From: Rhizobium sp. EC-SD404
GTDB lineage: Bacteria > Pseudomonadota > Alphaproteobacteria > Rhizobiales > Rhizobiaceae
Direction: 5' to 3'
Length of the DNA: 64,000 nt
Assembly (NCBI RefSeq): GCF_902498825.1
Contig: NZ_LR701459.1
Span: forward strand, 1,904,414 to 1,968,413
Shown piece after piece: positions 1 to 64,000 of this stretch. Every line of letters starts with the position of its first letter. The first letter of the stretch is position 1. The translations under genes and the position numbers were made by a program. The notes beneath the pieces are model-generated. The model made no database searches and was not told the DNA's origin. It saw only the letters and a list, made by a program, of their open reading frames with translations.

Positions 1-126
1 CTCATTGCAGATCGTGACCGGTGCGGCGATGGCGGCGGGACCCATCAGATAGTCGGCAGCGCTGGCCGGGATGGACGCCGCCGCGACGGTTAGAAGCGCG
101 ATGGCGCATGTGGCGACAGACTTCAT
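1..126 (-). CDS. Secreted protein of unknown function, N-terminal part only
   Basis: The first 42 codons of a gene that runs off the left edge. The start is the ATG at 126, with AGGAG placed about nine bases upstream on the minus strand. The visible protein is a classic Sec signal peptide: positive MKS start, hydrophobic stretch AIALLTVAAAS, and a likely cleavage after ASA at residues 21-23, followed by mature sequence ADYLMGPAAIAAPVTICNE. Too little of the mature part is present to name a family. It lies 97 bases downstream of rlmJ on the same strand. That this is a real secreted protein is well supported; its role is unknown. Confidence 0.7.
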   Translation of the reverse strand, partial: MKSVATCAIALLTVAAASIPASAADYLMGPAAIAAPVTICNE

Positions 127-223
127 CGAGGCAAACTCCTGAACGATTTGCAATTTTGGCGAAGAATGGTTGCGGCCATGTCACGCGTCAAGGCGAAAGC
201 GTGGTTGAAAGACCGTTTTCGCG

Positions 224-1090
224 TCACTGTTGCGGGCTTGCCGTCACCGGCTGAAGCCGCTTCAAGCGGAAACCGGCCCCGGTTCCCTCGGCGAGAACCT
301 TCGTCAACCACGGCAGCAGCGCCTCAAGTTCATCTTCAAGGGTGAAGGGCGGGTTGACGATGACGAGGCCGGAGCCGTTGAGTCCCTTTTCGGTTCTCGG
401 ATCGCGCACCCAGAGTTCCGCGCAAAGCACGTCCTCCATGCCGAGCGCTTCGATGCGACGATGAAAGGCCTCGACGGACGCATCTTTTTTCAATGGATAC
501 CACAGGCAGTAGGTGCCGCCGCGCCACCGGCGGATGGCGCGTGCAAGCCCGTCCGTCATGCGCTCGAACTCTCCGTCCTGCTCGAAGGGCGGATCGATCA
601 GCACGAGGCCACGCTTTTCCTTGGGCGGAACATGCGCTCCGAGCGCCAGCCAGCCATCGAGCGCGATGACGCGCGTCTGGAAATCGCCGGCAAACGCAGA
701 TCGAAGGGTCTCGGCATCCGCCGGGTGCAACTCGATCGCCGACAGCCTGTCCTGCGGGCGAAACAGCATGCGTACGATCTTCGGCGAGCCGGGATAGTGC
801 GTCACGCCGCCATCCGGGTTCAAACCACGCACCTGATCGAGATAGGGCGCGATCAATGGGGCGATTCCAGAAGGCGCATCCGCGTCGAGAAGGCGGCCGA
901 TACCGCCGATCCATTCGCCGGTCCGCTGCGCTTCGTCCGAGGTAAGATCGTAGAGCCCGATTCCCGCATGGGTATCGATGACGCGAAACGCCTTGTCCTT
1001 GGTCTTCAGGTACTCGACCAGCCGCGCAAGCACGATGTGCTTCAGGACATCAGCGAAATTGCCGGCGTGATAGATGTGACGGTAATTCAT
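224..1090 (-). CDS. rlmJ: 23S rRNA (adenine(2030)-N(6))-methyltransferase RlmJ
   Basis: 288 residues, the usual length for RlmJ, which methylates N6 of A2030 in 23S rRNA using S-adenosylmethionine. The N-terminus MNYRHIYHAGNFADVLKH is the family hallmark, the SAM-binding region appears as DTHAGIGLYDL near residues 40-50, and the N6-adenine methyltransferase catalytic motif is LIDPPFE near residue 165. ATG at 1090 is the only sensible start because it gives the conserved N-terminus; no strong ribosome-binding site precedes it. It is divergent from the molybdopterin oxidoreductase, separated by about 80 bases. The modification is not essential in other bacteria, so this is a housekeeping call with high confidence. 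Confidence 0.93.
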   Translation of the reverse strand: MNYRHIYHAGNFADVLKHIVLARLVEYLKTKDKAFRVIDTHAGIGLYDLTSDEAQRTGEWIGGIGRLLDADAPSGIAPLIAPYLDQVRGLNPDGGVTHYPGSPKIVRMLFRPQDRLSAIELHPADAETLRSAFAGDFQTRVIALDGWLALGAHVPPKEKRGLVLIDPPFEQDGEFERMTDGLARAIRRWRGGTYCLWYPLKKDASVEAFHRRIEALGMEDVLCAELWVRDPRTEKGLNGSGLVIVNPPFTLEDELEALLPWLTKVLAEGTGAGFRLKRLQPVTASPQQ

Positions 1091-1171
1091 GGGCGCGTTC
1101 TAAAGCGATCGAGATGCATGCGTCACGGGAATTGTTTGGTCCCACCCGGTTCATCGCATTATAGAGAAGGT

Positions 1172-3304
1172 ATGAACGAAGCGAGCCCCATCACTGCCGG
1201 CCGGGTCAAGTCCGCGATCCGCATCGGCCATTCCGCCTGTCCGCACGACTGCCCGTCCACCTGTGCGCTCGAAGTCGAGCTTCTCGACGACCGCACCATT
1301 GGGCGCGTGCGCGGCGATCCGGCCAATTCCTATACGGCCGGCGTCATCTGCGCCAAGGTCGCGCGCTACGCCGAGCGCATCCATCACCCGGATCGCCTGT
1401 TGAAGCCGCTCCGTCGGATCGGCGCGAAAGGCGAGGGCCGCTGGCAGGAGATCGGCTTCGACGACGCGCTCGACATCGTTGCCGAGAAATTCCTGGAAGC
1501 GGAAGCCCGTCACGGTGCCGAATCCGTCTGGCCGTATTTCTACGCGGGCACGATGGGCCTCGTTCAGCGCGATTCCATCAATCGGTTGCGCCACGCGCGC
1601 AATTATTCCGGCCAGTTCGACTCGATCTGCACCAACATGGCCTGGACCGGCTGGGTCATGGGAACCGGCCGGCTCGTCGGTCCCGACCCGCGCGAGATGG
1701 CCGTGTCCGACTGTGTCGTGATCTGGGGAACGAACGCGGTCTCCACGCAGGTCAACGTGATGACGCACGCAGTGCGCGCCCGCAAGGAGCGCGGCGCCAA
1801 GATCGTCGTCATCGACGTCTACGACAACCCGACGATGAAGCAGGCGGACGTCAAGCTGATCCTGAAGCCTGGCACGGATGGAGCACTCGCCTGTGCGGTC
1901 ATGCATGTGCTCTTCCGCGAAGGCCTCGCCGATCGTGCCTATCTGGAGCGCCACACCGACGACCCGGCCGGCCTCGAACGGCACCTCGCCACCCGCACGC
2001 CCGAATGGGCGGCAGCGATCACGGGGCTCTCCGTCGCCGAGATCGAGGCGTTCGCGCGGCTCGTCGGCACGACCAAGCGCACCTTCTTCCGGTTGGGCTA
2101 CGGTTTCACCCGTTCGCGCAACGGCGCGGTGAACATGCACGCGGCCCTCTCGATCCCCTCTGTCACCGGCGCCTGGCAATATGAGGGGGGCGGTGCCTTC
2201 CACTCCAACAGCGACATCTTCGGCCTCGACAAGGCGGAGATCATGGGCCTGGATTTCAAGGATCATGGAATAAGGGCGCTCGACCAATCGCAGATCGGCC
2301 GCGTTCTGACGGGCGACGCCGAGGCGCTGCGCAACGGTCCGCCGGTGACGGCGATGATCGTGCAGAACACCAATCCGGTGAACGTCGCGCCCGAGCAGCG
2401 CCTCGTCAAAGCCGGATTCGCGCGTGACGATCTCTTCGTCGCCGTCCACGAGCAGTTCATGACCGAGACCGCGGAGATGGCCGACATCGTCCTGCCGGCG
2501 ACCATGTTCCTCGAGCATGACGACATCTACCGCGGTGGTGGCCAGCAGCACATCCTGCTCGGACCGAAGCTTGTCGATGCCCCGGAAGGACCGCGCACCA
2601 ATCTCGAAGTGATCTACGGTCTTGCTGAGCGGTTGGGCGTTGCCGACCAGGTGCAGACTGGACTCGATGCTCGAACGCTCATCGACAACATGCTGAAAAA
2701 AGGCGGAAAGATCGGCTTCGACGCGCTCAAGGACGAGAAGTGGATCGACTGCCAGCCGGGCTTCGCGACCTCGCATTATCTCGATGGCTTCCACTGGCCG
2801 GACCGCAAGTTCCGGTTCAAGCCGGACTGGACCGGCACTGCCGCGCCGAACCGGCCGCCCGCGACCGTCGGCTCGCTCGGGCCGCATGAACGTCTGCCGG
2901 AATTTCCAGACCATGTCGACCTGATCGAGGTGGCCGATGCCGCGCATCCATTCCGCCTCGCCACGTCACCGGCGCGCTCGTTCCTGAATTCGACATTTGC
3001 CGAAACGAAGGGATCGACAACGCGCGAAGGCCGGCCCTCGGTTCTCGTCCATCCGGACGACGCGGCGGATTTAGGCGTCGGGGACGACGACGTCGTGCGT
3101 CTCGGCAATGAGCGCGGTGCGATCCGCCTGCACGCCCGCATCGATGCCGGCCTGAAGCGCGGCGTGCTCGTGGCGGAAGGAATCTGGCCGAACAAGGCGC
3201 ATCTCGACGGCGAGGGCATCAACGTGTTGACGGGTGCAGATCCGGTCGCTCCTTACGGCGGCGCCGCCTTCCACGACAATCACGTCTGGATGGAAAAGGC
3301 CTGA
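1172..3304 (+). CDS. Molybdopterin (bis-MGD) oxidoreductase, substrate unknown
   Basis: 710 residues of the DMSO reductase/formate dehydrogenase superfamily. The N-terminus carries an iron-sulfur motif CPHDCPSTC (residues about 21-29) with a further cysteine in GVICAK about 27 residues on, which should bind one 4Fe-4S cluster. The rest follows the FdhF/BisC fold, ending in a molydopterin dinucleotide-binding beta-barrel domain (from about residue 590, with the RSFLNSTF motif). The start at 1172 is preceded by AGAAGG; the same frame stays open far upstream, but that stretch lies opposite rlmJ and is not coding. No electron-transfer subunit, membrane anchor or molybdenum cofactor gene is nearby and no Tat signal is visible, so it is probably a cytoplasmic single-subunit enzyme. 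The substrate cannot be deduced. Confidence 0.85.
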   Translation: MNEASPITAGRVKSAIRIGHSACPHDCPSTCALEVELLDDRTIGRVRGDPANSYTAGVICAKVARYAERIHHPDRLLKPLRRIGAKGEGRWQEIGFDDALDIVAEKFLEAEARHGAESVWPYFYAGTMGLVQRDSINRLRHARNYSGQFDSICTNMAWTGWVMGTGRLVGPDPREMAVSDCVVIWGTNAVSTQVNVMTHAVRARKERGAKIVVIDVYDNPTMKQADVKLILKPGTDGALACAVMHVLFREGLADRAYLERHTDDPAGLERHLATRTPEWAAAITGLSVAEIEAFARLVGTTKRTFFRLGYGFTRSRNGAVNMHAALSIPSVTGAWQYEGGGAFHSNSDIFGLDKAEIMGLDFKDHGIRALDQSQIGRVLTGDAEALRNGPPVTAMIVQNTNPVNVAPEQRLVKAGFARDDLFVAVHEQFMTETAEMADIVLPATMFLEHDDIYRGGGQQHILLGPKLVDAPEGPRTNLEVIYGLAERLGVADQVQTGLDARTLIDNMLKKGGKIGFDALKDEKWIDCQPGFATSHYLDGFHWPDRKFRFKPDWTGTAAPNRPPATVGSLGPHERLPEFPDHVDLIEVADAAHPFRLATSPARSFLNSTFAETKGSTTREGRPSVLVHPDDAADLGVGDDDVVRLGNERGAIRLHARIDAGLKRGVLVAEGIWPNKAHLDGEGINVLTGADPVAPYGGAAFHDNHVWMEKA

Positions 3305-3316
3305 GGTCGGACCCGC

Positions 3317-3997
3317 CTAGCTTGTGCCGGGTTCCAGCGCCGGCGAGATCAGCATTGCCGCATCGTCGCTGCGCTGCGCACCGACCGTCAGAACCCGGCC
3401 GGCATCGTCAAGCCTGACGGCACCTGTCGCCACCAGCTGGAGGGCATGTGCATAAAGGCGGTGTTCGGCCGTGAGCACGCGCCCGGCCAGCGTATCGGCA
3501 TCGTCGTGTGATAGAACCGGCACCACGGCTTGCGCGATGATCGCGCCTTCATCCATGCCTTCATTGACGAAATGGACGGTGCAGCCATGCACGCGCACAC
3601 CCGCATCAATCGCCCGCCGGTGGGTATGGAGGCCGGGAAAGAGCGGCAGCAGGGAAGGGTGGATGTTGAGGATCCGTCCCTCATAGACCCGGATGAAATC
3701 TTCCGAAAGCAGCCGCATATAGCCCGCGAGACAGATCAGGTCCGGCGCGATCTCCGCAAGCGCTGCAAGGATCGCCGCCTCATGATCGGCCTTCGAACCA
3801 TAGGTCCTGCGTTCGAACACATGCGTCGGGATGCCCAGCGCAGCAGCCCGTGCCAGACCGCCGGCATCGGGCTTGTCCGACATCACGGCGACGATCTCGG
3901 CCGGGAAATCCGGTGCTTCGCAGGCCTTCGCGAGAGCCAGCATGTTGGAGCCGCCGCCTGAAATGAAGGCGACGACGCGCTTGCGCGGCTCGCTCAT
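3317..3997 (-). CDS. purN: Phosphoribosylglycinamide formyltransferase PurN
   Basis: 226 residues. It transfers the formyl group of 10-formyl-THF to glycinamide ribonucleotide in purine synthesis. The phosphate-binding loop SGGGSNM is at residues 14-20. The catalytic Asn and His sit in [14 protein letters not shown], and the catalytic Asp in [10 protein letters not shown]. It starts inside the stop of purM (ATGA overlap at 3994-3997), so translation is very likely coupled, and both purine genes form one minus-strand operon. It ends only 12 bases from the convergent oxidoreductase gene, with no obvious terminator in between. Confidence 0.95.
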
Positions 3998-5070
3998 AGG
4001 CCGAGTGTGCCCTTGTAGACGACGCCCGCGCCATCCCCACTGCGCGCGCGAAGGCGGCCGAGCGGCACGACGATCTCGTTTTCCTCCGTCAGCGTCTGGA
4101 TGACGCGCGCGGCCTTGTCTTCGGCGACGATCACGATCATGCCGATGCCGCAGTTGAAGGTGCGCAACATCTCTTCGGGCGCGACGCCGCCTTCCTTGGC
4201 GAGCCAGGCGAAGAGCTCGGTGACCGGCACCTGATCGAGATCGATTTCGGCGGCGAGCGTCTTCGGCAGCACCCGCGGAATATTCTCGGGAAAACCACCG
4301 CCGGTGATGTGGGCAAGGCCCTTGATCGCGCCGGTCTCGCGGATCGTCTTCAGAAGCGATTTCACATAGATGCGCGTCGGCGTCATCACCGCGTCGGCGA
4401 GCGTGATGCCTTCGCCGAAGGGAACCGGCGCCGAATAGGAGATGCCGGAGCGTTCGACGATCCGGCGCACCAGTGAATAGCCGTTGGAGTGCAGGCCGGA
4501 GGAGGCGAGACCGAGCACGATGTCGCCCTCTGCCATGTCGCCATGCGGCAGGAGCGTGCCGCGTTCGGCTGCACCCACCGCGAAGCCCGCCAGGTCATAG
4601 TCGCCCTTGGCATACATGCCCGGCATCTCGGCCGTTTCGCCGCCGATGAGCGCGCATCCAGCCTGCCGGCAACCTTCGGCGATACCGCTGACGATCGCCG
4701 CACCCTGATCGGGGTCGAGCTTGCCGGTCGCGAAATAGTCGAGGAAGAAGAGCGGTTCCGCGCCCTGGACGACGAGGTCGTTGACGCACATCGCCACGAG
4801 GTCGATCCCGACCGTTTCATGCTTGCCGGTCTCGATCGCGACCTTCAGCTTGGTGCCGACGCCGTCGTTTGCGGCAACCAGCACAGGGTCGGTAAAGCCC
4901 GCCGCCTTCAGGTCGAACAGCCCGCCAAACCCGCCGATTTCGCCGTCGGCACCCGGCCGGCGCGTGGATCGGACCATCGGCTTGATCTTCTCGACCATCG
5001 CGTTTCCGGCATCGATGTCGACGCCCGCATCCGCATAGGTGAGCCCGTCCTGTTTTCCGGCCTCGGCCAT
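3994..5070 (-). CDS. purM: Phosphoribosylformylglycinamidine cyclo-ligase PurM (AIR synthetase)
   Basis: 358 residues. It converts formylglycinamidine ribonucleotide to aminoimidazole ribonucleotide with ATP. The family signatures GGFGGLFDL (residues about 46-54) and ANDGVGTK (about 66-73) and the Gly-rich [13 protein letters not shown] region are present. The chosen start at 5070 has AGGAG eight bases upstream; an ORF extension to 5121 exists but lacks a site and adds non-conserved residues. The stop overlaps the purN start by four bases. It is divergent from the CDP-alcohol phosphatidyltransferase gene, with about 200 bases between them. This is a housekeeping purine gene with no anomalies seen. 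Confidence 0.95.
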
Positions 5071-5268
5071 GAGCGTCTCCTGATCAAGAAAGCTGTCCGC
5101 GATGGCGCGAGGCAATGCCATGCAGTCCCCGCAAAGGCAAGTTTAAGCGGCATCGAGCGCACGGTAATCCGCAGCGGAGATCGAGCGATGCGCTTGAAAC
5201 AGCCCTGGAAGCCGTGAACTGTGCTACCGAGCCGATCGAGAGCCATCCTTTTTTGGACCGATGCCCGC

Positions 5269-5802
5269 ATGACCATCCCCAATCTCATCACCGTCGCCCG
5301 GCTGCTCTGCGTGCCGGCCCTGGTCTACGCGATGATCCTCGGAGAGTTGCAGCTGGCGTTCGGCCTGTTCCTGGTCGCGGGAATTTCGGACGCGGTGGAT
5401 GGCTTCATCGCGCGCCATTTCAACCAGCGCTCGGAACTTGGAACCTATCTCGACCCGATCGCCGACAAACTGCTCCTCGTCTCGGTCTTCGTGATGCTGA
5501 CCTGGCTCGACGTACTACCGCTCTGGTTTCTCATACTGGTGGCATCGCGCGACATTTTGATCGTGGCGGCAGTTCTTCTCTCGTCGCTGCTCGAGCAGCC
5601 CGTCACCGTGAAGCCGATCCTCGTCTCGAAAGCCACGACCGCTTTCCAGATCGGCCTGGCGCTCGTCCTGCTTGGCGAATTGGCTTTCCACCTGAACCTC
5701 AGCGGCGTGGGGCAGACGCTGCTCATCCTGACATCCGTCTTGACCGTCTTGTCCGCCGCGGCCTATCTCATTGACTGGCTGCGCCACATGTCCGACGACT
5801 GA
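5269..5802 (+). CDS. CDP-alcohol phosphatidyltransferase family membrane protein
   Basis: 177 residues with the complete CDP-alcohol phosphatidyltransferase motif DGx2ARx8Gx3Dx3D (from DGFIAR to DPIAD, residues about 44-66), which binds the CDP-lipid and two metal ions. Five or six hydrophobic segments indicate an inner-membrane enzyme. The family includes phosphatidylglycerophosphate and cardiolipin synthases; which alcohol acceptor is used is not decided by the motif. The start at MTIPNLIT matches the family N-terminus. It is first in a rightward run with the AI-2E permease, hdaA, ppk1 and ppx. Confidence 0.88.
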   Translation: MTIPNLITVARLLCVPALVYAMILGELQLAFGLFLVAGISDAVDGFIARHFNQRSELGTYLDPIADKLLLVSVFVMLTWLDVLPLWFLILVASRDILIVAAVLLSSLLEQPVTVKPILVSKATTAFQIGLALVLLGELAFHLNLSGVGQTLLILTSVLTVLSAAAYLIDWLRHMSDD

Positions 5803-5911
5803 TGCGCGCCGCTGGACGAGGCCCCTGGACGCCTCGAAGAAGCGCCCAATAAAAGTCGAAGATCCAGCGTCCCGCATCTGAAGGGACAGTTCGGTTGCCG
5901 TGGAGCCTGCC

Positions 5912-7045
5912 ATGACGTTCGTTTTCAATCAGTCTTCTCTGCGCCGCCAAATCGTCTTCTGGCTCGTTGCGCTCGCAGTCTTCATCGGCTTCGTCTTTCT
6001 CTTCCGCAATGTCCTGCTGCCTTTCGTCGCTGGCATGGCATTGGCCTATTTCCTCGATCCGGTAGCGGATCGGCTTCAGAGGCTCGGCATGAGCCGTCTC
6101 ATGGCCACGGTCGTGATTCTTCTGTCGTTCCTGCTGGTCTTCGTCCTCGTGCTCATCATCGTCATCCCTGTTCTCGTCGGCCAGGCGATGGAGTTCGGCC
6201 AGCGGCTGCCGGAATACATTACGCAGTTGCAGACGCTGATCACCACGGCGGACCAGGATCTGCTTCCGCCATGGGTTGAGGATCAGATCGCAAATCTGAG
6301 AGAAAGCTTCGCGGGTCTGCTCTCCCAGGGAGCCGGATTGGTCGGCACGCTGGTCGCGCAGATCTGGACGTCGTCCATGGCGTTGATCAACGTGCTGGCG
6401 CTTCTGGTCGTCACGCCGGTCGTCGCCTTCTACATGCTTCTCGACTGGGATCGCATGGTGAACAAGGTCGACAGCTGGGTGCCGCGCGACCATGTCGAGG
6501 ACGTGCGCGAGATCGCGCGGGACATGGACCTCGCGATCGCGGGCTTCGTGCGCGGCCAGGGCACCGTCTGCATCATACTCGGTCTCTTCTATGCCATCGG
6601 GCTGAGCATGGTGGGGCTGAATTTCGGCCTCTTGATTGGCATGTTTGCCGGTCTCATCAGCTTCATCCCCTATGTCGGATCGCTGATCGGCCTCGTGCTG
6701 TCGGTCGGCGTCGCGATCGTCCAGTTCTGGCCGGAATATATCTGGGTGCTGGCGGTGGCTGGCATCTTCTTTGCCGGACAGTTTCTCGAAGGCAACATTC
6801 TCCAGCCGAAGCTCGTCGGCTCGTCCGTCGGCCTTCACCCCGTCTGGTTGATGTTCGCGCTGTTCGCGTTCGCCTCGCTCTTCGGCTTTCTCGGCATGAT
6901 GATTGCCGTGCCGGCGGCGGCGGCTGTCGGCGTTCTGGTGCGCTTCGCCCTGAAGCGGTATCTTCAAAGCGACATGTTCGCGCCGACGGTGACCGTCGAA
7001 ACGCCGACGCGGATCGAACCCGTCCCGAGGCATAAGCCGGAGTAG
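5912..7045 (+). CDS. AI-2E family transporter (PerM-like membrane protein)
   Basis: About 377 residues with roughly eight hydrophobic segments and the family features PFVAGMALAYFLDP near the N-terminus and EGNILQPKLVGSSVGLHP near residue 290. Members are putative permeases (E. coli PerM, TqsA), some linked to autoinducer-2 or sodium/proton exchange; the substrate here is unknown. The ATG at 5912 is preferred because GGAG lies six bases upstream; a GTG at 5900 would overlap that site. The gene is only three bases from hdaA. The permease-hda pairing is common in proteobacteria and suggests co-transcription. Confidence 0.87.
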   Translation: MTFVFNQSSLRRQIVFWLVALAVFIGFVFLFRNVLLPFVAGMALAYFLDPVADRLQRLGMSRLMATVVILLSFLLVFVLVLIIVIPVLVGQAMEFGQRLPEYITQLQTLITTADQDLLPPWVEDQIANLRESFAGLLSQGAGLVGTLVAQIWTSSMALINVLALLVVTPVVAFYMLLDWDRMVNKVDSWVPRDHVEDVREIARDMDLAIAGFVRGQGTVCIILGLFYAIGLSMVGLNFGLLIGMFAGLISFIPYVGSLIGLVLSVGVAIVQFWPEYIWVLAVAGIFFAGQFLEGNILQPKLVGSSVGLHPVWLMFALFAFASLFGFLGMMIAVPAAAAVGVLVRFALKRYLQSDMFAPTVTVETPTRIEPVPRHKPE

Positions 7046-7048
7046 GCC

Positions 7049-7756
7049 ATGGCGAGATGGAACAGTCTCCATAGCGGGCGCGCCGAGCAGTTGCCGCTTG
7101 AACTCGGCCACGCCGCAGCGCGTGGGCGCGAGGACCTGATTGTTTCCGATCCGCTCAGCGCCGCCATAGCGCTCATCGATCGCTGGCCGGACTGGCCGTC
7201 GCCCGTCGTCATTGTCTGTGGCCCTGCGGGGGCCGGAAAGACGCATCTGGCGGAAATCTGGCGCGAGCGAGCCGGTGCGTCCGTACTCGATCTGGCCGAT
7301 GGCGCATCGCGAGCCCTCGAAACCGCACGAACGCACCCAGTCATCCTCGAAGACGTGGACCGGAAAGCGATCGACGAGACGGCACTCTTCCACCTGATCA
7401 ACGAGGTGCGATCCGCGGGAGGCTTCCTGATGATGACCAGCCGGCTCTGGCCGGCGGCATGGCCGATTGCGCTGCCCGATCTGATATCGCGGCTGAAGGC
7501 CGCAACGGTCGTTGAGATCGGCGGGCCCGACGATGGGCTGCTCGCCCAGGTGATCGTCAAACTGTTCGCCGACCGGCAGATCGCGATCGACCACAAGGTC
7601 GTCGATTACCTCGTTGCGCGCATGGAGCGCTCCTTCGATGCTGCCTCGTGGCTCGTCGCGGAGATGGACAGGGTCGCGCTGTCGCGCCGGGTGCGCCTGA
7701 CGACGGGCCTCGCCAGTGAGGCCCTGGCACGATACCAGGACGACCGCGCCACGTGA
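7049..7756 (+). CDS. hdaA: DnaA regulatory inactivator homolog HdaA
   Basis: 235 residues, a truncated DnaA-like AAA+ protein without the DnaA DNA-binding domain. The N-terminus has a sliding-clamp binding motif QLPLEL at residues 14-19, and a Walker A motif GPAGAGKT at residues 58-65. In Escherichia and Caulobacter, Hda/HdaA binds the DNA polymerase clamp and stimulates ATP hydrolysis by DnaA, so preventing re-initiation of replication. The Walker B region (VILEDVDRK, about residue 100) is recognisable. It follows the AI-2E permease by three bases. The assignment is firm from the combination of clamp motif, P-loop, length and context. Confidence 0.9.
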   Translation: MARWNSLHSGRAEQLPLELGHAAARGREDLIVSDPLSAAIALIDRWPDWPSPVVIVCGPAGAGKTHLAEIWRERAGASVLDLADGASRALETARTHPVILEDVDRKAIDETALFHLINEVRSAGGFLMMTSRLWPAAWPIALPDLISRLKAATVVEIGGPDDGLLAQVIVKLFADRQIAIDHKVVDYLVARMERSFDAASWLVAEMDRVALSRRVRLTTGLASEALARYQDDRAT

Positions 7757-7845
7757 GCCATTGGCCGAATGGCACTGTCATGCTTTCTTCGCTAAATTTG
7801 CTTTAGGTGCTCCGGAGAGGCCGGAACCGAAGAAAGTTGATTTGC

Positions 7846-10083
7846 ATGACCGACAAACAGGACACCGCCGCATTGGCAGAGCCACTCGCCGTGCAGGCTC
7901 CGAAGCGCGAACGCGAGACCGGTTCGGCGAACAGCCTGGATGCCGCGCTGCTCGAAAGCCCCAGCCGGTTCGTCAACCGCGAGTTCTCCTGGCTCCAGTT
8001 CAACCGCCGCGTCCTGCTGGAGACCAGAAATCTCGCCCATCCGCTTCTGGAGCGCGTTCGTTTCCTGTCGATTTCAGCCGCCAATCTGGACGAGTTCTTC
8101 ATGGTGCGCGTGGCCGGCCTCGAAGGTCAGGTCCGAGAAGGTATTTCGACCCGTTCGCCGGATGGCCTGACGCCCGCCGAACAACTCGACATGATCCTCA
8201 CGGAGGTCGGCAAACTGCAGATGGAGCAGCAGGCCTCGCTGGCTGATCTGCAGAGCTATCTGGCGAAGGAAGACATCCATATCGTTCGCCCGGATCGGCT
8301 TGAGCCGGATGACAAGCCCTGGCTTGAAGACGAGTTCCTGCGTTCGATCTTCCCGGTTCTGACACCGCTCTCGATCGACCCGGCGCACCCCTTTCCGTTC
8401 ATTCCCAATCTCGGCTTCTCGATCGGTTTGCAACTGGTCAGCAAGACCGGCCGAGATCCCATGACGGCGCTCTTGCGCATTCCGACGGCGCTCGACCGAT
8501 TCATTCGGCTGCCGGATCAGGGCACGCGCATTCGCTACATCACCATGGAGGATGTCATCGGCCTCTTCATCGGGCGGCTGTTTCCTGGTTACGAGGTGCG
8601 GGGATCCGGCACGTTCCGCATCATCCGCGACAGCGATATCGAAGTGGAGGAAGAGGCCGAAGATCTCGTCCGCCTCTTCGAAAGCGCGCTGAAGCGCCGT
8701 CGTCGCGGCTCGGTCATCCGCATCGAGTTCGACAGCGACATGCCGCGGTCCCTGCGCCAGTTCGTCATCGATGAGCTGAACGTACCGGACAACCGGGTCG
8801 CCCTCCTGCCGGGCTTCCTCGCGCTCAACACGATCTCGGAGATCGTCAAGGCGCCGCGCGACGACCTGCGCTTCGAGCCTTACAATGCGCGCTTCCCGGA
8901 GCGCGTGCGCGATCATGCCGGGGATTGCCTCGCGGCGATCCGCGAAAAGGATCTGGTCATCCATCATCCTTACGAATCGTTCGACGTTGTCGCCCAGTTC
9001 CTGTTCCAGGCGGCCCGCGACCCGAACGTTCTCGCCATCAAGCAGACGCTCTACCGCACCTCGAACGACAGCCCGATCGTGCGTGCCCTGATCGATGCGG
9101 CCGATGCCGGCAAGTCGGTGACCGCGCTTGTCGAACTGAAGGCGCGTTTTGATGAAGAGGCGAACATTCGCTGGGCCCGCGACCTTGAACGCGCCGGCGT
9201 TCAAGTGGTCTTTGGCTTTATCGAGCTGAAGACGCACGCCAAGATGTCGCTGGTCGTGCGCCGTGAGGAAAAGGGGCTGGTCAGCTACTGCCATCTCGGC
9301 ACGGGCAACTACCACCCGGTCACTGCGAAGATTTATACGGACCTGTCCTTCTTCACCTGCAACCCGGCGATCGCCAAGGATGTCGCGAACGTCTTCAATT
9401 TCATCACCGGTTATGGCGAACCGGAAGGCGATATGAAGCTTGCGGTCTCGCCGCTGACGCTGCGCCAGCGCATCCTGGATCACATCGAGGGCGAGATCGC
9501 CCACGCAAGTGCCGGAAGGCCGGCTGCGATCTGGATGAAGATGAATGCGCTCGTGGATCCGGATATCATCGATGCGCTTTATCGCGCGAGCCAGACGGGC
9601 GTCGAAGTCGATCTCGTCATCCGCGGCATCTGCTGCCTTCGCCCGGGCGTCCCGGGACTGTCGGAACGCATCCGCGTGAAATCCATCATCGGGCGCTTCC
9701 TGGAACACAGCCGCATCTTCTGCTTCGGCAATGGCGACGGCCTCCCGTCGGAACGCGCGCTCGTCTACATCGGATCGGCCGACATGATGCCGCGCAATCT
9801 CGATCGGCGCGTCGAGACGCTGGTGCCTTTGACAAACAAGACCGTGCATGAACAGGTCCTGTCACAAATTATGCTCGGCAACCTTATTGATAACCAGCAG
9901 AGCTACCAGATATTGGAGGATGGGACGTCCAGACGTCAGGAGGCGCGTCCCGGCGAAGAGCCTTTCAATGCGCAGGTCTATTTCATGACGAATCCCAGCC
10001 TTTCCGGCCGAGGAGAAGCCCTGAACTCCAGCGCCCCGAAGCTGATAGCCGGTTGGATTTCCGGCAAGAAAAGCAGAAGCTAG
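7846..10083 (+). CDS. ppk1: Polyphosphate kinase 1
   Basis: 745 residues. It makes inorganic polyphosphate reversibly from ATP at the membrane. The N-terminal domain begins at [16 protein letters not shown] (residue about 42), and the autophosphorylated histidine is in [13 protein letters not shown] (about residue 460), with the second histidine region [11 protein letters not shown] (about 620). A 41-residue leader before the conserved core is slightly long but not unusual. The ATG at 7846 was chosen over an upstream ORF extension. It sits just upstream of ppx, the opposing exopolyphosphatase, so synthesis and breakdown of polyphosphate are encoded together. Confidence 0.95.
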
Positions 10084-10091
10084 CGTCATTC

Positions 10092-11612
10092 ATGGTCGAA
10101 TCCGAAGCGCGTGGCCGTTTGCCCGGCATCCATCCGATATCCGTCATCGATATCGGATCGAACTCAGTGCGTCTGGTGGTTTATGAGGGATTGAGCCGTT
10201 CGCCGGCCGTCCTGTTCAACGAAAAGGTGCTTTGCGGCCTCGGGCGAGGCCTGGCCGAAACCGGACGCATGGACGAAGCCGGCGTGGAGCGGGCGATTCA
10301 CGCCTTGCGCCGCTTTCGCGCATTGTCCGATCAGGCCCGCGCCACGCGCATGCATGTTCTGGCGACTGCGGCCGCGCGTGAAGCCGAAAATGGCCCGGAA
10401 TTCGTCAAGCGTGCCGAGGCGACGCTGGGCACCGCCATTCGCATCCTGACAGGCGAAGAAGAAGCACTCTTTTCCGCTTACGGGATCATTTCCGGCTTTC
10501 ATGCACCAGACGGCATCGCCGGCGATCTGGGTGGCGGGTCGCTGGAACTCGTCGATATCCTCGGCGGCAAAATAAGCCGCGGCCTGACCTTGCCACTCGG
10601 TGGCTTGCGGCTTGCCGACACCGCCCATAGCGATCTGACGGAAGCAGCCGCGATTGCAAAGCAGCAGATAGCCAAGGCGGAAATGCTGACAGCCGGCCGC
10701 GACCGCACCTTCTATTGCGTGGGTGGCACGTGGCGAAACATCGCCCGTCTCCACATGGAGGCAACCGGATATCCTCTGCATATGATGCAGAATTACGAGA
10801 TCCCCTACGACGCGGCGATGGCGTTTTTGGACTCGATCATTTCCGGTAAGCTCGCCAAGGACGATGCGATGCGCGTGGTCTCGAAAAGCCGCCGGGCGCT
10901 TCTGCCCTACGGCGCCGTGACGCTGAAAGAGACCATCGCGCGCATGAAGCCGAAGACGGTCTGCTTCTCGGCACTGGGCGTACGGGAAGGTTATCTCTTC
11001 TCGCTGCTGAGCGAGGAAGAGCGGGCGCGAGACCCGTTGTTGACCGCTGCCCACGAACTGGCCGTCCTGCGCGCGCGCTCACCCGAACATGCCCGCGAGC
11101 TCGCCGACTGGACCGGCGAAATCTTCTCGGTGTTCGGTGTAGAAGAAACGCCGGAGGAAAGCCGTTACCGGCAGGCGGCGTGCCTCATGGCCGACATATC
11201 CTGGCGTGCCCATCCCGATTACCGCGGCCTGCAGGCACTGAATATCATCGCCCATGGCTCCTTCACCGGCATCACCCATGCCGGACGCGCCTACATAGCG
11301 CTCGCCAATTATTACCGCTTCGAGGGATTGAACGACGACGGAGCGACGAGTCCTCTGGCAGCGATCGCGACGCCCAGGTTGCTCGAATACGCCAAACTGC
11401 TGGGCGGCCTGCTGCGAGTCCTCTATCTTTTTTCCGCATCGATGCCCGGCGCGGTTCGACGGCTGTCAGTGGAGAAGGGGGACGGGGAGAACGCGCTCGT
11501 CTTCGTGGTGCCGGCAGACATGGCGCGTTTCGAAGGGGAACGGCTGGAAGGGCGCCTGCAACAGCTCGCCAAGCTCACCGGACGCGATCTAAGCTTCCGG
11601 TTCTGTCACTGA
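10092..11612 (+). CDS. ppx: Exopolyphosphatase, Ppx/GppA family
   Basis: About 506 residues of the ASKHA-fold Ppx/GppA phosphatases, which remove terminal phosphate from polyphosphate or hydrolyse pppGpp. The first nucleotide-binding loop is VIDIGSNSVRLVVYEG near residues 17-32, and the second glycine-rich motif is GDLGGGSLELVDI near 140-152. A C-terminal HD-like helical domain follows. The ATG at 10092 lies eight bases after the ppk1 stop, so co-transcription is likely. Polyphosphate is the more likely substrate because of the ppk1 neighbour, but GppA activity cannot be excluded. Confidence 0.92.
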   Translation: MVESEARGRLPGIHPISVIDIGSNSVRLVVYEGLSRSPAVLFNEKVLCGLGRGLAETGRMDEAGVERAIHALRRFRALSDQARATRMHVLATAAAREAENGPEFVKRAEATLGTAIRILTGEEEALFSAYGIISGFHAPDGIAGDLGGGSLELVDILGGKISRGLTLPLGGLRLADTAHSDLTEAAAIAKQQIAKAEMLTAGRDRTFYCVGGTWRNIARLHMEATGYPLHMMQNYEIPYDAAMAFLDSIISGKLAKDDAMRVVSKSRRALLPYGAVTLKETIARMKPKTVCFSALGVREGYLFSLLSEEERARDPLLTAAHELAVLRARSPEHARELADWTGEIFSVFGVEETPEESRYRQAACLMADISWRAHPDYRGLQALNIIAHGSFTGITHAGRAYIALANYYRFEGLNDDGATSPLAAIATPRLLEYAKLLGGLLRVLYLFSASMPGAVRRLSVEKGDGENALVFVVPADMARFEGERLEGRLQQLAKLTGRDLSFRFCH

Positions 11613-11634
11613 AGGCAGAAAAACGCAGGGTGAA

Positions 11635-11742
11635 TCAGTTCGTCTTGCGGTCGCTGAGGGCCGTCAAGAAAAAGACGATGATGCCACCGGCAAGAAACAT
11701 CGCCGGAACGCCGAATGCGATATACAGTTCAAGACCGGTCAC
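11635..11742 (-). CDS. Very small membrane protein (35 aa)
   Basis: A 35-residue protein that begins at GTG 11742 inside the stop codon of the preceding small gene (GTGA overlap, the classic translational-coupling arrangement). It has a short start MTGLELYIAFG, a hydrophobic helix PAMFLAGGIIVFFLTAL and a charged tail SDRKTN. It forms the third member of an rnd operon on the minus strand and ends 22 bases before the convergent ppx gene. I do not recognise a family. The coupling and the single clean transmembrane helix support it as real, despite its size and GTG start. Confidence 0.5.
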   Translation of the reverse strand: MTGLELYIAFGVPAMFLAGGIIVFFLTALSDRKTN

Positions 11743-11978
11743 GATCTCAGCCTTCCCAATACCTTACGTTCCATGAAATGTAGGACGGTGCTAAAGAGAA
11801 AACAAGCTGCGCCGGTGGCCGTCAGCCATCCGGGTGATGGCGTCGACACTGTTGCTGCGAAGTAGGAAATCGTCGGGGCGAAGCCGCCGACTGCCATCAG
11901 CGCGATTGCAACACCATTCAACCACGTCGCGGTCAGCTTCGTGCGCTCGTTATGGATGGTGGTCGCGAGATCGCTCAC
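11739..11978 (-). CDS. Small two-helix membrane protein (79 aa)
   Basis: 79 residues, starting at GTG 11978, 12 bases after the RNase D stop, with an AGAGG-type site upstream. Two hydrophobic segments are visible (about residues 20-42 and 50-66). The short charged N-terminus is MSDLATTIHNERTK and the C-terminus is MERKVLGRLRS. Overlap with the next tiny gene and close linkage to rnd argue for co-translation. The family is not recognised; it resembles the small conserved membrane proteins often annotated as hypothetical in rhizobia. No function can be assigned from the sequence. Confidence 0.65.
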   Translation of the reverse strand: MSDLATTIHNERTKLTATWLNGVAIALMAVGGFAPTISYFAATVSTPSPGWLTATGAACFLFSTVLHFMERKVLGRLRS

Positions 11979-11990
11979 GCCAATGCGCCT

Positions 11991-13145
11991 CTAGCCGATG
12001 TCGAGCGTATCCACGCGCTTCTCATTGAAACGCAGCGCCAGGCGCCCATCGATCAGAGCCAATGCCTTATCGCCGAACATTTCGCGCCGCCAGCCGTGCA
12101 GCGCCGGCACGTCCGCACCCTCGCCATTGGTCGCGATTTGCTCCAGATCGTCGGCATTCGCGATAATCTTGGGCGCGACGCCCTCGCGCTCCGTGATGAG
12201 CTTCAGGAGCACCTTGAGCAACTCGGTCGCTGCCCCTGCTCCTTCCGGAGAAGAGCGAGAGCGCTCCAGGCGTGGCATATCTTCCTTGGGGATCGCCAGC
12301 GCTTCGTTGACCGCTGCTATCACCGCCTGGCCCGCCTGCGATCGCTCCCAGCCGCGCTGGATGGTGCGCAGCCGCGACAATGCTTCGTTGTCCTTCGGCG
12401 CCTGCTGCGCGATCTCATAGATGGCGTCGTCCTTCAGGACCCGACCACGGGGCACGTCGCGGGCGCGCGCCTCGCGCTCGCGCCAAGCGGCGACGGTCTG
12501 AAGAATCGCGAGCTCGCGAGGCTTCTTTACCCGCATGCGCAGTCTCTTCCAGGCGTCGTCGGGATGGAGATCGTAGGTCTCGCGCGATTCGAGAACGTCC
12601 ATCTCTTCCTTGAGCCAATGGGTGCGGCCTTCGCGCTCCAGTTCGGTCTTGAGGTGTAGATAGACGTCGCGCAGATGGGTGACATCGGCCAGCGCATATT
12701 CAAGTTGCGTTTCCGAAAGCGGCCGGCGGCTCCAGTCTGTGAAGCGCGACGTCTTGTCGATGTGTCCGCCGGTGATGCGCGCCACCAACTGGTCGTAGGA
12801 AATCGAATCGCCGAACCCGCACACCATCGCCGCGATCTGTGTGTCGAAGATCGGATGGGGAATGAGATCGCCCAGATGGAAGATGATCTCGATATCCTGA
12901 CGCGCCGCGTGAAAGACCTTGGTGATCTTGGTATCGGCCATCAGCTTGAAGAACGGGCTGAGGTCTATGCCGGCCGCCAGCGGGTCGACGATCACGGCCA
13001 AGTCCGGCGATGCCATCTGGACCAGGCAGAGCTGCGGCCAGAATGTCGTCTCGCGAAGAAACTCCGTGTCGATCGTCACGAACTCGGAAGTGGAGAGCCT
13101 GTCGCAGGCAGCCGCAAGGGCGTCGGTCGATGTAATGATATCCAT
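11991..13145 (-). CDS. rnd: Ribonuclease D
   Basis: 384 residues, a 3'-to-5' exoribonuclease for tRNA and stable RNA maturation. The DEDDy exonuclease motifs are visible: IDTEFLRETTFW (Exo I, residues about 25-36), HAARQDIE (Exo II, about 80-87) and YALADVTHL (Exo III, about 152-160, with the catalytic Tyr and Asp). A C-terminal HRDC domain covers about residues 210-290. The start is ATG 13145, giving the conserved MDIIT N-terminus; upstream codons to 13193 are rejected. A promoter-like TTGCAA-N16-TATAGA sits so close that the message may be leaderless. Two small membrane-protein genes follow in the same direction. Confidence 0.93.
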   Translation of the reverse strand: MDIITSTDALAAACDRLSTSEFVTIDTEFLRETTFWPQLCLVQMASPDLAVIVDPLAAGIDLSPFFKLMADTKITKVFHAARQDIEIIFHLGDLIPHPIFDTQIAAMVCGFGDSISYDQLVARITGGHIDKTSRFTDWSRRPLSETQLEYALADVTHLRDVYLHLKTELEREGRTHWLKEEMDVLESRETYDLHPDDAWKRLRMRVKKPRELAILQTVAAWREREARARDVPRGRVLKDDAIYEIAQQAPKDNEALSRLRTIQRGWERSQAGQAVIAAVNEALAIPKEDMPRLERSRSSPEGAGAATELLKVLLKLITEREGVAPKIIANADDLEQIATNGEGADVPALHGWRREMFGDKALALIDGRLALRFNEKRVDTLDIG

Positions 13146-13151
13146 GAATGC

Positions 13152-13179
13152 TCTATATAAGAGGGGTGCGCTATTGCAA
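13152..13179 (-). promoter_or_regulatory. Candidate rnd promoter, possibly giving a leaderless mRNA
   Basis: On the minus strand TTGCAA (13179-13174), a 16-base spacer and TATAGA (13157-13152) resemble a sigma-70 promoter. The ATG of rnd is at 13145, six bases after the -10 box, which would place the transcription start at or next to the start codon. No Shine-Dalgarno sequence is possible in that case. Confidence 0.45.
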
Positions 13180-13218
13180 ACGGCTCGCCGCAACCCAAGT
13201 GCTTACCCGCGCCAATCC

Positions 13219-13247
13219 TTGACAAAGCGGCCTCGCCATGCGCTTGT
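13219..13247 (+). promoter_or_regulatory. Candidate aspS promoter
   Basis: A consensus -35 box TTGACA (13219-13224) is followed after 17 bases by GCTTGT (13242-13247), a weak -10. It points rightwards about 95 bases before aspS. The -35 match is exact; the -10 match is poor, so the call is tentative. Confidence 0.4.
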
Positions 13248-13340
13248 CCGGCGCGAATTTCAGGGGCGGCGGCCGCCATTCGGACGTGGCCGCACCAGCG
13301 CTCCCGAACCATGTTCAAGCAAGAATTCCGGGATCAATTG

Positions 13341-15128
13341 ATGCACCGTTATCGCAGCCATACCTGCGCCGCCCTCCGCAAGGCCAATGTGGACGAAACC
13401 GTCCGCCTCTCGGGCTGGGTCCACCGTGTGCGCGACCATGGCGGCGTGCTCTTTATCGATTTGCGCGACCATTATGGCATCACGCAAGTCGTCGCCGATC
13501 CTGATTCCCCTGCGTTCAAGGATGCCGAGAAGGTCCGCGGCGAATGGGTCATCCGCATCGACGGCAGGGTCAAGGCGCGCACGCAGGAAACCGTGAACGC
13601 CAAGATGCCGACAGGCGAGATCGAAATCTACGCGACCGAGATCGAAGTGCTGTCCGCGTCCAAGGAACTGCCGCTGCCGGTCTTCGGCGAACCCGAATAT
13701 CCGGAAGACGTTCGCCTGAAGTACCGGTTCATCGATCTGCGCCGCGAAACGCTGCACAAGAACATCATGACCCGCACGAGGGTCATCGCTGCGATGCGCC
13801 GCCGCATGAACGAAATCGGCTTCACCGAATTCCAGACGCCGATCCTGACTGCGTCCTCGCCGGAAGGCGCGCGTGACTTCCTCGTGCCGTCTCGTCTGCA
13901 CCAGGGCGAGTTCTATGCGCTGCCGCAGGCGCCCCAGATCTACAAGCAACTCCTGATGGTGTCGGGCTTCGACCGCTATTTCCAGATCGCGCCGTGCTTC
14001 CGCGACGAGGATCCGCGCGCCGATCGCTTCTATGGCGAATTCTACCAGCTCGACCTCGAAATGAGCTTCGTCGAGCAGGACGAGATCCTCGGCACGATGG
14101 AGCCGGTCCTGCGCGGCATCTTCGAGGAATTCGCGGAGGGCAAGCCGGTTACGCCGAGCTTCCGGCGTATTCCTTACGACGAGTCCATTCGGACCTATGG
14201 TTCGGACAAGCCGGACCTGCGCAACCCGATCGAGATGCAGGACGTGTCCGAGCATTTCCGCGGATCGGGCTTCAAGGTGTTCGCCAACATCCTCGCCGGA
14301 AGCGACAAGGCCGAAGTCTGGGCGATCCCCGCCAAGACCGGCGGCTCGCGCGCTTTCTGCGACCGCATGAATTCCTGGGCGCAGGGCGAAGGCCAGCCGG
14401 GCCTCGGCTACATCTTCTGGCGTGAGGAAGGCGGCAAGATCGAAGGCGCCGGCCCGATCGCCAAGAACATCGGCGAAGAGCGCACCGAAGCCATTCGCCA
14501 GCAGCTCGGCCTCGAGCCCGGCGATGCCTGCTTCTTCGCTGCCGGTGATCCGAAGAAGTTCTACAAGTTTGCGGGCGCTGCCCGCGATCGCGCCGGTGAG
14601 GAACTCAACCTCATCGATCGTGAGCGCTTCGAGCTTTGCTGGATCGTCGACTTCCCCTTCTACGAGTGGAACGAGGACGAGAAGAAGATCGACTTCGCCC
14701 ACAATCCGTTCTCCATGCCGCAAGGCGGCATGGAAGCGCTGGAAGGCTCCGACCCGCTCGGCATCAAGGCCTATCAGTACGATTTGGTCTGCAACGGGTT
14801 CGAGATCGTCTCGGGCGGCCTGCGCAACCATAAGCCTGACCTGATGGTCAAGGCGTTCGAAATGGTCGGTCTGTCGCAGAGCGATGTCGAGGAGCGGTTT
14901 GGCGGGCTTTACCGGGCGTTCCAGTACGGCGCTCCGCCGCATGGCGGCATGGCAGCCGGCGTCGACCGTATCGTCATGCTCGTCTGCGGTGCGCGCAACC
15001 TGCGCGAAATCGCGCTGTTCCCGATGAACCAGCAGGCGCAGGACCTTCTGATGGGCGCTCCGGCGCCCGCCGAGAACAAGCAACTCGTCGATCTCGGACT
15101 GCGCGTGATCCCGAAGAAGGACGACTGA
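13341..15128 (+). CDS. aspS: Aspartyl-tRNA synthetase
   Basis: 595 residues, bacterial-type class II synthetase. Order: N-terminal OB-fold anticodon-binding domain ([20 protein letters not shown], about residues 22-41), catalytic core with motif 2 around [18 protein letters not shown], the bacterial GAD insertion, and motif 3 [13 protein letters not shown] near the C-terminus. The start [14 protein letters not shown] is the conserved N-terminus of alphaproteobacterial AspRS; the upstream MFKQEF extension is less likely. Its stop is five bases before the pyroglutamyl peptidase gene. Whether it also charges tRNA-Asn cannot be read from this window. Confidence 0.96.
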
Positions 15129-15133
15129 TCCCG

Positions 15134-15805
15134 ATGGCGGGCGAGGGCGCAACACCGTTGCCCCGCGTGCTCGTCACGGGCTTTTCCGTCTTTCCCGGCG
15201 CCCCGGTCAATCCGACCGAGGCGCTGGTCAACCTCTTGGCCGGAGATCCGCCCGCCGAGGGCATTGAAGCCTTCAGAGCGGAAATCCTGTCGGTGGAATA
15301 TGCGGGTCTCGGCGACAGACTGTCCGCGATCGGCCGGGCGTTTCGGCCCGACATCGTCGTTCAGTTCGGCCTTGCCCGGCGCGCGATCGGCTTTCGGCTG
15401 GAGAGAGTCGCCCGCAACAGCCTGAAACACGCGCGACCGGACAATCAAGGCCGCCTGCCGGCAGGCGAGCGCATTTGCGATGGGCCGGAAAGCTGGCCTT
15501 CGACCCTGCCCCTGGACGCCATTGGCGACGATCTTCACGCCACAGGCCTGCCGGTCGAATGGTCCGACGATGCCGGAGGCTATCTCTGCAACATGGCTTT
15601 CGCGCTCGCCCGGTCGGGAACCTGCGACGGGTTGCAGGCAGACATGATCGGCTTCATCCACGTGCCGCCGCTGCCGGAAGACGCGCTCGACGGCGAAACG
15701 CCGCTGAGCGCCGCCGATCTCGAACGGGGCGCACGCGTGATCATCTCGCGCTGCGTGACTATCTGGTCGGAACGGGTGCGTTCAGATCGAAATTCGATAC
15801 GCTGA
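15134..15805 (+). CDS. Pyroglutamyl-peptidase I family (peptidase C15)
   Basis: 223 residues. Members cleave N-terminal pyroglutamate from peptides in the cytoplasm. The start MAGEG... precedes the family beta-strand VLVTGFSVFPGAPVNPTE. The catalytic triad is present: Glu in FRLERVARN (about residue 90), Cys in GGYLCNMAF (about 155) and His in GFIHVPPLP (about 176). The glycine-rich motif is degenerate (FGLARRAIG rather than the usual Gly-Arg form), so substrate preference may differ. It follows aspS by five bases. The last 47 bases overlap the convergent gene on the other strand, and the C-terminal tail is slightly longer than usual. Confidence 0.82.
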   Translation: MAGEGATPLPRVLVTGFSVFPGAPVNPTEALVNLLAGDPPAEGIEAFRAEILSVEYAGLGDRLSAIGRAFRPDIVVQFGLARRAIGFRLERVARNSLKHARPDNQGRLPAGERICDGPESWPSTLPLDAIGDDLHATGLPVEWSDDAGGYLCNMAFALARSGTCDGLQADMIGFIHVPPLPEDALDGETPLSAADLERGARVIISRCVTIWSERVRSDRNSIR

Positions 15806-16940
15806 GATTGAGCAGATCGGGAAGGGCCTGCGGGAACATCATCGCGGCGGCTGCGATCTGCATGACGGGCACGGGCTGGTCTGGAGCTGCCTTGATCTCG
15901 AACGTGTCCGGCTCGATCAGGAAGGCGTTCGCGACCTCGAGAATTTCGGCTTGCAGACGTGGATGGCCGAGCCGTGCCACAGCAAGGGGCAGCATCATGC
16001 GCGAGACGCTGGTCATTTCCGCTGCGTTCAAGCCCTGTGTGCTTCCGGTGTAGGCGAGAATGCGGCCTGTGAGGCCCGTATCGAGAAAGCGGATCGATCC
16101 GTTGGAGAGCACCGCGGACCCCATCGCTTCCGCAAGCGCTGCACGCGCCTGCGCCTCGCTCTTGACGGTCTCTCCGCCTCGCATCATTGCCCAGGGGGCG
16201 GTGTCGAGTGCCTCCATCTCGAAGCTGAAGGTCAGGATGCCCATCTCGTCCAGCATCAGGCTGAGATCGGGAACGGCGAGCGCGCCGGTCGTCTCGTTCC
16301 AGTTGCTCGTGAGGTGCATGGAGCCCGTGAGCATATCGTAGCCCATGGCCTTGATGGCGGAGACGGCCGACGGGTGGCCCGCCATCTCCGCGGGGATCTC
16401 GATCCCGCTCGCCTCTACCGAGGTCTCGATCGCGCCGCCGCCCGATGGGGTAACCTCAAGTGACGTCGACACGGCTGAAAAGACGGTCACGCCATCCATG
16501 ACGAGGTTCACCGGTCCGGTCATCGCCTGGTCGTAGGAAGTTTGCCGGCCGGCATCTGCGAACAGGTCGACACCGCTCACCATGATGTCCTCGATGGTGA
16601 CCCGACCGCCGGTCTGGCTGACTTCGAGCGTCGGTATGAGGATCTGAGCCACATTGAAATCGCCCGCGGCGCTGCGCGAGACGCCGTCGAAGATCACCGT
16701 GTCGATGGGTACCGGCTGGCCACCCTCGGGCGTCACCAGCACTTCGGAAAAGGTCAGTCTCTTGCCGTCGAGATCCACGCGTTCGTAGCTGAACGTGCCA
16801 TCCTCGATCGCCACGGAATCGAGCATGCGGTCGAGCAGGGCGTCGGCCACGCCATCTTGGGCGAGAGCACCGTCGGAAAGAACCACGCAGCCGCAGGCGA
16901 CCATGATTGCAAGCGAAGTCACGGGCATTTTCGAGGCCAT
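15759..16940 (-). CDS. Secreted protein of unknown family (393 aa)
   Basis: 393 residues with a signal peptide (hydrophobic stretch from about residue 8, likely cleavage after GALAQ near 28). The mature part looks rich in beta structure, with alternating hydrophobic/polar segments such as GGRVTIEDIMVSGVDLFAD and GNGSIRFLD-like stretches, and no transmembrane helix. That pattern resembles periplasmic or surface-exposed beta-repeat proteins, but I do not recognise a family. It is encoded alone, divergent from parC and convergent with the peptidase gene, which it overlaps by 47 bases at its 3' end. Function unknown; secretion is well supported. Confidence 0.72.
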   Translation of the reverse strand: MASKMPVTSLAIMVACGCVVLSDGALAQDGVADALLDRMLDSVAIEDGTFSYERVDLDGKRLTFSEVLVTPEGGQPVPIDTVIFDGVSRSAAGDFNVAQILIPTLEVSQTGGRVTIEDIMVSGVDLFADAGRQTSYDQAMTGPVNLVMDGVTVFSAVSTSLEVTPSGGGAIETSVEASGIEIPAEMAGHPSAVSAIKAMGYDMLTGSMHLTSNWNETTGALAVPDLSLMLDEMGILTFSFEMEALDTAPWAMMRGGETVKSEAQARAALAEAMGSAVLSNGSIRFLDTGLTGRILAYTGSTQGLNAAEMTSVSRMMLPLAVARLGHPRLQAEILEVANAFLIEPDTFEIKAAPDQPVPVMQIAAAAMMFPQALPDLLNLSVSNFDLNAPVPTR

Positions 16941-17118
16941 GCGTATGTTTCTCTTGCTGCCGCCATGCGGGAGATTCGTGTTCTGTCCATCATGGTCGGA
17001 TTATTGTCCTGATGAAGGCAGGGGTCCAGAAGACATGCGTGTGGACAAGTCCAGCGGCGCAAGCCTCGGGAAGGCTCCGCCTCTTTACGCTCGACACCCC
17101 AGGGGATAAGCCCGACGC

Positions 17119-19368
17119 ATGGGTAAGGACCTTGGACCGCCGCGATCCCCGGACGAGATCGAACCGATCGATCTGAAGAAGGCGCTCGAAGAGCGCTACC
17201 TCGCCTATGCGCTCTCCACGATCATGCATCGGGCATTGCCGGACGTTCGCGACGGGCTGAAGCCCGTTCACCGCCGCATCATCTATGCCATGAGCGAGAT
17301 GGGTCTGCGCTCGGCTGGCTCCTTCCGCAAATGCGCGAAGATCGTCGGCGAGGTGATGGGTAACTTCCATCCCCATGGCGACCAGTCGATCTACGATGCG
17401 CTGGTGCGCCTCGCGCAGGATTTCGCCGTCCGCTACCCGCTCGTCAACGGCCAGGGCAATTTCGGCAATATCGACGGCGATAACGCCGCAGCCATGCGCT
17501 ACACCGAATCGAAGATGACGGCCGCCGCCGAGCTCATCCTCGAAGGCATCGACGAGGATGCCGTCGATTTTCGCACCACCTATGACGAGGAAAACAGCGA
17601 GCCGACCGTTCTGCCCGGCGCGTTCCCGAACCTGCTCGCCAATGGCTCAACCGGCATTGCCGTGGGCATGGCGACCTCGATCCCGCCGCACAACGCCGCC
17701 GAGCTTTGCGACGCCGCACTCCATCTGATCGATCATCCCGATGCGTCGGTCGAGGACTTGATGGAGTTCATTCCGGGACCCGACTTGCCGACCGGAGGCG
17801 TCATGGTGGAAAGCCGGGGCTCGATCCTCGAATCCTACCGCACCGGCCGCGGCGGCTTCCGCGTGCGGGCGCGCTGGGAGACCGAGGATACCGGCCGTGG
17901 CGGCTATCAGATCGTCGTCACGGAAATCCCGTACATGGTGCAGAAGGCACGGCTGATCGAAAAGATCGCCGAGCTTTTGAACGCCCGCAAATTGCCGCTG
18001 CTCGACGACGTGCGCGACGAATCCGCCGAAGATGTCCGCCTGGTCCTGATCCCCAAGAGCCGCACGGTCGATCCGCAGCTTCTGATGGAATCGCTCTTCC
18101 GCGTCACCGACCTGGAAAGCCGCATCCCGCTCAACATGAACGTTCTGAGCATGGGGCGCGTGCCCAAGGTCATGGCGCTAAACGAAGTGCTGTGGGAGTG
18201 GCTGGAGCACCGCAAGGATGTGCTGCAGCGGCGCTCGCGCCATCGCCTTGCTGCGATCGAGCGCCGGCTGGAGATCCTCGGCGGCTTGCTGATCGCCTAT
18301 CTCAATCTCGACGAGGTGATCCGCATCATCCGCGAGGAGGACGAGCCGAAAGAGGTGCTGATCGCGACCTTCACGCTCACCGATCTTCAGGCCGAATCCA
18401 TCCTCAACATGCGCCTCCGGCATTTGCGGCGCCTGGAAGAGATGGAAATCAGGCGCGAGTTCGATGAGCTCACCGAAGAGAAGACCAAGATCGAAGGCCT
18501 GCTCTCGTCCGACGTCAAGCAGTGGCAGGCGGTGTCCTGGCAGGTGAAGGAGGTCAAGAAGACCTTCGGCAAGGACACCAAGCTCGGCCGCCGCCGCACG
18601 CAGTTCGCCGATGCGCCCGAGACCGATCTGGAAGCCATTCAGCAGGCGATGATCGAGAAGGAGCCGATCACGGTCGTCATCTCCGAGAAGGGATGGATTC
18701 GCGCGCTCAAGGGCCACATGTCCGATCTCTCGAGCCTCACGTTCAAGGATGGCGACAAGCTGAAGACGGCTTTTCCGGCCCAGACGACCGACAAGATCAT
18801 CCTCGTCACCACCGGCGGCAAGGCATTCACGCTGGGCGCCGACAAATTGCCGGGCGGACGCGGGCACGGCGAACCGCTGCGCATCATGGTCGAGATGGAG
18901 AACGACCAGGATATCGTCACGGCCTTCGTCTACGATCCCGCCTGCAAGATGATCATCGTCTCGGGCGAAGGAAACGGCTTCATCGTCGCCGAAAGCGAGC
19001 TGGTTGCGAATACCCGCAAGGGCAAGCAGGTGATGATCGTCAAGCTGCCGGACGAGACGCGGATGGTCGTTCCGGTTTCGGGCGACAGCGTTGCGGTGAT
19101 CGGCGAAAACCGGAAGCTGCTCGTCTTCCCACTGACCCAGATTCCTGAGATGAGCCGCGGCAAGGGCGTGCGGCTCCAGCGCTACAAGGATGGCGGCATC
19201 GCCGATCTCAAGTGCTTTGACATGGCCAAGGGACTGACTTGGGCTGATTCAGCGGGCCGATCCTTCGCCCGCAACCGCGACGAACTGACGGAATGGCTCG
19301 GTGATCGCGCCCAAGCCGGCCGCATCGCGCCGAAGGGCTTTCCGCGCAGCGGCAAATTCACGGGCTGA
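17119..19368 (+). CDS. parC: DNA topoisomerase IV subunit A
   Basis: 749 residues. With ParE it decatenates daughter chromosomes. The breakage-reunion domain carries the catalytic tyrosine in AAMRYTESK (Tyr128). The quinolone-determining segment reads [10 protein letters not shown] (84-93), with Gln89 at the position equivalent to Ser80 of E. coli ParC and Asp93 at the Glu84 position. The C-terminal beta-pinwheel domain follows from about residue 500. Length and the absence of a GyrA-box favour ParC over GyrA. ATG 17119 is consistent with alphaproteobacterial orthologs starting MGK. The gene is transcribed alone, with a hairpin shortly downstream. Confidence 0.93.
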
Positions 19369-19445
19369 TCCCAATCAGACTGGATACGTCGATCTCGCAG
19401 ACCAGCGCGGAACCTTTATATCGTCACATCATTTATTAGCGGCCT

Positions 19446-19485
19446 GTAGAGAAAGCAGAGATCCGGAGGTACCCGGATTCTCTAC
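19446..19485 (+). terminator. Hairpin downstream of parC
   Basis: GTAGAGAA (19446-19453) can pair with TTCTCTAC (19478-19485), with an inner TCCGG/CCGGA pair. It lies about 80 bases after the parC stop. There is no U-run after it, so it may be a processing or Rho-linked end rather than a strong intrinsic terminator. Confidence 0.35.
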
Positions 19486-19526
19486 TTGACCCCACCGGGC
19501 TTACGTCGCCTTCACAAATAGCCCCT

Positions 19527-19546
19527 GAGCGCTTTCAGAAGCGCTC
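19527..19546 (+). other. Hairpin in the leader of the MFS gene
   Basis: A perfect eight-pair inverted repeat, GAGCGCTT and AAGCGCTC, around a TCAG loop. It stands about 26 bases before the transporter start and just upstream of its GAGG ribosome-binding site. No U-run follows. It may affect translation or mRNA stability, but nothing more can be said. Confidence 0.3.
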
Positions 19547-19572
19547 GATCTCGCAAAACCGAGGATGTCTCG

Positions 19573-20814
19573 ATGGCAGTGGTGTCGCCGGCTGTAGCTG
19601 CGCGCGGTCTACCGGACCGTACATTGTTTGCGCTGGCCATCCTCAATTTCTTTCTGGCAGACGCGCGCGACGGCCTTGGGCCGTTTCTCGACGCCTTCCT
19701 GGCGACCAACGGCTGGTCGCCATTGGCTCTCGGTTTCATTGCAACGGTCGGCGGAATCATCGGCTTGCTGGTGACGCCTCTCTTTGGTGCCGTGGTCGAC
19801 GGTTCGAAGTACAAGCGGGCGCTGATCGTCGGTCCCGTACTGCTCGTCACCGCAGCCGCTCTGGTGACGCTGATCTTCCCGCAGCCAGCGGTCGTCTGGG
19901 TCGGCCAGGTCGGCACGGCGGTGGTGGGCGCGATCATCGGGCCGGCCCTGATGGGTCTTACGCTGGGACTGGTGGGTGAGCGGCTCTTCCCGCGCCAGGT
20001 ATCGCGCAACGAATTCTGGAACCACCTCGGCAATTTCGCTTCCCTTTTTGCGGTCTTCGTCATCGTTTCGGCGTTCGGCGAAAACGGCGTCATCTGGCTG
20101 ATGATCGCCACCGCGATTGGAGCGATTCTGGCGATCGCCTTCATCGACCCGAACCGGATCGATCACGACGTGGCACGCGGATTGACCAAGAAGGACGAGG
20201 GAAAAGAAGGGCCGTCTGGCTATAAAGTGCTGATCAGCACGCCCGGATTGATCCTGATCGCGCTCATTCTCCTCATATTCCATTTCGGCAACGCGCCGAT
20301 GAGCAGACTGATCGCTCAGGAATTCGCAATCGAACTTGGCACGCCATTCAGAACCACGGCCCTCATCACAGGCGTCGCACAATTGACAATGGTCGCTGTC
20401 GCAGCGGCAACGCCGTTTCTCATTCGTCGTTTCGGATTGACGCCGATCTTCATCGTCGCGCTCTGCGCCTTGCCGCTGCGGGGGTTCATCGCCGGGACAT
20501 TCTCCGACTTTTCCGCGATCTATCCGATCCAGATGCTGGACGGCATCGGCGCCGGATTGCTTGGAATCCTGACGCCCGTAGCGGTGGAACGCCTGATGAG
20601 CGGCACCGGCCGTTTCAATGTCGGCTTGGCGGCGGTGATGACGGTGCAGGGGGTTGGTGCATCGCTGAGCAACGTTGTCGCCGGCACGCTCGTCACCTGG
20701 GGCGGCTACAGCCTTTCGCATTACGTCGGCGGTGGCGTTGCGGTTATCGCTGCTGTTCTGTTCCTCGTCTTCCGCAAACAGATCGTGCAGGAAGAGGTGG
20801 GATCGGCGCCTTAA
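19573..20814 (+). CDS. Major facilitator superfamily transporter
   Basis: 413 residues with about twelve hydrophobic segments in the usual 6+6 arrangement. A charged cytoplasmic loop between the halves contains [19 protein letters not shown] (about residues 194-212). The loop 2-3 motif is partial ([11 protein letters not shown]). The start ATG 19573 has GAGG about eight bases upstream. Substrate is unknown; no regulator or biosynthetic gene adjoins it. It overlaps the convergent bpt stop by four bases. Family-level call only. Confidence 0.85.
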
Positions 20815-21560
20815 GCTCGAAACGGTTCCCAGCCGCGCGCGCCCAGATGTTCCTGCGGCAGGAACTTCGTCTTGTAATCCATCTTCCGCGACCCGGCGAC
20901 CCAGTAGCCGAGATAGACATGCGGCTGGCCGCGCTGACGCGTCCGCGCGATGTGGTCGAGGATCATGAAACTGCCGAGCGAGCGATCGTGATGCTCGGGA
21001 TCGTAAAAGGAATAGACCATCGACATGCCGTCGCCCATGACGTCCGAGAGCGCCACGGCGACGAGTGGGCCGGTTGACTTGCCGGTGATGCGGCTGTCGG
21101 CGTCGGCAATGCGGTATTCGATGATCTTCGTCTCGACATGGCTGTCTTCAACCATCATGGCGTAGTCGAGCACGGTCATGTCCGACATGCCGCCCTTCCG
21201 ATGCCGGGCGTCGAGATAATCCCGAAACAGCGAATACTGTTCGCTCGACGGTTCTGCCGGATATTCGATCGCGATGAGGTCGGAGTTGCGCTGGAGAACG
21301 CGACGCATGGAGCGCGACGGCTGGAACTGATCGACCAAGATGCGGACCGAGATGCAGGCGCGGCACGTCTCGCAAGCGGGGCGATAGGCAATGTTCTGCG
21401 AACGCCTGAAGCCGCCTTGCGTCAGCAGGTCGTTGAGATCGCTTGCCTTTTCGCCGACGAGGTGCGTGAACACCTTCCGCTCGAACTGGCCTTCAAGATA
21501 AGGGCAAGGCGAGGGGGCCGTGAGAAAGAATTGCGGAGACTGGACGGGATGGCTTGTCAT
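20811..21560 (-). CDS. bpt: Aspartate/glutamate leucyltransferase Bpt
   Basis: 249 residues of the ATE family. It moves leucine from Leu-tRNA to proteins with N-terminal Asp or Glu, marking them for ClpAP through the N-degron pathway. The N-terminal cysteine-rich region [18 protein letters not shown] (about residues 62-79) and the C-terminal GNAT-like part with [17 protein letters not shown] (about 215-231) are diagnostic. The start [14 protein letters not shown] at 21560 fits the family; the longer form from 21611 is rejected. It overlaps the convergent transporter gene by four bases. High confidence. Confidence 0.92.
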
Positions 21561-21624
21561 CGCACTCGAACGAAGAATCTTCCCCTCATGATCCCTCTTA
21601 CCATGGCGCAAGCTGCGAAAACGT

Positions 21625-21723
21625 CAACTGGATCGTTGAAGACCGATTGCGTCGGCTGCCTGCTGGAAGGAAAGGGGCGCGGTGCGCTCAGTATCGACGA
21701 GCCCGAGTGCGGGCTCGTCTTTT
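21625..21723 (+). ncRNA. Possible small RNA ending in an intrinsic terminator
   Basis: Between the divergently oriented ends of bpt and the RDD gene, a strong rightward terminator (21696-21723) has no protein gene to serve: the nearest plus-strand gene ends almost 900 bases upstream. A short plus-strand transcript including the purine-rich stretch GGAAGGAAAGGGG (21665-21677) is therefore plausible. The 5' end shown is a guess, because no clear promoter is visible. The arrangement resembles compact alphaproteobacterial sRNAs such as the suhB/MmgR family, but identity was not established. Confidence 0.3.
21696..21723 (+). terminator. Strong intrinsic terminator (plus strand)
   Basis: A perfect ten-base-pair stem GACGAGCCCG / CGGGCTCGTC with an AGTG loop, followed by TTTT. 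On the minus strand the same hairpin sits about 20 bases after the RDD stop, but is preceded rather than followed by a U/A run, so it is best oriented for plus-strand RNA. Confidence 0.72.
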
Positions 21724-21738
21724 CATGTGGGTCGTAGG

Positions 21739-22224
21739 TCAGCGAAGCGCGCTGGTGCGGAGCACGACGGTGCCGAGCAGCATGTCGTGAACCAGCCGCT
21801 TGCGGTCGAGAAAGAGGCTCGCCAGCAGGATCAGCGGCGTCAGAATGACGTTGCCGGCCCAGAAGACCACGGCATGCACCATGGCCAGCATCGTATCGAC
21901 CGGACGCCCGTCGGTGCGGGCGACCATGATGCCCATCAACCGCATGCCGGGCGTTGCCTGGTTCGGTCCGCCCATGGTGAAGCCCACGTAGGGCAGGGCG
22001 ACGAGAGCGAAGAGCACGCCATAAAGTGCCCAGCCAAGACCAAGCGTCAGGAGGCCAATGAAAAACACGATGACCGCGACGGGAATGCTGAGCAAAAGAA
22101 TGATCGTGTAATCGATGCAGAAAGCCAGCATGCGCCGGGTGCGCACGCCTTCGTAGGAACGCCAGTCGTCCAGTGCGCCGGTCTGCAGCGGTACGGCTTC
22201 GTCAATATGGGCCTGCGTCGTCAT
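21739..22224 (-). CDS. RDD family membrane protein
   Basis: 161 residues. The RDD signature is present: an N-terminal arginine-rich element RTRRMLAFCIDYTIIL (about residues 28-43) leading into the first helix, and the second segment with GMRLMGIMV and a C-terminal acidic-basic motif LFLDRKRLVHDML (about 138-150). Three or four transmembrane helices are expected. The family has no single assigned role; some members act as Na+/H+ antiporters or affect envelope processes. It lies downstream of hemB on the same strand with about 100 bases between. Family call is firm, function unknown. Confidence 0.85.
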   Translation of the reverse strand: MTTQAHIDEAVPLQTGALDDWRSYEGVRTRRMLAFCIDYTIILLLSIPVAVIVFFIGLLTLGLGWALYGVLFALVALPYVGFTMGGPNQATPGMRLMGIMVARTDGRPVDTMLAMVHAVVFWAGNVILTPLILLASLFLDRKRLVHDMLLGTVVLRTSALR

Positions 22225-22327
22225 CGTCCAATCCGTCCTCGTTCACACCCTAACCGGGCACACCCCTTATCGGGCAGCACTGATGTGGGGAGGGCGGTGG
22301 CCTTATTCAACGAGTTGCGAAATCACG

Positions 22328-23374
22328 TCATCGCCGCGCCAAGAGCGTCGCGACTTCCGGTGCAAAATAGGTGAGGATTCCGTCGCAACCGGCGCGTTTG
22401 AAGGCGAGCAGGCTTTCCAGCATCACCTTTTCGCCGTCGATCCAGCCATTGGCAGCCGCAGCCCGGATCATCGAATATTCGCCCGATACCTGGTAGGCGA
22501 AGGTCGGCATGGCGAACGCATCCTTCAGCCGCGCGATGATGTCGAGATAGGGCTGGCCCGGTTTCACCATCAGCATGTCGGCGCCTTCCTCGACGTCGAG
22601 CGCTGCCTCGCGCACCGCCTCGTCGCTGTTCGCTGGATCGATATAGTAGGTGCGCTTGTCGCCCTTCAGCAATCCGCCTGTACCGATCGCCTCGCGGTAG
22701 GGTCCGTAATAAGCGGAGGCGAATTTCGTCGCATAGGACATGATCCCCACATTCTGGTGCCCGGCTTCGTCAAGCGCGCGGCGGATGGCGCCGATGCGCC
22801 CATCCATCATGTCGGATGGTGCAATGATGTCGGAACCGGCATCGGCCTGGATCACGGCCGCTTGCGCGATCTGCGACACGGTATCGTCGTTGAGGATCTG
22901 ACCGTCCTTGAGGATGCCGTCATGGCCGTGGCTGGTGAAGGGATCGAGCGCCACGTCGGTGATGATCCCGATATGCGGCACCGCCTTCTTGATGGCCCGC
23001 GTCGCCTCGTTGATCAGATTGTCGCTCGCCAGGCTGTGCGAACCCGTCTCGTCGCGACGATCCATGGAGATGTTCGGAAAAGTGGCGAGCGCCGGAATGC
23101 CGAGATCGGCGGCGCGCTTGGCTTCTTCCACGGCCATGTCGACCGTCAGGCGTTCCACGCCCGGCATGGCGTCGATGCTTTCGCGACGGTTTTCGCCGGA
23201 GATCAGGAAGATCGGCCAGATCAGATCGTCCACCGTCAGCCGGTTCTCCTGCACAAGGCGGCGGGTCCAGTCTGCCTTGCGGTTGCGGCGCATGCGCCGA
23301 TGGCCGGTGATGTCGTCGACCACGTTCGTGCCGGCCTGGTGACCTGTACCGGGGGAGGTGACGTGCCTGTTCAT
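22328..23374 (-). CDS. hemB: Delta-aminolevulinic acid dehydratase (porphobilinogen synthase)
   Basis: 348 residues. It condenses two 5-aminolevulinate molecules to porphobilinogen in heme synthesis. Both active-site lysine regions are visible: SYATKFASAYYGPYREA (about residue 215) and DMLMVKPGQPYLD (about 270). The metal-binding region SHGHDGIL lacks the cysteines of zinc-dependent enzymes (it has the aspartate-type residues), so a magnesium-dependent enzyme is likely, as in other alphaproteobacteria. The start at 23374 is preceded by AGGAG at seven bases; the longer form from 23434 is not needed. Confidence 0.94.
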   Translation of the reverse strand: MNRHVTSPGTGHQAGTNVVDDITGHRRMRRNRKADWTRRLVQENRLTVDDLIWPIFLISGENRRESIDAMPGVERLTVDMAVEEAKRAADLGIPALATFPNISMDRRDETGSHSLASDNLINEATRAIKKAVPHIGIITDVALDPFTSHGHDGILKDGQILNDDTVSQIAQAAVIQADAGSDIIAPSDMMDGRIGAIRRALDEAGHQNVGIMSYATKFASAYYGPYREAIGTGGLLKGDKRTYYIDPANSDEAVREAALDVEEGADMLMVKPGQPYLDIIARLKDAFAMPTFAYQVSGEYSMIRAAAANGWIDGEKVMLESLLAFKRAGCDGILTYFAPEVATLLARR

Positions 23375-23514
23375 GGCCGGCTCCTGGGTGCGATTGTGAG
23401 CTTCTGGCAGCGGATGCTGCGGCTGGCCGGGCATAGCACAGCCGCAATCGCGCCACTACCCGCATGGCATTGCGCCTTGAGCGTCTCGATGTCGCGTGGC
23501 ACACACGGGCGACG

Positions 23515-23973
23515 ATGAATGACGGAAATCAGACGATGCTGCTTGAGAGCGATGCGCGACCGAGGGAAACGCTGACCTTCCGGCTGTTCAACATCTTCCA
23601 GCGGCTGGTTGCGATCGGCGCGCTGGTGTCGGCATTGCATTACTGGGCGTTGTTGTCCGGCCTTTATGGCGGCGAACTTTGGCGTTTCGATCTGATGCCC
23701 ATCCATTGGCGGGTCGCTGCCACCGCGCTTGCGGTTCTCTTTCCGGTGGCAGCCGTCGGCCTCTGGATGCCGGTCTCATGGGGGCCGGTCATTTGGTTCT
23801 GCGCCGCGGCTACCGAGATCGCCATGCATCTCGGCTTCCCATCGCTTTTCGGCCAGAACCTCGTGGTCGTCGCGCTGCACCTCGCGGTCATAGCGATCTA
23901 TGCCGCTTTCCGGGGCGTGCTCTACGTCGAAAAGCTACGCTCACGTCGACCGGTAAGAGTTGATTCACTCTGA
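23515..23973 (+). CDS. Small membrane protein, DUF6163-like
   Basis: About 152 residues with four hydrophobic segments (about residues 30-50, 70-90, 95-112 and 115-135) and a basic C-terminus EKLRSRRPVR. It matches my memory of the DUF6163 proteins that sit beside hemB in rhizobia, but I could not verify that. Three starts are possible (23464, 23515, 23536); none has a clear ribosome-binding site, and 23515 is a compromise. The gene is divergent from hemB and precedes ldtR. Function unknown. Confidence 0.65.
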   Translation: MNDGNQTMLLESDARPRETLTFRLFNIFQRLVAIGALVSALHYWALLSGLYGGELWRFDLMPIHWRVAATALAVLFPVAAVGLWMPVSWGPVIWFCAAATEIAMHLGFPSLFGQNLVVVALHLAVIAIYAAFRGVLYVEKLRSRRPVRVDSL

Positions 23974-24000
23974 CACACGGAGACGCTTCGGTAAGGCGCT

Positions 24001-24019
24001 GTTAATGCTAGCCTTTAAG
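24001..24019 (+). promoter_or_regulatory. Candidate LdtR operator upstream of ldtR
   Basis: GTTAATGCTAGCCTTTAAG contains TTAA followed directly by TGCTAGCCT (24006-24014). The same nine bases occur upstream of the transpeptidase gene at 24943-24951, also preceded by a TTAA. LdtR is known to bind both its own and its transpeptidase promoters in relatives, so this shared motif is a plausible operator. Assignment is inference. Confidence 0.4.
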
Positions 24020-24106
24020 TCCAATTTTATGGGTATTCGATAGGGTCTCTCCAAGGCGGAAGAAAACAACAGCCGCCAACAGGGATCACGGAGAGGCTCG
24101 AAAACA

Positions 24107-24613
24107 ATGGCACAGGCAAAGCTGCAGTCGAACGAAACGCAGGCCCGCGAAGGTGCTCTTCGCAATCTTTATCTGGAATCGCTCCAGCTCGTGGAGCGTC
24201 TTCACCGCCGTCTGCTCGACGTCATCAAGGATGAGTTCGACCGCAAGGGCCAAAGCGACATCAACGCCGTCCAGGCGCTGCTCCTCTTCAACATCGGCAA
24301 TTCGGAGCTGACCGCAGGCGAGCTTCGCTCACGCGGCTACTATCTCGGTTCCAACGTTTCCTACAATCTCAAGAAGCTGGTCGATCTCGGCTTCATCAAC
24401 CACCAGCGCTCGCGCATCGACCGCCGCTCGGTCCGCGTCAGCCTGACCGACAAGGGCAACGAGATCGCCAAGGTCGTCGGCGCGCTCTACGACCGTCACA
24501 TCGGCTCGATCGAACAGGTCGGCGGCATCGGCACCGACGATTTCGAGAAGATGAACAAGCTGATGCAGCGCCTCGACCGGTTCTGGAACGACCAGATCCT
24601 CTACCGCCTCTAA
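24107..24613 (+). CDS. ldtR: MarR-family transcriptional regulator LdtR
   Basis: 168 residues, a winged-helix MarR-type protein. The recognition region contains LTAGELRSRGYYLGSNVSY (about residues 65-83), and the wing is SRIDRRSVRVSLTDKG (about 104-119). The N-terminus and the segment YLESLQLVERLHRRLLDVI are characteristic of LdtR of Liberibacter and Sinorhizobium, where it controls an L,D-transpeptidase gene and envelope stress tolerance. Here the transpeptidase gene follows on the same strand, supporting that role. The ATG at 24107 follows a 130-base leader containing the candidate operator. Confidence 0.9.
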   Translation: MAQAKLQSNETQAREGALRNLYLESLQLVERLHRRLLDVIKDEFDRKGQSDINAVQALLLFNIGNSELTAGELRSRGYYLGSNVSYNLKKLVDLGFINHQRSRIDRRSVRVSLTDKGNEIAKVVGALYDRHIGSIEQVGGIGTDDFEKMNKLMQRLDRFWNDQILYRL

Positions 24614-25001
24614 GGCGACCTGACCTTCGACCACCTCCGGTCCCGACCTCCGATCGTTGCAGCTTCCCTGCTGTCGCGATCGGGGGTCGCAGGTCGTTTG
24701 AGTTGCAGTCTTGCAACGGCCTTGGTCGCATCGTGCCAGGCCTCGTCCACACCCATTCCCGGCCATTCCTGAAACATGAATTGGCCATATTGCGATGACA
24801 ACTCTCGCGTCCAAGAGGGCAAACGGGGCGATCAAGTCTGCCACGCAGCTCGCCGAAATCCTCAAGTGTCCGTGCTCGCGAATTTGTGATTGCAACCGCA
24901 AGCCGGCAGCTTTTCAGGGTTTCGTTTCATTAACTATACGGGTGCTAGCCTCTGGGCTGTGCGTCAAGAACGTCCCGAATGTGATGGTGTGGTCAATGTC
25001 G
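24614..25001. other. Intergenic region between ldtR and the transpeptidase gene
   Basis: 388 bases without a convincing gene. It begins with an imperfect GC-rich inverted repeat (about 24643-24689) that may end the ldtR message, though no good U-run follows. A minus-strand ORF (24777-24610) is possible but unsupported by a ribosome-binding site. Towards the right are promoter-like TTTTCA-N17-CTATAC (24911-24939) and the TGCTAGCCT element (24943-24951), so this stretch mainly holds the transpeptidase promoter and operator. Confidence 0.5.
24911..24951 (+). promoter_or_regulatory. Candidate transpeptidase promoter with LdtR-like operator
   Basis: TTTTCA (24911-24916), 17 bases, then CTATAC (24934-24939), the latter close to the CTATAT -10 box common in rhizobia. 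The motif TGCTAGCCT (24943-24951), shared with the ldtR upstream region, would fall over the start of transcription, a position suited to repression. Confidence 0.4.
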
Positions 25002-26267
25002 ATGAAAAACGGATCTGAGCGGCTTTCACGCCGTGCTTTTCTTTCCAGCGCAGCCATGGTGGGAGCGACGGCCTTCGCCGGTGCCGCCAGCGCCCAGACG
25101 GTGCTCGACAATATCCTGAACGCGCCCCGGCGCGGCAACTGGGACGACCAGTTCGATGCGCGCGGAACGCGCGGCGTGGAGCAGGTGAGCTCGACGGTTC
25201 CGGTGCTGAGCCCGGACACGGTCAATAACACGAATTTTGCTCTGATCGACTATCAGAACATCGTGCGCAACGGCGGCTGGCCTTACGTGCCCGAAACCCG
25301 CCTGCAGCTCGGCGCGACCGATCCGGCTGTCCAGGCACTGCGTCAGCGCCTCATGGTCTCCGGCGATCTGCCGATGGACGCCGGCATGTCGATGGCCTTC
25401 GATTCCTACGTCGATGGCGCGGTCAAGCGCTTTCAGGCTCGCCACGGCCTTCCGCCGGATGGTGTCATGGGCGAATTGACTTTCAAAGCGCTGAACGTGC
25501 CGGCCGACATCCGTCTTGGCCAGCTCGAAACCAACGTCGTGCGCCTGCAGACGATGGCCGGTGATCTCGGTCCCCGTCACGTCGCGGTCAATATTCCCGC
25601 CGCAGCAATCGAGGCAGTTGAGGGCAACCAGGTCACTTCGCGCCACACGGCCGTGGTCGGAAAGATCGATCGGCAGACGCCGATCCTCACGTCGCAGATC
25701 CACGAGGTCATTCTCAACCCGACCTGGACTGCGCCACGTTCGATCATTGAAAAAGACATCATGCCGCTGATGCGGCAGAACCCGAACTACCTGACGGAAA
25801 ACAGCATCCGCCTGTTCGACGGGCAGGGCAACGAAGTTCCGCCGTCCTCGGTCGACTGGAACGCCGCCAAGGCGCCCAATCTGATGTTCCGGCAGGACCC
25901 GGGCGCGATCAACGCCATGGCCTCGACGAAGATCAACTTCCACAACGAGCATGCGGTCTACATGCACGACACGCCGCAGCAGAACCTGTTCTTCAACGAG
26001 GTTCGCTTCGATTCGTCGGGCTGCGTGCGTGTGCAGAACGTGCGCGACCTGTCGCTCTGGATCCTGCGCGACACGCCGGGCTGGAACCGTCAGCGTATGG
26101 AGCAGGTCATCGCAACGCGCGAGATCAATCCGATTGCCGTCAACAATCCGGTGCCTGTCTATTTCACCTACATCACGGCTTGGGCGACGTCCGACCGCGT
26201 GGTGCAGTTCCGCGACGATATTTACAAGCGAGATGGCGCGCCGGAACTGGCGATGCAGGAAGGCTGA
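25002..26267 (+). CDS. L,D-transpeptidase, YcbB-like, with Tat signal
   Basis: About 421 residues. It forms 3-3 cross-links in peptidoglycan or attaches proteins to it, in the periplasm. Order: twin-arginine signal (SRRAFL at residues 9-14, hydrophobic stretch, cleavage near ASAQ), a peptidoglycan-binding domain (about 105-160, VQALRQRLMVSGDLP), and the YkuD catalytic domain with His in YMHDTP and the nucleophile in SSGCVRVQN (about residue 340). Starts at 24984 and 24996 are also possible; none has a good ribosome-binding site. It follows ldtR, whose homologs regulate this gene (called ldtP elsewhere). A terminator follows at 26294. Confidence 0.88.
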   Translation: MKNGSERLSRRAFLSSAAMVGATAFAGAASAQTVLDNILNAPRRGNWDDQFDARGTRGVEQVSSTVPVLSPDTVNNTNFALIDYQNIVRNGGWPYVPETRLQLGATDPAVQALRQRLMVSGDLPMDAGMSMAFDSYVDGAVKRFQARHGLPPDGVMGELTFKALNVPADIRLGQLETNVVRLQTMAGDLGPRHVAVNIPAAAIEAVEGNQVTSRHTAVVGKIDRQTPILTSQIHEVILNPTWTAPRSIIEKDIMPLMRQNPNYLTENSIRLFDGQGNEVPPSSVDWNAAKAPNLMFRQDPGAINAMASTKINFHNEHAVYMHDTPQQNLFFNEVRFDSSGCVRVQNVRDLSLWILRDTPGWNRQRMEQVIATREINPIAVNNPVPVYFTYITAWATSDRVVQFRDDIYKRDGAPELAMQEG

Positions 26268-26293
26268 TCTTTCCGATCAAGCTTCAATTTCTG

Positions 26294-26323
26294 ATGGCCG
26301 CCGAAAGGCGGCCATTTGCTTTT
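26294..26323 (+). terminator. Intrinsic terminator after the L,D-transpeptidase gene
   Basis: Perfect nine-pair stem ATGGCCGCC / GGCGGCCAT closed by a GAAA tetraloop and followed by TTGCTTTT, 26 bases after the stop codon. Confidence 0.85.
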
Positions 26324-26334
26324 CAGGATGGGAC

Positions 26335-26616
26335 TCAGTGCGGCGACGCCGGAACATTCCGTGTGCGTGCCGCACAAGGTTCGGTCGCGACAAAGCGGCC
26401 GCTCTCCAAGGTCAGAGTGCACGTCACCAGCGATTCGTAGCGAATCAGTGCACGTGCTGACGGGGTAAAAAATTCCACGACGAGCCCGATTATCGTGGCA
26501 ATGATCAACGCTAATGCGCCGAGAAGTGTGGATTTGAGGTAGCATTTCCTACGTATGCGAAAGTACGAGTCATTCAAAGTCTCCGTCCGATCTGCTGTCC
26601 GGCAGACAACACGCAT
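26335..26616 (-). CDS. Possible small membrane-anchored protein (about 93 aa)
   Basis: An open frame in the 500-base gap between two terminators. It encodes a basic N-terminus (RIRRKCYLKS), one strong transmembrane helix (LLGALALIIATIIGLVVEFF) and a short exported tail with two cysteines (LVTCTLTLESGRF, TEPCAARTR). That topology is more ordered than a chance ORF. The start is unsure: ATG 26616 lacks a ribosome-binding site, and a TTG at 26577 with GGAG very close is an alternative. The local base composition is less GC-rich than the surroundings, which could mean foreign origin or simply intergenic drift. No family recognised. Confidence 0.42.
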   Translation of the reverse strand: MRVVCRTADRTETLNDSYFRIRRKCYLKSTLLGALALIIATIIGLVVEFFTPSARALIRYESLVTCTLTLESGRFVATEPCAARTRNVPASPH

Positions 26617-26724
26617 CATCGGGAGACCGTTCCAAGGCGCAACCTGCCTTCGATTCAATCCAACGCGATCAAGCCGCTCATGCTCAACAAAACCTTAATT
26701 CGGCGGCAGGCGGATTGAACGAAA

Positions 26725-26751
26725 AAGGGCGCCTGCGTTTGCGGCGCCCTT
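26725..26751 (-). terminator. Terminator of the dioxygenase gene (possibly bidirectional)
   Basis: Nine-pair stem AAGGGCGCC / GGCGCCCTT with a nine-base loop. On the minus strand it is followed by TTTTTC and lies about 25 bases past the dioxygenase stop. A TTC/TTTC tail on the plus strand could also stop opposing RNA. Confidence 0.8.
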
Positions 26752-26776
26752 CTTTCATCGGGGATTTAGTTTCGGC

Positions 26777-27748
26777 CTACCAGCGATCGAGACCGAGCAG
26801 CTTGCGGCCGAGCGGGTTGAGTTCGGCGATAGCGTTCTGCTTCTCCAGTTCGCGCGGATCGCCGGGGAAGGGGTTGCCCTTCGGCGCTTCGCGCTCCTGC
26901 CAAAGACGGATCCGCTCTTCGCGCACCGCATCGTTGTCGAAATTGCCGGGGAACATGGAGATGTATTGTGCCATGCGCACGCGGTTTTCCGAGCGATTCG
27001 GTCGCACGCCGTGGGCAAGCAGCGAGTTGAAGATGAGCAGGTCGCCCGGCTCCATGTCGATATTGATGATGTCGTAGCCGGTGGTATCGGGCTTGAAGGG
27101 GTTGCGGTCTTCCGGCTGGCGGTCGCACCATTCTTCGAGCTCCGCAAAGAGATCCGGCACGCACTGGAAGCCGCCCGTTTCCTTGTCCTGCTTGGCGAGC
27201 GAAAGCACGCCCTGCACGCTGATGGGGAAGGGCCGCACCGACGTGTCGACGTCGAAATGGATGAAGCCGTTTTCCTGCTGGGCGGCACGCGCTGCCTTGT
27301 TCGGCGGATTGAGGTTGGCGCGGTCGATCGCGACCCACAGGTTCTCACGGTCCCAGATGTCGACGAAGGCATCGTAGACGCGCTGGGTCTGGCGATTATT
27401 CCAGAGCGTCTGGTGGTTGTAGACTTCCACCATGCCGGCGTTGTTCAGTTCCTTCATCTTGTATTCGCGCAGCTGCGGCTTGTACCAGGTTGACGGGTCG
27501 TGACGATCCATCTCCTGAAACTCCCACAACATATCGATGACCGCGTCGCACTGTTCCTTGGGAACGGCACCGCGCACGATGACGTAGCCGCGGGTCGTCC
27601 AGTGCTTCCAGTCGTCATCTGAAAGGACGCGAAGCGGCAGGGTTTTTTCGATGTCCTTGAGCTGAGTCGTGACGCCCATGGCCTGGGGGTGATCGCCGTG
27701 GCCATCGTCTTCTTCGACGGCCGGCTGCTTCAGGGCTGCTTGGTTCAT
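26777..27748 (-). CDS. Phytanoyl-CoA dioxygenase family protein (Fe(II)/2-oxoglutarate oxygenase)
   Basis: 323 residues. The double-stranded beta-helix iron site is visible: the HxD pair in FIHFDVD (about residue 162) and the distal His in LLAHGVRPNRSENR (about residue 243), with the arginine that would hold 2-oxoglutarate following it. Such enzymes hydroxylate small molecules or acyl compounds. It does not show the ectoine hydroxylase signature, and the substrate is unknown. The start at 27748 has GGGAGGGAG upstream. It is divergent from an AraC-family gene 126 bases away that probably regulates it, so a substrate-responsive catabolic function is likely. A terminator follows. Confidence 0.85.
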   Translation of the reverse strand: MNQAALKQPAVEEDDGHGDHPQAMGVTTQLKDIEKTLPLRVLSDDDWKHWTTRGYVIVRGAVPKEQCDAVIDMLWEFQEMDRHDPSTWYKPQLREYKMKELNNAGMVEVYNHQTLWNNRQTQRVYDAFVDIWDRENLWVAIDRANLNPPNKAARAAQQENGFIHFDVDTSVRPFPISVQGVLSLAKQDKETGGFQCVPDLFAELEEWCDRQPEDRNPFKPDTTGYDIINIDMEPGDLLIFNSLLAHGVRPNRSENRVRMAQYISMFPGNFDNDAVREERIRLWQEREAPKGNPFPGDPRELEKQNAIAELNPLGRKLLGLDRW

Positions 27749-27874
27749 GGTCTCCCTCCCATCGAGTCAACATGATGACGATGGCGAGAGATTACGCGGT
27801 CCACCAAACGCATGTTGTCGTGTTCTGGCCGATTCTGGTAGGATACTGGCGTCGCTTGAGAGGAGGGCGCGTTT

Positions 27875-28762
27875 ATGAGGCCGTTTCTGGAGAAGATCCG
27901 CCAATCCGATGGCGCGTCCTGGGCGTTCCTCGATCGCGTCCTACCGGACGGCATCCCCTTCGAATGGCACCATCACCCCGAATACGAGCTGACCCTGACG
28001 CTGAACAGCCGCGGTCACCGTTATGTCGGCGATCATATCGGCGCCTATGACGATGGTGACCTTGTGTTGCTGGGACCGGGGCTGGCCCATAGCTGGGCGT
28101 CCAGCGACAAAATCGATGCCGCCGGACCGCATCGCGCTCTGGTCATCCAGTTCACCGAAGCCTGGGCGGGATCCCTGACAGCCCTCTTCACCGAGATGGC
28201 GGCCCTGCGCCATCTGCTTGCTGAAGCAGACCGTGCGGTCTGTTTTTCTCCCGAAATCGCTGCTGCGGTGCGGCCGGACCTCGAGGCGTTGGTGGGACTG
28301 CGAGCGGACGAGCGGCTTGTGCGTTTGCTTTCGGTCTTCGCACGGCTGACCCGCGACGATCACCGCAGCCTGCTGGCGAGCCCCGGCCGCGCACTCGTCG
28401 CCGCCTCCGACGCCGATCGACCGCGCATCGACAAGGTGCTGGAGCATCTTCACGCCAACCACCGCGCGCCGATCGCCATTGCGGAACTTGCCGAGATCGC
28501 CTGCCTCAGCGAGTCGGCGCTCCACCGCATGTTCCGTCGCCAGACGCGCCTGACGCCGCTGGAATATCTGACGCAACTGCGCATCGGCCATGCGTGTTCG
28601 CTGCTGATCGATACGGATCGCCCGATCCATGTGATTGCCGACGAGGTCGGCTACCGCAATCTCGCGCTTTTCAACCGCATCTTCAAATCGCGTCGCGAAA
28701 TGACGCCCAGGGAGTTTCGTGCCGCGTACCGGCGGGGGCATCATCCGCACCTGGCTGCCTGA
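27875..28762 (+). CDS. AraC-family transcriptional regulator
   Basis: 295 residues: an N-terminal cupin-like sensor domain with the metal-site-like WHHHPEYELT (about residues 31-40), and a C-terminal pair of helix-turn-helix units (about 190-285), including ITPLEYL-type and DEVGYRNLALFNRIFKSRR elements typical of the family. A GAGGAGG site precedes the start at 27875. It is divergent from the phytanoyl-CoA dioxygenase-family gene and most likely controls it from the shared intergenic region. The ligand is unknown. The gene ends about 110 bases before glyA. Confidence 0.88.
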   Translation: MRPFLEKIRQSDGASWAFLDRVLPDGIPFEWHHHPEYELTLTLNSRGHRYVGDHIGAYDDGDLVLLGPGLAHSWASSDKIDAAGPHRALVIQFTEAWAGSLTALFTEMAALRHLLAEADRAVCFSPEIAAAVRPDLEALVGLRADERLVRLLSVFARLTRDDHRSLLASPGRALVAASDADRPRIDKVLEHLHANHRAPIAIAELAEIACLSESALHRMFRRQTRLTPLEYLTQLRIGHACSLLIDTDRPIHVIADEVGYRNLALFNRIFKSRREMTPREFRAAYRRGHHPHLAA

Positions 28763-28872
28763 AGGGCGAATGAGCGCTGCGAAAGTGCCGCAGTCCGGGC
28801 TGCTCATATTGCTCTCGATGCCCGCCGGGTTTAAGAGGGCGCCACGTCAAGAGCGAAAGGACTTCAGGGCCC

Positions 28873-30192
28873 ATGTCCACTGCATCCCAGGCTTCCGCCA
28901 AGCGTTTCGCCGACGCTTTCTTCAATCGCTCGCTTGCCGAAGCCGATGCCGAGATCTTCGGCGCGATCGGCAAGGAACTCGAGCGCCAGCGTCACGAGAT
29001 CGAACTCATCGCCTCCGAGAACATCGTCTCGCGCGCCGTCCTGGAAGCCCAGGGCTCGGTGATGACGAACAAATATGCCGAAGGCTATCCTGGCAAGCGC
29101 TATTACGGCGGCTGCCAGTTCGTCGATATCGCCGAAGAACTCGCCATCGAGCGCGTCACGAAGCTGTTCGATTGCGGCTATGCCAATGTGCAGCCGAATT
29201 CCGGCAGCCAGGCCAACCAGGCCGTGCTGCTTGCCCTGTCGAAGCCAGGCGACACCATTCTCGGCATGAGCCTCGACGCCGGCGGTCACCTGACCCATGG
29301 CGCCAAGCCCAACCTTTCCGGCAAGTGGTTCAATGCCGTTCAATACGGCGTGGTCTCGTCGACCGGTCTGCTCGACTATGACCAGGTCGAGGAACTGGCC
29401 CGCGAACATAAGCCCGCGATCATCGTGGCCGGTGGTTCCGCCTATTCGCGCCAGATCGATTTTGCCCGTTTCCGCAAGATCGCCGATGAAGTTGGTGCCT
29501 ATCTCTGGGTCGACATGGCGCATTTCGCCGGTCTCGTCGCCGGTGGACAGCACCCAAGCCCGTTCCCGCACGCGCATGTGGCGACGTCCACGACCCACAA
29601 GACCCTGCGCGGTCCGCGCGGCGGCATCATCCTCACCAATGACGAGGCGATCGCCAAGAAGATCAACTCGGCCGTTTTCCCGGGTCTCCAGGGCGGCCCG
29701 CTGATGCATGTCATCGCCGGCAAGGCAGTGGCATTCGGAGAGGCGTTGACGCCTGAGTTCCGCAACTACACCGCACAGGTCGTCGAAAACGCCAACGTTC
29801 TCGCCGAGACGCTGGTCGAGGGCGGACTGCAGATCGTTTCGGGCGGCACCGACACGCACCTGATGCTCGTCGACCTGCGTCCGAAGAACCTGACGGGCAA
29901 GGCCTCAGAAGTCGCCCTCAGCCGTGCCTACATCACCTGCAACAAGAACGGCGTGCCGGACGATCCGGAAAAGCCGATGGTCACCTCCGGCGTTCGCCTC
30001 GGCACGCCGGCCGGCACGACCCGCGGTTTCGGCAAGGACGAGTTCCGTGAAATCGGCCGCCTGATCGTCGAAGTGCTCGACGGCCTGAAGGCAGCCAATT
30101 CGGAAGAAGGCAATGCCAAGGTCGAGGAAGCCGTAAAGGCCAAGGTGATCGCGCTGACCGATCGCTTCCCGATCTACCCACATTTGGGCTGA
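28873..30192 (+). CDS. glyA: Serine hydroxymethyltransferase
   Basis: 439 residues. PLP enzyme converting serine and tetrahydrofolate to glycine and methylene-THF. The Schiff-base lysine is Lys243 in [12 protein letters not shown], and the N-terminal [11 protein letters not shown] and [13 protein letters not shown] motifs are intact. AGGG precedes the start by three bases, and the conserved N-terminal region supports ATG 28873. It is followed after eight bases by nrdR, and in many Hyphomicrobiales glyA-nrdR-rib-nusB is a conserved cluster, so the genes are probably co-transcribed. Confidence 0.97.
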
Positions 30193-30200
30193 TTGGCCTG

Positions 30201-30683
30201 ATGCGCTGCCCCTATTGCTCGTCGGAAGACAGCCAGGTCAAGGATTCGCGTCCGGCGGAGGATGGTGCAGCCATCCGCCGCCGTCGCGTGTGCCCGGATT
30301 GCGGGGGCCGCTTCACGACCTTCGAGCGGGTGCAGCTCCGCGAGCTGACGGTCGTCAAGAAGACCGGTCGGCGCGTGCCGTTCGACCGCGACAAACTCAT
30401 GCGGTCTTTCGAAATCGCGCTGCGCAAGCGCCCGGTCGAACGCGACCGAATCGAGCGTGCCGTCTCGGCCATCGTCAGGCGCCTCGAAAGCTCCGGCGAG
30501 CAGGATATCCAGTCCGAGCAGATCGGGCTTCTGGTTATCGAGGCGCTGAAAGCGCTCGATGATGTCGGTTTCGTGCGCTACGCCTCGGTCTACCGCGATT
30601 TTTCCGGTCCCGAAGACTTCGAGAACGTCATCAACGAACTGACCGCCCGCATCAATGCGGACACCAGCGTTGCGAATGACTGA
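30201..30683 (+). CDS. nrdR: Transcriptional repressor NrdR
   Basis: 160 residues. The zinc ribbon is [17 protein letters not shown] with a second pair VCPDCGGRF (residues 3-36), followed by an ATP-cone domain (about 49-139, [19 protein letters not shown]). NrdR senses ATP/dATP and represses ribonucleotide reductase genes by binding NrdR boxes. It lies eight bases after glyA and overlaps ribD by eight bases. No NrdR box is obvious in the flanks, as expected because its targets lie elsewhere. Confidence 0.96.
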
Positions 30684-31800
30684 TCGTTTGGCCGGCGCCG
30701 AGGTGACGGCCGACGATCGTCGCTTCATGGCAGCCGCAGTTCGGCTGTCGCTGCGCCATTCCGGCCTGACCGGATCCAATCCTTCAGTCGCGACGCTGAT
30801 CGTTGCCGAAACGGATCATGGCCCCGTCATCGTCGGCCGCGGGGTGACTGCGCTTGGCGGCAGGCCCCATGCAGAAGCCGCGGCGCTGGCCGAAGCCGGC
30901 GAACGGGCCCGCGGCGCGACAGCCTATGTCACGCTCGAACCCTGCGCACATCACGGCCGAACGCCGCCTTGCGCCGAAGCGCTGGCCCGATCTGGGATTA
31001 AACGCCTGGTCGCCGCGACGATGGATCCCGACCACCGCGTTTCCGGCAAGGGCTTCGAGATCCTGCGTGCCGCCGGTATCGAAACCGTGCCGGGCGTGCT
31101 GGCGGAGGCATCCGAGCATGCGCTTGCAGGCTATCTCATGCAGCGCACAAGCAACCGGCCGCATGTGATTCTGAAGATGGCAGTATCGGCCGACGGCAAA
31201 ATCGGCCGGAACGGAGCAGGGCAGGTCGCGATCTCGGGCGAGGTGTCGCGCGCGCAATCGCATTTGATGCGTTCCGAAAGCGATGCCATCCTCGTCGGCA
31301 TCAATACAGTGCTCGAGGATGACCCGGCGCTGACATGTCGCTTGCCCGGGTTGGAGCGCCGGTCGCCAACCCGCATCGTCCTTGACGATCACTTGCGCCT
31401 GCCGCTCGACAGCCAACTTGTAAAGACCGCCCGCGATGTACCGCTCTGGGTCGCAACGACCAGCGATGACGACCGGGCCCGCCGCGCTCTGGAAAAGGCC
31501 GGCGTCGAGATCGTTGCCTGCGCCCGCCACAACGGCCGCATCGCGTTGCCGGAGCTTCTGGACGATCTCGGCGCACGCGGCGTCTACACCTTGCTCGTCG
31601 AGGGCGGTGCGTCGGTTGCAGCTTCTTTCATGCGCGACGATCTTGCCGATCGGATCGCGCTTTTCTCTGGCACCGTGACTGTCGGTGATGACGGCATTGA
31701 CGCTCCGTTCACGTCAGCCACCATGCCGGCGGGCTTTTCACGAGGGCAGGCGATGCTTTATGGCAGCGACCGGTTCGAAGAATGGAAGAGAGAGCGCTGA
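30676..31800 (+). CDS. ribD: Riboflavin biosynthesis bifunctional deaminase/reductase RibD
   Basis: 374 residues. The N-terminal deaminase domain has the zinc motif HAEAAAL (about residue 59) and [11 protein letters not shown] (about 90-100). The C-terminal reductase domain runs from about residue 160 ([12 protein letters not shown], and LLVEGGASV near 310). Together they carry out two successive steps from the GTP-derived pyrimidine to the ribitylamino uracil phosphate. The start at 30676 overlaps the nrdR stop by eight bases, and the stop overlaps the ribE start (TGATG), so translation is coupled through this cluster. Confidence 0.94.
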
Positions 31801-32405
31801 TGTTCACCGGGATCGTCACGGATATCGGCCGCCTGCTGGCAACTGAAAAGCTCGACCACGGGCTGAAGCTGCGCATCGCCACGTCCTACGACCCTGCCGG
31901 CATCGACATCGGCGCTTCGATCGCCTGTTCGGGCCCGTGCCTGACGGTCACAGCCCTTTCGGCTCCGGGCGAAGAGCGCTGGTTCGAGGTGGAGGCCTGG
32001 GAAGAGGCGCTGCGGCTGACGACGATCGGCAATTGGGCCATCGGCGCGCGCATCAATCTTGAGCGGTCGCTCAAGATTGGCGACGAACTGGGCGGGCACC
32101 TCGTCTCCGGCCATATCGATGGCGCCGCGACGATCGTCTCCGTCGAGAGCGAGGGGGAGGCGACCCGCTTCACGCTGGAAGCCCCCGCCGAACTGGCCCG
32201 ATTCATCGCACGCAAGGGCTCCGTTGCGCTCGACGGCACGTCGCTCACGGTCAACGGCGTTGATGGTGCACGGTTCGACGTGCTGCTCATCCGCCACTCG
32301 CTCGAAGTCACCACCTGGGGCGAGCGCAAGGCCGGCGACCGCGTCAATCTCGAAATCGACCAGATGGCGCGCTACGCTGCACGGTTGGCGGAGTTCGCCG
32401 CCTGA
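31800..32405 (+). CDS. ribE: Riboflavin synthase, alpha subunit
   Basis: 201 residues, made of two tandem lumazine-binding domains; the start [12 protein letters not shown] and the internal repeat GHLVSGHIDGAATI and LDGTSLTVNGV are diagnostic. It dismutates two dimethyl-ribityllumazine molecules into riboflavin. The ATG shares one base with the ribD stop. No FMN riboswitch is seen before ribE or ribH, so control is probably not by that device. The 113-base gap to ribH is the only sizeable spacing in the cluster. Confidence 0.95.
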   Translation: MFTGIVTDIGRLLATEKLDHGLKLRIATSYDPAGIDIGASIACSGPCLTVTALSAPGEERWFEVEAWEEALRLTTIGNWAIGARINLERSLKIGDELGGHLVSGHIDGAATIVSVESEGEATRFTLEAPAELARFIARKGSVALDGTSLTVNGVDGARFDVLLIRHSLEVTTWGERKAGDRVNLEIDQMARYAARLAEFAA

Positions 32406-32518
32406 GAGGTCGCTTGGCGGGCGATTAGGCTTGCCAAAGCAGACGGCACATGGTTTGACGCGCTCCACCCCCATATGACCCTCGCAACGCCGGTTTCCGG
32501 CGCAAGGATACCCGTTTC

Positions 32519-32977
32519 ATGGCGCAATCCGAGAAGCCTCATCTGTTGATCGTCGAGGCACGCTTCTATGACGATCTCGCCGATGCTCTGCTGGAGGGCG
32601 CGAAGGCGGCTCTGGACGAAGCAGGGGCAACCTACGACCTGATCACCGTGCCAGGCGCTCTGGAAGTGCCGGCCGTCATCTCCATGGCGCTTGACGCAGC
32701 AGACGAGGGCGGGACCGAGTATGATGGCTTCGTTGCGCTCGGCACCGTCATTCGGGGCGAGACCTATCATTTCGAAATCGTGGCCAATGAATCCAGCCGT
32801 GCACTGACCGATCTCGCCGTCGACGAGGCGATTGCAATCGGCAACGGCATCCTGACCGTCGAAGACGACGATCAGGCCTGGGTGCGGGCACGTAAGGACG
32901 ACAAGGACAAGGGCGGTTTTGCAGCGCGCGCTGCGCTGACCATGATCGCCGTCAAGAACAGGCTGAACGCAGAGTGA
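32519..32977 (+). CDS. ribH: 6,7-dimethyl-8-ribityllumazine synthase (RibH)
   Basis: 152 residues. It joins dihydroxybutanone phosphate to the ribitylamino pyrimidine. Core motifs are [11 protein letters not shown] (about residues 43-53), [12 protein letters not shown] with the catalytic His (about 76-87), and a C-terminal [17 protein letters not shown] 32519 follows a weak AAGGA ten bases upstream. The stop overlaps the nusB start (GTGA). The protein groups with the short, alphaproteobacterial type lumazine synthases. Confidence 0.94.
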
Positions 32978-33525
32978 GCGATAAAGACCGTCCAGAACAG
33001 GGTTCAGGCCGCTCATCCGGCGAAGTACGGCCGGCCAATCAGCGCGGCGCCGCACGCCTTGCTGCCGTGCAGGCGCTCTACCAGATGGATATTGCCGGCA
33101 CCGGCGTGCTGGAAGTCATCGCGGAATACGAAAACCATCGCCTCGGCCGCGAAATCGATGGCGAAACCTACCGGCAGGCGGATGCCGCATGGTTCCGCTC
33201 GATCGTGTCGGGCGTGGTGTCCGATCAACGGAACCTCGATCCGCTGATCGCATCGGCGCTCACGATGGACTGGCCGCTGTCGCGCCTCGATTCGACGCTG
33301 CGCGCGATCCTTCGCGCAGGAACGCTCGAGCTTTCGACCCGCAAGGACGTTCCGGTTGCCGTGATCGTCACCGAATATGTCGATATCGCCCAGGCGTTCT
33401 ATGTCGGCGAAGAGCCGAAGATCGTGAATGCGGTGCTCGACAGGCTCGCCCGTCAATTGCGCGGCGATCGGTCTCCCACGCAGGGTGGTCCTTCCAGATC
33501 CGACAAGGCTCCGTCGGAGGAATGA
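32974..33525 (+). CDS. nusB: Transcription antitermination factor NusB
   Basis: 183 residues. Helical RNA-binding protein that joins NusE at boxA in rRNA antitermination. The core runs from [19 protein letters not shown] (about residues 24-42) to [30 protein letters not shown] (about residues 128-157, in two parts). Extra tails of about 22 residues at the start and 25 at the end are normal for rhizobial NusB. It uses GTG at 32974 in overlap with the ribH stop, and overlaps the next MFS gene by four bases. Confidence 0.94.
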
Positions 33526-34772
33526 GCGAACCTGCCCGTGACGTCATGAGCGGGCAGGGTTCATCGATAGCATCGCACGCGCGCCGCAACGCCGTGGTTC
33601 TGGCAGCCGCGCAGGCGGTGGTCGGTGCAGCCGCCCCGATGGCGATCTCCATGGGCGGGCTTGCCGGCTTCTATCTTCTCGGCAGCGACAAATCATTGGC
33701 GACGGCACCGGTTACCGGCTTCACGGTCGGGCTGGCGCTCGGTGCTCTGGGTGCGGCGGCCGTCATGCGCGTGGTCGGCAGGCGCCTCGGATTCATCATC
33801 GGCGCCGCGTTTACCGCGGCCGGCGGAGGGCTGGCGGTGCTAGCCCTTTGGGCAGGCTCCTTCTGGTTCTTCGCATTCGCCCTGGCGGTCATCGGCTGCG
33901 GCGGTGCTTTCGTTCAGCAATACCGCTTCGCCGCTGCCGACAACGCACCGCCGCAACTGAAGGCGCAGGCGATTTCCTGGGTGCTTGCCGGCGGTGTCTT
34001 TGCAGCCGTGATCGGCCCACAGACGGTCATCTTCAGCCGCGAAATGTTCCCGACGGTGCCCTTCGCCGGCGTCTTCGTCGCAATGATCGCGCTGGGCTTG
34101 CTCGGAGCGATCATCTTGTCAATGCTGCGCGAGCGCGAGGACGCCGTCGTCGATCCCGCGTCGCAGACGGCTGACGACCGTCCCCGGCCGCTTCGAGACA
34201 TCGTCACCCAGCGCAGCTTCGTCACCGCCATGGTGTGCGGGGTCGGCACCTACGCGCTGATGACCTTCATGATGACCGGGGCGCCGCTTGCCATGGTCGC
34301 CTGCGGCTTCTCGCCCGACATCGCGACGCTCGGCATCCAGTGGCACGTGATGGCGATGTTTGCGCCGAGCTTCTTCACCGGCCATCTCATCCGCCGGTTC
34401 GGTGAAGCGACCATCGTCGGCATCGGCCTTGCGCTCTTGCTCGTCTGCGCTTGCATCGCCTTCATCGGCATCGAACTCTGGAACTTCTGGCTGGCGCTCG
34501 TTCTGCTCGGCATCGGCTGGAACTTCGGGTTCATCGGCTCGACCGCCATGGTCACCGCCACCTATCGCCAATCGGAAAAGAACAAGGTGCAAGGCTTTCA
34601 CGACGGCGTGCTGTTCTCGCTGGTCGCCGTGGCATCGCTGGCTTCCGGCGGCGCGCTGAATCATTGGGGCTGGGAAGGTATATCGCTCGTCCTGGTTCCA
34701 GTCGCGAGCCTCTGCCTCCTCGTGCTTGGCCTGCAGGTCGTGAGCGACAGGCGCAAACTCGCCTCCGCCTGA
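33522..34772 (+). CDS. Major facilitator superfamily transporter, coupled to nusB
   Basis: 416 residues with about twelve transmembrane segments. It starts at ATG 33522 in an ATGA overlap with nusB, with CGGAGG just upstream, so it is very probably co-translated with nusB. The pattern ([10 protein letters not shown], then [16 protein letters not shown] in the first half; [20 protein letters not shown] in the second) resembles uncharacterised MFS proteins common in rhizobia. A longer ORF extends upstream but would overlap nusB. The substrate is unknown, and the functional link with nusB is probably only genomic. Confidence 0.85.
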
Positions 34773-34980
34773 GGCGGCGTCTCCGGCGGCAACCGCGGGA
34801 ACGGTCCGCGACTGTAATTTTCTCCTTATGTCCAATGCACTTGACCGGGCTTGACCGCACGGCAATCATCCCGCCCACTGCGACCGAGCGTCGCGGAGCC
34901 CGAGTGGCTTGGCGATTCGCGAGGAAGCCGGCGTCGGGGGACATGACGCGCCGGAAAGACCACCAGGAGGATTAAGAGGA

Positions 34981-37119
34981 ATGAGCATTTTGATCGCCGT
35001 CATTGCTTGCGGCCTGCTTGCGATTGCCTACGCCATTTGGGCGACGCAATCGGTGCTCGCAGCCGACCAGGGCAATGCGCGCATGCAGGAAATCGCCGGT
35101 GCCATCCGCGAGGGAGCACAGGCCTATCTCTCCAGACAATATACGACCATCGCCATCGTCGGCGTCGTCGTTTTCGCTTTGACCTGGTGGCTGCTCGGGG
35201 CAACCGCAGCCGTGGGCTTCCTCATCGGCGCCGTGCTTTCCGGCGCTGCAGGCTTCATCGGCATGCATGTGTCGGTGCGTGCCAACGTTCGCACGGCCCA
35301 GGCCGCTGCACACAGCCTTTCGGCTGGTCTCGACATCGCGTTCAAGTCGGGCGCGATCACGGGCATGCTCGTAGCCGGTCTGGCGCTGCTCGGTGTCTCC
35401 GTTTATTTCGCCATTCTGACAGGGATGATGGGCTTTGCCCCAGGCGACCGTGTCGTGATCGACGCGCTCGTCGCGCTCGGCTTCGGTGCTTCGCTGATTT
35501 CGATCTTTGCCCGTCTGGGCGGCGGCATCTTCACCAAAGGCGCCGATGTCGGCGGTGATCTCGTCGGCAAGGTGGAAGCTGGTATCCCGGAAGACGACCC
35601 GCGCAATCCCGCAACGATCGCCGACAACGTCGGTGACAATGTCGGCGACTGCGCGGGCATGGCTGCCGACCTGTTCGAGACCTACGCCGTCACCATCGTC
35701 GCGACGATGGTCCTCGGCGCGATCTTCTTCGCCGGCACGGACATCCTGGCCAGCGTGATGCTCTATCCGCTGGCGATCTGCGCGGCCTGCATCGTCACGT
35801 CGATCATCGGCACGTTCTTCGTGCGTCTGGGCTCCAACGGCTCGATCATGGGCGCGCTCTACAAGGGCCTTCTCGTGACCGGTCTCCTCTCGATCATCGG
35901 CCTTGGAGCAGCCACGTCTCTGACCATCGGATGGGGCTCGATCGGCCAGGTCGACGGCATGGACATCACCGGGACCAACCTGTTCCTGTGTGGCATCCTA
36001 GGTCTCGTCGTCACGGGGCTGATCGTCTGGATCACCGAATACTATACCGGCACCAACAAGCGCCCGGTCAACTCGATCGCTCAGGCATCGGTCACCGGCC
36101 ACGGCACCAACGTCATCCAGGGGCTTGCCGTATCGCTGGAGTCGACGGCTCTGCCCGCGATCGTCATCGTGGCGGGCATCATCTCCACCTTCCAGCTCGC
36201 CGGTCTGCTCGGCACCGGTATCGCCGTCACGGCCATGCTCGGTATTGCCGGCATGATCGTCGCGCTCGATGCGTTCGGTCCAGTCACCGACAATGCCGGC
36301 GGGATCGCTGAAATGGCGGGACTTCCGCCGGAAGTACGCCGCTCCACCGATGCGCTCGACGCGGTGGGCAACACGACGAAGGCCGTCACCAAAGGTTACG
36401 CGATCGGATCGGCCGGCCTGGGCGCGCTCGTTCTTTTCGCCGCCTATTCCAACGACTTGGAGTTCTTCGCTGCCAATTCGGACCAATATCCGTACTTTGC
36501 CGACATGGGCGATATCTCGTTCTCCCTGTCGAACCCGTACGTGGTCGCAGGCCTGATCTTCGGCGGTCTCATTCCCTACCTTTTTGGCGGCATCGCCATG
36601 ACCGCCGTCGGTCGAGCAGCGGGCTCCATCGTGGAAGAGGTGCGGCGCCAGTTCCGCGAGGATCCGGGCATCATGGCCGGCACATCCAAGCCGAACTACG
36701 CGCGTGCGGTCGACCTTCTGACCAAGGCTGCGATCCGCGAAATGATCATTCCGTCCCTGCTGCCGGTCCTTGCCCCGCTCGTCGTCTATTTCGGCGTGCT
36801 TCTGATCTCCGGATCGAAGGCCTCGGCATTCGCGGCACTCGGCGCATCGCTGCTCGGCGTCATCGTCAACGGCCTGTTCGTTGCAATTTCCATGACGTCC
36901 GGTGGTGGCGCCTGGGACAATGCGAAGAAGTCCTTCGAGGATGGTTTCATCGACAAGGACGGGGTCAAGCACGTCAAGGGATCGGAGGCCCACAAGGCAT
37001 CGGTGACCGGCGACACGGTCGGCGACCCCTACAAGGATACGGCCGGACCGGCCGTCAACCCGGCGATCAAGATCACCAACATCGTGGCGTTGCTGCTTCT
37101 GGCAGTTCTCGCCCACTGA
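34981..37119 (+). CDS. hppA: K+-independent proton-pumping membrane pyrophosphatase
   Basis: 712 residues, about sixteen transmembrane helices. It couples pyrophosphate hydrolysis to proton export across the inner membrane. The PPi-binding motif [20 protein letters not shown] (about residues 190-209) and the conserved [19 protein letters not shown] are present. Lys467 in [10 protein letters not shown] stands where K+-dependent enzymes have Ala, which marks the K+-insensitive H+ subfamily. The start has two Shine-Dalgarno matches (AGGAGG, AGAGGA). A bidirectional terminator separates it from bamE. Confidence 0.95.
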
Positions 37120-37137
37120 TCGCGATGACAGGCAAAG

Positions 37138-37171
37138 AAAAAGGCTCCGGGGTCGCCCTCGGAGCCTTTTT
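37138..37171 (+). terminator. Bidirectional intrinsic terminator between hppA and bamE
   Basis: Stem AAAAAGGCTCCG / CGGAGCCTTTTT (37138-37149 and 37160-37171) with a ten-base loop. U-runs occur on both strands, and the two flanking genes converge here, so it can end both. Confidence 0.85.
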
Positions 37172-37194
37172 CGTTTGAGAACTGAAGCGCGGCG

Positions 37195-37716
37195 TCAGTA
37201 AGGGTTGCCGTCGCTCGTCTGGCCGAACGGGTTCGGGATCGCGCTGCCACCTTCGCCAGGGCCGGCAAGCAACTGGCCAAGGAAGGTGAGATCGCGGCCG
37301 CCTGTCGGCGTCGTGCGCGAGATCAGGTCGAACACGCGACCATCCTGCAATGTGTAGTTGGCGATCTGGCGAACTGTGCCCTCAGCCGTGAAATAGACGG
37401 CCAGCACGCGCTGATCGACGAGGCGCGGCTTCATGAAGGCGACAGCCCGGCTTCGCGTCTGGGAGATATAGTAGAAGACCTCGTCATTATCGAACGTCGC
37501 GGTCGTGGACGGCGTGCCGAGCGAGAGGAGAACTTGTTCGCGGCTGGAGCCCACCGGCACCAGTGCCAGCGTGTCCTCGTCGAGCACGTAGCCCTGCTTC
37601 AGAACTTCCGATGTCGAGCAACCCGAGACGACCATGGCGCCTGACAGTGCGACAACCGCCACACCGGCACGCAGGATCGTACCGCCATACTTGAAATACC
37701 GTCGCGTCAACGACAT
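37195..37716 (-). CDS. bamE: Outer membrane lipoprotein of the BamE/OmlA family
   Basis: 173 residues. It is a small component of the outer-membrane protein assembly (BAM) machinery. An N-terminal basic region and hydrophobic stretch end in the lipobox VSGC (Cys33), after which the mature lipoprotein continues STSEVLKQGYVLDED. The SmpA/OmlA core contains VGSSREQVLLSLGTPSTTA (about 54-72). A C-terminal extension PNPFGQTSDGNPY is typical of rhizobial OmlA. It is convergent with hppA and divergent from the ubiquinol-cytochrome c chaperone gene. Confidence 0.9.
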   Translation of the reverse strand: MSLTRRYFKYGGTILRAGVAVVALSGAMVVSGCSTSEVLKQGYVLDEDTLALVPVGSSREQVLLSLGTPSTTATFDNDEVFYYISQTRSRAVAFMKPRLVDQRVLAVYFTAEGTVRQIANYTLQDGRVFDLISRTTPTGGRDLTFLGQLLAGPGEGGSAIPNPFGQTSDGNPY

Positions 37717-37888
37717 CTCCCTTCATGATCCTGTCACTGCAAGAATTGCCGGCGACAGTGTACGGCGCAGTGTCGGCCACCGCAGCCCATTTGCTTTTCA
37801 GGCTCGCTTCGGTAAACCAGCCGCCGTTGAGTTGCAACATGCCCGAGGCGGGCACGGCTCCTTGAGAAACCGAGACCTGGGCGATTTG

Positions 37889-38455
37889 ATGATTTTTTCT
37901 CTGTTCGGCCGCAGAAAGACCAACCAGCGCGTCGTCGACGATACTTATGTGCACCTGACGGAGGCGGCACGCCAGCCGGTTTTCTACGAAAGCTTTGGCG
38001 TCCCTGACACGGTCATGGGCCGGTTCGAGATGGTGGCGGCGCATATGGTGCTGTTTCTGCGTCGCGCCGGACGCTCAGACGGGCCGCTCAGGGCCTTCAC
38101 CCAGGAAATGGTCGATACCTTCTTCCAGGACATCGATCATTCCATCCGCGAGATCGGCATCGGCGATACCGGCGTGCCGAAGCGCATGAAAAAATTCGCC
38201 AAGATGTTCTACGGCCGCGTGGAATCCTACAGCGTCGCGCTCAATGCCGGCGACCGGATTGCGCTGTCCGAAGCACTGTCGCGCAATGTGCATCCAACCC
38301 TGGAATTTACCCGCGACAGCGCCGAGGGACGAGGCATGCACGCGCTGGCCGATTATTTGTTTGCGCTGGAGGCGTATCTCGCCGGCCAGTCCGATGCCTC
38401 GATCATGGACGGGCGGCTGTCGTTCGTCGCACCGGAAGTGAAGGAGGCCGTATGA
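37889..38455 (+). CDS. Ubiquinol-cytochrome c chaperone family protein (CBP3-like)
   Basis: 188 residues. It belongs to the Ubiq_cyt_C_chap family, whose mitochondrial member CBP3 assists cytochrome b assembly in the bc1 complex. The core is FGVPDTVMGRFEMVAAHMVLFL and TQEMVDTFFQDIDHSIREIG (about residues 37-110). The start at ATG 37889 lacks a clear ribosome-binding site, but matches the family N-terminus MIFSLFGRR. It overlaps the DUF177 gene by four bases. Function in bacteria is by homology; the call is otherwise secure. Confidence 0.87.
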   Translation: MIFSLFGRRKTNQRVVDDTYVHLTEAARQPVFYESFGVPDTVMGRFEMVAAHMVLFLRRAGRSDGPLRAFTQEMVDTFFQDIDHSIREIGIGDTGVPKRMKKFAKMFYGRVESYSVALNAGDRIALSEALSRNVHPTLEFTRDSAEGRGMHALADYLFALEAYLAGQSDASIMDGRLSFVAPEVKEAV

Positions 38456-39006
38456 GAGATCCCGTGCAGCCATTTTCGTTTGCCGTGAAGGTCGGCCACG
38501 TCTCGGCAAACCCGATCACGGTCCGCATGGAGGCGGATGAGCGCGAGCGTACGGCCTTGGCCAAGACGTGGGGCGTTCTTTCCGTCAGCGAATTCTCTGC
38601 CGACTTCTCCGTGGTACGCTGGAAGCGTGACGGCATTCGCCTGTTCGGAACGGTGCACGCTGTGCTGGAGCAGGCTTGCGTGGTGACTCTGGAGCCGATC
38701 GAGCAGACCATCGACGAAGACATCGAGGTGCTCTTCGTACCGGAAGGCTCCAAGCTCGCCCGCAATGAAGCCGTCAACGGCGAGCTGATCATCGATGCCG
38801 ATGCCCCCGATCTGCCGGAGGTGTTCGCCGGCGATACGATCGATGCCGGCGCAGTCGCCGCGGAATATGCCGCGATGTCGATCGACCAATATCCCCGAAA
38901 GCCAGGGGTCGGGTTCGTCGAACATATCGAAAGCGATGGCACAGAGGCTGACGCCAGACCGTCGCCATTCGCCGTGTTGAAGGGCTGGAAGGGCGACAGC
39001 CAGTGA
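38452..39006 (+). CDS. DUF177 (YceD) family protein
   Basis: 184 residues of the YceD/DUF177 family, in many bacteria encoded beside rpmF and plsX and linked to 23S rRNA accumulation. Here the family core contains LEQACVVTLEPIEQTIDEDIEV (in two parts, about residues 72-93) and the C-terminal signature VGFVEHIE and SPFAVLKGWKG. It overlaps the chaperone gene (ATGA), so is co-translated with it, and precedes plsX. Ribosomal protein L32 is not at this site, as usual for the alphaproteobacterial arrangement. Confidence 0.88.
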   Translation: MRDPVQPFSFAVKVGHVSANPITVRMEADERERTALAKTWGVLSVSEFSADFSVVRWKRDGIRLFGTVHAVLEQACVVTLEPIEQTIDEDIEVLFVPEGSKLARNEAVNGELIIDADAPDLPEVFAGDTIDAGAVAAEYAAMSIDQYPRKPGVGFVEHIESDGTEADARPSPFAVLKGWKGDSQ

Positions 39007-39082
39007 GAATGGAAAGCGCCGCGGCAAAGCAAGCCACGGCCGCTCATTCTGGTGACACCGCTTCTTTTTCGCCCCTGTCGAG

Positions 39083-39110
39083 TTGTGTGACGGCGCAAAA
39101 ACAGTATTTT
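39083..39110 (+). promoter_or_regulatory. Candidate promoter of plsX-fabH
   Basis: TTGTGT (39083-39088), 16 bases, TATTTT (39105-39110), in the 156-base gap before plsX and 53 bases upstream of its GTG start. Reasonable but not exact sigma-70 match. Confidence 0.4.
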
Positions 39111-39162
39111 CGGCCCCGCTCAGGAGCCATTCGGCCCCCGAAAGCAGATTGGACGAGATAGC

Positions 39163-40215
39163 GTGATTACAGTTTCCCTCGATGCGATGGGTGGCGACGA
39201 AGGCCCTGCGGTGGTCATTCCAGGCGCTGCGAAGGCTCTCGAGCGCTATCCCGATGTGCGGTTCATCATCTACGGGATCGAATCGCAGTGCCTGCCGATT
39301 CTGGAACGCTTTCCGAAATTGCAGGCCGCAAGCCGGTTCGAAGCATGTGAAATCGCCGTTCGAATGGACGACAAGCCGAGCCAGGCGCTCCGCAAAGGTC
39401 GCTGGCGATCCTCCATGTGGAAGTCGATCGAGGCAGTAAAGACCGGCGAGGCCGATGTCTGCGTCTCCGCCGGCAACACCGGCGCGCTGATGGCGATGTC
39501 CAAATTCTGCCTGCGCACCATGGCGAACATCGAACGCCCTGCGATCGCGGCGATCTGGCCGACGCTGAAGGGCGAAAGCATCGTGCTCGACGTCGGCGCG
39601 ACCGTCGGTGCGGATGCCCAGCAACTGATCGATTTCTCCGTAATGGGCGCTGCCATGGCCCGTGCGCTGTTCGGTGTGAAGCGGCCGACCGTCGGCCTCC
39701 TCAATATCGGCGTCGAAGAGATCAAGGGCCAGGAAGAAGTGAAGGAAGCGGGCCGGCTTCTGCGCGAGGCCAAATTCCTCGATCTCGACTATCACGGCTT
39801 CGTCGAAGGCGATGATCTCGGCAAGGGCATCGTCGATGTCGTCGTGACCGAAGGCTTCGCCGGCAACATCGCCCTCAAGACCGCTGAAGGCACGGCGCGC
39901 CAGATCGCGTCCTACTTGAAATCCGCGATGTCACGGACCTGGCGGGCCAAGATCGGCTATATTTTCGCGCGCGACGCCTTCCAGAGGCTGAAGGAAAAGA
40001 TGGATCCGCGCCGCGGCAATGGCGGTGTGTTCCTCGGCCTCAACGGCATTGTGATCAAGAGCCATGGCGGCACCGACGTGGAAGGCTTCGCGGCTGCCGT
40101 CGAAGTCGGGCTCGACATGGCGCGCAACGATCTGCGCAAGAAGATCGAAGCGGATTTGAACCTCTATCATGCTCGCCGGGCACCGGCGTTGGCACGGGCA
40201 GGCGCCGCGCTCTGA
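39163..40215 (+). CDS. plsX: Phosphate acyltransferase PlsX
   Basis: 350 residues. It makes acyl-phosphate from acyl-ACP for the first step of phospholipid synthesis. The N-terminus [15 protein letters not shown] uses a GTG start at 39163. Signature elements are [17 protein letters not shown] (about 102-118), and [24 protein letters not shown] (about 208-231, in two parts). It is followed by fabH after 34 bases, and this pairing of plsX with fabH is standard in proteobacteria. High confidence. Confidence 0.96.
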
Positions 40216-40249
40216 TGCGGCATCGTGCTCGGCCGGAACGGGAAAATTG

Positions 40250-41221
40250 ATGATCAGAACAGTCGTCCGGGGCGTGGGTTGTGCATTGCCGAAGCGCATC
40301 ATGCAGAACCGCGATTTCGAGAATGTGGTCGAGACGAGCGACGAGTGGATCGTCCAGCGCACCGGCATTCGCCAGCGTCACATTGCGGGCGAGGGTGAGA
40401 CGACGGCGTCGCTCGGCGAGGCGGCCGCGCGGGCGGCACTCGACAATGCAGGGCTGACGCCGGACGACATCGACCTGATCATCCTGGCCACGTCGACGCC
40501 GGACAACACCTTCCCGGCGACTGCCGTCAACATCCAGGCGCGCCTCGGCATGAAGCATGGCGCAGCCTTTGATATTCAGGCCGTGTGCACGGGCTTCGTC
40601 TATGCGCTGACGACGGCCGATCTCTACATCAAAGGCGGAATGGCACGCCGCGCTTTGGTCATTGGTGCGGAAACCTTCTCGCGCCTGCTCGACTGGAACG
40701 ATCGCACCACCTGCGTGCTCTTCGGCGACGGCGCGGGCGCGCTCGTGGTCGAGGCTGAAGAAGGCGAGGGCACGGTTGCCGATCGCGGCATTCTTACGAC
40801 TCACCTGCGCTCAGACGGCTCCCACCGGGAAAAGCTCTATGTCGACGGCGGGCCATCGACCACCGGCACGGTCGGCCATCTGCGCATGGAGGGCCGCGAA
40901 GTCTTCAAGCATGCGGTGGGCATGATCACAGACGTGATCGAGGCCTCCTACGAAGCGACGGGGCTGACCTCCGACGATCTCGATTGGTTCGTCCCGCATC
41001 AGGCCAATGTGCGCATCATCGACGCCTCGGCCAAGAAGCTCGGCATCGCGCCGGAAAAGGTCGTCATCACCGTCGACCGTCACGGCAACACGTCCGCCGC
41101 CTCCATTCCGTTGGCACTCGCAACGGCGGCGGCCGATGGCCGCATCAAGAAGGGGGATCTCGTCCTGCTCGAGGCCATGGGCGGCGGCTTTACCTGGGGC
41201 GCCGTGCTCGTCCGCTGGTGA
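40250..41221 (+). CDS. fabH: Beta-ketoacyl-ACP synthase III (FabH)
   Basis: 323 residues. It condenses acetyl-CoA with malonyl-ACP to start fatty-acid elongation. The catalytic triad is complete: Cys113 in AVCTGF, His in VPHQANVRI (about residue 250) and Asn in [10 protein letters not shown] (about 280). ATG 40250 gives the conserved [10 protein letters not shown] start; the upstream extension inside the frame is rejected. It lies between plsX and ihfA in the order normal for this group. Confidence 0.96.
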
Positions 41222-41338
41222 TTGGCGACCGCTCCGAAAGCAGCAGGGCTGCTTCCTTGACGCGTGGCTCAAAGCCCAATAATCTCAATTCATTGAGAAG
41301 CGTTTTGACATTCGTTTTCGACATTTCGGAACGGGATT

Positions 41339-41674
41339 ATGAGCGGAAAAACGATTACCAGAGCTGACCTGGCCGAGTCCGTATTCCGCAAGGTGGGCCT
41401 CTCCAGAACCGAATCTGCTTCCTTGGTCGAGATGGTCATCGAAGAAGTCTGCAACGCCATTGTGCGCGGCGAGACCGTCAAGCTGTCCTCCTTTGCCACC
41501 TTTCAGGTTCGCGACAAGAACGAGCGTATCGGCCGCAATCCCAAGACGGGCGAAGAAGTACCGATCTCGCCACGCCGCGTCATGACCTTCAAGGCCTCCA
41601 ACGTGCTCAAGCAGCGCGTGTTGAAGACCCATCGGGTCCGCCAGACCGGCCAGAAGATCGCTTCCACCGCCTGA
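41339..41674 (+). CDS. ihfA: Integration host factor subunit alpha
   Basis: 111 residues of the HU/IHF family. The DNA-bending arm is [20 protein letters not shown] (about residues 60-79), followed by the alpha-type [11 protein letters not shown] and a 12-residue tail as in rhizobial IHF-alpha. It pairs with IHF-beta, encoded elsewhere. The start [11 protein letters not shown] matches orthologs. It is 118 bases downstream of fabH and just before a MerR gene, a conserved neighbour order. Confidence 0.94.
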
Positions 41675-41804
41675 CCGTTAAGGTCGCCCCATCGAATTCT
41701 GTGCACCACATGCGGCTGGGGCTTGAAATAAGTCCGGCAAGCGATTGAAATGCATGTCATTAGGCCCCCTCGTTGTGGTGCCCCTCGTTGCGACGGAGGT
41801 TGGC

Positions 41805-42326
41805 ATGGAAAAAAGCCCAGACGCGTTTCGCACGATCAGTGAGGTCGCGGACGATCTCGATCTGCCCCAGCATGTCCTGCGATTTTGGGAAACCCGGTTC
41901 ACGCAGATCAAGCCGATGAAGCGGGGCGGCGGGCGGCGATATTACCGGCCCGACGATATCGAGCTCCTGAAGGGCATTCGCCACCTGCTCTACGATCAGG
42001 GCTACACCATTAAAGGCGTCCAGAAGCTTCTGAAACAGAACGGCCCGAAATTCGTCATCGCCGTCGGCAATGGCGATGTCGCGTCGATGGAAGCGTTGAC
42101 CGCCGAAGCGGCCACGAATGCGCCAAGTGTCGAGGTCGCCGATCCCGATCAGGTCATCGGCCGCGCCAAGGTGCCGTCCGGACGCCGATTCTTCGGCTTT
42201 GGCGGCGAGGGTGACAAGGCGGCAGCCACCGACGGTGCCAATCTCTCCAAGGAAAACAAGGCGCTGCTGCAGGAGGCTCTGTACGATCTGCTGGAGTGCA
42301 AACGCCTGCTCGATCAGGTTCGCTGA
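41805..42326 (+). CDS. MerR-family transcriptional regulator (ihfA-linked)
   Basis: 173 residues. The N-terminal winged-helix with the MerR hallmark ([22 protein letters not shown] and [13 protein letters not shown], about residues 8-45) is clear. The rest is a variable C-terminal part with no metal-binding cysteines, so it is not a mercury or copper sensor. The start is set at 41805 by GGAGGT five bases upstream. Conservation of this MerR beside ihfA in rhizobia is known, but its targets are not. A GC-rich hairpin follows the stop. Confidence 0.85.
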
Positions 42327-42346
42327 GTCGTCAGCCGAAGTGCGTG

Positions 42347-42373
42347 CCGCCCGCGGAATTTGCGCGCGGGCGG
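42347..42373 (+). terminator. Hairpin after the MerR gene
   Basis: Perfect nine-pair stem CCGCCCGCG / CGCGGGCGG around a nine-base loop, about 20 bases past the stop. No U-run follows, so strength as an intrinsic terminator is doubtful. Confidence 0.4.
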
Positions 42374-42375
42374 GC

Positions 42376-42404
42376 TTGCCTTGATCGCGGTGAACGACTA
42401 GACA
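42376..42404 (+). promoter_or_regulatory. Candidate promoter of tRNA-Pro
   Basis: TTGCCT (42376-42381), a 17-base spacer and TAGACA (42399-42404), with the tRNA starting 24 bases after the -10 box. The spacing suits a short tRNA leader. Confidence 0.45.
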
Positions 42405-42428
42405 GTCCGAGCCTTCACGAAGGCAGGT

Positions 42429-42505
<77 letters not shown>

Positions 42506-42520
42506 TTTTTCCCCCAACCC

Positions 42521-42835
42521 TCATGCCCCCTCGACGATTGTGAATCCCTCGAACTGCGGCGGGCCGAGATACTCTGCTTTCGTGTCGCCTGCATTGCGAT
42601 GGGCCTGGCGGAACGCGTCAGATTTCGTCCAGTCCTTGAACGCCGCTTCGGACGCCCAGACCGTGTGCGAGGCGAAAAGCGTGTAGCCGTCGTCCGCGTA
42701 GACCGGCCCGCGCAGGAGATTGAACTCCTTGAATCCCGGCACGTCGGCCAGCGACGAGCTGCGATTCTTCCAGATATCCTCGAACGCCGTTTCCGACCCG
42801 GACTTTACCTTGAAGCGGTTCATGGCAATGAACAT
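42521..42835 (-). CDS. IsdG-type heme-degrading monooxygenase (HmuQ/BhuO-like)
   Basis: 104 residues, an antibiotic-biosynthesis-monooxygenase fold. The likely heme-oxygenase residues are Asn6 in MFIAMNRF, Trp in DWTKSDAF (about residue 67) and His in AHRNAG (about 76), in the pattern of IsdG enzymes; rhizobial homologs are HmuQ and brucella BhuO. It opens heme in the cytoplasm to free iron. The start at 42835 has AGGAG at six bases; an upstream-extended start is rejected. No heme uptake genes or Irr/RirA box were seen beside it. A ferredoxin-type reductase partner is not nearby. Confidence 0.8.
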   Translation of the reverse strand: MFIAMNRFKVKSGSETAFEDIWKNRSSSLADVPGFKEFNLLRGPVYADDGYTLFASHTVWASEAAFKDWTKSDAFRQAHRNAGDTKAEYLGPPQFEGFTIVEGA

Positions 42836-43026
42836 GCGATCTCCTGTTCCAGTTGGCAGCGCTTTGAACATGGCGTCGCCGAGGCGTTCGATCAACCACG
42901 TGCCCATGCAGGAGATTGTCGCGTCTTGCGCCTATGGGCTTGAAAAAGCGGTGTCGGCTGGTCAAGAAGGGAACTTGCCGGTGGCGGCCGCCGCATGGCT
43001 TTTCAAGACAAGCATGAGGATGCCCG

Positions 43027-44070
43027 ATGATCTACCGCAAGCTCGGTCGCACGGATATTGATGTCAGCGCCATCTGTCTCGGTTCGATGACCTGGGGCAC
43101 GCAGAACAGCGAGGCCGAAGCGCACGAGCAGCTCGACTACGCGGTGGATGAAGGCGTCAATTTCATCGACACCGCCGAGATGTATCCAACGAACCCCATG
43201 TCGAAGGAGACGAAGGGCGACACCGAGCGCTTCATCGGCAGCTGGCTCGCGCGATCCGGTCGCCGATCTGACGTGGTGATCGCCACGAAGATCACCGGAC
43301 CGGGCAGGGACTATGTGCGCGGCGGTCGCAAGATCGATCGCGCCGGGATCCTCGAGGCGGTGGACGAGAGCCTGAAGCGGCTGCAGACGGACTATATCGA
43401 TCTTTATCAGCTCCACTGGCCGAACCGCGGTTCCTACCATTTTCGCCAGTCCTGGACGTTCGACCCCTCCAAGCAGGACAGCCAGCAGGCGCAGAATGAC
43501 ATTGCCGAAGCGCTGCAGGCGCTGGACGAGGTCGTTAAGGCCGGCAAGGTGCGCCATGTCGGATTGTCGAACGAAAGCGCCTGGGGCACGGCGCAGTATC
43601 TGAAGGTCGCGGAAGCCGGCGGCCTGCCGCGTGTGCAGTCCATCCAGAACGAATACAGCCTGATGCAGCGCATCTTCGACCTGGATCTGGGCGAACTCGC
43701 CCACCACGAAAATGTCGGCCTGCTCGCCTATTCGCCGCTCGCAGCCGGCCTACTCACCGGCAAATACCAGGGCGACGTCACGCCCGCAGGCACACGCCGT
43801 GCGGCAACGCCGGATCTCGGCGGCCGCATCGGCGCCATCTCCTTCGCCGTCATCGATGAATATCTCGCGGTTGCGCGCAAGCACGGGCTTGACCCGGCCC
43901 AGATGGCGCTCGCCTTCTGTCTCAGCCGGCACTTCATGACTTCGGTCATCATCGGCGCAACGTCGATGGCGCAGCTGCGCACCAATATCGCCTCCGTCGA
44001 CGTAACGCTCGGGGACGACGTGCTGGACGACATCCAGGCCATCTACCGCCGCTACCCGGTCCCGATGTGA
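43027..44070 (+). CDS. Aldo/keto reductase
   Basis: 347 residues of the AKR superfamily (Tas-like). The catalytic tetrad is visible: Asp48 and Tyr53 in FIDTAEMY, Lys88 in ATKITG and His130 in YQLHWPN. NADPH is the probable cofactor, from the family. The start at 43027 has GAGG at about nine bases. The substrate is unknown. It is followed after 16 bases by an AbrB-type permease gene, so the two may be co-transcribed. Confidence 0.9.
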   Translation: MIYRKLGRTDIDVSAICLGSMTWGTQNSEAEAHEQLDYAVDEGVNFIDTAEMYPTNPMSKETKGDTERFIGSWLARSGRRSDVVIATKITGPGRDYVRGGRKIDRAGILEAVDESLKRLQTDYIDLYQLHWPNRGSYHFRQSWTFDPSKQDSQQAQNDIAEALQALDEVVKAGKVRHVGLSNESAWGTAQYLKVAEAGGLPRVQSIQNEYSLMQRIFDLDLGELAHHENVGLLAYSPLAAGLLTGKYQGDVTPAGTRRAATPDLGGRIGAISFAVIDEYLAVARKHGLDPAQMALAFCLSRHFMTSVIIGATSMAQLRTNIASVDVTLGDDVLDDIQAIYRRYPVPM

Positions 44071-44086
44071 GCAAAGCCCGGTGACC

Positions 44087-45115
44087 ATGCGGCAGATCAG
44101 CGACACGGCGATCATTCTCGCGATCGCTGCTGTAGGGGCAGCCATCGCCACGCTCATCGGCTTTCCGGCGCCGTTTCTGACCGGCCCGGCTGCAGCCGTG
44201 TCGCTCGCGGGCGTCGCCGGGGCCCGGCTGACCTTGCCTATGCCGCTCGTCAATTTCGCGCTGATCATGATCGGCATGAGCATCGGCACGGGCGTTACGC
44301 CGGAGGTCATCGACACGGCGCGCCAATGGCCGGCAAGCTTCATCGTGCTCGCGCTCAGCCTCGTCGTCATCATGATCGCGACGAGCCGCTACTTGATGCG
44401 CATCCATGGCTATGACCGGAACACGGCGCTGCTTTCGGCTGCACCCGGTCACCTGTCGTATGTTCTGTCGCTGTCTTCCGACCTCGACGCCGACATCCGC
44501 AGGGTCAGCATCGTGCAGTCGATCCGCGTTCTGGCGATCACGCTGATCGTGCCCGTCGCGATCACCGCGATGGGCGGCAGCACGGATCTGCCGCCGACGG
44601 CGCTTGCAACGATGGAGCCGCTCGCGATCGTCCTGATCTTCGTCGCGTCGCTCGCCACCGGGTTGGTCTTCAAGAAACTGCGGGTACCGGCGGCGCTTCT
44701 GATCGGCGGCATGGTCGTCTCGACCTTCACGCACCTCACCGGCTTCGTTTCCGGCGTCATGCCCAACTGGCTCCAGATGCCGGCCTTTCTGGTCATGGGA
44801 GCGATGATCGGATCGCGCTTCTCAGGCGTTACGCCGCAGATGCTGAAGAGCTCGGTCACCGCCGGCGTCGCCATCACCGTGCTTGCGACGGCGCTCGCAG
44901 CTGCCTTCGCGGCTATCATCGCGATTTCGCTCGGCCTGCCGATGACGCAGGTGCTGATCGCTTTCGTGCCGGGCGGCGTGGAAGCGATGGTGGCGATGGC
45001 GGTGCTGCTCGACGCGGATCCGGCCTTCGTCGCAGCCCATCACGTCATGCGGCTTTTCATCCTGACCGCGCTGGTGCCGTTGCTGCTCGGGCGCCAGAAG
45101 AAACCGAAGACATGA
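44087..45115 (+). CDS. AbrB family membrane protein (putative regulator or permease)
   Basis: About 342 residues with nine or ten hydrophobic segments and an internal duplication typical of AbrB (ammonia monooxygenase-named) integral membrane proteins: compare GFPAPFLTGPAAAVSLAG in the first half with LRVPAALLIGGMVVST in the second. The name is historical, and no transported substrate is established. GTG 44081 is an alternative start six bases upstream. Its last 59 bases overlap the convergent O-antigen-ligase-like gene. It follows the aldo/keto reductase closely. Confidence 0.8.
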   Translation: MRQISDTAIILAIAAVGAAIATLIGFPAPFLTGPAAAVSLAGVAGARLTLPMPLVNFALIMIGMSIGTGVTPEVIDTARQWPASFIVLALSLVVIMIATSRYLMRIHGYDRNTALLSAAPGHLSYVLSLSSDLDADIRRVSIVQSIRVLAITLIVPVAITAMGGSTDLPPTALATMEPLAIVLIFVASLATGLVFKKLRVPAALLIGGMVVSTFTHLTGFVSGVMPNWLQMPAFLVMGAMIGSRFSGVTPQMLKSSVTAGVAITVLATALAAAFAAIIAISLGLPMTQVLIAFVPGGVEAMVAMAVLLDADPAFVAAHHVMRLFILTALVPLLLGRQKKPKT

Positions 45116-46349
45116 CGCGCTCGCGTTGGAAACGCGCCTCCAGTGCGAAGCATCCCCACAAAATGCCGAGCAGCAGATAGAAATGGCGCCAGTGGTCCGT
45201 GTCGATCACGGTGCCGATCAGAATATGCCCGAAGAAGACGATGTAAGTCGTGAGAAGATATGGCTGCCATGGTCGGTCGCGCAGCAGGTAGCGGAAGCCG
45301 AGCGTCAGCGTCCAGAGCATCAGGCCGAGATAGGTGACGAAGCCGAGCCAACCGTAATCCATCAGCGCCTTCAGCCAGATATTGTGCGTATCTTCGCCGT
45401 AGATCGTACCGAAAACGACGGCGCCGACACCGAGCGGCTTTTCCATTGCCAGGATGAAACCGATCTTGTGGCGTTCGAAACGACCGAACCGCGCGCCGTC
45501 ATAATCCTGGACGAGCTGCGCACGCACCGTGAAGAGATCGGACACGGCATCGAACTGCAGCGCGACGGCCAGGGCGCCGACCATGGCAAGGATGGCGCAG
45601 AGTGCTAGCGTGAATATCCGCAGGCGGAACTTCGCGCTCTGCGAACTGATGAGCATGGCGAAGACCATGATCAGGATGCTGACCGCGTATAGCCCCCAAG
45701 CCGCGCGTGAAAACGACAGGAAGATCGCGAAGGTCAGGACGAGGAGGGCGGCGAGTTTCAGCGGAGCGGCCGTGATCTTGCCGGTCAGCAGACTGTGGAT
45801 CAGATAGAGCGCCGGAAGGACGAGATAGGGACCGAAAACGTTCGGATCCTGGAACGCCCCGCGGGCCCGATCGTAGAGAGTGAAGAGCTCCGCGTTGGGA
45901 ATGGCGCCAAAGTAACCGAGAATGCCGAGCATGGCAGTCGCCAGCGCGCCGAAGACGTAAGCGATGAAGATGAGTTTCAACCGCCGATGGTCGGCTTCGA
46001 TGATGACGGCAAAGAAGATCGACGTCAGCGCCAGGAAAAGCGACACCGCCATGTAGAGCGGTCCGCCTTCCAAATTGGCCATCTGGGTGAGCGCGATCAT
46101 TCCTCCGACATTGAAGAGAATGAGCAGCACGACCAGCGGCATGATCGCGCGCGAGAGCGACATGCCGAAGACGGCCCAGAGCCCGATGAGGCCCACCATG
46201 AAGAGTTCGTAGGGCGCCGGTTCGTTGATGACGAACCCGGAGAGGAAGACGCCCAACGCCACCATCGCCGCACCGACCAGGCGGAACGAATGAGAGACCG
46301 GCGCTGTCGCCGGTCGGAACGTCTCATGGGCGTGGCCGACGAGGCTCAA
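45057..46349 (-). CDS. O-antigen ligase/Wzy-like polysaccharide protein
   Basis: 430 residues with about ten to twelve transmembrane segments and the long periplasmic loop typical of ligase/polymerase proteins (SGAQ-type region PNAELFTLYDRARGAFQDPN, about residues 152-171, and RFGRFERHKIGF about 290). In the neighbouring synthesis pathway it would polymerise or ligate the repeat unit on the periplasmic face. It starts at TTG 46349 in an overlap with the stop of the sugar transferase (TTGA), so translation is coupled. The 3' end overlaps the AbrB gene by 59 bases. Confidence 0.83.
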   Translation of the reverse strand: MSLVGHAHETFRPATAPVSHSFRLVGAAMVALGVFLSGFVINEPAPYELFMVGLIGLWAVFGMSLSRAIMPLVVLLILFNVGGMIALTQMANLEGGPLYMAVSLFLALTSIFFAVIIEADHRRLKLIFIAYVFGALATAMLGILGYFGAIPNAELFTLYDRARGAFQDPNVFGPYLVLPALYLIHSLLTGKITAAPLKLAALLVLTFAIFLSFSRAAWGLYAVSILIMVFAMLISSQSAKFRLRIFTLALCAILAMVGALAVALQFDAVSDLFTVRAQLVQDYDGARFGRFERHKIGFILAMEKPLGVGAVVFGTIYGEDTHNIWLKALMDYGWLGFVTYLGLMLWTLTLGFRYLLRDRPWQPYLLTTYIVFFGHILIGTVIDTDHWRHFYLLLGILWGCFALEARFQRERVMSSVSSGARAATAPARSG

Positions 46350-47905
46350 TAGGCGTTCTCCGTATTGAGCAGGCGCAGCGGTGTCAGGAAAAGGATCTTG
46401 AGGTCGAGAAACAGAGACCAGTTCTCGATGTAGTAGAGATCGTAGGCCGTACGTTGCTTGATCTTCTCGTCACTGTCGATCTCGCCGCGCCAGCCGTTGA
46501 TCTGCGCCCAGCCGGTTACGCCTGGCTTGACGCGATGGCGCGCGAAGTAACCATCGACCACTTCAACGAAGAGCCGGTCGCGTGTCTGCGCAAGGACCGC
46601 ATGAGGACGGGGGCCGACGAGCGAAAGGTTGCCCTTCAAAACGTTGAAGAGCTGCGGGAGTTCGTCGATCGACGTCCGCCGAATGAAGCGACCGACCGGG
46701 GTGACGCGCGGGTCGTGCTTCGTGACCGCGAGCAGGGCTGTCGGGTCGCTCATCTCCGTATACATCGACCGGAACTTGAAGACCTCGACCTCTTCGTTGT
46801 TGAAGCCGTGGCGCTTCTGCTTGAAAATGATCGGACCCTTCGACGTCGTCTTCACCGCGATCGCGGCCGCCAGCATCACCGGCCAGAGGACCAAAATTGC
46901 ACCCAGCGAAAAGCAGATGTCGAAGATGCGCTTGGCGACCGAGTCCCAATCGCGGATCGGCCGATCGAAGATATCGAGCATCGGCACATCGCCGACATAA
47001 GAATAGGAGCGCGGCCTGAAGCGCAGCTTGTTGGTATGGGCCGCCAGCCGGATATCGAGCGGCAGCACCCACAGTCTCTTCAAGAGCTGCAGGACGCGCG
47101 CTTCCGCTGTGATCGGCAGCGCGATGATCAGCATGTCGATCCGCGCGCGGCGAGCGAAATCCACGAGATCGGTCGTGTTGCCGAGCTTCGGATAGCCGGC
47201 CACCATGCTCGGCGACCGAGCCTCGTCACGATCGTCGAAGAGGCCGCAGATGCGGATATCGTTGTTCGGTTGCTGTTCGATCTGGCGGATCAGGGTCTTG
47301 GCGGTGTCACCACCGCCGACGATGACGGCGCGCCGTTCCATCGTGCCGTCACGCGCCCAGCGCTTGATGGCGAAGGCGGTGAACTGGCGGCTGGCGAACA
47401 GGAAGGCGCAGCCAAAGAGGAACCAGACAGCAAACCAGAAGCGCGAGAATTCTTCCCCGATTTTCAGAAAGAACGCCGCCAAGGCCATGATCGCGATCGT
47501 CGCACACCAGGCGACGAGCGCCCGTTTGAGCGTGCGCATGGGGGTGCGCAGAGCAGGAACCTGATAGGCGTCGGCCGCCTGGATGAGAAACACCGCAAGC
47601 AGGGAGCCGATGATCATGGATGTCGGGTAGCTGATCGCAAAGGCTTCTTGCGGCAGCACATAGATCAGATAGATGCCGATGGCGCCGAGAAAGAGCCCGG
47701 CAAATTCGAAGAGGCGCAGAAGCCCGACGATCATGCGCGGCGAGTAGCTTTCTTCGCGCAGCTGCGAGGCGATCTGGTCCGCCAGACGCCGGGTTTCATC
47801 GGACGCGTTAGCCACGGGCGTTGCTTCCGACCCGGATTCGCTGTTGACGAGATGCTCGCGAAGCGCCTGCGGGTCGAACAACGGGGCACGTTTGTCGTTC
47901 TTCAT
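46346..47905 (-). CDS. Polyprenyl-phosphate sugar phosphotransferase (WcaJ/ExoY type)
   Basis: 519 residues. Order: four or five N-terminal membrane helices (from about residue 55), a CoA-binding-like domain with GGGDTAKTLIRQIE (about 190-205), and the C-terminal phosphoglycosyl transferase domain (about 320-519) with FKFRSMYTE, RTSIDELPQLFNVLKG, SLVGPRPH and VKPGVTGWAQINGWRG. It would start the polysaccharide repeat by moving a hexose-1-phosphate to undecaprenyl phosphate. The ATG at 47905 is preferred; an upstream GTG exists. It follows the glycosyltransferase by 47 bases and overlaps the next gene. Confidence 0.92.
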   Translation of the reverse strand: MKNDKRAPLFDPQALREHLVNSESGSEATPVANASDETRRLADQIASQLREESYSPRMIVGLLRLFEFAGLFLGAIGIYLIYVLPQEAFAISYPTSMIIGSLLAVFLIQAADAYQVPALRTPMRTLKRALVAWCATIAIMALAAFFLKIGEEFSRFWFAVWFLFGCAFLFASRQFTAFAIKRWARDGTMERRAVIVGGGDTAKTLIRQIEQQPNNDIRICGLFDDRDEARSPSMVAGYPKLGNTTDLVDFARRARIDMLIIALPITAEARVLQLLKRLWVLPLDIRLAAHTNKLRFRPRSYSYVGDVPMLDIFDRPIRDWDSVAKRIFDICFSLGAILVLWPVMLAAAIAVKTTSKGPIIFKQKRHGFNNEEVEVFKFRSMYTEMSDPTALLAVTKHDPRVTPVGRFIRRTSIDELPQLFNVLKGNLSLVGPRPHAVLAQTRDRLFVEVVDGYFARHRVKPGVTGWAQINGWRGEIDSDEKIKQRTAYDLYYIENWSLFLDLKILFLTPLRLLNTENAY

Positions 47906-47952
47906 GAGCGCACGGACCTCTTGATCGGTCCACAACGCCTAGCAGAAAGGAG

Positions 47953-49134
47953 CTAAGAAAGGCTTGATGGAAAGCGCTTCAGCCCACGCGCGTTGCCCTC
48001 ATCGAGCGCTGTACCGTAAGCGGACATAACGCCGTCGGCCATGGTCTCGACGGAAAAGCGCTGGGCGAACTGTGCCGCATCGGGCATTTCCGCGTCGAGG
48101 CTAAAAGGGTCCACAATAGCCACCGACATCGTCGCTCCGAGCGCGCGCGCATTGCCTGGCTCCACCAAAGCTGCGCTGTCTTTGCCCAAGATTTCGGGAA
48201 TGCCGCCGACGCGACTTGCGATCACCGGCTTTGAGCTCGCAACCGCTTCCAGCACGATATAGGGCATCGCTTCCGCCCTCGACGGAACGATGACGGTGCG
48301 TGCCATCGCGAAAGCCTCGCGCGCCGGCATTGCGGGGCGCATGGTGACGCGATCGGCGAGCCCTAGCGTTTCGAGGGACGATTGGTAACGAGGCTTGTCG
48401 TCGCCATCACCAACCATCAGCGCCGATAGCGGCCGGCCCGACAGGCGCTCTGCCTCGACGAAAGCGTCGATGAAGACGTCAGGGCCCTTCAGGTCCCGCA
48501 TCATGCCGATGTAGAGGAAATCCACTGCGGTTTCGCTCAACCTCACGGGTTCGAATTCGGCGGCGCGCAGTCCGTTATAAACGACTTGGCAAGCCGCGCG
48601 CGGAGCGCCGATCTTGCGGGTGTAGACGTCGCGCTCGTAGTCGCAGACGAAGACCAGCCTGTCCGTCATGCGCTCCAGAAAGCGTTCGATCGCGAAGAAT
48701 ACACGGCCCTTCGTTGAGCCTGGGTCATAATGCAGGCTCCCGCCATGCGGCGAATAGAAACGGGCTACGCAATACCCAGATGCCCGTAGGAACGTGCCGG
48801 CGAGCCGGGCATAGGCGCCACCTTTGGCGCCATGCCCATGCAACACATCCGGCCGCAATGCTTTGATCTCTCTGTAACTCTTTACCCCGGCGCTGAGATC
48901 GCTCGGACTGATGGATCGCCGCATAGGCAGCCGGGTCAGACCCAGCGCCAGATGCGGGCGAATGCTTTCGAACAGCGCGTCTTCATAGGCGCCGCCGGTT
49001 GAACTGTCGCAGACGATGCCGACTGCATGTCCTTGCTGGCTGTGACGCTCTGCGAGATCGCGCACATGCCTGAAGATGCCGCCGACGGGCGATCGAAAGC
49101 AGTGGATGATGCGCAGGGGTCCTTGAGTGGACAT
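47953..49134 (-). CDS. Glycosyltransferase, family 4
   Basis: 393 residues of the GT-B fold. N-terminal HGHGAKGGAYARL (about residues 98-110) and the C-terminal nucleotide-sugar site with PSRAEAMPYIVLEAVASSKPV (in parts, about 283-303) and SRVGGIPEIL are typical of GT4. It should add a sugar to the lipid-linked repeat in the cytoplasm. Only one glycosyltransferase of this kind is present, so the repeat may be simple or other transferases lie elsewhere. It starts five bases after the export lipoprotein gene. Confidence 0.88.
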   Translation of the reverse strand: MSTQGPLRIIHCFRSPVGGIFRHVRDLAERHSQQGHAVGIVCDSSTGGAYEDALFESIRPHLALGLTRLPMRRSISPSDLSAGVKSYREIKALRPDVLHGHGAKGGAYARLAGTFLRASGYCVARFYSPHGGSLHYDPGSTKGRVFFAIERFLERMTDRLVFVCDYERDVYTRKIGAPRAACQVVYNGLRAAEFEPVRLSETAVDFLYIGMMRDLKGPDVFIDAFVEAERLSGRPLSALMVGDGDDKPRYQSSLETLGLADRVTMRPAMPAREAFAMARTVIVPSRAEAMPYIVLEAVASSKPVIASRVGGIPEILGKDSAALVEPGNARALGATMSVAIVDPFSLDAEMPDAAQFAQRFSVETMADGVMSAYGTALDEGNARGLKRFPSSLS

Positions 49135-49139
49135 CTGGC

Positions 49140-49712
49140 TCAGAACAGCCGCTCGCGGACGTAGATCGTGTCACCGGCAATGATCGGATCGGAAATTGGG
49201 ACGCGGCCTGTGATCACCTCGCCGTTGATCTTGCGGGTGACGTCCGCATCGTTCTGGTTGGCACGCGAGGTGAAGCCGCCGGCAATGGCAATGGCGTTCT
49301 GTACGGTCATGCCCGGCACGTAGGAATACTGGCCAGCCGCACCGACTTCTCCCATGATGAAGAAGGCACGGTACTGGTCGACTTCGACCGTGACGTCCGG
49401 ATCGCGGAGATACCCCTCGCGCAGCTTGGCGGCGATGGCACCTTCCAGTTCCTGTACCGAGCGGCCGCGCGCCGGCACCGAGCCGATCAGCGGGAAGGCC
49501 ACGTAGCCTGCCTGGTCGATGGAATAGGTGCCTGTGAGGCTCTCTTGCTCGAACACGGTGATACGCAGCCGGTCGCCGGCGTCCAGTTGGTATGGCTGCA
49601 TGGTTGCCGCGCTGAACCCTTCCGGCGCTGGCCGGTAGCCGGAGCATCCGCCAAGCAGCAGCGAGGCAGCAAGAGTGAGGAGCAGCGCCCGTGGGCGAGG
49701 GTTGGCGATCAT
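49140..49712 (-). CDS. Polysaccharide export outer-membrane lipoprotein (Wza-type OPX)
   Basis: 190 residues. A lipoprotein signal ends in LLGGC (Cys23). The poly-export domain follows (QLDAGDRLRITVFEQES, about residues 42-58, SIDQAGYVAFPLIGSV about 64-79) with one SLBB-type ligand domain (AFFIMGEVGAAGQYSYVPG, about 115-133). It forms the outer-membrane exit channel for capsule or exopolysaccharide. It is first in the leftward operon and divergent from the chain-length protein gene, so the two share a control region. Confidence 0.9.
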   Translation of the reverse strand: MIANPRPRALLLTLAASLLLGGCSGYRPAPEGFSAATMQPYQLDAGDRLRITVFEQESLTGTYSIDQAGYVAFPLIGSVPARGRSVQELEGAIAAKLREGYLRDPDVTVEVDQYRAFFIMGEVGAAGQYSYVPGMTVQNAIAIAGGFTSRANQNDADVTRKINGEVITGRVPISDPIIAGDTIYVRERLF

Positions 49713-49943
49713 GAGTTTCCGTCCATGCGCGTTCGACGCAGCCGATCAAGGCTCCCCCACTTATCGAACTGTTAGGGTTAATGGCCGGTAAAGAGGCGTC
49801 GAAAGAAGATGTCTCCAAGCATTCACGCGGATCGTCGACGAAATTAACGGTTGAGTTACCATGATTATTTACGGTCGCGCATGAAGCATTCCGCGCGTGC
49901 GCCGCTGCGCCCAGTATTCGCGGAGATCCTGAAGGAGCCCAGA

Positions 49944-52130
49944 ATGTCCGGCAATCTATCGTCACGCGGGGATGTCGATATCGATTTGGCCGGTCTGGCC
50001 GCTGCGCTCTGGGCGCGAAAGTTCGCGATAGCGGCCAGCGTGCTCATCGTCGGAGCGCTGACTTACTTCACCACAAGCTCCATGGCGCCGCTCTATCGCA
50101 GCGAAGCGCGCATCCTCATCGAAGAGCGCGGGTCGGCCTTGTCGCGGACCAGCGAGGGCGGGGCGGTCAGGGATCTCGTTCTCGACGAGCAGGCGATCGC
50201 AAGCCAGGTCGAAGTCATCCGCTCCTCCGACCTTCTGCGCGAAATCATCGCCGAACTCGACCTCGGCAGTCGTGCGGAATTCGATCCGGCCGGTCAGCCA
50301 TCGATGATCGGCGACCTTCTCGTGCTGCTCGGCATCGGCAACGATCCGATCGATGACAGCGCGCAACAGCGCGTTCTCGAAGCCGTGCGCGAAAACATCC
50401 AGGTCTATCAGGTGCAGAATTCGCGCGTGATCGCGATCGAATTCTCTTCCGAAGACCCGGAATTGGCTGCGGCCGTCGCCAATGGTCTTGCGGGGGCTTA
50501 TCTCGAAGTTCAGAGCGGCGCCAAGCTCGATTCCAATGCCGGCGCTGCCGCCTGGCTCGAGCCGGAAATCGCCGAGTTGCGTGGCCGTGTGCGCGATGCC
50601 GAAGCGGAAGTTGCAGCATTCCGCGCCGAAAACGGACTTCTTCTCGTCACGGAAAACAATACGCTCGTCACGCGGCAACTCTCGGACATCACCACAGAAC
50701 TGTCGCAGGTGCGGACGCAGCGCGCCGATGCTGAAGCGCGTGCGTCGAACGTCCGTTCGGCACTCGATGCAGGCCAGTCGGCGGACGCGGTCAGCAGCGT
50801 CGTTGACTCGCCTTTGCTCCAGCGCCTACGCGAGCGGCAATCGGAGATCGAGAGCCAGATATCCGATCTTTCGATCACCTTGCTCGACAACCATCCCCGC
50901 ATTCGCAGCCTGCGCTCGCAGCTTGCCGGCATCGGCACGCAGCTCGATGAGGAAGTCCGCAAGGCGTTGGTCAATTTGGAGGCCAATGCGGCCGTCGCCC
51001 GGTTACGTGAAGAGGAACTGACGCAGCAGCTCGATCTCCTGAAGCAAAATTCCGCTCAGGCCGGCACCGACGAAGTCGAGCTTCGGGCGCTCGAGCGCGA
51101 AGCTCGGGCCGAACGGGACCTCCTGGAGACCTATCTCGCGCGCTTCCGTGAAACCGTCTCGCGCGGCGACCCCAACGCGCTTCCGGCCGATGCGCGCATC
51201 ATTTCCAGCGCTGGCGTACCAAGCGAGCCGTATTTCCCGAAAGTGATCCCGGCCGTCATCGTCGCCATGCTCGCGACCGCGCTCATTCACATGATCATCA
51301 TTCTGCTGCTTGAGCTTTTCTCCGGTCGTGCGCTCCGCGAACGCGTGGTCATCGATGAGACAAGCGCGGCCACGCCCTCCCTTGAACCCGGCCTGATCGC
51401 TACGACGGGCACTGCGACTGCAAGCCTTGCTCATCAGCCTCTGGCGGCGTCCGCTCAGCCAGATCCCTCTCTTGCAACTGCGGGGCCGTCTGAGCTCGTG
51501 ACGCATTCGGCATCGGCCGTCTCGAAAGTGGCGACCGAGGAAGAGGATTTCTCCGTCAACGGCGTCGCCGCCGCCCTGATTTCCAAACGCGTCCAGGTGG
51601 TCGCCGGCATCTCGCCGGAAGGCGATGCGGCAACGCTCGGTGCCGTTCTTCTGGCCCGCGCTGTGTCGGATCGGGGCCATCGGGTCCTGACAATCGACAT
51701 GACGGGCGCCGGTATTCCCGGCGCGACGATGGCCGGGACGGGCCTGCCGGGAATCACCGATCTTTTGTGCGGTTCGGTATCGATCGCCGAATCCATCCAC
51801 GCCGACTATGCATCGTCGGCCGATATCATCCCGCTTGGAACGGCTGATCCCGAAACCGCCATGCGCGGCGCTTCCAGGATCGCCATGATCATCGAAGCCC
51901 TCTCGGACGCCTATGATACGATCATCGTCGAGTGCGGCAGCACCGAGATCACGTCCGTCCAGAAGATGCTGGCAGACCGACCGATCACCGTCGTGATGTC
52001 GGTGGTCGATCCGGATGCCTCGATCGTCGCAGAAGAATTCGAAGCGTTGGTAGAAGCCGGCTTTGACGATGCGCTGATCATGCTGGTCGACGAGGACGGC
52101 CCCCAGTCTACCCGCAGCAACGCAGCCTGA
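49944..52130 (+). CDS. Wzc-like polysaccharide co-polymerase with degenerate kinase domain
   Basis: About 728 residues. TM1 is at residues about 26-44, the Wzz chain-length domain follows, then a coiled coil (about 215-410), TM2 (about 434-460) and a C-terminal BY-kinase-like domain. In a functional Wzc-type kinase a GK[ST] P-loop would be expected near residue 552; here it reads SPEGDAATLGA with no Lys-Ser/Thr. The Walker A' (RVLTIDMTG, 580-588) and B-like (YDTIIVECG, 657-665) strands persist and no C-terminal tyrosine cluster is seen. The start is fixed by AAGGAG at 49931-49936, six bases before the ATG. It is divergent from the export gene, and probably controls chain length without being a kinase. 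Confidence 0.88.
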   Translation: MSGNLSSRGDVDIDLAGLAAALWARKFAIAASVLIVGALTYFTTSSMAPLYRSEARILIEERGSALSRTSEGGAVRDLVLDEQAIASQVEVIRSSDLLREIIAELDLGSRAEFDPAGQPSMIGDLLVLLGIGNDPIDDSAQQRVLEAVRENIQVYQVQNSRVIAIEFSSEDPELAAAVANGLAGAYLEVQSGAKLDSNAGAAAWLEPEIAELRGRVRDAEAEVAAFRAENGLLLVTENNTLVTRQLSDITTELSQVRTQRADAEARASNVRSALDAGQSADAVSSVVDSPLLQRLRERQSEIESQISDLSITLLDNHPRIRSLRSQLAGIGTQLDEEVRKALVNLEANAAVARLREEELTQQLDLLKQNSAQAGTDEVELRALEREARAERDLLETYLARFRETVSRGDPNALPADARIISSAGVPSEPYFPKVIPAVIVAMLATALIHMIIILLLELFSGRALRERVVIDETSAATPSLEPGLIATTGTATASLAHQPLAASAQPDPSLATAGPSELVTHSASAVSKVATEEEDFSVNGVAAALISKRVQVVAGISPEGDAATLGAVLLARAVSDRGHRVLTIDMTGAGIPGATMAGTGLPGITDLLCGSVSIAESIHADYASSADIIPLGTADPETAMRGASRIAMIIEALSDAYDTIIVECGSTEITSVQKMLADRPITVVMSVVDPDASIVAEEFEALVEAGFDDALIMLVDEDGPQSTRSNAA

Positions 52131-52157
52131 GGGCTTCGGTCTACTCGGTTTAGCCCG

Positions 52158-53378
52158 TCAGGATATCCGGCGCTGAATGGCCCGAGCGATCTTGTCGAGC
52201 CGGGGATTGGCCTTGATCGCCTGCTTGGTCGATGCGATGGCACGAAGGGTCGCGCCAACGGCACGGCCCTTCGTCGTCAACGGCAGGTAGCAATCGTACT
52301 GCGTCGTGATCTGATCGCACCAGGACCGCTTGTAGGCCTCATCGCCGATACCGAAATCGAACATCATCTGGCCGTTGGCGCAGGCATCTTCGATAAGCCG
52401 GTAGAACAGAAACTCGCCGATGCTGAGTTCGTCCGCCAATTTTTCGTCGATCGAGCCGAATTGGCAGATCAGGTGCCCGTTCTTGCGCGTTACCCCTGAT
52501 ATCGCGCCGTAGCGCCCATCGGTCAGCTGCACGGCCGAAAGCCGCAGCAATGGCACGGTTTCTTCGGTCTCGGTGACGACCAGCCGACGGAAGAAGGCCT
52601 GCACGTCCGGCTTGGCGAAAACATCCAGCTTACCCTGCTTGTCGAAGCGGGCTGCCTTCTGAACGAAGAACGCCTCAAGCAGGCGAAGCGCCGTTTCGGG
52701 GTCGTCACCATGCACGATCTCGTAGCCGCCCAGTTCCTCCAGCGTGCGTTCGCCGAGGCGATGCTTCTTGCGCCGCTTCTTGCCATTGATCCGCGACAGC
52801 GCTTGGTCGAAGCCGCCGTCGAGCGTCATCTGGAACGCCTGGTTGTTGCTGACGACCCTGTCGAGCGGCATCAACGGGTTGTCCACCCCGCGCCAGCTTT
52901 CAGGTGTCCGATAGAGTGCGAGCAGATCGAGCTTCAATCCGGCGTCTGACAACGCAGACGACAGGAGCGGCGGCGAAAACTGCATGTTGTCCGGCGAAAA
53001 AAGGCCGAAATTCAGATTGCTGAAGGACGTGCCGATATAGCGGCCGACCTTTGCGCCACCCTGGCTGATGATTTCGAGCGGCAGCATGATCCGACCGCCG
53101 CCGGTGAAATGAAGCAGCACGACGACCGGTTCGGTACCTGTGGCTTCAAGCCAGTTGCGGCACCAGTCGTAGCCGAGGTGAACGGATGTGAAGAACTGCG
53201 TTTCGAGCGAGCGCCATTGGCGTTCGGCCTCTTCGATGCTGCCGAAAATCTCGACGCGCTCGACCGTCTGCGCAGCGCCTGGAGCAGGCACGTGCGATGT
53301 CACGCCAGCGATCAGCGGTGCTTCGATCGGTTCACCGGTTGTCTTGCGCGCAACTTCCATGGGTACGATCCTCGTCAT
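52158..53378 (-). CDS. BcsL/CelD-like acetyltransferase (GNAT, FemAB-like)
   Basis: 406 residues. It belongs to the double-GNAT family found in polysaccharide loci, which acetylates exopolysaccharide or its precursors. The C-terminal fold contains GRYGAISGVTRKNGHLICQFGSID and MMFDFGIGDEAYKRSW (about residues 280-350, in pieces). The start at 53378 has GAGG at seven bases. The gene is convergent with the chain-length gene, with a gap of 27 bases. Its link with the polysaccharide locus is inferred from position and family. Confidence 0.78.
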   Translation of the reverse strand: MTRIVPMEVARKTTGEPIEAPLIAGVTSHVPAPGAAQTVERVEIFGSIEEAERQWRSLETQFFTSVHLGYDWCRNWLEATGTEPVVVLLHFTGGGRIMLPLEIISQGGAKVGRYIGTSFSNLNFGLFSPDNMQFSPPLLSSALSDAGLKLDLLALYRTPESWRGVDNPLMPLDRVVSNNQAFQMTLDGGFDQALSRINGKKRRKKHRLGERTLEELGGYEIVHGDDPETALRLLEAFFVQKAARFDKQGKLDVFAKPDVQAFFRRLVVTETEETVPLLRLSAVQLTDGRYGAISGVTRKNGHLICQFGSIDEKLADELSIGEFLFYRLIEDACANGQMMFDFGIGDEAYKRSWCDQITTQYDCYLPLTTKGRAVGATLRAIASTKQAIKANPRLDKIARAIQRRIS

Positions 53379-53505
53379 CAAACGACCTCGTCACGATGCG
53401 CGCGAGGATGGTGGATCGTCCTGAACAAAGCGTTGTCCAATCCGCTCTTGGATGGATGAAAATGGGCAAGGTCCCCGATTAAGTCGTCCCATGCTTTCGG
53501 TGACG

Positions 53506-53733
53506 TTAATCCAAAAGATCGGATTTTCTCTTTGGCGGACGTTCCATCCAACTGATGAGAAGCATGGCCGGTACGACCCAAAGCACGCCGGAGAAGAGGA
53601 AATAGAGGAGATGCACCCACCAGGGCGATTCCGCCAGGCGATAGGTCGCGATGGTCGTGGCGACGAGCGCGTAGATGATGACCAGTGCGACGATGGCGAA
53701 GGTGCCGATGAACTTCTTGAGGCGGACGGGCAT
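53506..53733 (-). CDS. DUF2842 family small membrane protein
   Basis: 75 residues with two transmembrane segments (about 9-29 and 40-60) separated by YRLAESPWWVH and ending ERPPKRKSDLLD. It matches the DUF2842 proteins of rhizobia that stand beside ctaA. AAGGAG precedes the start by seven bases. It is divergent from ctaA, with about 130 bases between them. Function unknown. Confidence 0.82.
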   Translation of the reverse strand: MPVRLKKFIGTFAIVALVIIYALVATTIATYRLAESPWWVHLLYFLFSGVLWVVPAMLLISWMERPPKRKSDLLD

Positions 53734-53869
53734 GGTGGTCTCCTTGATCCTTCACATAGCTGGTCGAGCGGCTCAGGCAAAGCGGCGCGACGCCATGCCG
53801 CAAAGCTCTTCGCCTTGAATTGAAGGGCAGGGTGGGGCAAATGCCATGGCAACCCGCAAGGACAGTGCA

Positions 53870-54991
53870 ATGACCGTACTCGACGCCGTCTCACCCGCCT
53901 CCAGTCCCTCCGAAATCGCCGCCCAAGCTCGTCGCGGCGAACTGGAATCGAACCGTCGGATGGTGCGTCTCTGGCTCGGGATCGTCATGCTGGCGATTTT
54001 TGCGCTCGTCATTGTCGGCGGCGCGACTCGCCTTACGGAAAGCGGGTTGTCCATCACCGAGTGGAAACCCATTCACGGCGTGATCCCGCCGCTCAGCGTC
54101 GAGGAGTGGCAGGAGGAGTTCGATCTCTACCGACAGATCCCGGAATATCAGGAAATCAATCGCGGCATGAGCCTCGACGAATTCAAGACGATCTTCTGGT
54201 GGGAGTGGGCGCACCGGCTTCTCGCGCGCGCCGTCGGCGTCCTCTTTGCCGTCCCGCTGGTGTTTTTCTGGGCCACCGGCCGCATAGAGCCGCGCCTGCG
54301 CTGGCCGCTCGTCGGCCTGTTTTTCATCGGGGGGCTGCAAGGCTTCGTTGGCTGGTGGATGGTCGCGTCCGGTCTGAGCGAACGGGTGGATGTGAGCCAG
54401 TATCGCCTGGCGGTGCATCTGACACTCGCCTGTATCATCTTCGCCAGCATCATGTGGGTGTCGCGCGGCCTTGCCCCCCATTCCCCGGACGCGCCACCGA
54501 CCGAGCGCTCGCACCTGGCCGCCGGCGGACTCGTGCTGTTCATCGTCTTCCAAATCTATCTCGGCGCGCTTGTGGCGGGTTTGAATGCCGGCTTTGCGTT
54601 CAACACCTGGCCGCTCATCGACGGCGCCTTCATTCCCGCCGGCCTGTTCGTGATGGATCCGGCTTGGCTAAACTTCTTCGAGAACGTCAAGATGGTGCAG
54701 TTCACGCACCGCATGACGGCCTATGCGATCTGGTTCGCCGTTTTGGTCCACATGATCGCGGCGCTGCGCCATGGCGCCGGCAGCACCCATGCCAACCGGG
54801 CTGTCGTGCTGTTCTTCCTTGTTACGATGCAGGCGCTGATCGGCATCATCACGCTGGTCATGGTCGTACCGCTCGGCTGGGCACTTCTGCACCAGGCGTT
54901 CGCCGTCGTCGTGCTCGGTTTTGCGGTGGCGCACTGGCGCGCGTTCTACGGATCCTACGCGCCGACCGGCCGGCTTGCCGAAGCCGGCTGA
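53870..54991 (+). CDS. ctaA: Heme A synthase (COX15/CtaA)
   Basis: About 373 residues, eight transmembrane helices. It oxidises heme O to heme A for cytochrome oxidase. The N-terminal core ATRLTESGLSITEWKPIHG (about residues 52-70), FWWEWAHRLLAR with a heme-ligand His, and the later QFTHRMTAYAIW and LHQAFAVVVLG are diagnostic. ATG 53870 is chosen for an AAGGA site at seven bases; ATG 53846 would add eight residues and is also possible. It is the alphaproteobacterial type 2 form. It ends close to the convergent argC. Confidence 0.93.
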   Translation: MTVLDAVSPASSPSEIAAQARRGELESNRRMVRLWLGIVMLAIFALVIVGGATRLTESGLSITEWKPIHGVIPPLSVEEWQEEFDLYRQIPEYQEINRGMSLDEFKTIFWWEWAHRLLARAVGVLFAVPLVFFWATGRIEPRLRWPLVGLFFIGGLQGFVGWWMVASGLSERVDVSQYRLAVHLTLACIIFASIMWVSRGLAPHSPDAPPTERSHLAAGGLVLFIVFQIYLGALVAGLNAGFAFNTWPLIDGAFIPAGLFVMDPAWLNFFENVKMVQFTHRMTAYAIWFAVLVHMIAALRHGAGSTHANRAVVLFFLVTMQALIGIITLVMVVPLGWALLHQAFAVVVLGFAVAHWRAFYGSYAPTGRLAEAG

Positions 54992-55026
54992 TCGGTCATC
55001 AAAATTGGAAAGACTGCTGACGCCTG

Positions 55027-55968
55027 TCAGTCGACAGGCGTGATCCCGAGCATCAGGTCCATGTTCTGGACGGCAGCGCCCGAAGCGCCCTTGCCGAGAT
55101 TGTCCAGAATGGCGACCAAATTGACGTGCTCGCCGCCTTCCGACCCGAACACGTAAATCTTCATCGTGTCCTTGCCGTTCAGCGATGTCGGGTCGAGGCG
55201 CTGGATCGCCATGCTCTCGTCGATATCGACGACGGTGACGATCTCCTGGCCGCGATAGTGCTCGGCAAGCGCCTCATGCACGCTGCGAAGTGAAGGGGAG
55301 CCATCGAGATCGGCGAGATGCAGCGGCACCTGCACGGCCATGCCCTGAGCGAACCGTCCGACGGATGGCGAAAAGAGCGGCGTCCGCTTCAAGCCACTGC
55401 GTATCTTGATCTCGGGGACATGCTTGTGCGCAAGCGACAGCCCGTAGAGGAAATGCGGTGCGCCGAGATAGTCCGGCCGGCTTTCGTCCTCCATCTGCGC
55501 GATCAACTGCTTGCCACCACCCGTATAGCCGGAAACGGCGTTGATCGTGATGGGGTACTCCGTGGGAAGCAGCCCCGCGTCGACCAGCGGCTTCAGGATG
55601 CCGATGGCGCCCGTCGAGTAGCAGCCGGGATTCGACACGAAACGGGCAGATGCAATCTGCTCGGCGCGCTCGGGATCGGACTCGGCGAACCCATAGACCC
55701 AGTCGGGATCGACGCGATGCGCCGTACTCGTGTCGATGATGCGTGTGGTGGACGAAACGCCAAGCATTGATACGGCTTCCTTCGCGCCGTCATCGGGCAG
55801 GCAGAGGATCGCGATGTCGGCTTCCCGCAGGAATTCCTCGCGCAGCGCGGTGTTCCGGCGCTCCTCTTCCGGGATGGAGATGATCTCGATATCCGTGCGC
55901 TCCGCCAGGCGCGAGCGGATCTGCAGACCCGTTGTGCCATGCTCGCCATCAATGAAGATCTTCGCCAT
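55027..55968 (-). CDS. argC: N-acetyl-gamma-glutamyl-phosphate reductase, type 2
   Basis: 313 residues. It reduces N-acetylglutamyl phosphate in arginine synthesis. The active-site cysteine is in [14 protein letters not shown] (about residue 118), and the N-terminus is [14 protein letters not shown]. The length and the EHG motif mark the shorter type 2 enzyme common in rhizobia. The start at 55968 is chosen over an upstream in-frame extension. It is followed by speB 78 bases upstream on the same strand (speB is transcribed first). Confidence 0.94.
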
Positions 55969-56046
55969 GTCCGTCATCCCGTTTGTGAGCGAATCCAGAC
56001 GCTTGAACGCGAGGCCGGATTCACCCTGTGAGCGCGTTGACTCCAA

Positions 56047-57003
56047 CTATGAACGTTCGATCGCGCGCCGTTCAGCCATGAGGCCGAGCGTATACATGGC
56101 GACACTGGCACCGGCAATGGCCGTCACATCCGCGTGATCGTACGGTGGAGACACCTCCACAACATCGCCGCCACGGATATCGAGGCGTCGCAACTGCCGG
56201 AGAATAGAGAGCATCTTGGCGGTCGACGGGCCGCCTGCAACTGGCGTTCCCGTGCCCGGCGCGTAGGCGGGATCGAGGCAGTCGATGTCGAAAGTCAGGT
56301 AGGCCGGGCGATTGCCGACGCGCGCGAGGATCCGAGAGGCGACGTCGCCCGTGCGCATCTCTTCCAACTCGTGGCCATAGATGATCTGGATGCCGAAATC
56401 CTCAGGCGCGTGGGTGCGGATGCCGATCTGGATCGACGTGTCTGGATCGACCAGCCCTTCGCGCACGGCGCGCGCCACGAAGGATCCGTGATCGATGCGC
56501 TTGCCATCGTCGTCCCACGTGTCCTGATGGGCATCGAACTGGACGAGCGAAAGGGGACCATGGCGCGCCACATGTGCCTTCAAAAGGGGCCAGGTGACGA
56601 AGTGGTCGCCACCGAGCGTGAAGAGAAATGCGCCGGTATCGAGGATGCGGCTGGCTTCTGCTTCGATCCGGTCGGGCGTTTCCTGGTGATTGCCATAGTC
56701 GAGCAGGCAATCGCCGTAATCGACGACTGCGAATTCGGCGAATAGGTCCCGTTCGAACGGATATTGCGGGTCGTTATCGAAAATCGCGGAAGCACGGCGG
56801 ATCGCCTGCGGGCCGAAGCGCGCACCCGGCCGGTTGGAAACGGCTGCGTCGAAGGGGATGCCCCACACCACGGCATCGGCGCCGGTGACGTCCTTGCGAT
56901 AGGGCCGGCGCATGAAGGATAGAGCACCGGCATAGGTCGGGTCGAACGCCGCCCCGGTCAAGTCGTTGGCATTGAAGGCGTGATCGATCGACGTCGATGG
57001 CAT
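56047..57003 (-). CDS. speB: Agmatinase-family ureohydrolase (SpeB-like)
   Basis: 318 residues of the arginase/agmatinase fold. The manganese site is complete: GGDHFVTW, DAHQDTW and DIDCLDPAYAPGTG. It removes urea from agmatine or a related guanidino compound. Family members differ in substrate (agmatine, guanidinobutyrate), so the symbol is by similarity and context. The start MPSTSIDHAF at 57003 follows AAAGGA. It is upstream of argC on the same strand, a neighbourhood seen in other rhizobia, so both may share a transcript. Confidence 0.85.
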   Translation of the reverse strand: MPSTSIDHAFNANDLTGAAFDPTYAGALSFMRRPYRKDVTGADAVVWGIPFDAAVSNRPGARFGPQAIRRASAIFDNDPQYPFERDLFAEFAVVDYGDCLLDYGNHQETPDRIEAEASRILDTGAFLFTLGGDHFVTWPLLKAHVARHGPLSLVQFDAHQDTWDDDGKRIDHGSFVARAVREGLVDPDTSIQIGIRTHAPEDFGIQIIYGHELEEMRTGDVASRILARVGNRPAYLTFDIDCLDPAYAPGTGTPVAGGPSTAKMLSILRQLRRLDIRGGDVVEVSPPYDHADVTAIAGASVAMYTLGLMAERRAIERS

Positions 57004-57129
57004 GGGCACTAATCCTTTTTGGACGAAAGGCAGCAGCCGAAAACCAGCGCTGCGATTTCGAAAATTGGTAAGGCAGCCATAAGATGGGACGAGGGGACCC
57101 GGTTGAGAAGGCCAATGCTGCATCGCAAC

Positions 57130-57160
57130 GAAAAAAGGCGGAGCCGAAGCCCCGCCTTTT
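57130..57160 (-). terminator. Terminator of the rplM-rpsI operon
   Basis: On the minus strand GGCGGGGC-TTCG-GCTCCGCC forms a hairpin with a stable TTCG loop, followed by TTTTTT. It lies about 22 bases past the rpsI stop and also has A-rich bases upstream, so it may work on both strands. Confidence 0.85.
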
Positions 57161-57181
57161 GATTTGGCAGTCGTCCGAAGC

Positions 57182-57670
57182 TTAGCGCTTGGAGAACTGG
57201 AACGAACGACGGGCCTTCGCCTTGCCGTACTTCTTACGCTCGACGACGCGGCTGTCGCGCGTCAGGAAGCCGCCCTTCTTGAGGACGCCGCGCAGTTCCG
57301 GCTCGTAATAGGTCAGAGCCTTGGAAATGCCGTGACGAACCGCGCCGGCCTGGCCGGAGAGACCGCCACCGGCGACCGTGGCGATGACGTCGAACTGGCC
57401 GGTACGCGCTGCGGCGACGATCGGCTGCTGCAGAACCATCTGCAGAACCGGGCGCGCGAAGTACTTCGCGAACTCGCGGCCATTGACCGTGATCTTGCCG
57501 GAGCCTGGCTTGACCCAAACGCGAGCAACAGCGTCCTTGCGCTTGCCGGTTGCGTAGGAACGGCCCTGTGCATCGACCTTGCGGACGTGCGCCGGCTGAG
57601 AAGCCTGGGCGGCGCCGGCGGTCACGCCGGTTGCCTGGCCGAGGTCCTGGAGGGAATTCAGTTCAGCCAT
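57182..57670 (-). CDS. rpsI: 30S ribosomal protein S9
   Basis: 162 residues. The alphaproteobacterial N-terminal extension of about 30 residues precedes the core ([19 protein letters not shown], about 38-56). The conserved end [11 protein letters not shown] carries the C-terminal Lys-Arg that reaches the P-site tRNA. It starts two bases after the rplM stop, so is in one operon with it, followed by a strong terminator. Confidence 0.97.
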
Positions 57671-57672
57671 GA

Positions 57673-58137
57673 TCAGGCAGTCCTCTTGTTCTTGGTGTTC
57701 AGCACGCCGATGTCGACGGTCTCGGGCTGCTGGGCTTCATGCGGATGGTTGGAGCCTGCATAGACGCGCAGGTTCTTCATCTGGCGACGGCCGAGCGGAC
57801 CGCGCGGGATCATGCGCTCGATCGCCTTTTCGAGGATACGCTCCGGGAAGCGGCCTTCGAAAATCTGGCGCGCGGTGCGCTCCTTGATGCCGCCGGGATA
57901 GCCGGTGTGCCAGTAGTATTTCTTGTCGGTGTACTTCTTGCCCGTCAGCACGGCCTTTTCGGCGTTGATGATGATGACGTTGTCACCATCGTCGACATGC
58001 GGGGTATAGGAAGGCTTGTGCTTGCCGCGCAGGCGGGTGGCGACGAGGGTGGCGAGACGGCCGACAACGAGTCCTTCGGCGTCGATCAGCACCCACTTCT
58101 TCTCCACCTCTGCAGGCTTCTGCGAGAAGGTCTTCAT
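57673..58137 (-). CDS. rplM: 50S ribosomal protein L13
   Basis: 154 residues. The start [20 protein letters not shown] is the standard N-terminus, and [19 protein letters not shown] (about 113-131) is the hallmark. The ORF extends 55 codons upstream but that is the leader region, not protein. L13 is an early-assembly protein of the large subunit. Its messenger has about 110 bases of leader with three hairpins (see the leader feature), a candidate for autogenous control. Confidence 0.97.
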
Positions 58138-58249
58138 GGATATCACTCTTTCGTTCGGGTCCCGAACCATGCGTGCACGGCAAGGGCGCTTCTTGTTGCT
58201 TGTCTTGGCCAGGCCAAGTGCGGCCCGCATGGATCCATGCGTGGCTGCG
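58138..58249 (-). promoter_or_regulatory. Leader of rplM with three hairpins (possible ribosomal-protein leader)
   Basis: In transcription order the leader has CGCATGGATCCATGCG (58241-58226, a perfect 16-base palindrome, giving a six-pair stem with GAUC loop), CTTGGCC-T-GGCCAAG (58218-58204) and GTTCGGG-A-CCCGAAC (58167-58153). All three give short stems separated by single-stranded purine-rich spacers, before the start at 58137. Several ribosomal protein operons use leader RNA to bind the excess protein, so this is a sensible site, but no known consensus was matched. Confidence 0.45.
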
Positions 58250-58255
58250 AGCGGT

Positions 58256-58283
58256 GTATAACCCAAGCGCCCGAAACGCGCAA
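58256..58283 (-). promoter_or_regulatory. Candidate promoter of rplM-rpsI
   Basis: On the minus strand TTGCGC (58283-58278), 16 bases, TTATAC (58261-58256). The -10 box is good, and the position would give a leader of about 110 bases before rplM. Confidence 0.5.
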
Positions 58284-58345
58284 TCGCGACGAATTCGCTC
58301 ATCTCAAAATTAAGACAGCAAGAACAATAGCTTAATGATGTGGTA

Positions 58346-58789
58346 TTATTTTACCGTAGTTTCTGCCTGCGGTGGGATCGAATAGGTGGCGGATGCCTGC
58401 GCCACGATCGTTCCCGCTTCGTCCGTGATGATCACGTCGACCACCGCCAGCCGCTTGCCGAGCTTGAGCAACCGGCATCGCGAATAGAGCGGAACGCCGT
58501 CGGCCGGCTTGCGCAGGAAATTGATGGTGAGATTGGTGGTGACGGCCAGCGCGACCGGCCCGATATGGGCGAGGATGACGACGTAGGCCCCGAGATCGGC
58601 GAGCGCGAACAGCGTCGGACCCGAAACGGTCCCGCCCGGGCGAAGATGGCGACGATCGGGCATCAGCCGCAGCACCGCCGCGCCGGGTTCGACCTCGGTC
58701 ACCGCATAGAACGGCCCACCCTCGTTGATCTGCGGAAATTCCTGCGCCAGAAAAGCTTCCAGCGCGTCGATGTTCATGACCGGTTTCAC
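58346..58789 (-). CDS. PaaI-type hotdog thioesterase
   Basis: 147 residues of the hotdog-fold PaaI/YiiD thioesterase group. The core motif is [20 protein letters not shown] (about residues 48-67), followed by [12 protein letters not shown] (about 84-95). It hydrolyses acyl-CoA. GTG 58789 is favoured as start because AAGGA stands five bases upstream; ATG 58777 is the alternative. It is divergent from the enoyl-CoA hydratase and transcribed towards rplM. Natural substrate unknown. Confidence 0.83.
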
Positions 58790-58901
58790 GGCAATCCTTT
58801 GGTCTCGATCTCGGCGCGCAATTGAAAGCGCTGGTCCGGCCCCGTCAAGTCGTGCCAGAAATCGACTGAAGCAAAGACGTGATCAGAGGAGCCGGCATAG
58901 C

Positions 58902-59726
58902 ATGGCCGACATCGTTTCGATGAAGCAGAAGCAGGACACGGACGCATTGATCGTCGCTGACAGGTATGACGGCATACTCCGGCTGTCGCTTAACAATCCG
59001 CCGGCGAACGCCCTGTCCGTCGCACTCATGGAAGCGCTGCTGCGTAACCTGGAAGAGGCGCGGGACGATGCGCAAACGCGTGTCATCATCATCGCTTCTC
59101 TGGCGAAGGTATTCTCCGCCGGCCACGATCTGAAGGAATTGCAGCGCCATCGTTCCGAAGACGACGGGGGCCGTGAATTCTTCGATAAGACGATGCGGCT
59201 TTGCGCGAAGCTGATGCAGACGATCGTGGCGCTGCCGAAGCCCGTGATCGCCGAAATCGACGGGATCGCCACGGCGGCCGGCTGCCAGCTCGTCGCCTCC
59301 TGCGATCTCGCCATCTGCACCGATACCTCCGGCTTCGCGACGCCGGGCGTCAATATCGGGCTCTTCTGTTCGACGCCGATGGTCGCCCTGTCGCGCGCCA
59401 CGCACCGCAAGCAGGCTATGGAAATGCTGCTGACTGGCGAGACGATCGACGCGTCGACTGCCAAGGAATTCGGCATCGTCAACAGGATCGTGCCGAAGGA
59501 ATATCTGCGCCAGGTGGTCGACAAATACGCCGCCGTCATTGCGTCCAAATCACCGCTGACGGTGAAAATCGGCAAGGAAGCCTTCTACCGGCAAGCGGAA
59601 ATGAGCCTGGAAGATGCCTATGATTACACGGCGCGCGTGATGGTCGAGAACATGATGGCGCGGGACGCCGAAGAGGGCATCGCGGCCTTCATCGACAAGC
59701 GCAAGCCAGAATGGACGGGTGAATAG
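58902..59726 (+). CDS. Enoyl-CoA hydratase/isomerase family protein
   Basis: 274 residues of the crotonase fold. The oxyanion-hole elements are SAGHDLKEL (about residues 67-75) and GIATAAGCQLVASCD (about 122-136). The usual acidic catalytic residues of true hydratases are not clear, and the overall resemblance is to ECHDC3-type proteins, so activity is open. The start at 58902 has GAGGAG about a dozen bases upstream; ATG 58920 is possible. It is convergent with the RraA-like gene (gap nine bases), so is not obviously part of that operon. Confidence 0.83.
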   Translation: MADIVSMKQKQDTDALIVADRYDGILRLSLNNPPANALSVALMEALLRNLEEARDDAQTRVIIIASLAKVFSAGHDLKELQRHRSEDDGGREFFDKTMRLCAKLMQTIVALPKPVIAEIDGIATAAGCQLVASCDLAICTDTSGFATPGVNIGLFCSTPMVALSRATHRKQAMEMLLTGETIDASTAKEFGIVNRIVPKEYLRQVVDKYAAVIASKSPLTVKIGKEAFYRQAEMSLEDAYDYTARVMVENMMARDAEEGIAAFIDKRKPEWTGE

Positions 59727-59735
59727 GCGGGCAGC

Positions 59736-60383
59736 CTACCGGTCTCTCAAACCGAGCAGATCCATCGTCGTCTGCCCGGCGCGCAGAGCGCCACGCATGG
59801 CGGCCTCTTTCTCCTCGCGATTTCGTGCGGCCTCGATGGCGGATGCGATCATCGCCTGGGGAACGATGACGACGCCGTCTTCGTCGCCGACGACGATGTC
59901 GCCGCGATGGATGGTTGTTTTCCCAAGTATGATGGGCGCGCCGAGCGGTGACGTCCGGACCTTGTCCGTTCCCTCGATGCACAATCCCCGGGCAAAGACG
60001 GGAAAGCCCATCGCCCGCAATGTCGTCGCATCGCGCACACAGCCATCGATGACGAGGCCGGCGATGCCACGCGCCTGACAGGCTTCGGCGAGAACATCGC
60101 CGAACGGCCCGTCGCCCATCGATGATTCGTGGTCGACGACGAGAATTTCGCCGGCGGCTGCAGCCACGATGGCCTTGTGGATCATCAGATTGTCGCCAGC
60201 GGGGCAGAAGACCGGAAAAGCCGGCCCGCAAAGCCGAGTATCCCGATCGATCGGTTGGATGGCGGCGGGCAGGGCGCCGATCCTGCCCATCGCTTCATGC
60301 AGGGTGGCGGACGAAAAGCACGCCAGGGCAGCAAGCTGCCCCGGACCCACCGAAGCCAGACCTTCGTCCGCCCTGTCGGTCAT
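59736..60383 (-). CDS. RraA-like aldolase (4-carboxy-4-hydroxy-2-oxoadipate aldolase/oxaloacetate decarboxylase family)
   Basis: 215 residues. The RraA fold shows CGPAFPVFCPAGDNLMIHKA (about residues 52-71), the metal-dependent aldolase site IDGCVRDATTLRAMGFPVFARG (about 112-133, in parts) and GDEDGVVIVP. Family members cleave HMG or carboxyhydroxyoxoadipate in protocatechuate 4,5-cleavage or decarboxylate oxaloacetate. Retention of the D/R pair favours enzyme activity over the RNase E-binding role of RraA itself. It starts within the stop of the upstream FAH gene (ATGA), so both are co-translated. Confidence 0.85.
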   Translation of the reverse strand: MTDRADEGLASVGPGQLAALACFSSATLHEAMGRIGALPAAIQPIDRDTRLCGPAFPVFCPAGDNLMIHKAIVAAAAGEILVVDHESSMGDGPFGDVLAEACQARGIAGLVIDGCVRDATTLRAMGFPVFARGLCIEGTDKVRTSPLGAPIILGKTTIHRGDIVVGDEDGVVIVPQAMIASAIEAARNREEKEAAMRGALRAGQTTMDLLGLRDR

Positions 60384-61075
60384 TTCGCGGGATCGCCGAT
60401 CTTGACGGTCAGCGGCTCCAGCCCGTCGATCGTGCCGACAAGTTCGTCGCCCGTCTTCACCGGTCCGACGCCGTGGGGCGTGCCGGTGAGGATGATGTCG
60501 CCCGCTTTCAGCTCGTAGAATTCAGACAGCTTGGAGATGATCTCCGGCAGCGACCAGATGAGCAGGCTCACATCCGAATCCTGACGCGCTTCGCCGTTGA
60601 CGGTAAGCTTGATGTTGCCCTTCTCGATGTGTCCGGACTGTTCAACCGGCGTGATCGGACCGCAAGGGCAGGATTCGTCGAACGACTTGGCGATTTCCCA
60701 CGGGCGGCCGCCGCCCTGGATGTCGCGACGCGTCATGTCGATGCCGACGCCATAGCCGTAGACGTGGTCGAGCGCCTTGTCCTCGGGAATGTTGTAGCCG
60801 CCCGACTTCAGCGCCATCACGAGTTCCAGCTCGTAATGGAAGTCCTTGGTCATCGTTGCGTAGGCGATGGTCGAGCCGGACTCGACGATCGAGTCGGTCG
60901 GCTTCTGGAAGAAGATCGGCGGATCGCGGTCTGCGCTTCCGCCCATTTCTTCAACGTGCGCCACATAGTTGCGGCCGACGCAATAGATGCGCCGAACCGG
61001 GAAACGCTCGTCCTTTCCGACGACCGGCAGCGACGCCGCCTTCGGCCGTTCGATGACAAAGCCTTCATGACCCAT
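60380..61075 (-). CDS. Fumarylacetoacetate hydrolase family protein (fumarylpyruvate-hydrolase-like)
   Basis: 231 residues of the FAH fold. The acidic metal site is visible in YELELVMALK (Glu/Glu, about residue 80) and GIDMTRRD (Asp, about 110), with FPVRRIYCVGRNYVAHVEEMG near the start as in fumarylpyruvate hydrolases. It would hydrolyse a 2,4-diketo acid in aromatic ring cleavage. AGGAGG-type sites precede ATG 61075. It is in one operon with the RraA-like gene and divergent from the ABC transporter. Confidence 0.85.
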   Translation of the reverse strand: MGHEGFVIERPKAASLPVVGKDERFPVRRIYCVGRNYVAHVEEMGGSADRDPPIFFQKPTDSIVESGSTIAYATMTKDFHYELELVMALKSGGYNIPEDKALDHVYGYGVGIDMTRRDIQGGGRPWEIAKSFDESCPCGPITPVEQSGHIEKGNIKLTVNGEARQDSDVSLLIWSLPEIISKLSEFYELKAGDIILTGTPHGVGPVKTGDELVGTIDGLEPLTVKIGDPAK

Positions 61076-61137
61076 GATATTCTCCTCCTCAGGGTGCCGG
61101 CGCCAAAGACGCCGATCGTGAAATCGATGAAAAACGG

Positions 61138-61166
61138 TTTAACGCAAAAAAATAGATATTTGACAA
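61138..61166 (-). promoter_or_regulatory. Candidate promoter of the FAH/RraA operon
   Basis: On the minus strand TTGTCA (61166-61161), then after about 17-18 bases TTAAAC/GTTAAA near 61138-61143. Its -35 box overlaps that of the ABC promoter on the opposite strand, so the two promoters may exclude each other or share one regulator. Confidence 0.35.
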
Positions 61167-61187
61167 CAAAAAAATGAAAAGTATGGT
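61160..61187 (+). promoter_or_regulatory. Promoter of the ABC transporter operon
   Basis: Consensus TTGACA (61160-61165), 16 bases, TATGGT (61182-61187), set in a markedly A/T-rich stretch. The leader to the start codon at 61258 is about 65 bases. Confidence 0.6.
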
Positions 61188-61257
61188 TTGAGGTGTGGCG
61201 GCGCCACAGGTCCGATGGGGAGTTCGGGCCGAATTCAACATCCAAGGGAGGATGGCT

Positions 61258-62280
61258 ATGCACGGATATCGGAATTGGCGGATCGCGTTTGCAGCATCGC
61301 TGCTGGTGGCTGCTCCGCTCGGCCTAACGACGGCGAACGCGCAAGACATGATGCAGTTGACGGTGGCGGTACCGAACCCGTCGGCGATCAACAATTTCCC
61401 GCTCTTCGTGGCGATGGGCGAGGGATATTTCGAAGAGGAAGGCCTTGAACTGACGGTCGAGGCACTGAACGGGTCGGCAGCCGTTCTCCAGGTCATGGCA
61501 TCCGGCCAGGCGCAGATCGGCAACCCGGGACCCGGGCCATTGCTCTCGGCCCGTGCGCGCGGCGAAGACGTGGTCTTCATCTACAACCAGTATCCGAAGT
61601 CCATCTTCGGCCTGATGGTTCCGGAAGAATCCGAAGCTCAGGGTCCGGCCGATCTCGACGGCACCACGGTCGGCGTCGGCACGGCCGACGGCGCGGAAGT
61701 CGCGTTTACGCGCGGCATCCTGCAGGATGCCGGTCTGACGGAAGGCGAAAACTACGAGTTCCTCACTGTCGGCGATGGCGGCACGGCGGCTGCAGCGTTC
61801 CTCGGCGAAGAAGTCGACGCCTATGCCGCCGCGGTCAGCGACGCGGCCATCATCGAGTCGCGCGGTATTCCGCTGCGCGAAATCACGCCCGAGGAATATC
61901 TCTCCTTCTTCGGCAATGGCTGGGCCGTCACGGGCCAGTTCATCGAGGAGAACCCGGAAGCGGTTGAAGGCTTCGGTCGTGCGCTGGTGCGGGCCACCCG
62001 CTTCGGTCTCGACCCGGCCAACCGTGAAAAGGTTCTCGAGCACACGACGGCCGGCAATCCCCAGGAAGGCGAGGACACCGAGTTCGCAAACGCGCTTCTC
62101 GATGCCGTGATGGAGCGCATCCAGCCGGTCGACGACAGCAATGGTTATGGCTACCAGCCGCCGGAGCACTGGGAAGCCTGGCACCAGAGCCAGCTCGACA
62201 CGGGCGGCCTTGCCGAACCGCTGGAAAACCTCGAGGAAGCCTACAACAACGACTTCGTCGAAGCGTGGAACGCGGAATGA
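61258..62280 (+). CDS. ABC transporter substrate-binding protein, NMT1/THI5-like
   Basis: 340 residues. A Sec signal peptide (about residues 1-30, ending in TTANAQ) exports it to the periplasm. The type II SBP fold (NNFPLFVAMGEGYFEEEGL, about 45-64, and GSAAVLQVMASGQAQIGN about 70-87) resembles NMT1/SsuA-like proteins that bind sulfonates, pyrimidine precursors or aromatic acids. The ATG at 61258 is chosen because GGAGG lies six bases upstream; the ATG at 61252 would abut it. The next two genes encode its ATPase and permease. Substrate unknown, aromatic or acyl acid suspected from the opposing operon. Confidence 0.87.
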   Translation: MHGYRNWRIAFAASLLVAAPLGLTTANAQDMMQLTVAVPNPSAINNFPLFVAMGEGYFEEEGLELTVEALNGSAAVLQVMASGQAQIGNPGPGPLLSARARGEDVVFIYNQYPKSIFGLMVPEESEAQGPADLDGTTVGVGTADGAEVAFTRGILQDAGLTEGENYEFLTVGDGGTAAAAFLGEEVDAYAAAVSDAAIIESRGIPLREITPEEYLSFFGNGWAVTGQFIEENPEAVEGFGRALVRATRFGLDPANREKVLEHTTAGNPQEGEDTEFANALLDAVMERIQPVDDSNGYGYQPPEHWEAWHQSQLDTGGLAEPLENLEEAYNNDFVEAWNAE

Positions 62281-63092
62281 CCATAGCGGCACAAAAAGCC
62301 GCGGCACTGCAGGCCGACCCCAAGGGTCGGCCTGTCTACCAGTTGCGCGGCGTTTCCAAGCATTATGCCCATGGTCATATCAAGGCACTCGATACGATCG
62401 ACCTGACATTGCGGGAGGGCACCTTCTCCTCCGTCATCGGTCCTTCGGGCTGTGGAAAGTCGACGCTTCTGAAGATCATGGCTGGCCTGGTCTCGCCGAC
62501 CAGGGGCAGCGTCGTGCTCGAAGGCAAGCCCGTCACAGGCGCGCGTCGCGACATCGGCATGATGTTCCAGCAGGCGACGCTCTTTCCCTGGCGCACGACG
62601 GCGGAAAACATTCTGCTGCCGATCGAGGTGCGCGATGGTCGAGCCGCCGCGAAAGCTGCGCGTGGAGCGGCTGAAGAACTTCTCAATACGGTCGGCCTCA
62701 AAGGGTTCGAGAATGTCTATCCGACGCAATTGTCGGGTGGCATGGCGCAGCGCGCCGCGATCTGCCGGATGCTCGTCACCAAGCCGAGCGTACTGTTGCT
62801 CGACGAGCCTTTCAGCGCGCTCGATGAACTCGCCCGCGACTTCATGAACATCGAACTCCAGCGCATCTGCATGGAGCGCAACGCCACCGCGTTCCTCGTC
62901 ACGCACTCCATTCCCGAAGCGGTGTTCCTGTCCGACATCGTCTACGTCATGTCGTCGCGGCCGGGCCGTTTCGTCGAGACGATCGAGATCGATCTGCCGC
63001 GGCCGCGCACCGTGGAGATGCTGGTCGATCCTGCCTTCGGCCAATATGTGAACCGCATTCGCAACCGTCTGGACAAGGGAGCCTTCGTATGA
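62277..63092 (+). CDS. ABC transporter ATP-binding protein
   Basis: 271 residues. Walker A GPSGCGKST (about residues 55-63), ABC signature LSGGMAQR (about 152-159) and Walker B VLLLDEPF (about 172-179), with the switch His in VTHSIPEA. It drives the nitrate/sulfonate/taurine-type (NitT/TauT) uptake system of the adjacent SBP and permease. Starts in an ATGA overlap with the SBP stop and overlaps the permease start likewise, so all three are translationally coupled. Confidence 0.94.
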   Translation: MTIAAQKAAALQADPKGRPVYQLRGVSKHYAHGHIKALDTIDLTLREGTFSSVIGPSGCGKSTLLKIMAGLVSPTRGSVVLEGKPVTGARRDIGMMFQQATLFPWRTTAENILLPIEVRDGRAAAKAARGAAEELLNTVGLKGFENVYPTQLSGGMAQRAAICRMLVTKPSVLLLDEPFSALDELARDFMNIELQRICMERNATAFLVTHSIPEAVFLSDIVYVMSSRPGRFVETIEIDLPRPRTVEMLVDPAFGQYVNRIRNRLDKGAFV

Positions 63093-63964
63093 GCTCGGCA
63101 ATGACGGACGTTCCCCTTCACGCCGATGGCGAGACTGTCTTTCCGGAGACCGTGTGGGAGGAAGAGGTCGCCTTCATCGACCGAATCCCGCGCCCGATCG
63201 CGATGATCGGCATCCTGGTGGTGTTCATCGCCGTCTGGCAGGGGCTCACCTCTTTCGGCATCGTCTCCCGGATCATTCTGCCGACGCCATGGGAAACTGC
63301 GAAGGACATCGTTTTTGTCGGCAAGAACCTCTTCAGCGGCGGCTACATGCTGGAGGCCTTCTGGATGACGACCAAGGCGGTGCTCATGGGATTCGTCTAT
63401 GCGCTGATCTTCGGCTTTTCGCTCGGCATTCTGGTCGGGGAAACCTCGTTCGGCGAACGGGCCGTTCTACCTTACCTGGTTGCGATCGATACGATGCCGA
63501 AGGTTGCCTTCGCGCCGCTGTTCCTGGCATGGCTCGGGTTCGGTATAGCGTCCAAGGTGGCGCTAGCGGCATTCATCGCGACGTTCCCGATCGTGGTGGC
63601 GGTGGCGGCCGGTCTGCACGCGGCCGACGACAATGCACGTATGCTCTTTCGCACCATGGGCGCCACCCGCTGGCAGACCCTGTTCAAGATGAAACTGCCG
63701 ATGGGGCTTCCGCATATCTTCACCGGCCTCAAGATCGCGGCTGTCGGTGTCATGGCGGGCGCAATCACGGCGGAGTTTCTAGGCGGTGGAAACGGCTTTG
63801 GCGAATTGATCCGAGTTGCTGCATCTCAGCTCAATACGCCGCGCGTCTTTTCCCTGATCCTCTATCTCAGCCTGCTGGGCTTCGCGCTATTCTGGTCTGT
63901 GGTTTGGCTTGAGCGCCGTTTGGTGTTTTGGCATAGCTCCACCGTCTCGGGCATCAACAAATAG
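63089..63964 (+). CDS. ABC transporter permease, NitT/TauT type
   Basis: 291 residues with six transmembrane segments and the conserved coupling loop (EAA-like motif around TMGATRWQTLFKMKLPMGLPHIFTGLK, in parts, about residues 190-216). An N-terminal acidic tail of about 30 residues precedes the first helix. It forms the membrane channel with the ATPase and SBP upstream; a single permease gene suggests a homodimer. It starts in overlap with the ATPase gene. The right edge of the window begins 36 bases past the stop, with no further gene visible. Confidence 0.93.
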   Translation: MSSAMTDVPLHADGETVFPETVWEEEVAFIDRIPRPIAMIGILVVFIAVWQGLTSFGIVSRIILPTPWETAKDIVFVGKNLFSGGYMLEAFWMTTKAVLMGFVYALIFGFSLGILVGETSFGERAVLPYLVAIDTMPKVAFAPLFLAWLGFGIASKVALAAFIATFPIVVAVAAGLHAADDNARMLFRTMGATRWQTLFKMKLPMGLPHIFTGLKIAAVGVMAGAITAEFLGGGNGFGELIRVAASQLNTPRVFSLILYLSLLGFALFWSVVWLERRLVFWHSSTVSGINK

Positions 63965-64000
63965 GGATGGCGCTGATAGCGCCATCGGCATCGGAATCCA

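Follow-up and report, generated by a model that had tools for sequence, protein, structure and literature searches.

The gene at 49944..52130 on the forward strand of the window (the whole stretch of 64,000 nucleotides of Rhizobium sp. EC-SD404 analysed here) very probably encodes a PCP-2 polysaccharide co-polymerase (PCP) of a Wzy-type, UPP-like pathway, in which a BY-kinase (BYK) domain devoid of its catalytic motifs acts as a phosphorylation-independent pseudokinase scaffold. The membrane helices and periplasmic hairpin of this protein would act with the Wzy polymerase and the outer-membrane polysaccharide export (OPX) protein, as in Wzc, and the pseudokinase would most likely serve as a scaffold, binding other components of this machine through its conserved pseudo-site and its surface. 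An assembly-disassembly cycle driven by autophosphorylation should be ruled out for a domain without catalytic motifs.

That the open reading frame is a real gene is indicated by an AAGGAG before its ATG at 49944 and by a start shared with the closest named relative, the 91% identical protein of Rhizobium albus, which has a Met at the same position. The gene and its product are laid out as follows.

49932..49937, forward strand: AAGGAG, likely ribosome-binding site, 6 nt upstream of the ATG, read from the sequence.
49944..52130, forward strand: PCP-2 polysaccharide co-polymerase fused to a BY pseudokinase, 728 aa; AlphaFold mean pLDDT 80.5 and pTM 0.39, a value that places the relative arrangement of the domains outside what the model predicts.
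49977..50258, forward strand: Wzz domain, residues 12-105; PF02706, 44 bits, cut-off 25.5.
50457..51167, forward strand: long periplasmic helical hairpin, residues 172-408, from helices in the AlphaFold model.
51243..51323, forward strand: second membrane helix, residues 434-460 (H434-460 in the AlphaFold model).
51339..51554, forward strand: disordered, fast-evolving linker, residues 466-537, pLDDT <50 at 469-532.
51555..52097, forward strand: BY pseudokinase domain, residues 538-718, with a predicted BYK fold.
51612..51635, forward strand: degenerate Walker A, SPEGDAAT, residues 557-564, from an alignment with 30 BYK-type domains.
51684..51707, forward strand: degenerate Walker A', VLTIDMTG, residues 581-588, from the same alignment.
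51918..51941, forward strand: degenerate Walker B, TIIVECGS, residues 659-666, from the same alignment.

With its Wzz domain, two membrane helices (the first at about residues 26-45, helix H26-45 of the AlphaFold model), large periplasmic part and cytoplasmic C-terminal domain, the protein has the build of a PCP-2, and a BYK-fold domain without catalytic motifs in the same single chain makes it a fused BY-pseudokinase PCP-2. Foldseek returned Wzc structures as the best matches of the model; the TIGR01005 score (387.3 bits) lies under the cut-off of 411.7.

Active BY-kinases carry a Walker A of the form GxGK[ST], typically GEGK[ST], a Walker A' DxDxR and a Walker B in which hydrophobic residues precede DxxP, to give these motifs in their usual forms. 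The corresponding positions of the PCP were read from an alignment with the canonical ExoP-like kinase of the same genome (L003) and 29 other alphaproteobacterial BYK-type domains. The Walker A Lys is missing, Walker A' (IDMTG) keeps its first Asp (D585) and has lost the second Asp and the Arg, Walker B (IIVECGS) has Glu663 in place of Asp and no Pro, and the protein ends without a C-terminal tyrosine cluster, its last Tyr being Y657. The octamer-interface motif EX2RX2R, which precedes the P-loop in BYKs, is absent too, although its frequency (11/29 BYK-type rows, 1/51 UPP-locus rows and 1/120 best homologues) makes it a weak discriminator. The initial annotation had held that the BY-kinase domain has lost its P-loop and that there is no tyrosine cluster, and both statements are borne out by the SPEGDAAT loop, aligned without a Lys, and by the absence of any Tyr beyond residue 657. 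Its further statement that the A' and B-like strands remain holds for the strands and fails for the motifs, since IDMTG and IIVECGS are degenerate. It had also suggested structure prediction and alignment of the C-terminal domain, which gave a BYK fold with no proper P-loop, and a look for a separate kinase gene, which turned out to be the ExoP-like protein elsewhere in the genome, with every motif kept (PREGKTT, IDGDMR, VDLPP and a Tyr-rich tail).

The domain has the predicted fold of a BY-kinase and lacks the Walker A, Walker A', Walker B and tyrosine cluster of an active one. It is best read as a BY pseudokinase that would not autophosphorylate, its inactivity being judged from motif loss. 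An active kinase with an unusual P-loop is unlikely, because the Tyr tail has gone along with all three motifs, and the same residues in relatives rule out a frameshift or a mistake in sequencing at this point. The intact ExoP-like protein brings in a different explanation, in which this active BYK would work the pseudokinase in trans, via mixed oligomers or phosphorylation. Such a kinase is indeed encoded elsewhere in the genome, but a PCP whose last Tyr is residue 657 has no Tyr tail to offer as a target, and we consider the explanation quite improbable.

To judge from the homologues, the P-loop loss is common to the orthologous group and not peculiar to the PCP of EC-SD404. Among the best 120 of 2147 homologues, the query counted among the 120, G[KR][ST] does not occur in the loop region, 110 have an SP.GD loop (typical form SPxGDxGS) and five have two or more Tyr within the last 25 residues; the seven most similar proteins diverge further, with [SA]PEGD[ART]A. 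Residues G560, D561, D585, E663, C664 and G665 are invariant in 38/38 representatives, that is, in homologues <80% identical within the domain. GK[ST] was found near the loop in none of 47 loci from further genera and genomes of Rhizobiaceae, and 20 additional loci, mostly picked as odd cases, have no GK[ST] in the loop, one of them (L177) being cut before it. The GMGKS of L178 sits ahead of the strand, the loop proper being SPGGDQGS, and the loop of L170 is SPEGDDAA. Other families of the order have the same protein with different P-loop-free loops (L030, L032-L037, L101), and a relative from a draft genome (L029) has a Lys, in EENKST, that is shifted by one residue from where the P-loop Lys would be.

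In a tree of the domain, 58 UPP-locus or stand-alone pseudokinases separate from the 30 BYK-type domains with branch support 100/99. Seven rows that are long or uncertain (L030, L033, L035, L036, L037, L070 and L087) are part of this tree. Two stand-alone domains adjoining an OPX gene (L084 and L087) have the loops THRELQS and PFADAAS, far from SPxGD, and no recognisable phosphoglycosyl transferase in the fetched stretch. L079, from another Alphaproteobacterium, was counted among the BYK-type domains; its 356-aa frame contains a BYK-like domain, reads GEGRS with Arg in place of Lys, and lies close to a match for a phosphoglycosyl transferase. A eukaryote data-set protein with a pseudokinase domain (P0217) is probably a bacterial contamination.

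The domain has lost its motifs and has nevertheless been kept with care. In comparisons of the PCP gene with two congeners, dN/dS was 0.032-0.038 for the pseudokinase, 0.049-0.052 for residues 1-465 and ~0.2 for the linker, ratios to be taken as rough, since dS reaches 0.6-0.8 in places and 1.3 in the linker. The pseudokinase domain is thus under strong purifying selection, with dN/dS ~0.03, which rules out a pseudogene. The linker has a mean pairwise identity of 0.11. Within the domain, conservation is higher in the columns of the three degenerate motifs (3.04 bits) than elsewhere (2.29 bits), with p 3.3e-4 in a one-sided rank test over columns that are not independent. Loss of all motifs together with this constraint agrees with the initial annotation, which had proposed a pseudokinase that keeps a structural or regulatory role. 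It might be argued from the lost catalytic motifs and the fast-evolving linker that the domain is a functionless evolutionary remnant, but at dN/dS of 0.03-0.04 this can hardly be credited.

The same conservation bears on how the domain might work, since the conserved charged residues of the pseudo-site (D561, D585, E663) count against the scaffold reading in so far as they leave room for the binding of a nucleotide or another ligand. The domain could still bind nucleotide via the rewritten SPxGD loop and act as an allosteric switch with no Tyr phosphorylation: G560, D561 and D585 are found in 38/38 representatives, the strand-loop-helix geometry of the P-loop is kept in the AlphaFold model, and CapA1B1 is described as binding ADP-Mg without autophosphorylation (PMC3795738). 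We regard such a switch as unlikely, however, because the loop has an Asp in it and no Lys, and because its sequence at this locus is different in further families of the order and even in some Rhizobiaceae, leaving no common binding motif. A scaffold working via contacts between proteins would be the best-supported mechanism, by analogy with what has been proposed for EcpK/EpsV and HfsB/HfsA (PMC12004946).

The neighbours of the PCP gene form, by family and gene order, a UPP-type cluster, with a UppC-like OPX, a UppE/HfsE-like phosphoglycosyl transferase (PGT), a glycosyltransferase and a Wzy.

45057..46349, reverse strand: Wzy-type polymerase / O-antigen ligase family; PF04932, 48.5 bits, cut-off 31.7.
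46346..47935, reverse strand: initiating phosphoglycosyl transferase, WcaJ/HfsE/UppE type; TIGR03023, 477.1 bits, cut-off 410.75.
47953..49134, reverse strand: GT4-family glycosyltransferase, from a family search.
49140..49712, reverse strand: OPX gene, divergent from the PCP gene; PF02563 and SLBB.
52158..53381, reverse strand: GNAT-family acyltransferase of the cluster; PF13480.

Beyond the GNAT gene lie genes that we take, from their translations, to be CtaA, ArgC, SpeB, RpsI and RplM. The PGT scores 332.5 against the HfsE model NF050817, under the cut-off of 750. The same arrangement, in places incomplete, was seen in named genomes of Rhizobium, Neorhizobium and Mesorhizobium and in loci read from four further families of the order (L096, L099, L100, L101), and the synteny table shows the GNAT acyltransferase in the majority of full-length loci. 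In Mesorhizobium loti strain LU (L049) a full-length PCP, GT4, OPX and GNAT are present, with no Wzy or PGT within the 8 kb fetched on that side. The OPX and the PGT are the counterparts of UppC and UppE in UPP clusters (PMC12727192, PMC4018554), UppC being described as Wza type and UppE as the initiating transferase (PMC12727192). From homology and gene order, the product would be a UPP-like surface polysaccharide or adhesin.

How tightly the pseudokinase is tied to this machine was read in 247 Rhizobiaceae genomes, with the domain called at E <= 1e-8 and the cluster Wzy at E <= 1e-20. The domain was found in 223/247 genomes and the cluster Wzy in 192/247, and 192/192 Wzy-positive genomes have the domain; its presence in all of these, and in genomes that have lost the co-polymerase part as well, again argues against a functionless remnant. 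In 185 of the 192 the domain lies inside a single open frame of >= 650 aa, frame length serving as a proxy for the full protein, whose N-terminal part was read in part of the genomes. The remaining seven consist of four contig-end cuts (G378, G402, G442, G444) and three split frames (G012, G485, G545), where the N-terminal part was found in another frame. These splits lie at different places (near residues 118-138, 202-205 and 177 in L174 of G485, L175 of G545 and L085 of G012, respectively), and the split genes would be assembly errors or cases of recent gene decay.

The other 31 genomes have the domain without Wzy: 24 have frames <650 aa, one has a contig-end fragment (G356) and six have long frames. 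Among the latter, G004 has an unrelated BYK with GEGKS (L089), G010 and G553 have N-terminal parts just 27-29% identical, G392 gives a weak partial N-terminal match that includes the hairpin, G415 gives no N-terminal match, and G486, of the same genus as G415, is counted by its frame length. At least three Wzy-less genomes (G010, G553, G392) keep a diverged long form and count against a strict rule. In the 150 listed domain rows, Wzy accompanies 143/143 long frames and 0/7 short ones, a split to which a Fisher p would attach no fair probability because the genomes are related. Both states occur side by side within four genera, coupled in the same way in each: g18 (G019 and G433 vs G502), g321 (G387 vs G468 and G530), g355 (G421 vs G491 and G550) and g314 (G463 vs G380 and G525). 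This means at least four separate events, if the genera are natural groups.

For 19 of the 24 short Wzy-less cases the loci were read. No Wzy, GT4 or GNAT was found in the fetched stretch of any of the 19, and OPX lies beside the domain in 17 and PGT in 14. A genome-wide search for GT4 (E <= 1e-20) and Wzy (E <= 0.001) found neither in the 10 reduced genomes tested nor in G010, and both in 4/4 controls. Most of the periplasmic hairpin is absent from many Wzy-less relatives. The N-terminal profile left it unrecognised in 18/19 short loci, the sole exception being a weak match over part of it in L183 (G404), and the short forms of L086, L167, L169 and L170 are deleted for about residues 195-402. 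Domains with membrane helices, seen by eye or by profile, occur in L082, L168 and L185; L083 encodes a 219-aa form in which no membrane helix was seen by eye.

What does the pseudokinase do where the polymerase is gone? The coupled loss suggests that control of the polymerase is the business of the periplasmic hairpin and that the role of the pseudokinase outlives it, so that the domain may have a role apart from that control. On a tentative reading, to which we give rather less than an even chance, the pseudokinase is an independent module and not only the tail of a co-polymerase. A lineage that loses Wzy would usually shorten the protein by the hairpin, in some cases by its entire periplasmic part, and retain the pseudokinase, whose kept function would be phosphorylation-independent control of chain initiation or export through the PGT and/or OPX, or membership of a bipartite PCP in trans. 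Because OPX and PGT remain beside the domain, chain initiation or export (PGT and/or OPX) would be the first suspects. The main alternative is that the pseudokinase pairs in trans with another, kinase-less co-polymerase. Four Wzy-less genomes (L116-L119) encode elsewhere PCPs (489-710 aa) in which no BYK domain was recognised, the one of L118 lying among ORFs that, named by eye, are presumably wzx-, wecG/tagA- and glycosyltransferase-like, and PCP relatives occur in 58/62 genomes, Wzy-positive and Wzy-less kinds together, a distribution that speaks neither for nor against a bipartite PCP.

The fused BY-pseudokinase PCP-2 is a kind already published, and the PCP of EC-SD404 is a further case of it, since such proteins are described by Blocher et al. 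2025 (PMC12004946) and in the 2014 account of PssP2 (PMC4182512). The former names, after Cuthbertson et al., S. meliloti SMc01795, B. ceti BCETI_6000729, M. japonicum Mlr8439 and V. vulnificus VV1_2305. Compared by description, SMc01795-type proteins share with the PCP the single chain with a membrane and periplasmic part and a BY pseudokinase, and include Rhizobiales members; our scan of named genomes covered 14 loci, all from outside S. meliloti and A. fabrum. Added here to that description are the SPxGD loop, the selection test and the link to Wzy. PssP2 of Rhizobium leguminosarum is described as having a BYK-like domain without Walker A, A', B and Y-cluster, as affecting polymer length and as showing no detectable phosphorylation (PMC4182512); by that description it is a 586-aa protein of the Pss-II region, whereas the PCP has 728 aa and lies in a UPP-type cluster. 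The A. tumefaciens UPP genes listed in PMC4646962 include gumB (Atu1238) and exoP (Atu1239), the same pairing of a PCP gene with an OPX-type gene, Atu1239 being compared by that listing.

HfsA/HfsB of the Caulobacter holdfast and EpsV/EcpK of Myxococcus likewise pair a PCP-2 with a BYK-fold protein that is considered to be catalytically dead (PMC12004946), but as two separate proteins instead of a fused chain. HfsE matches were strongest in two genomes (624 and 608.3 bits, under the family cut-off of 750), and there HfsB-like stand-alone domains near hfsE-like genes (L114:16202-16966 and L115:14628-15362) read GEGVST or GEGTST, and IDADL. In the loop just the Lys is lost, Val or Thr standing in its place, which points to another route to the same state. 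In a free tree that included HfsB, from which the seven long or uncertain rows were left out, HfsB groups with the BYK-type domains; a tree constrained to a single origin of HfsB and the UPP pseudokinases is only 1.3 log units worse, a difference at which the AU test does not reject that origin (p 0.295). Wzc of E. coli has the same overall fold and domain order as the PCP, but its octamer cycle is driven by Lys540, Walker motifs and a Tyr tail (PMC11986026), which the PCP lacks. In the model proposed for Wzc, the octamer surrounds Wzy and controls polymerisation through a stability that depends on phosphorylation of the tail (PMC11986026).

In the openly licensed literature we found no paper joining 'unipolar polysaccharide' with 'pseudokinase', nor the coupled loss of Wzy and hairpin, the latter in a search that did not name coupled loss. 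In the standard model, polymerisation is controlled in the Wzc manner by repeated phosphorylation and dephosphorylation of tyrosines. A domain that has lost its catalytic motifs and is still under strong constraint indicates that the BYK fold is needed for something in its own right, and the departure from the phosphorylation-cycle model proposed in the initial annotation is upheld in this sense, the catalytic half of the cycle being gone and the fold kept. Adhesins are important in root attachment, and the coupled loss offers a natural dissection of the machinery, in which lineages without polymerase and hairpin but with the pseudokinase point to its partners.
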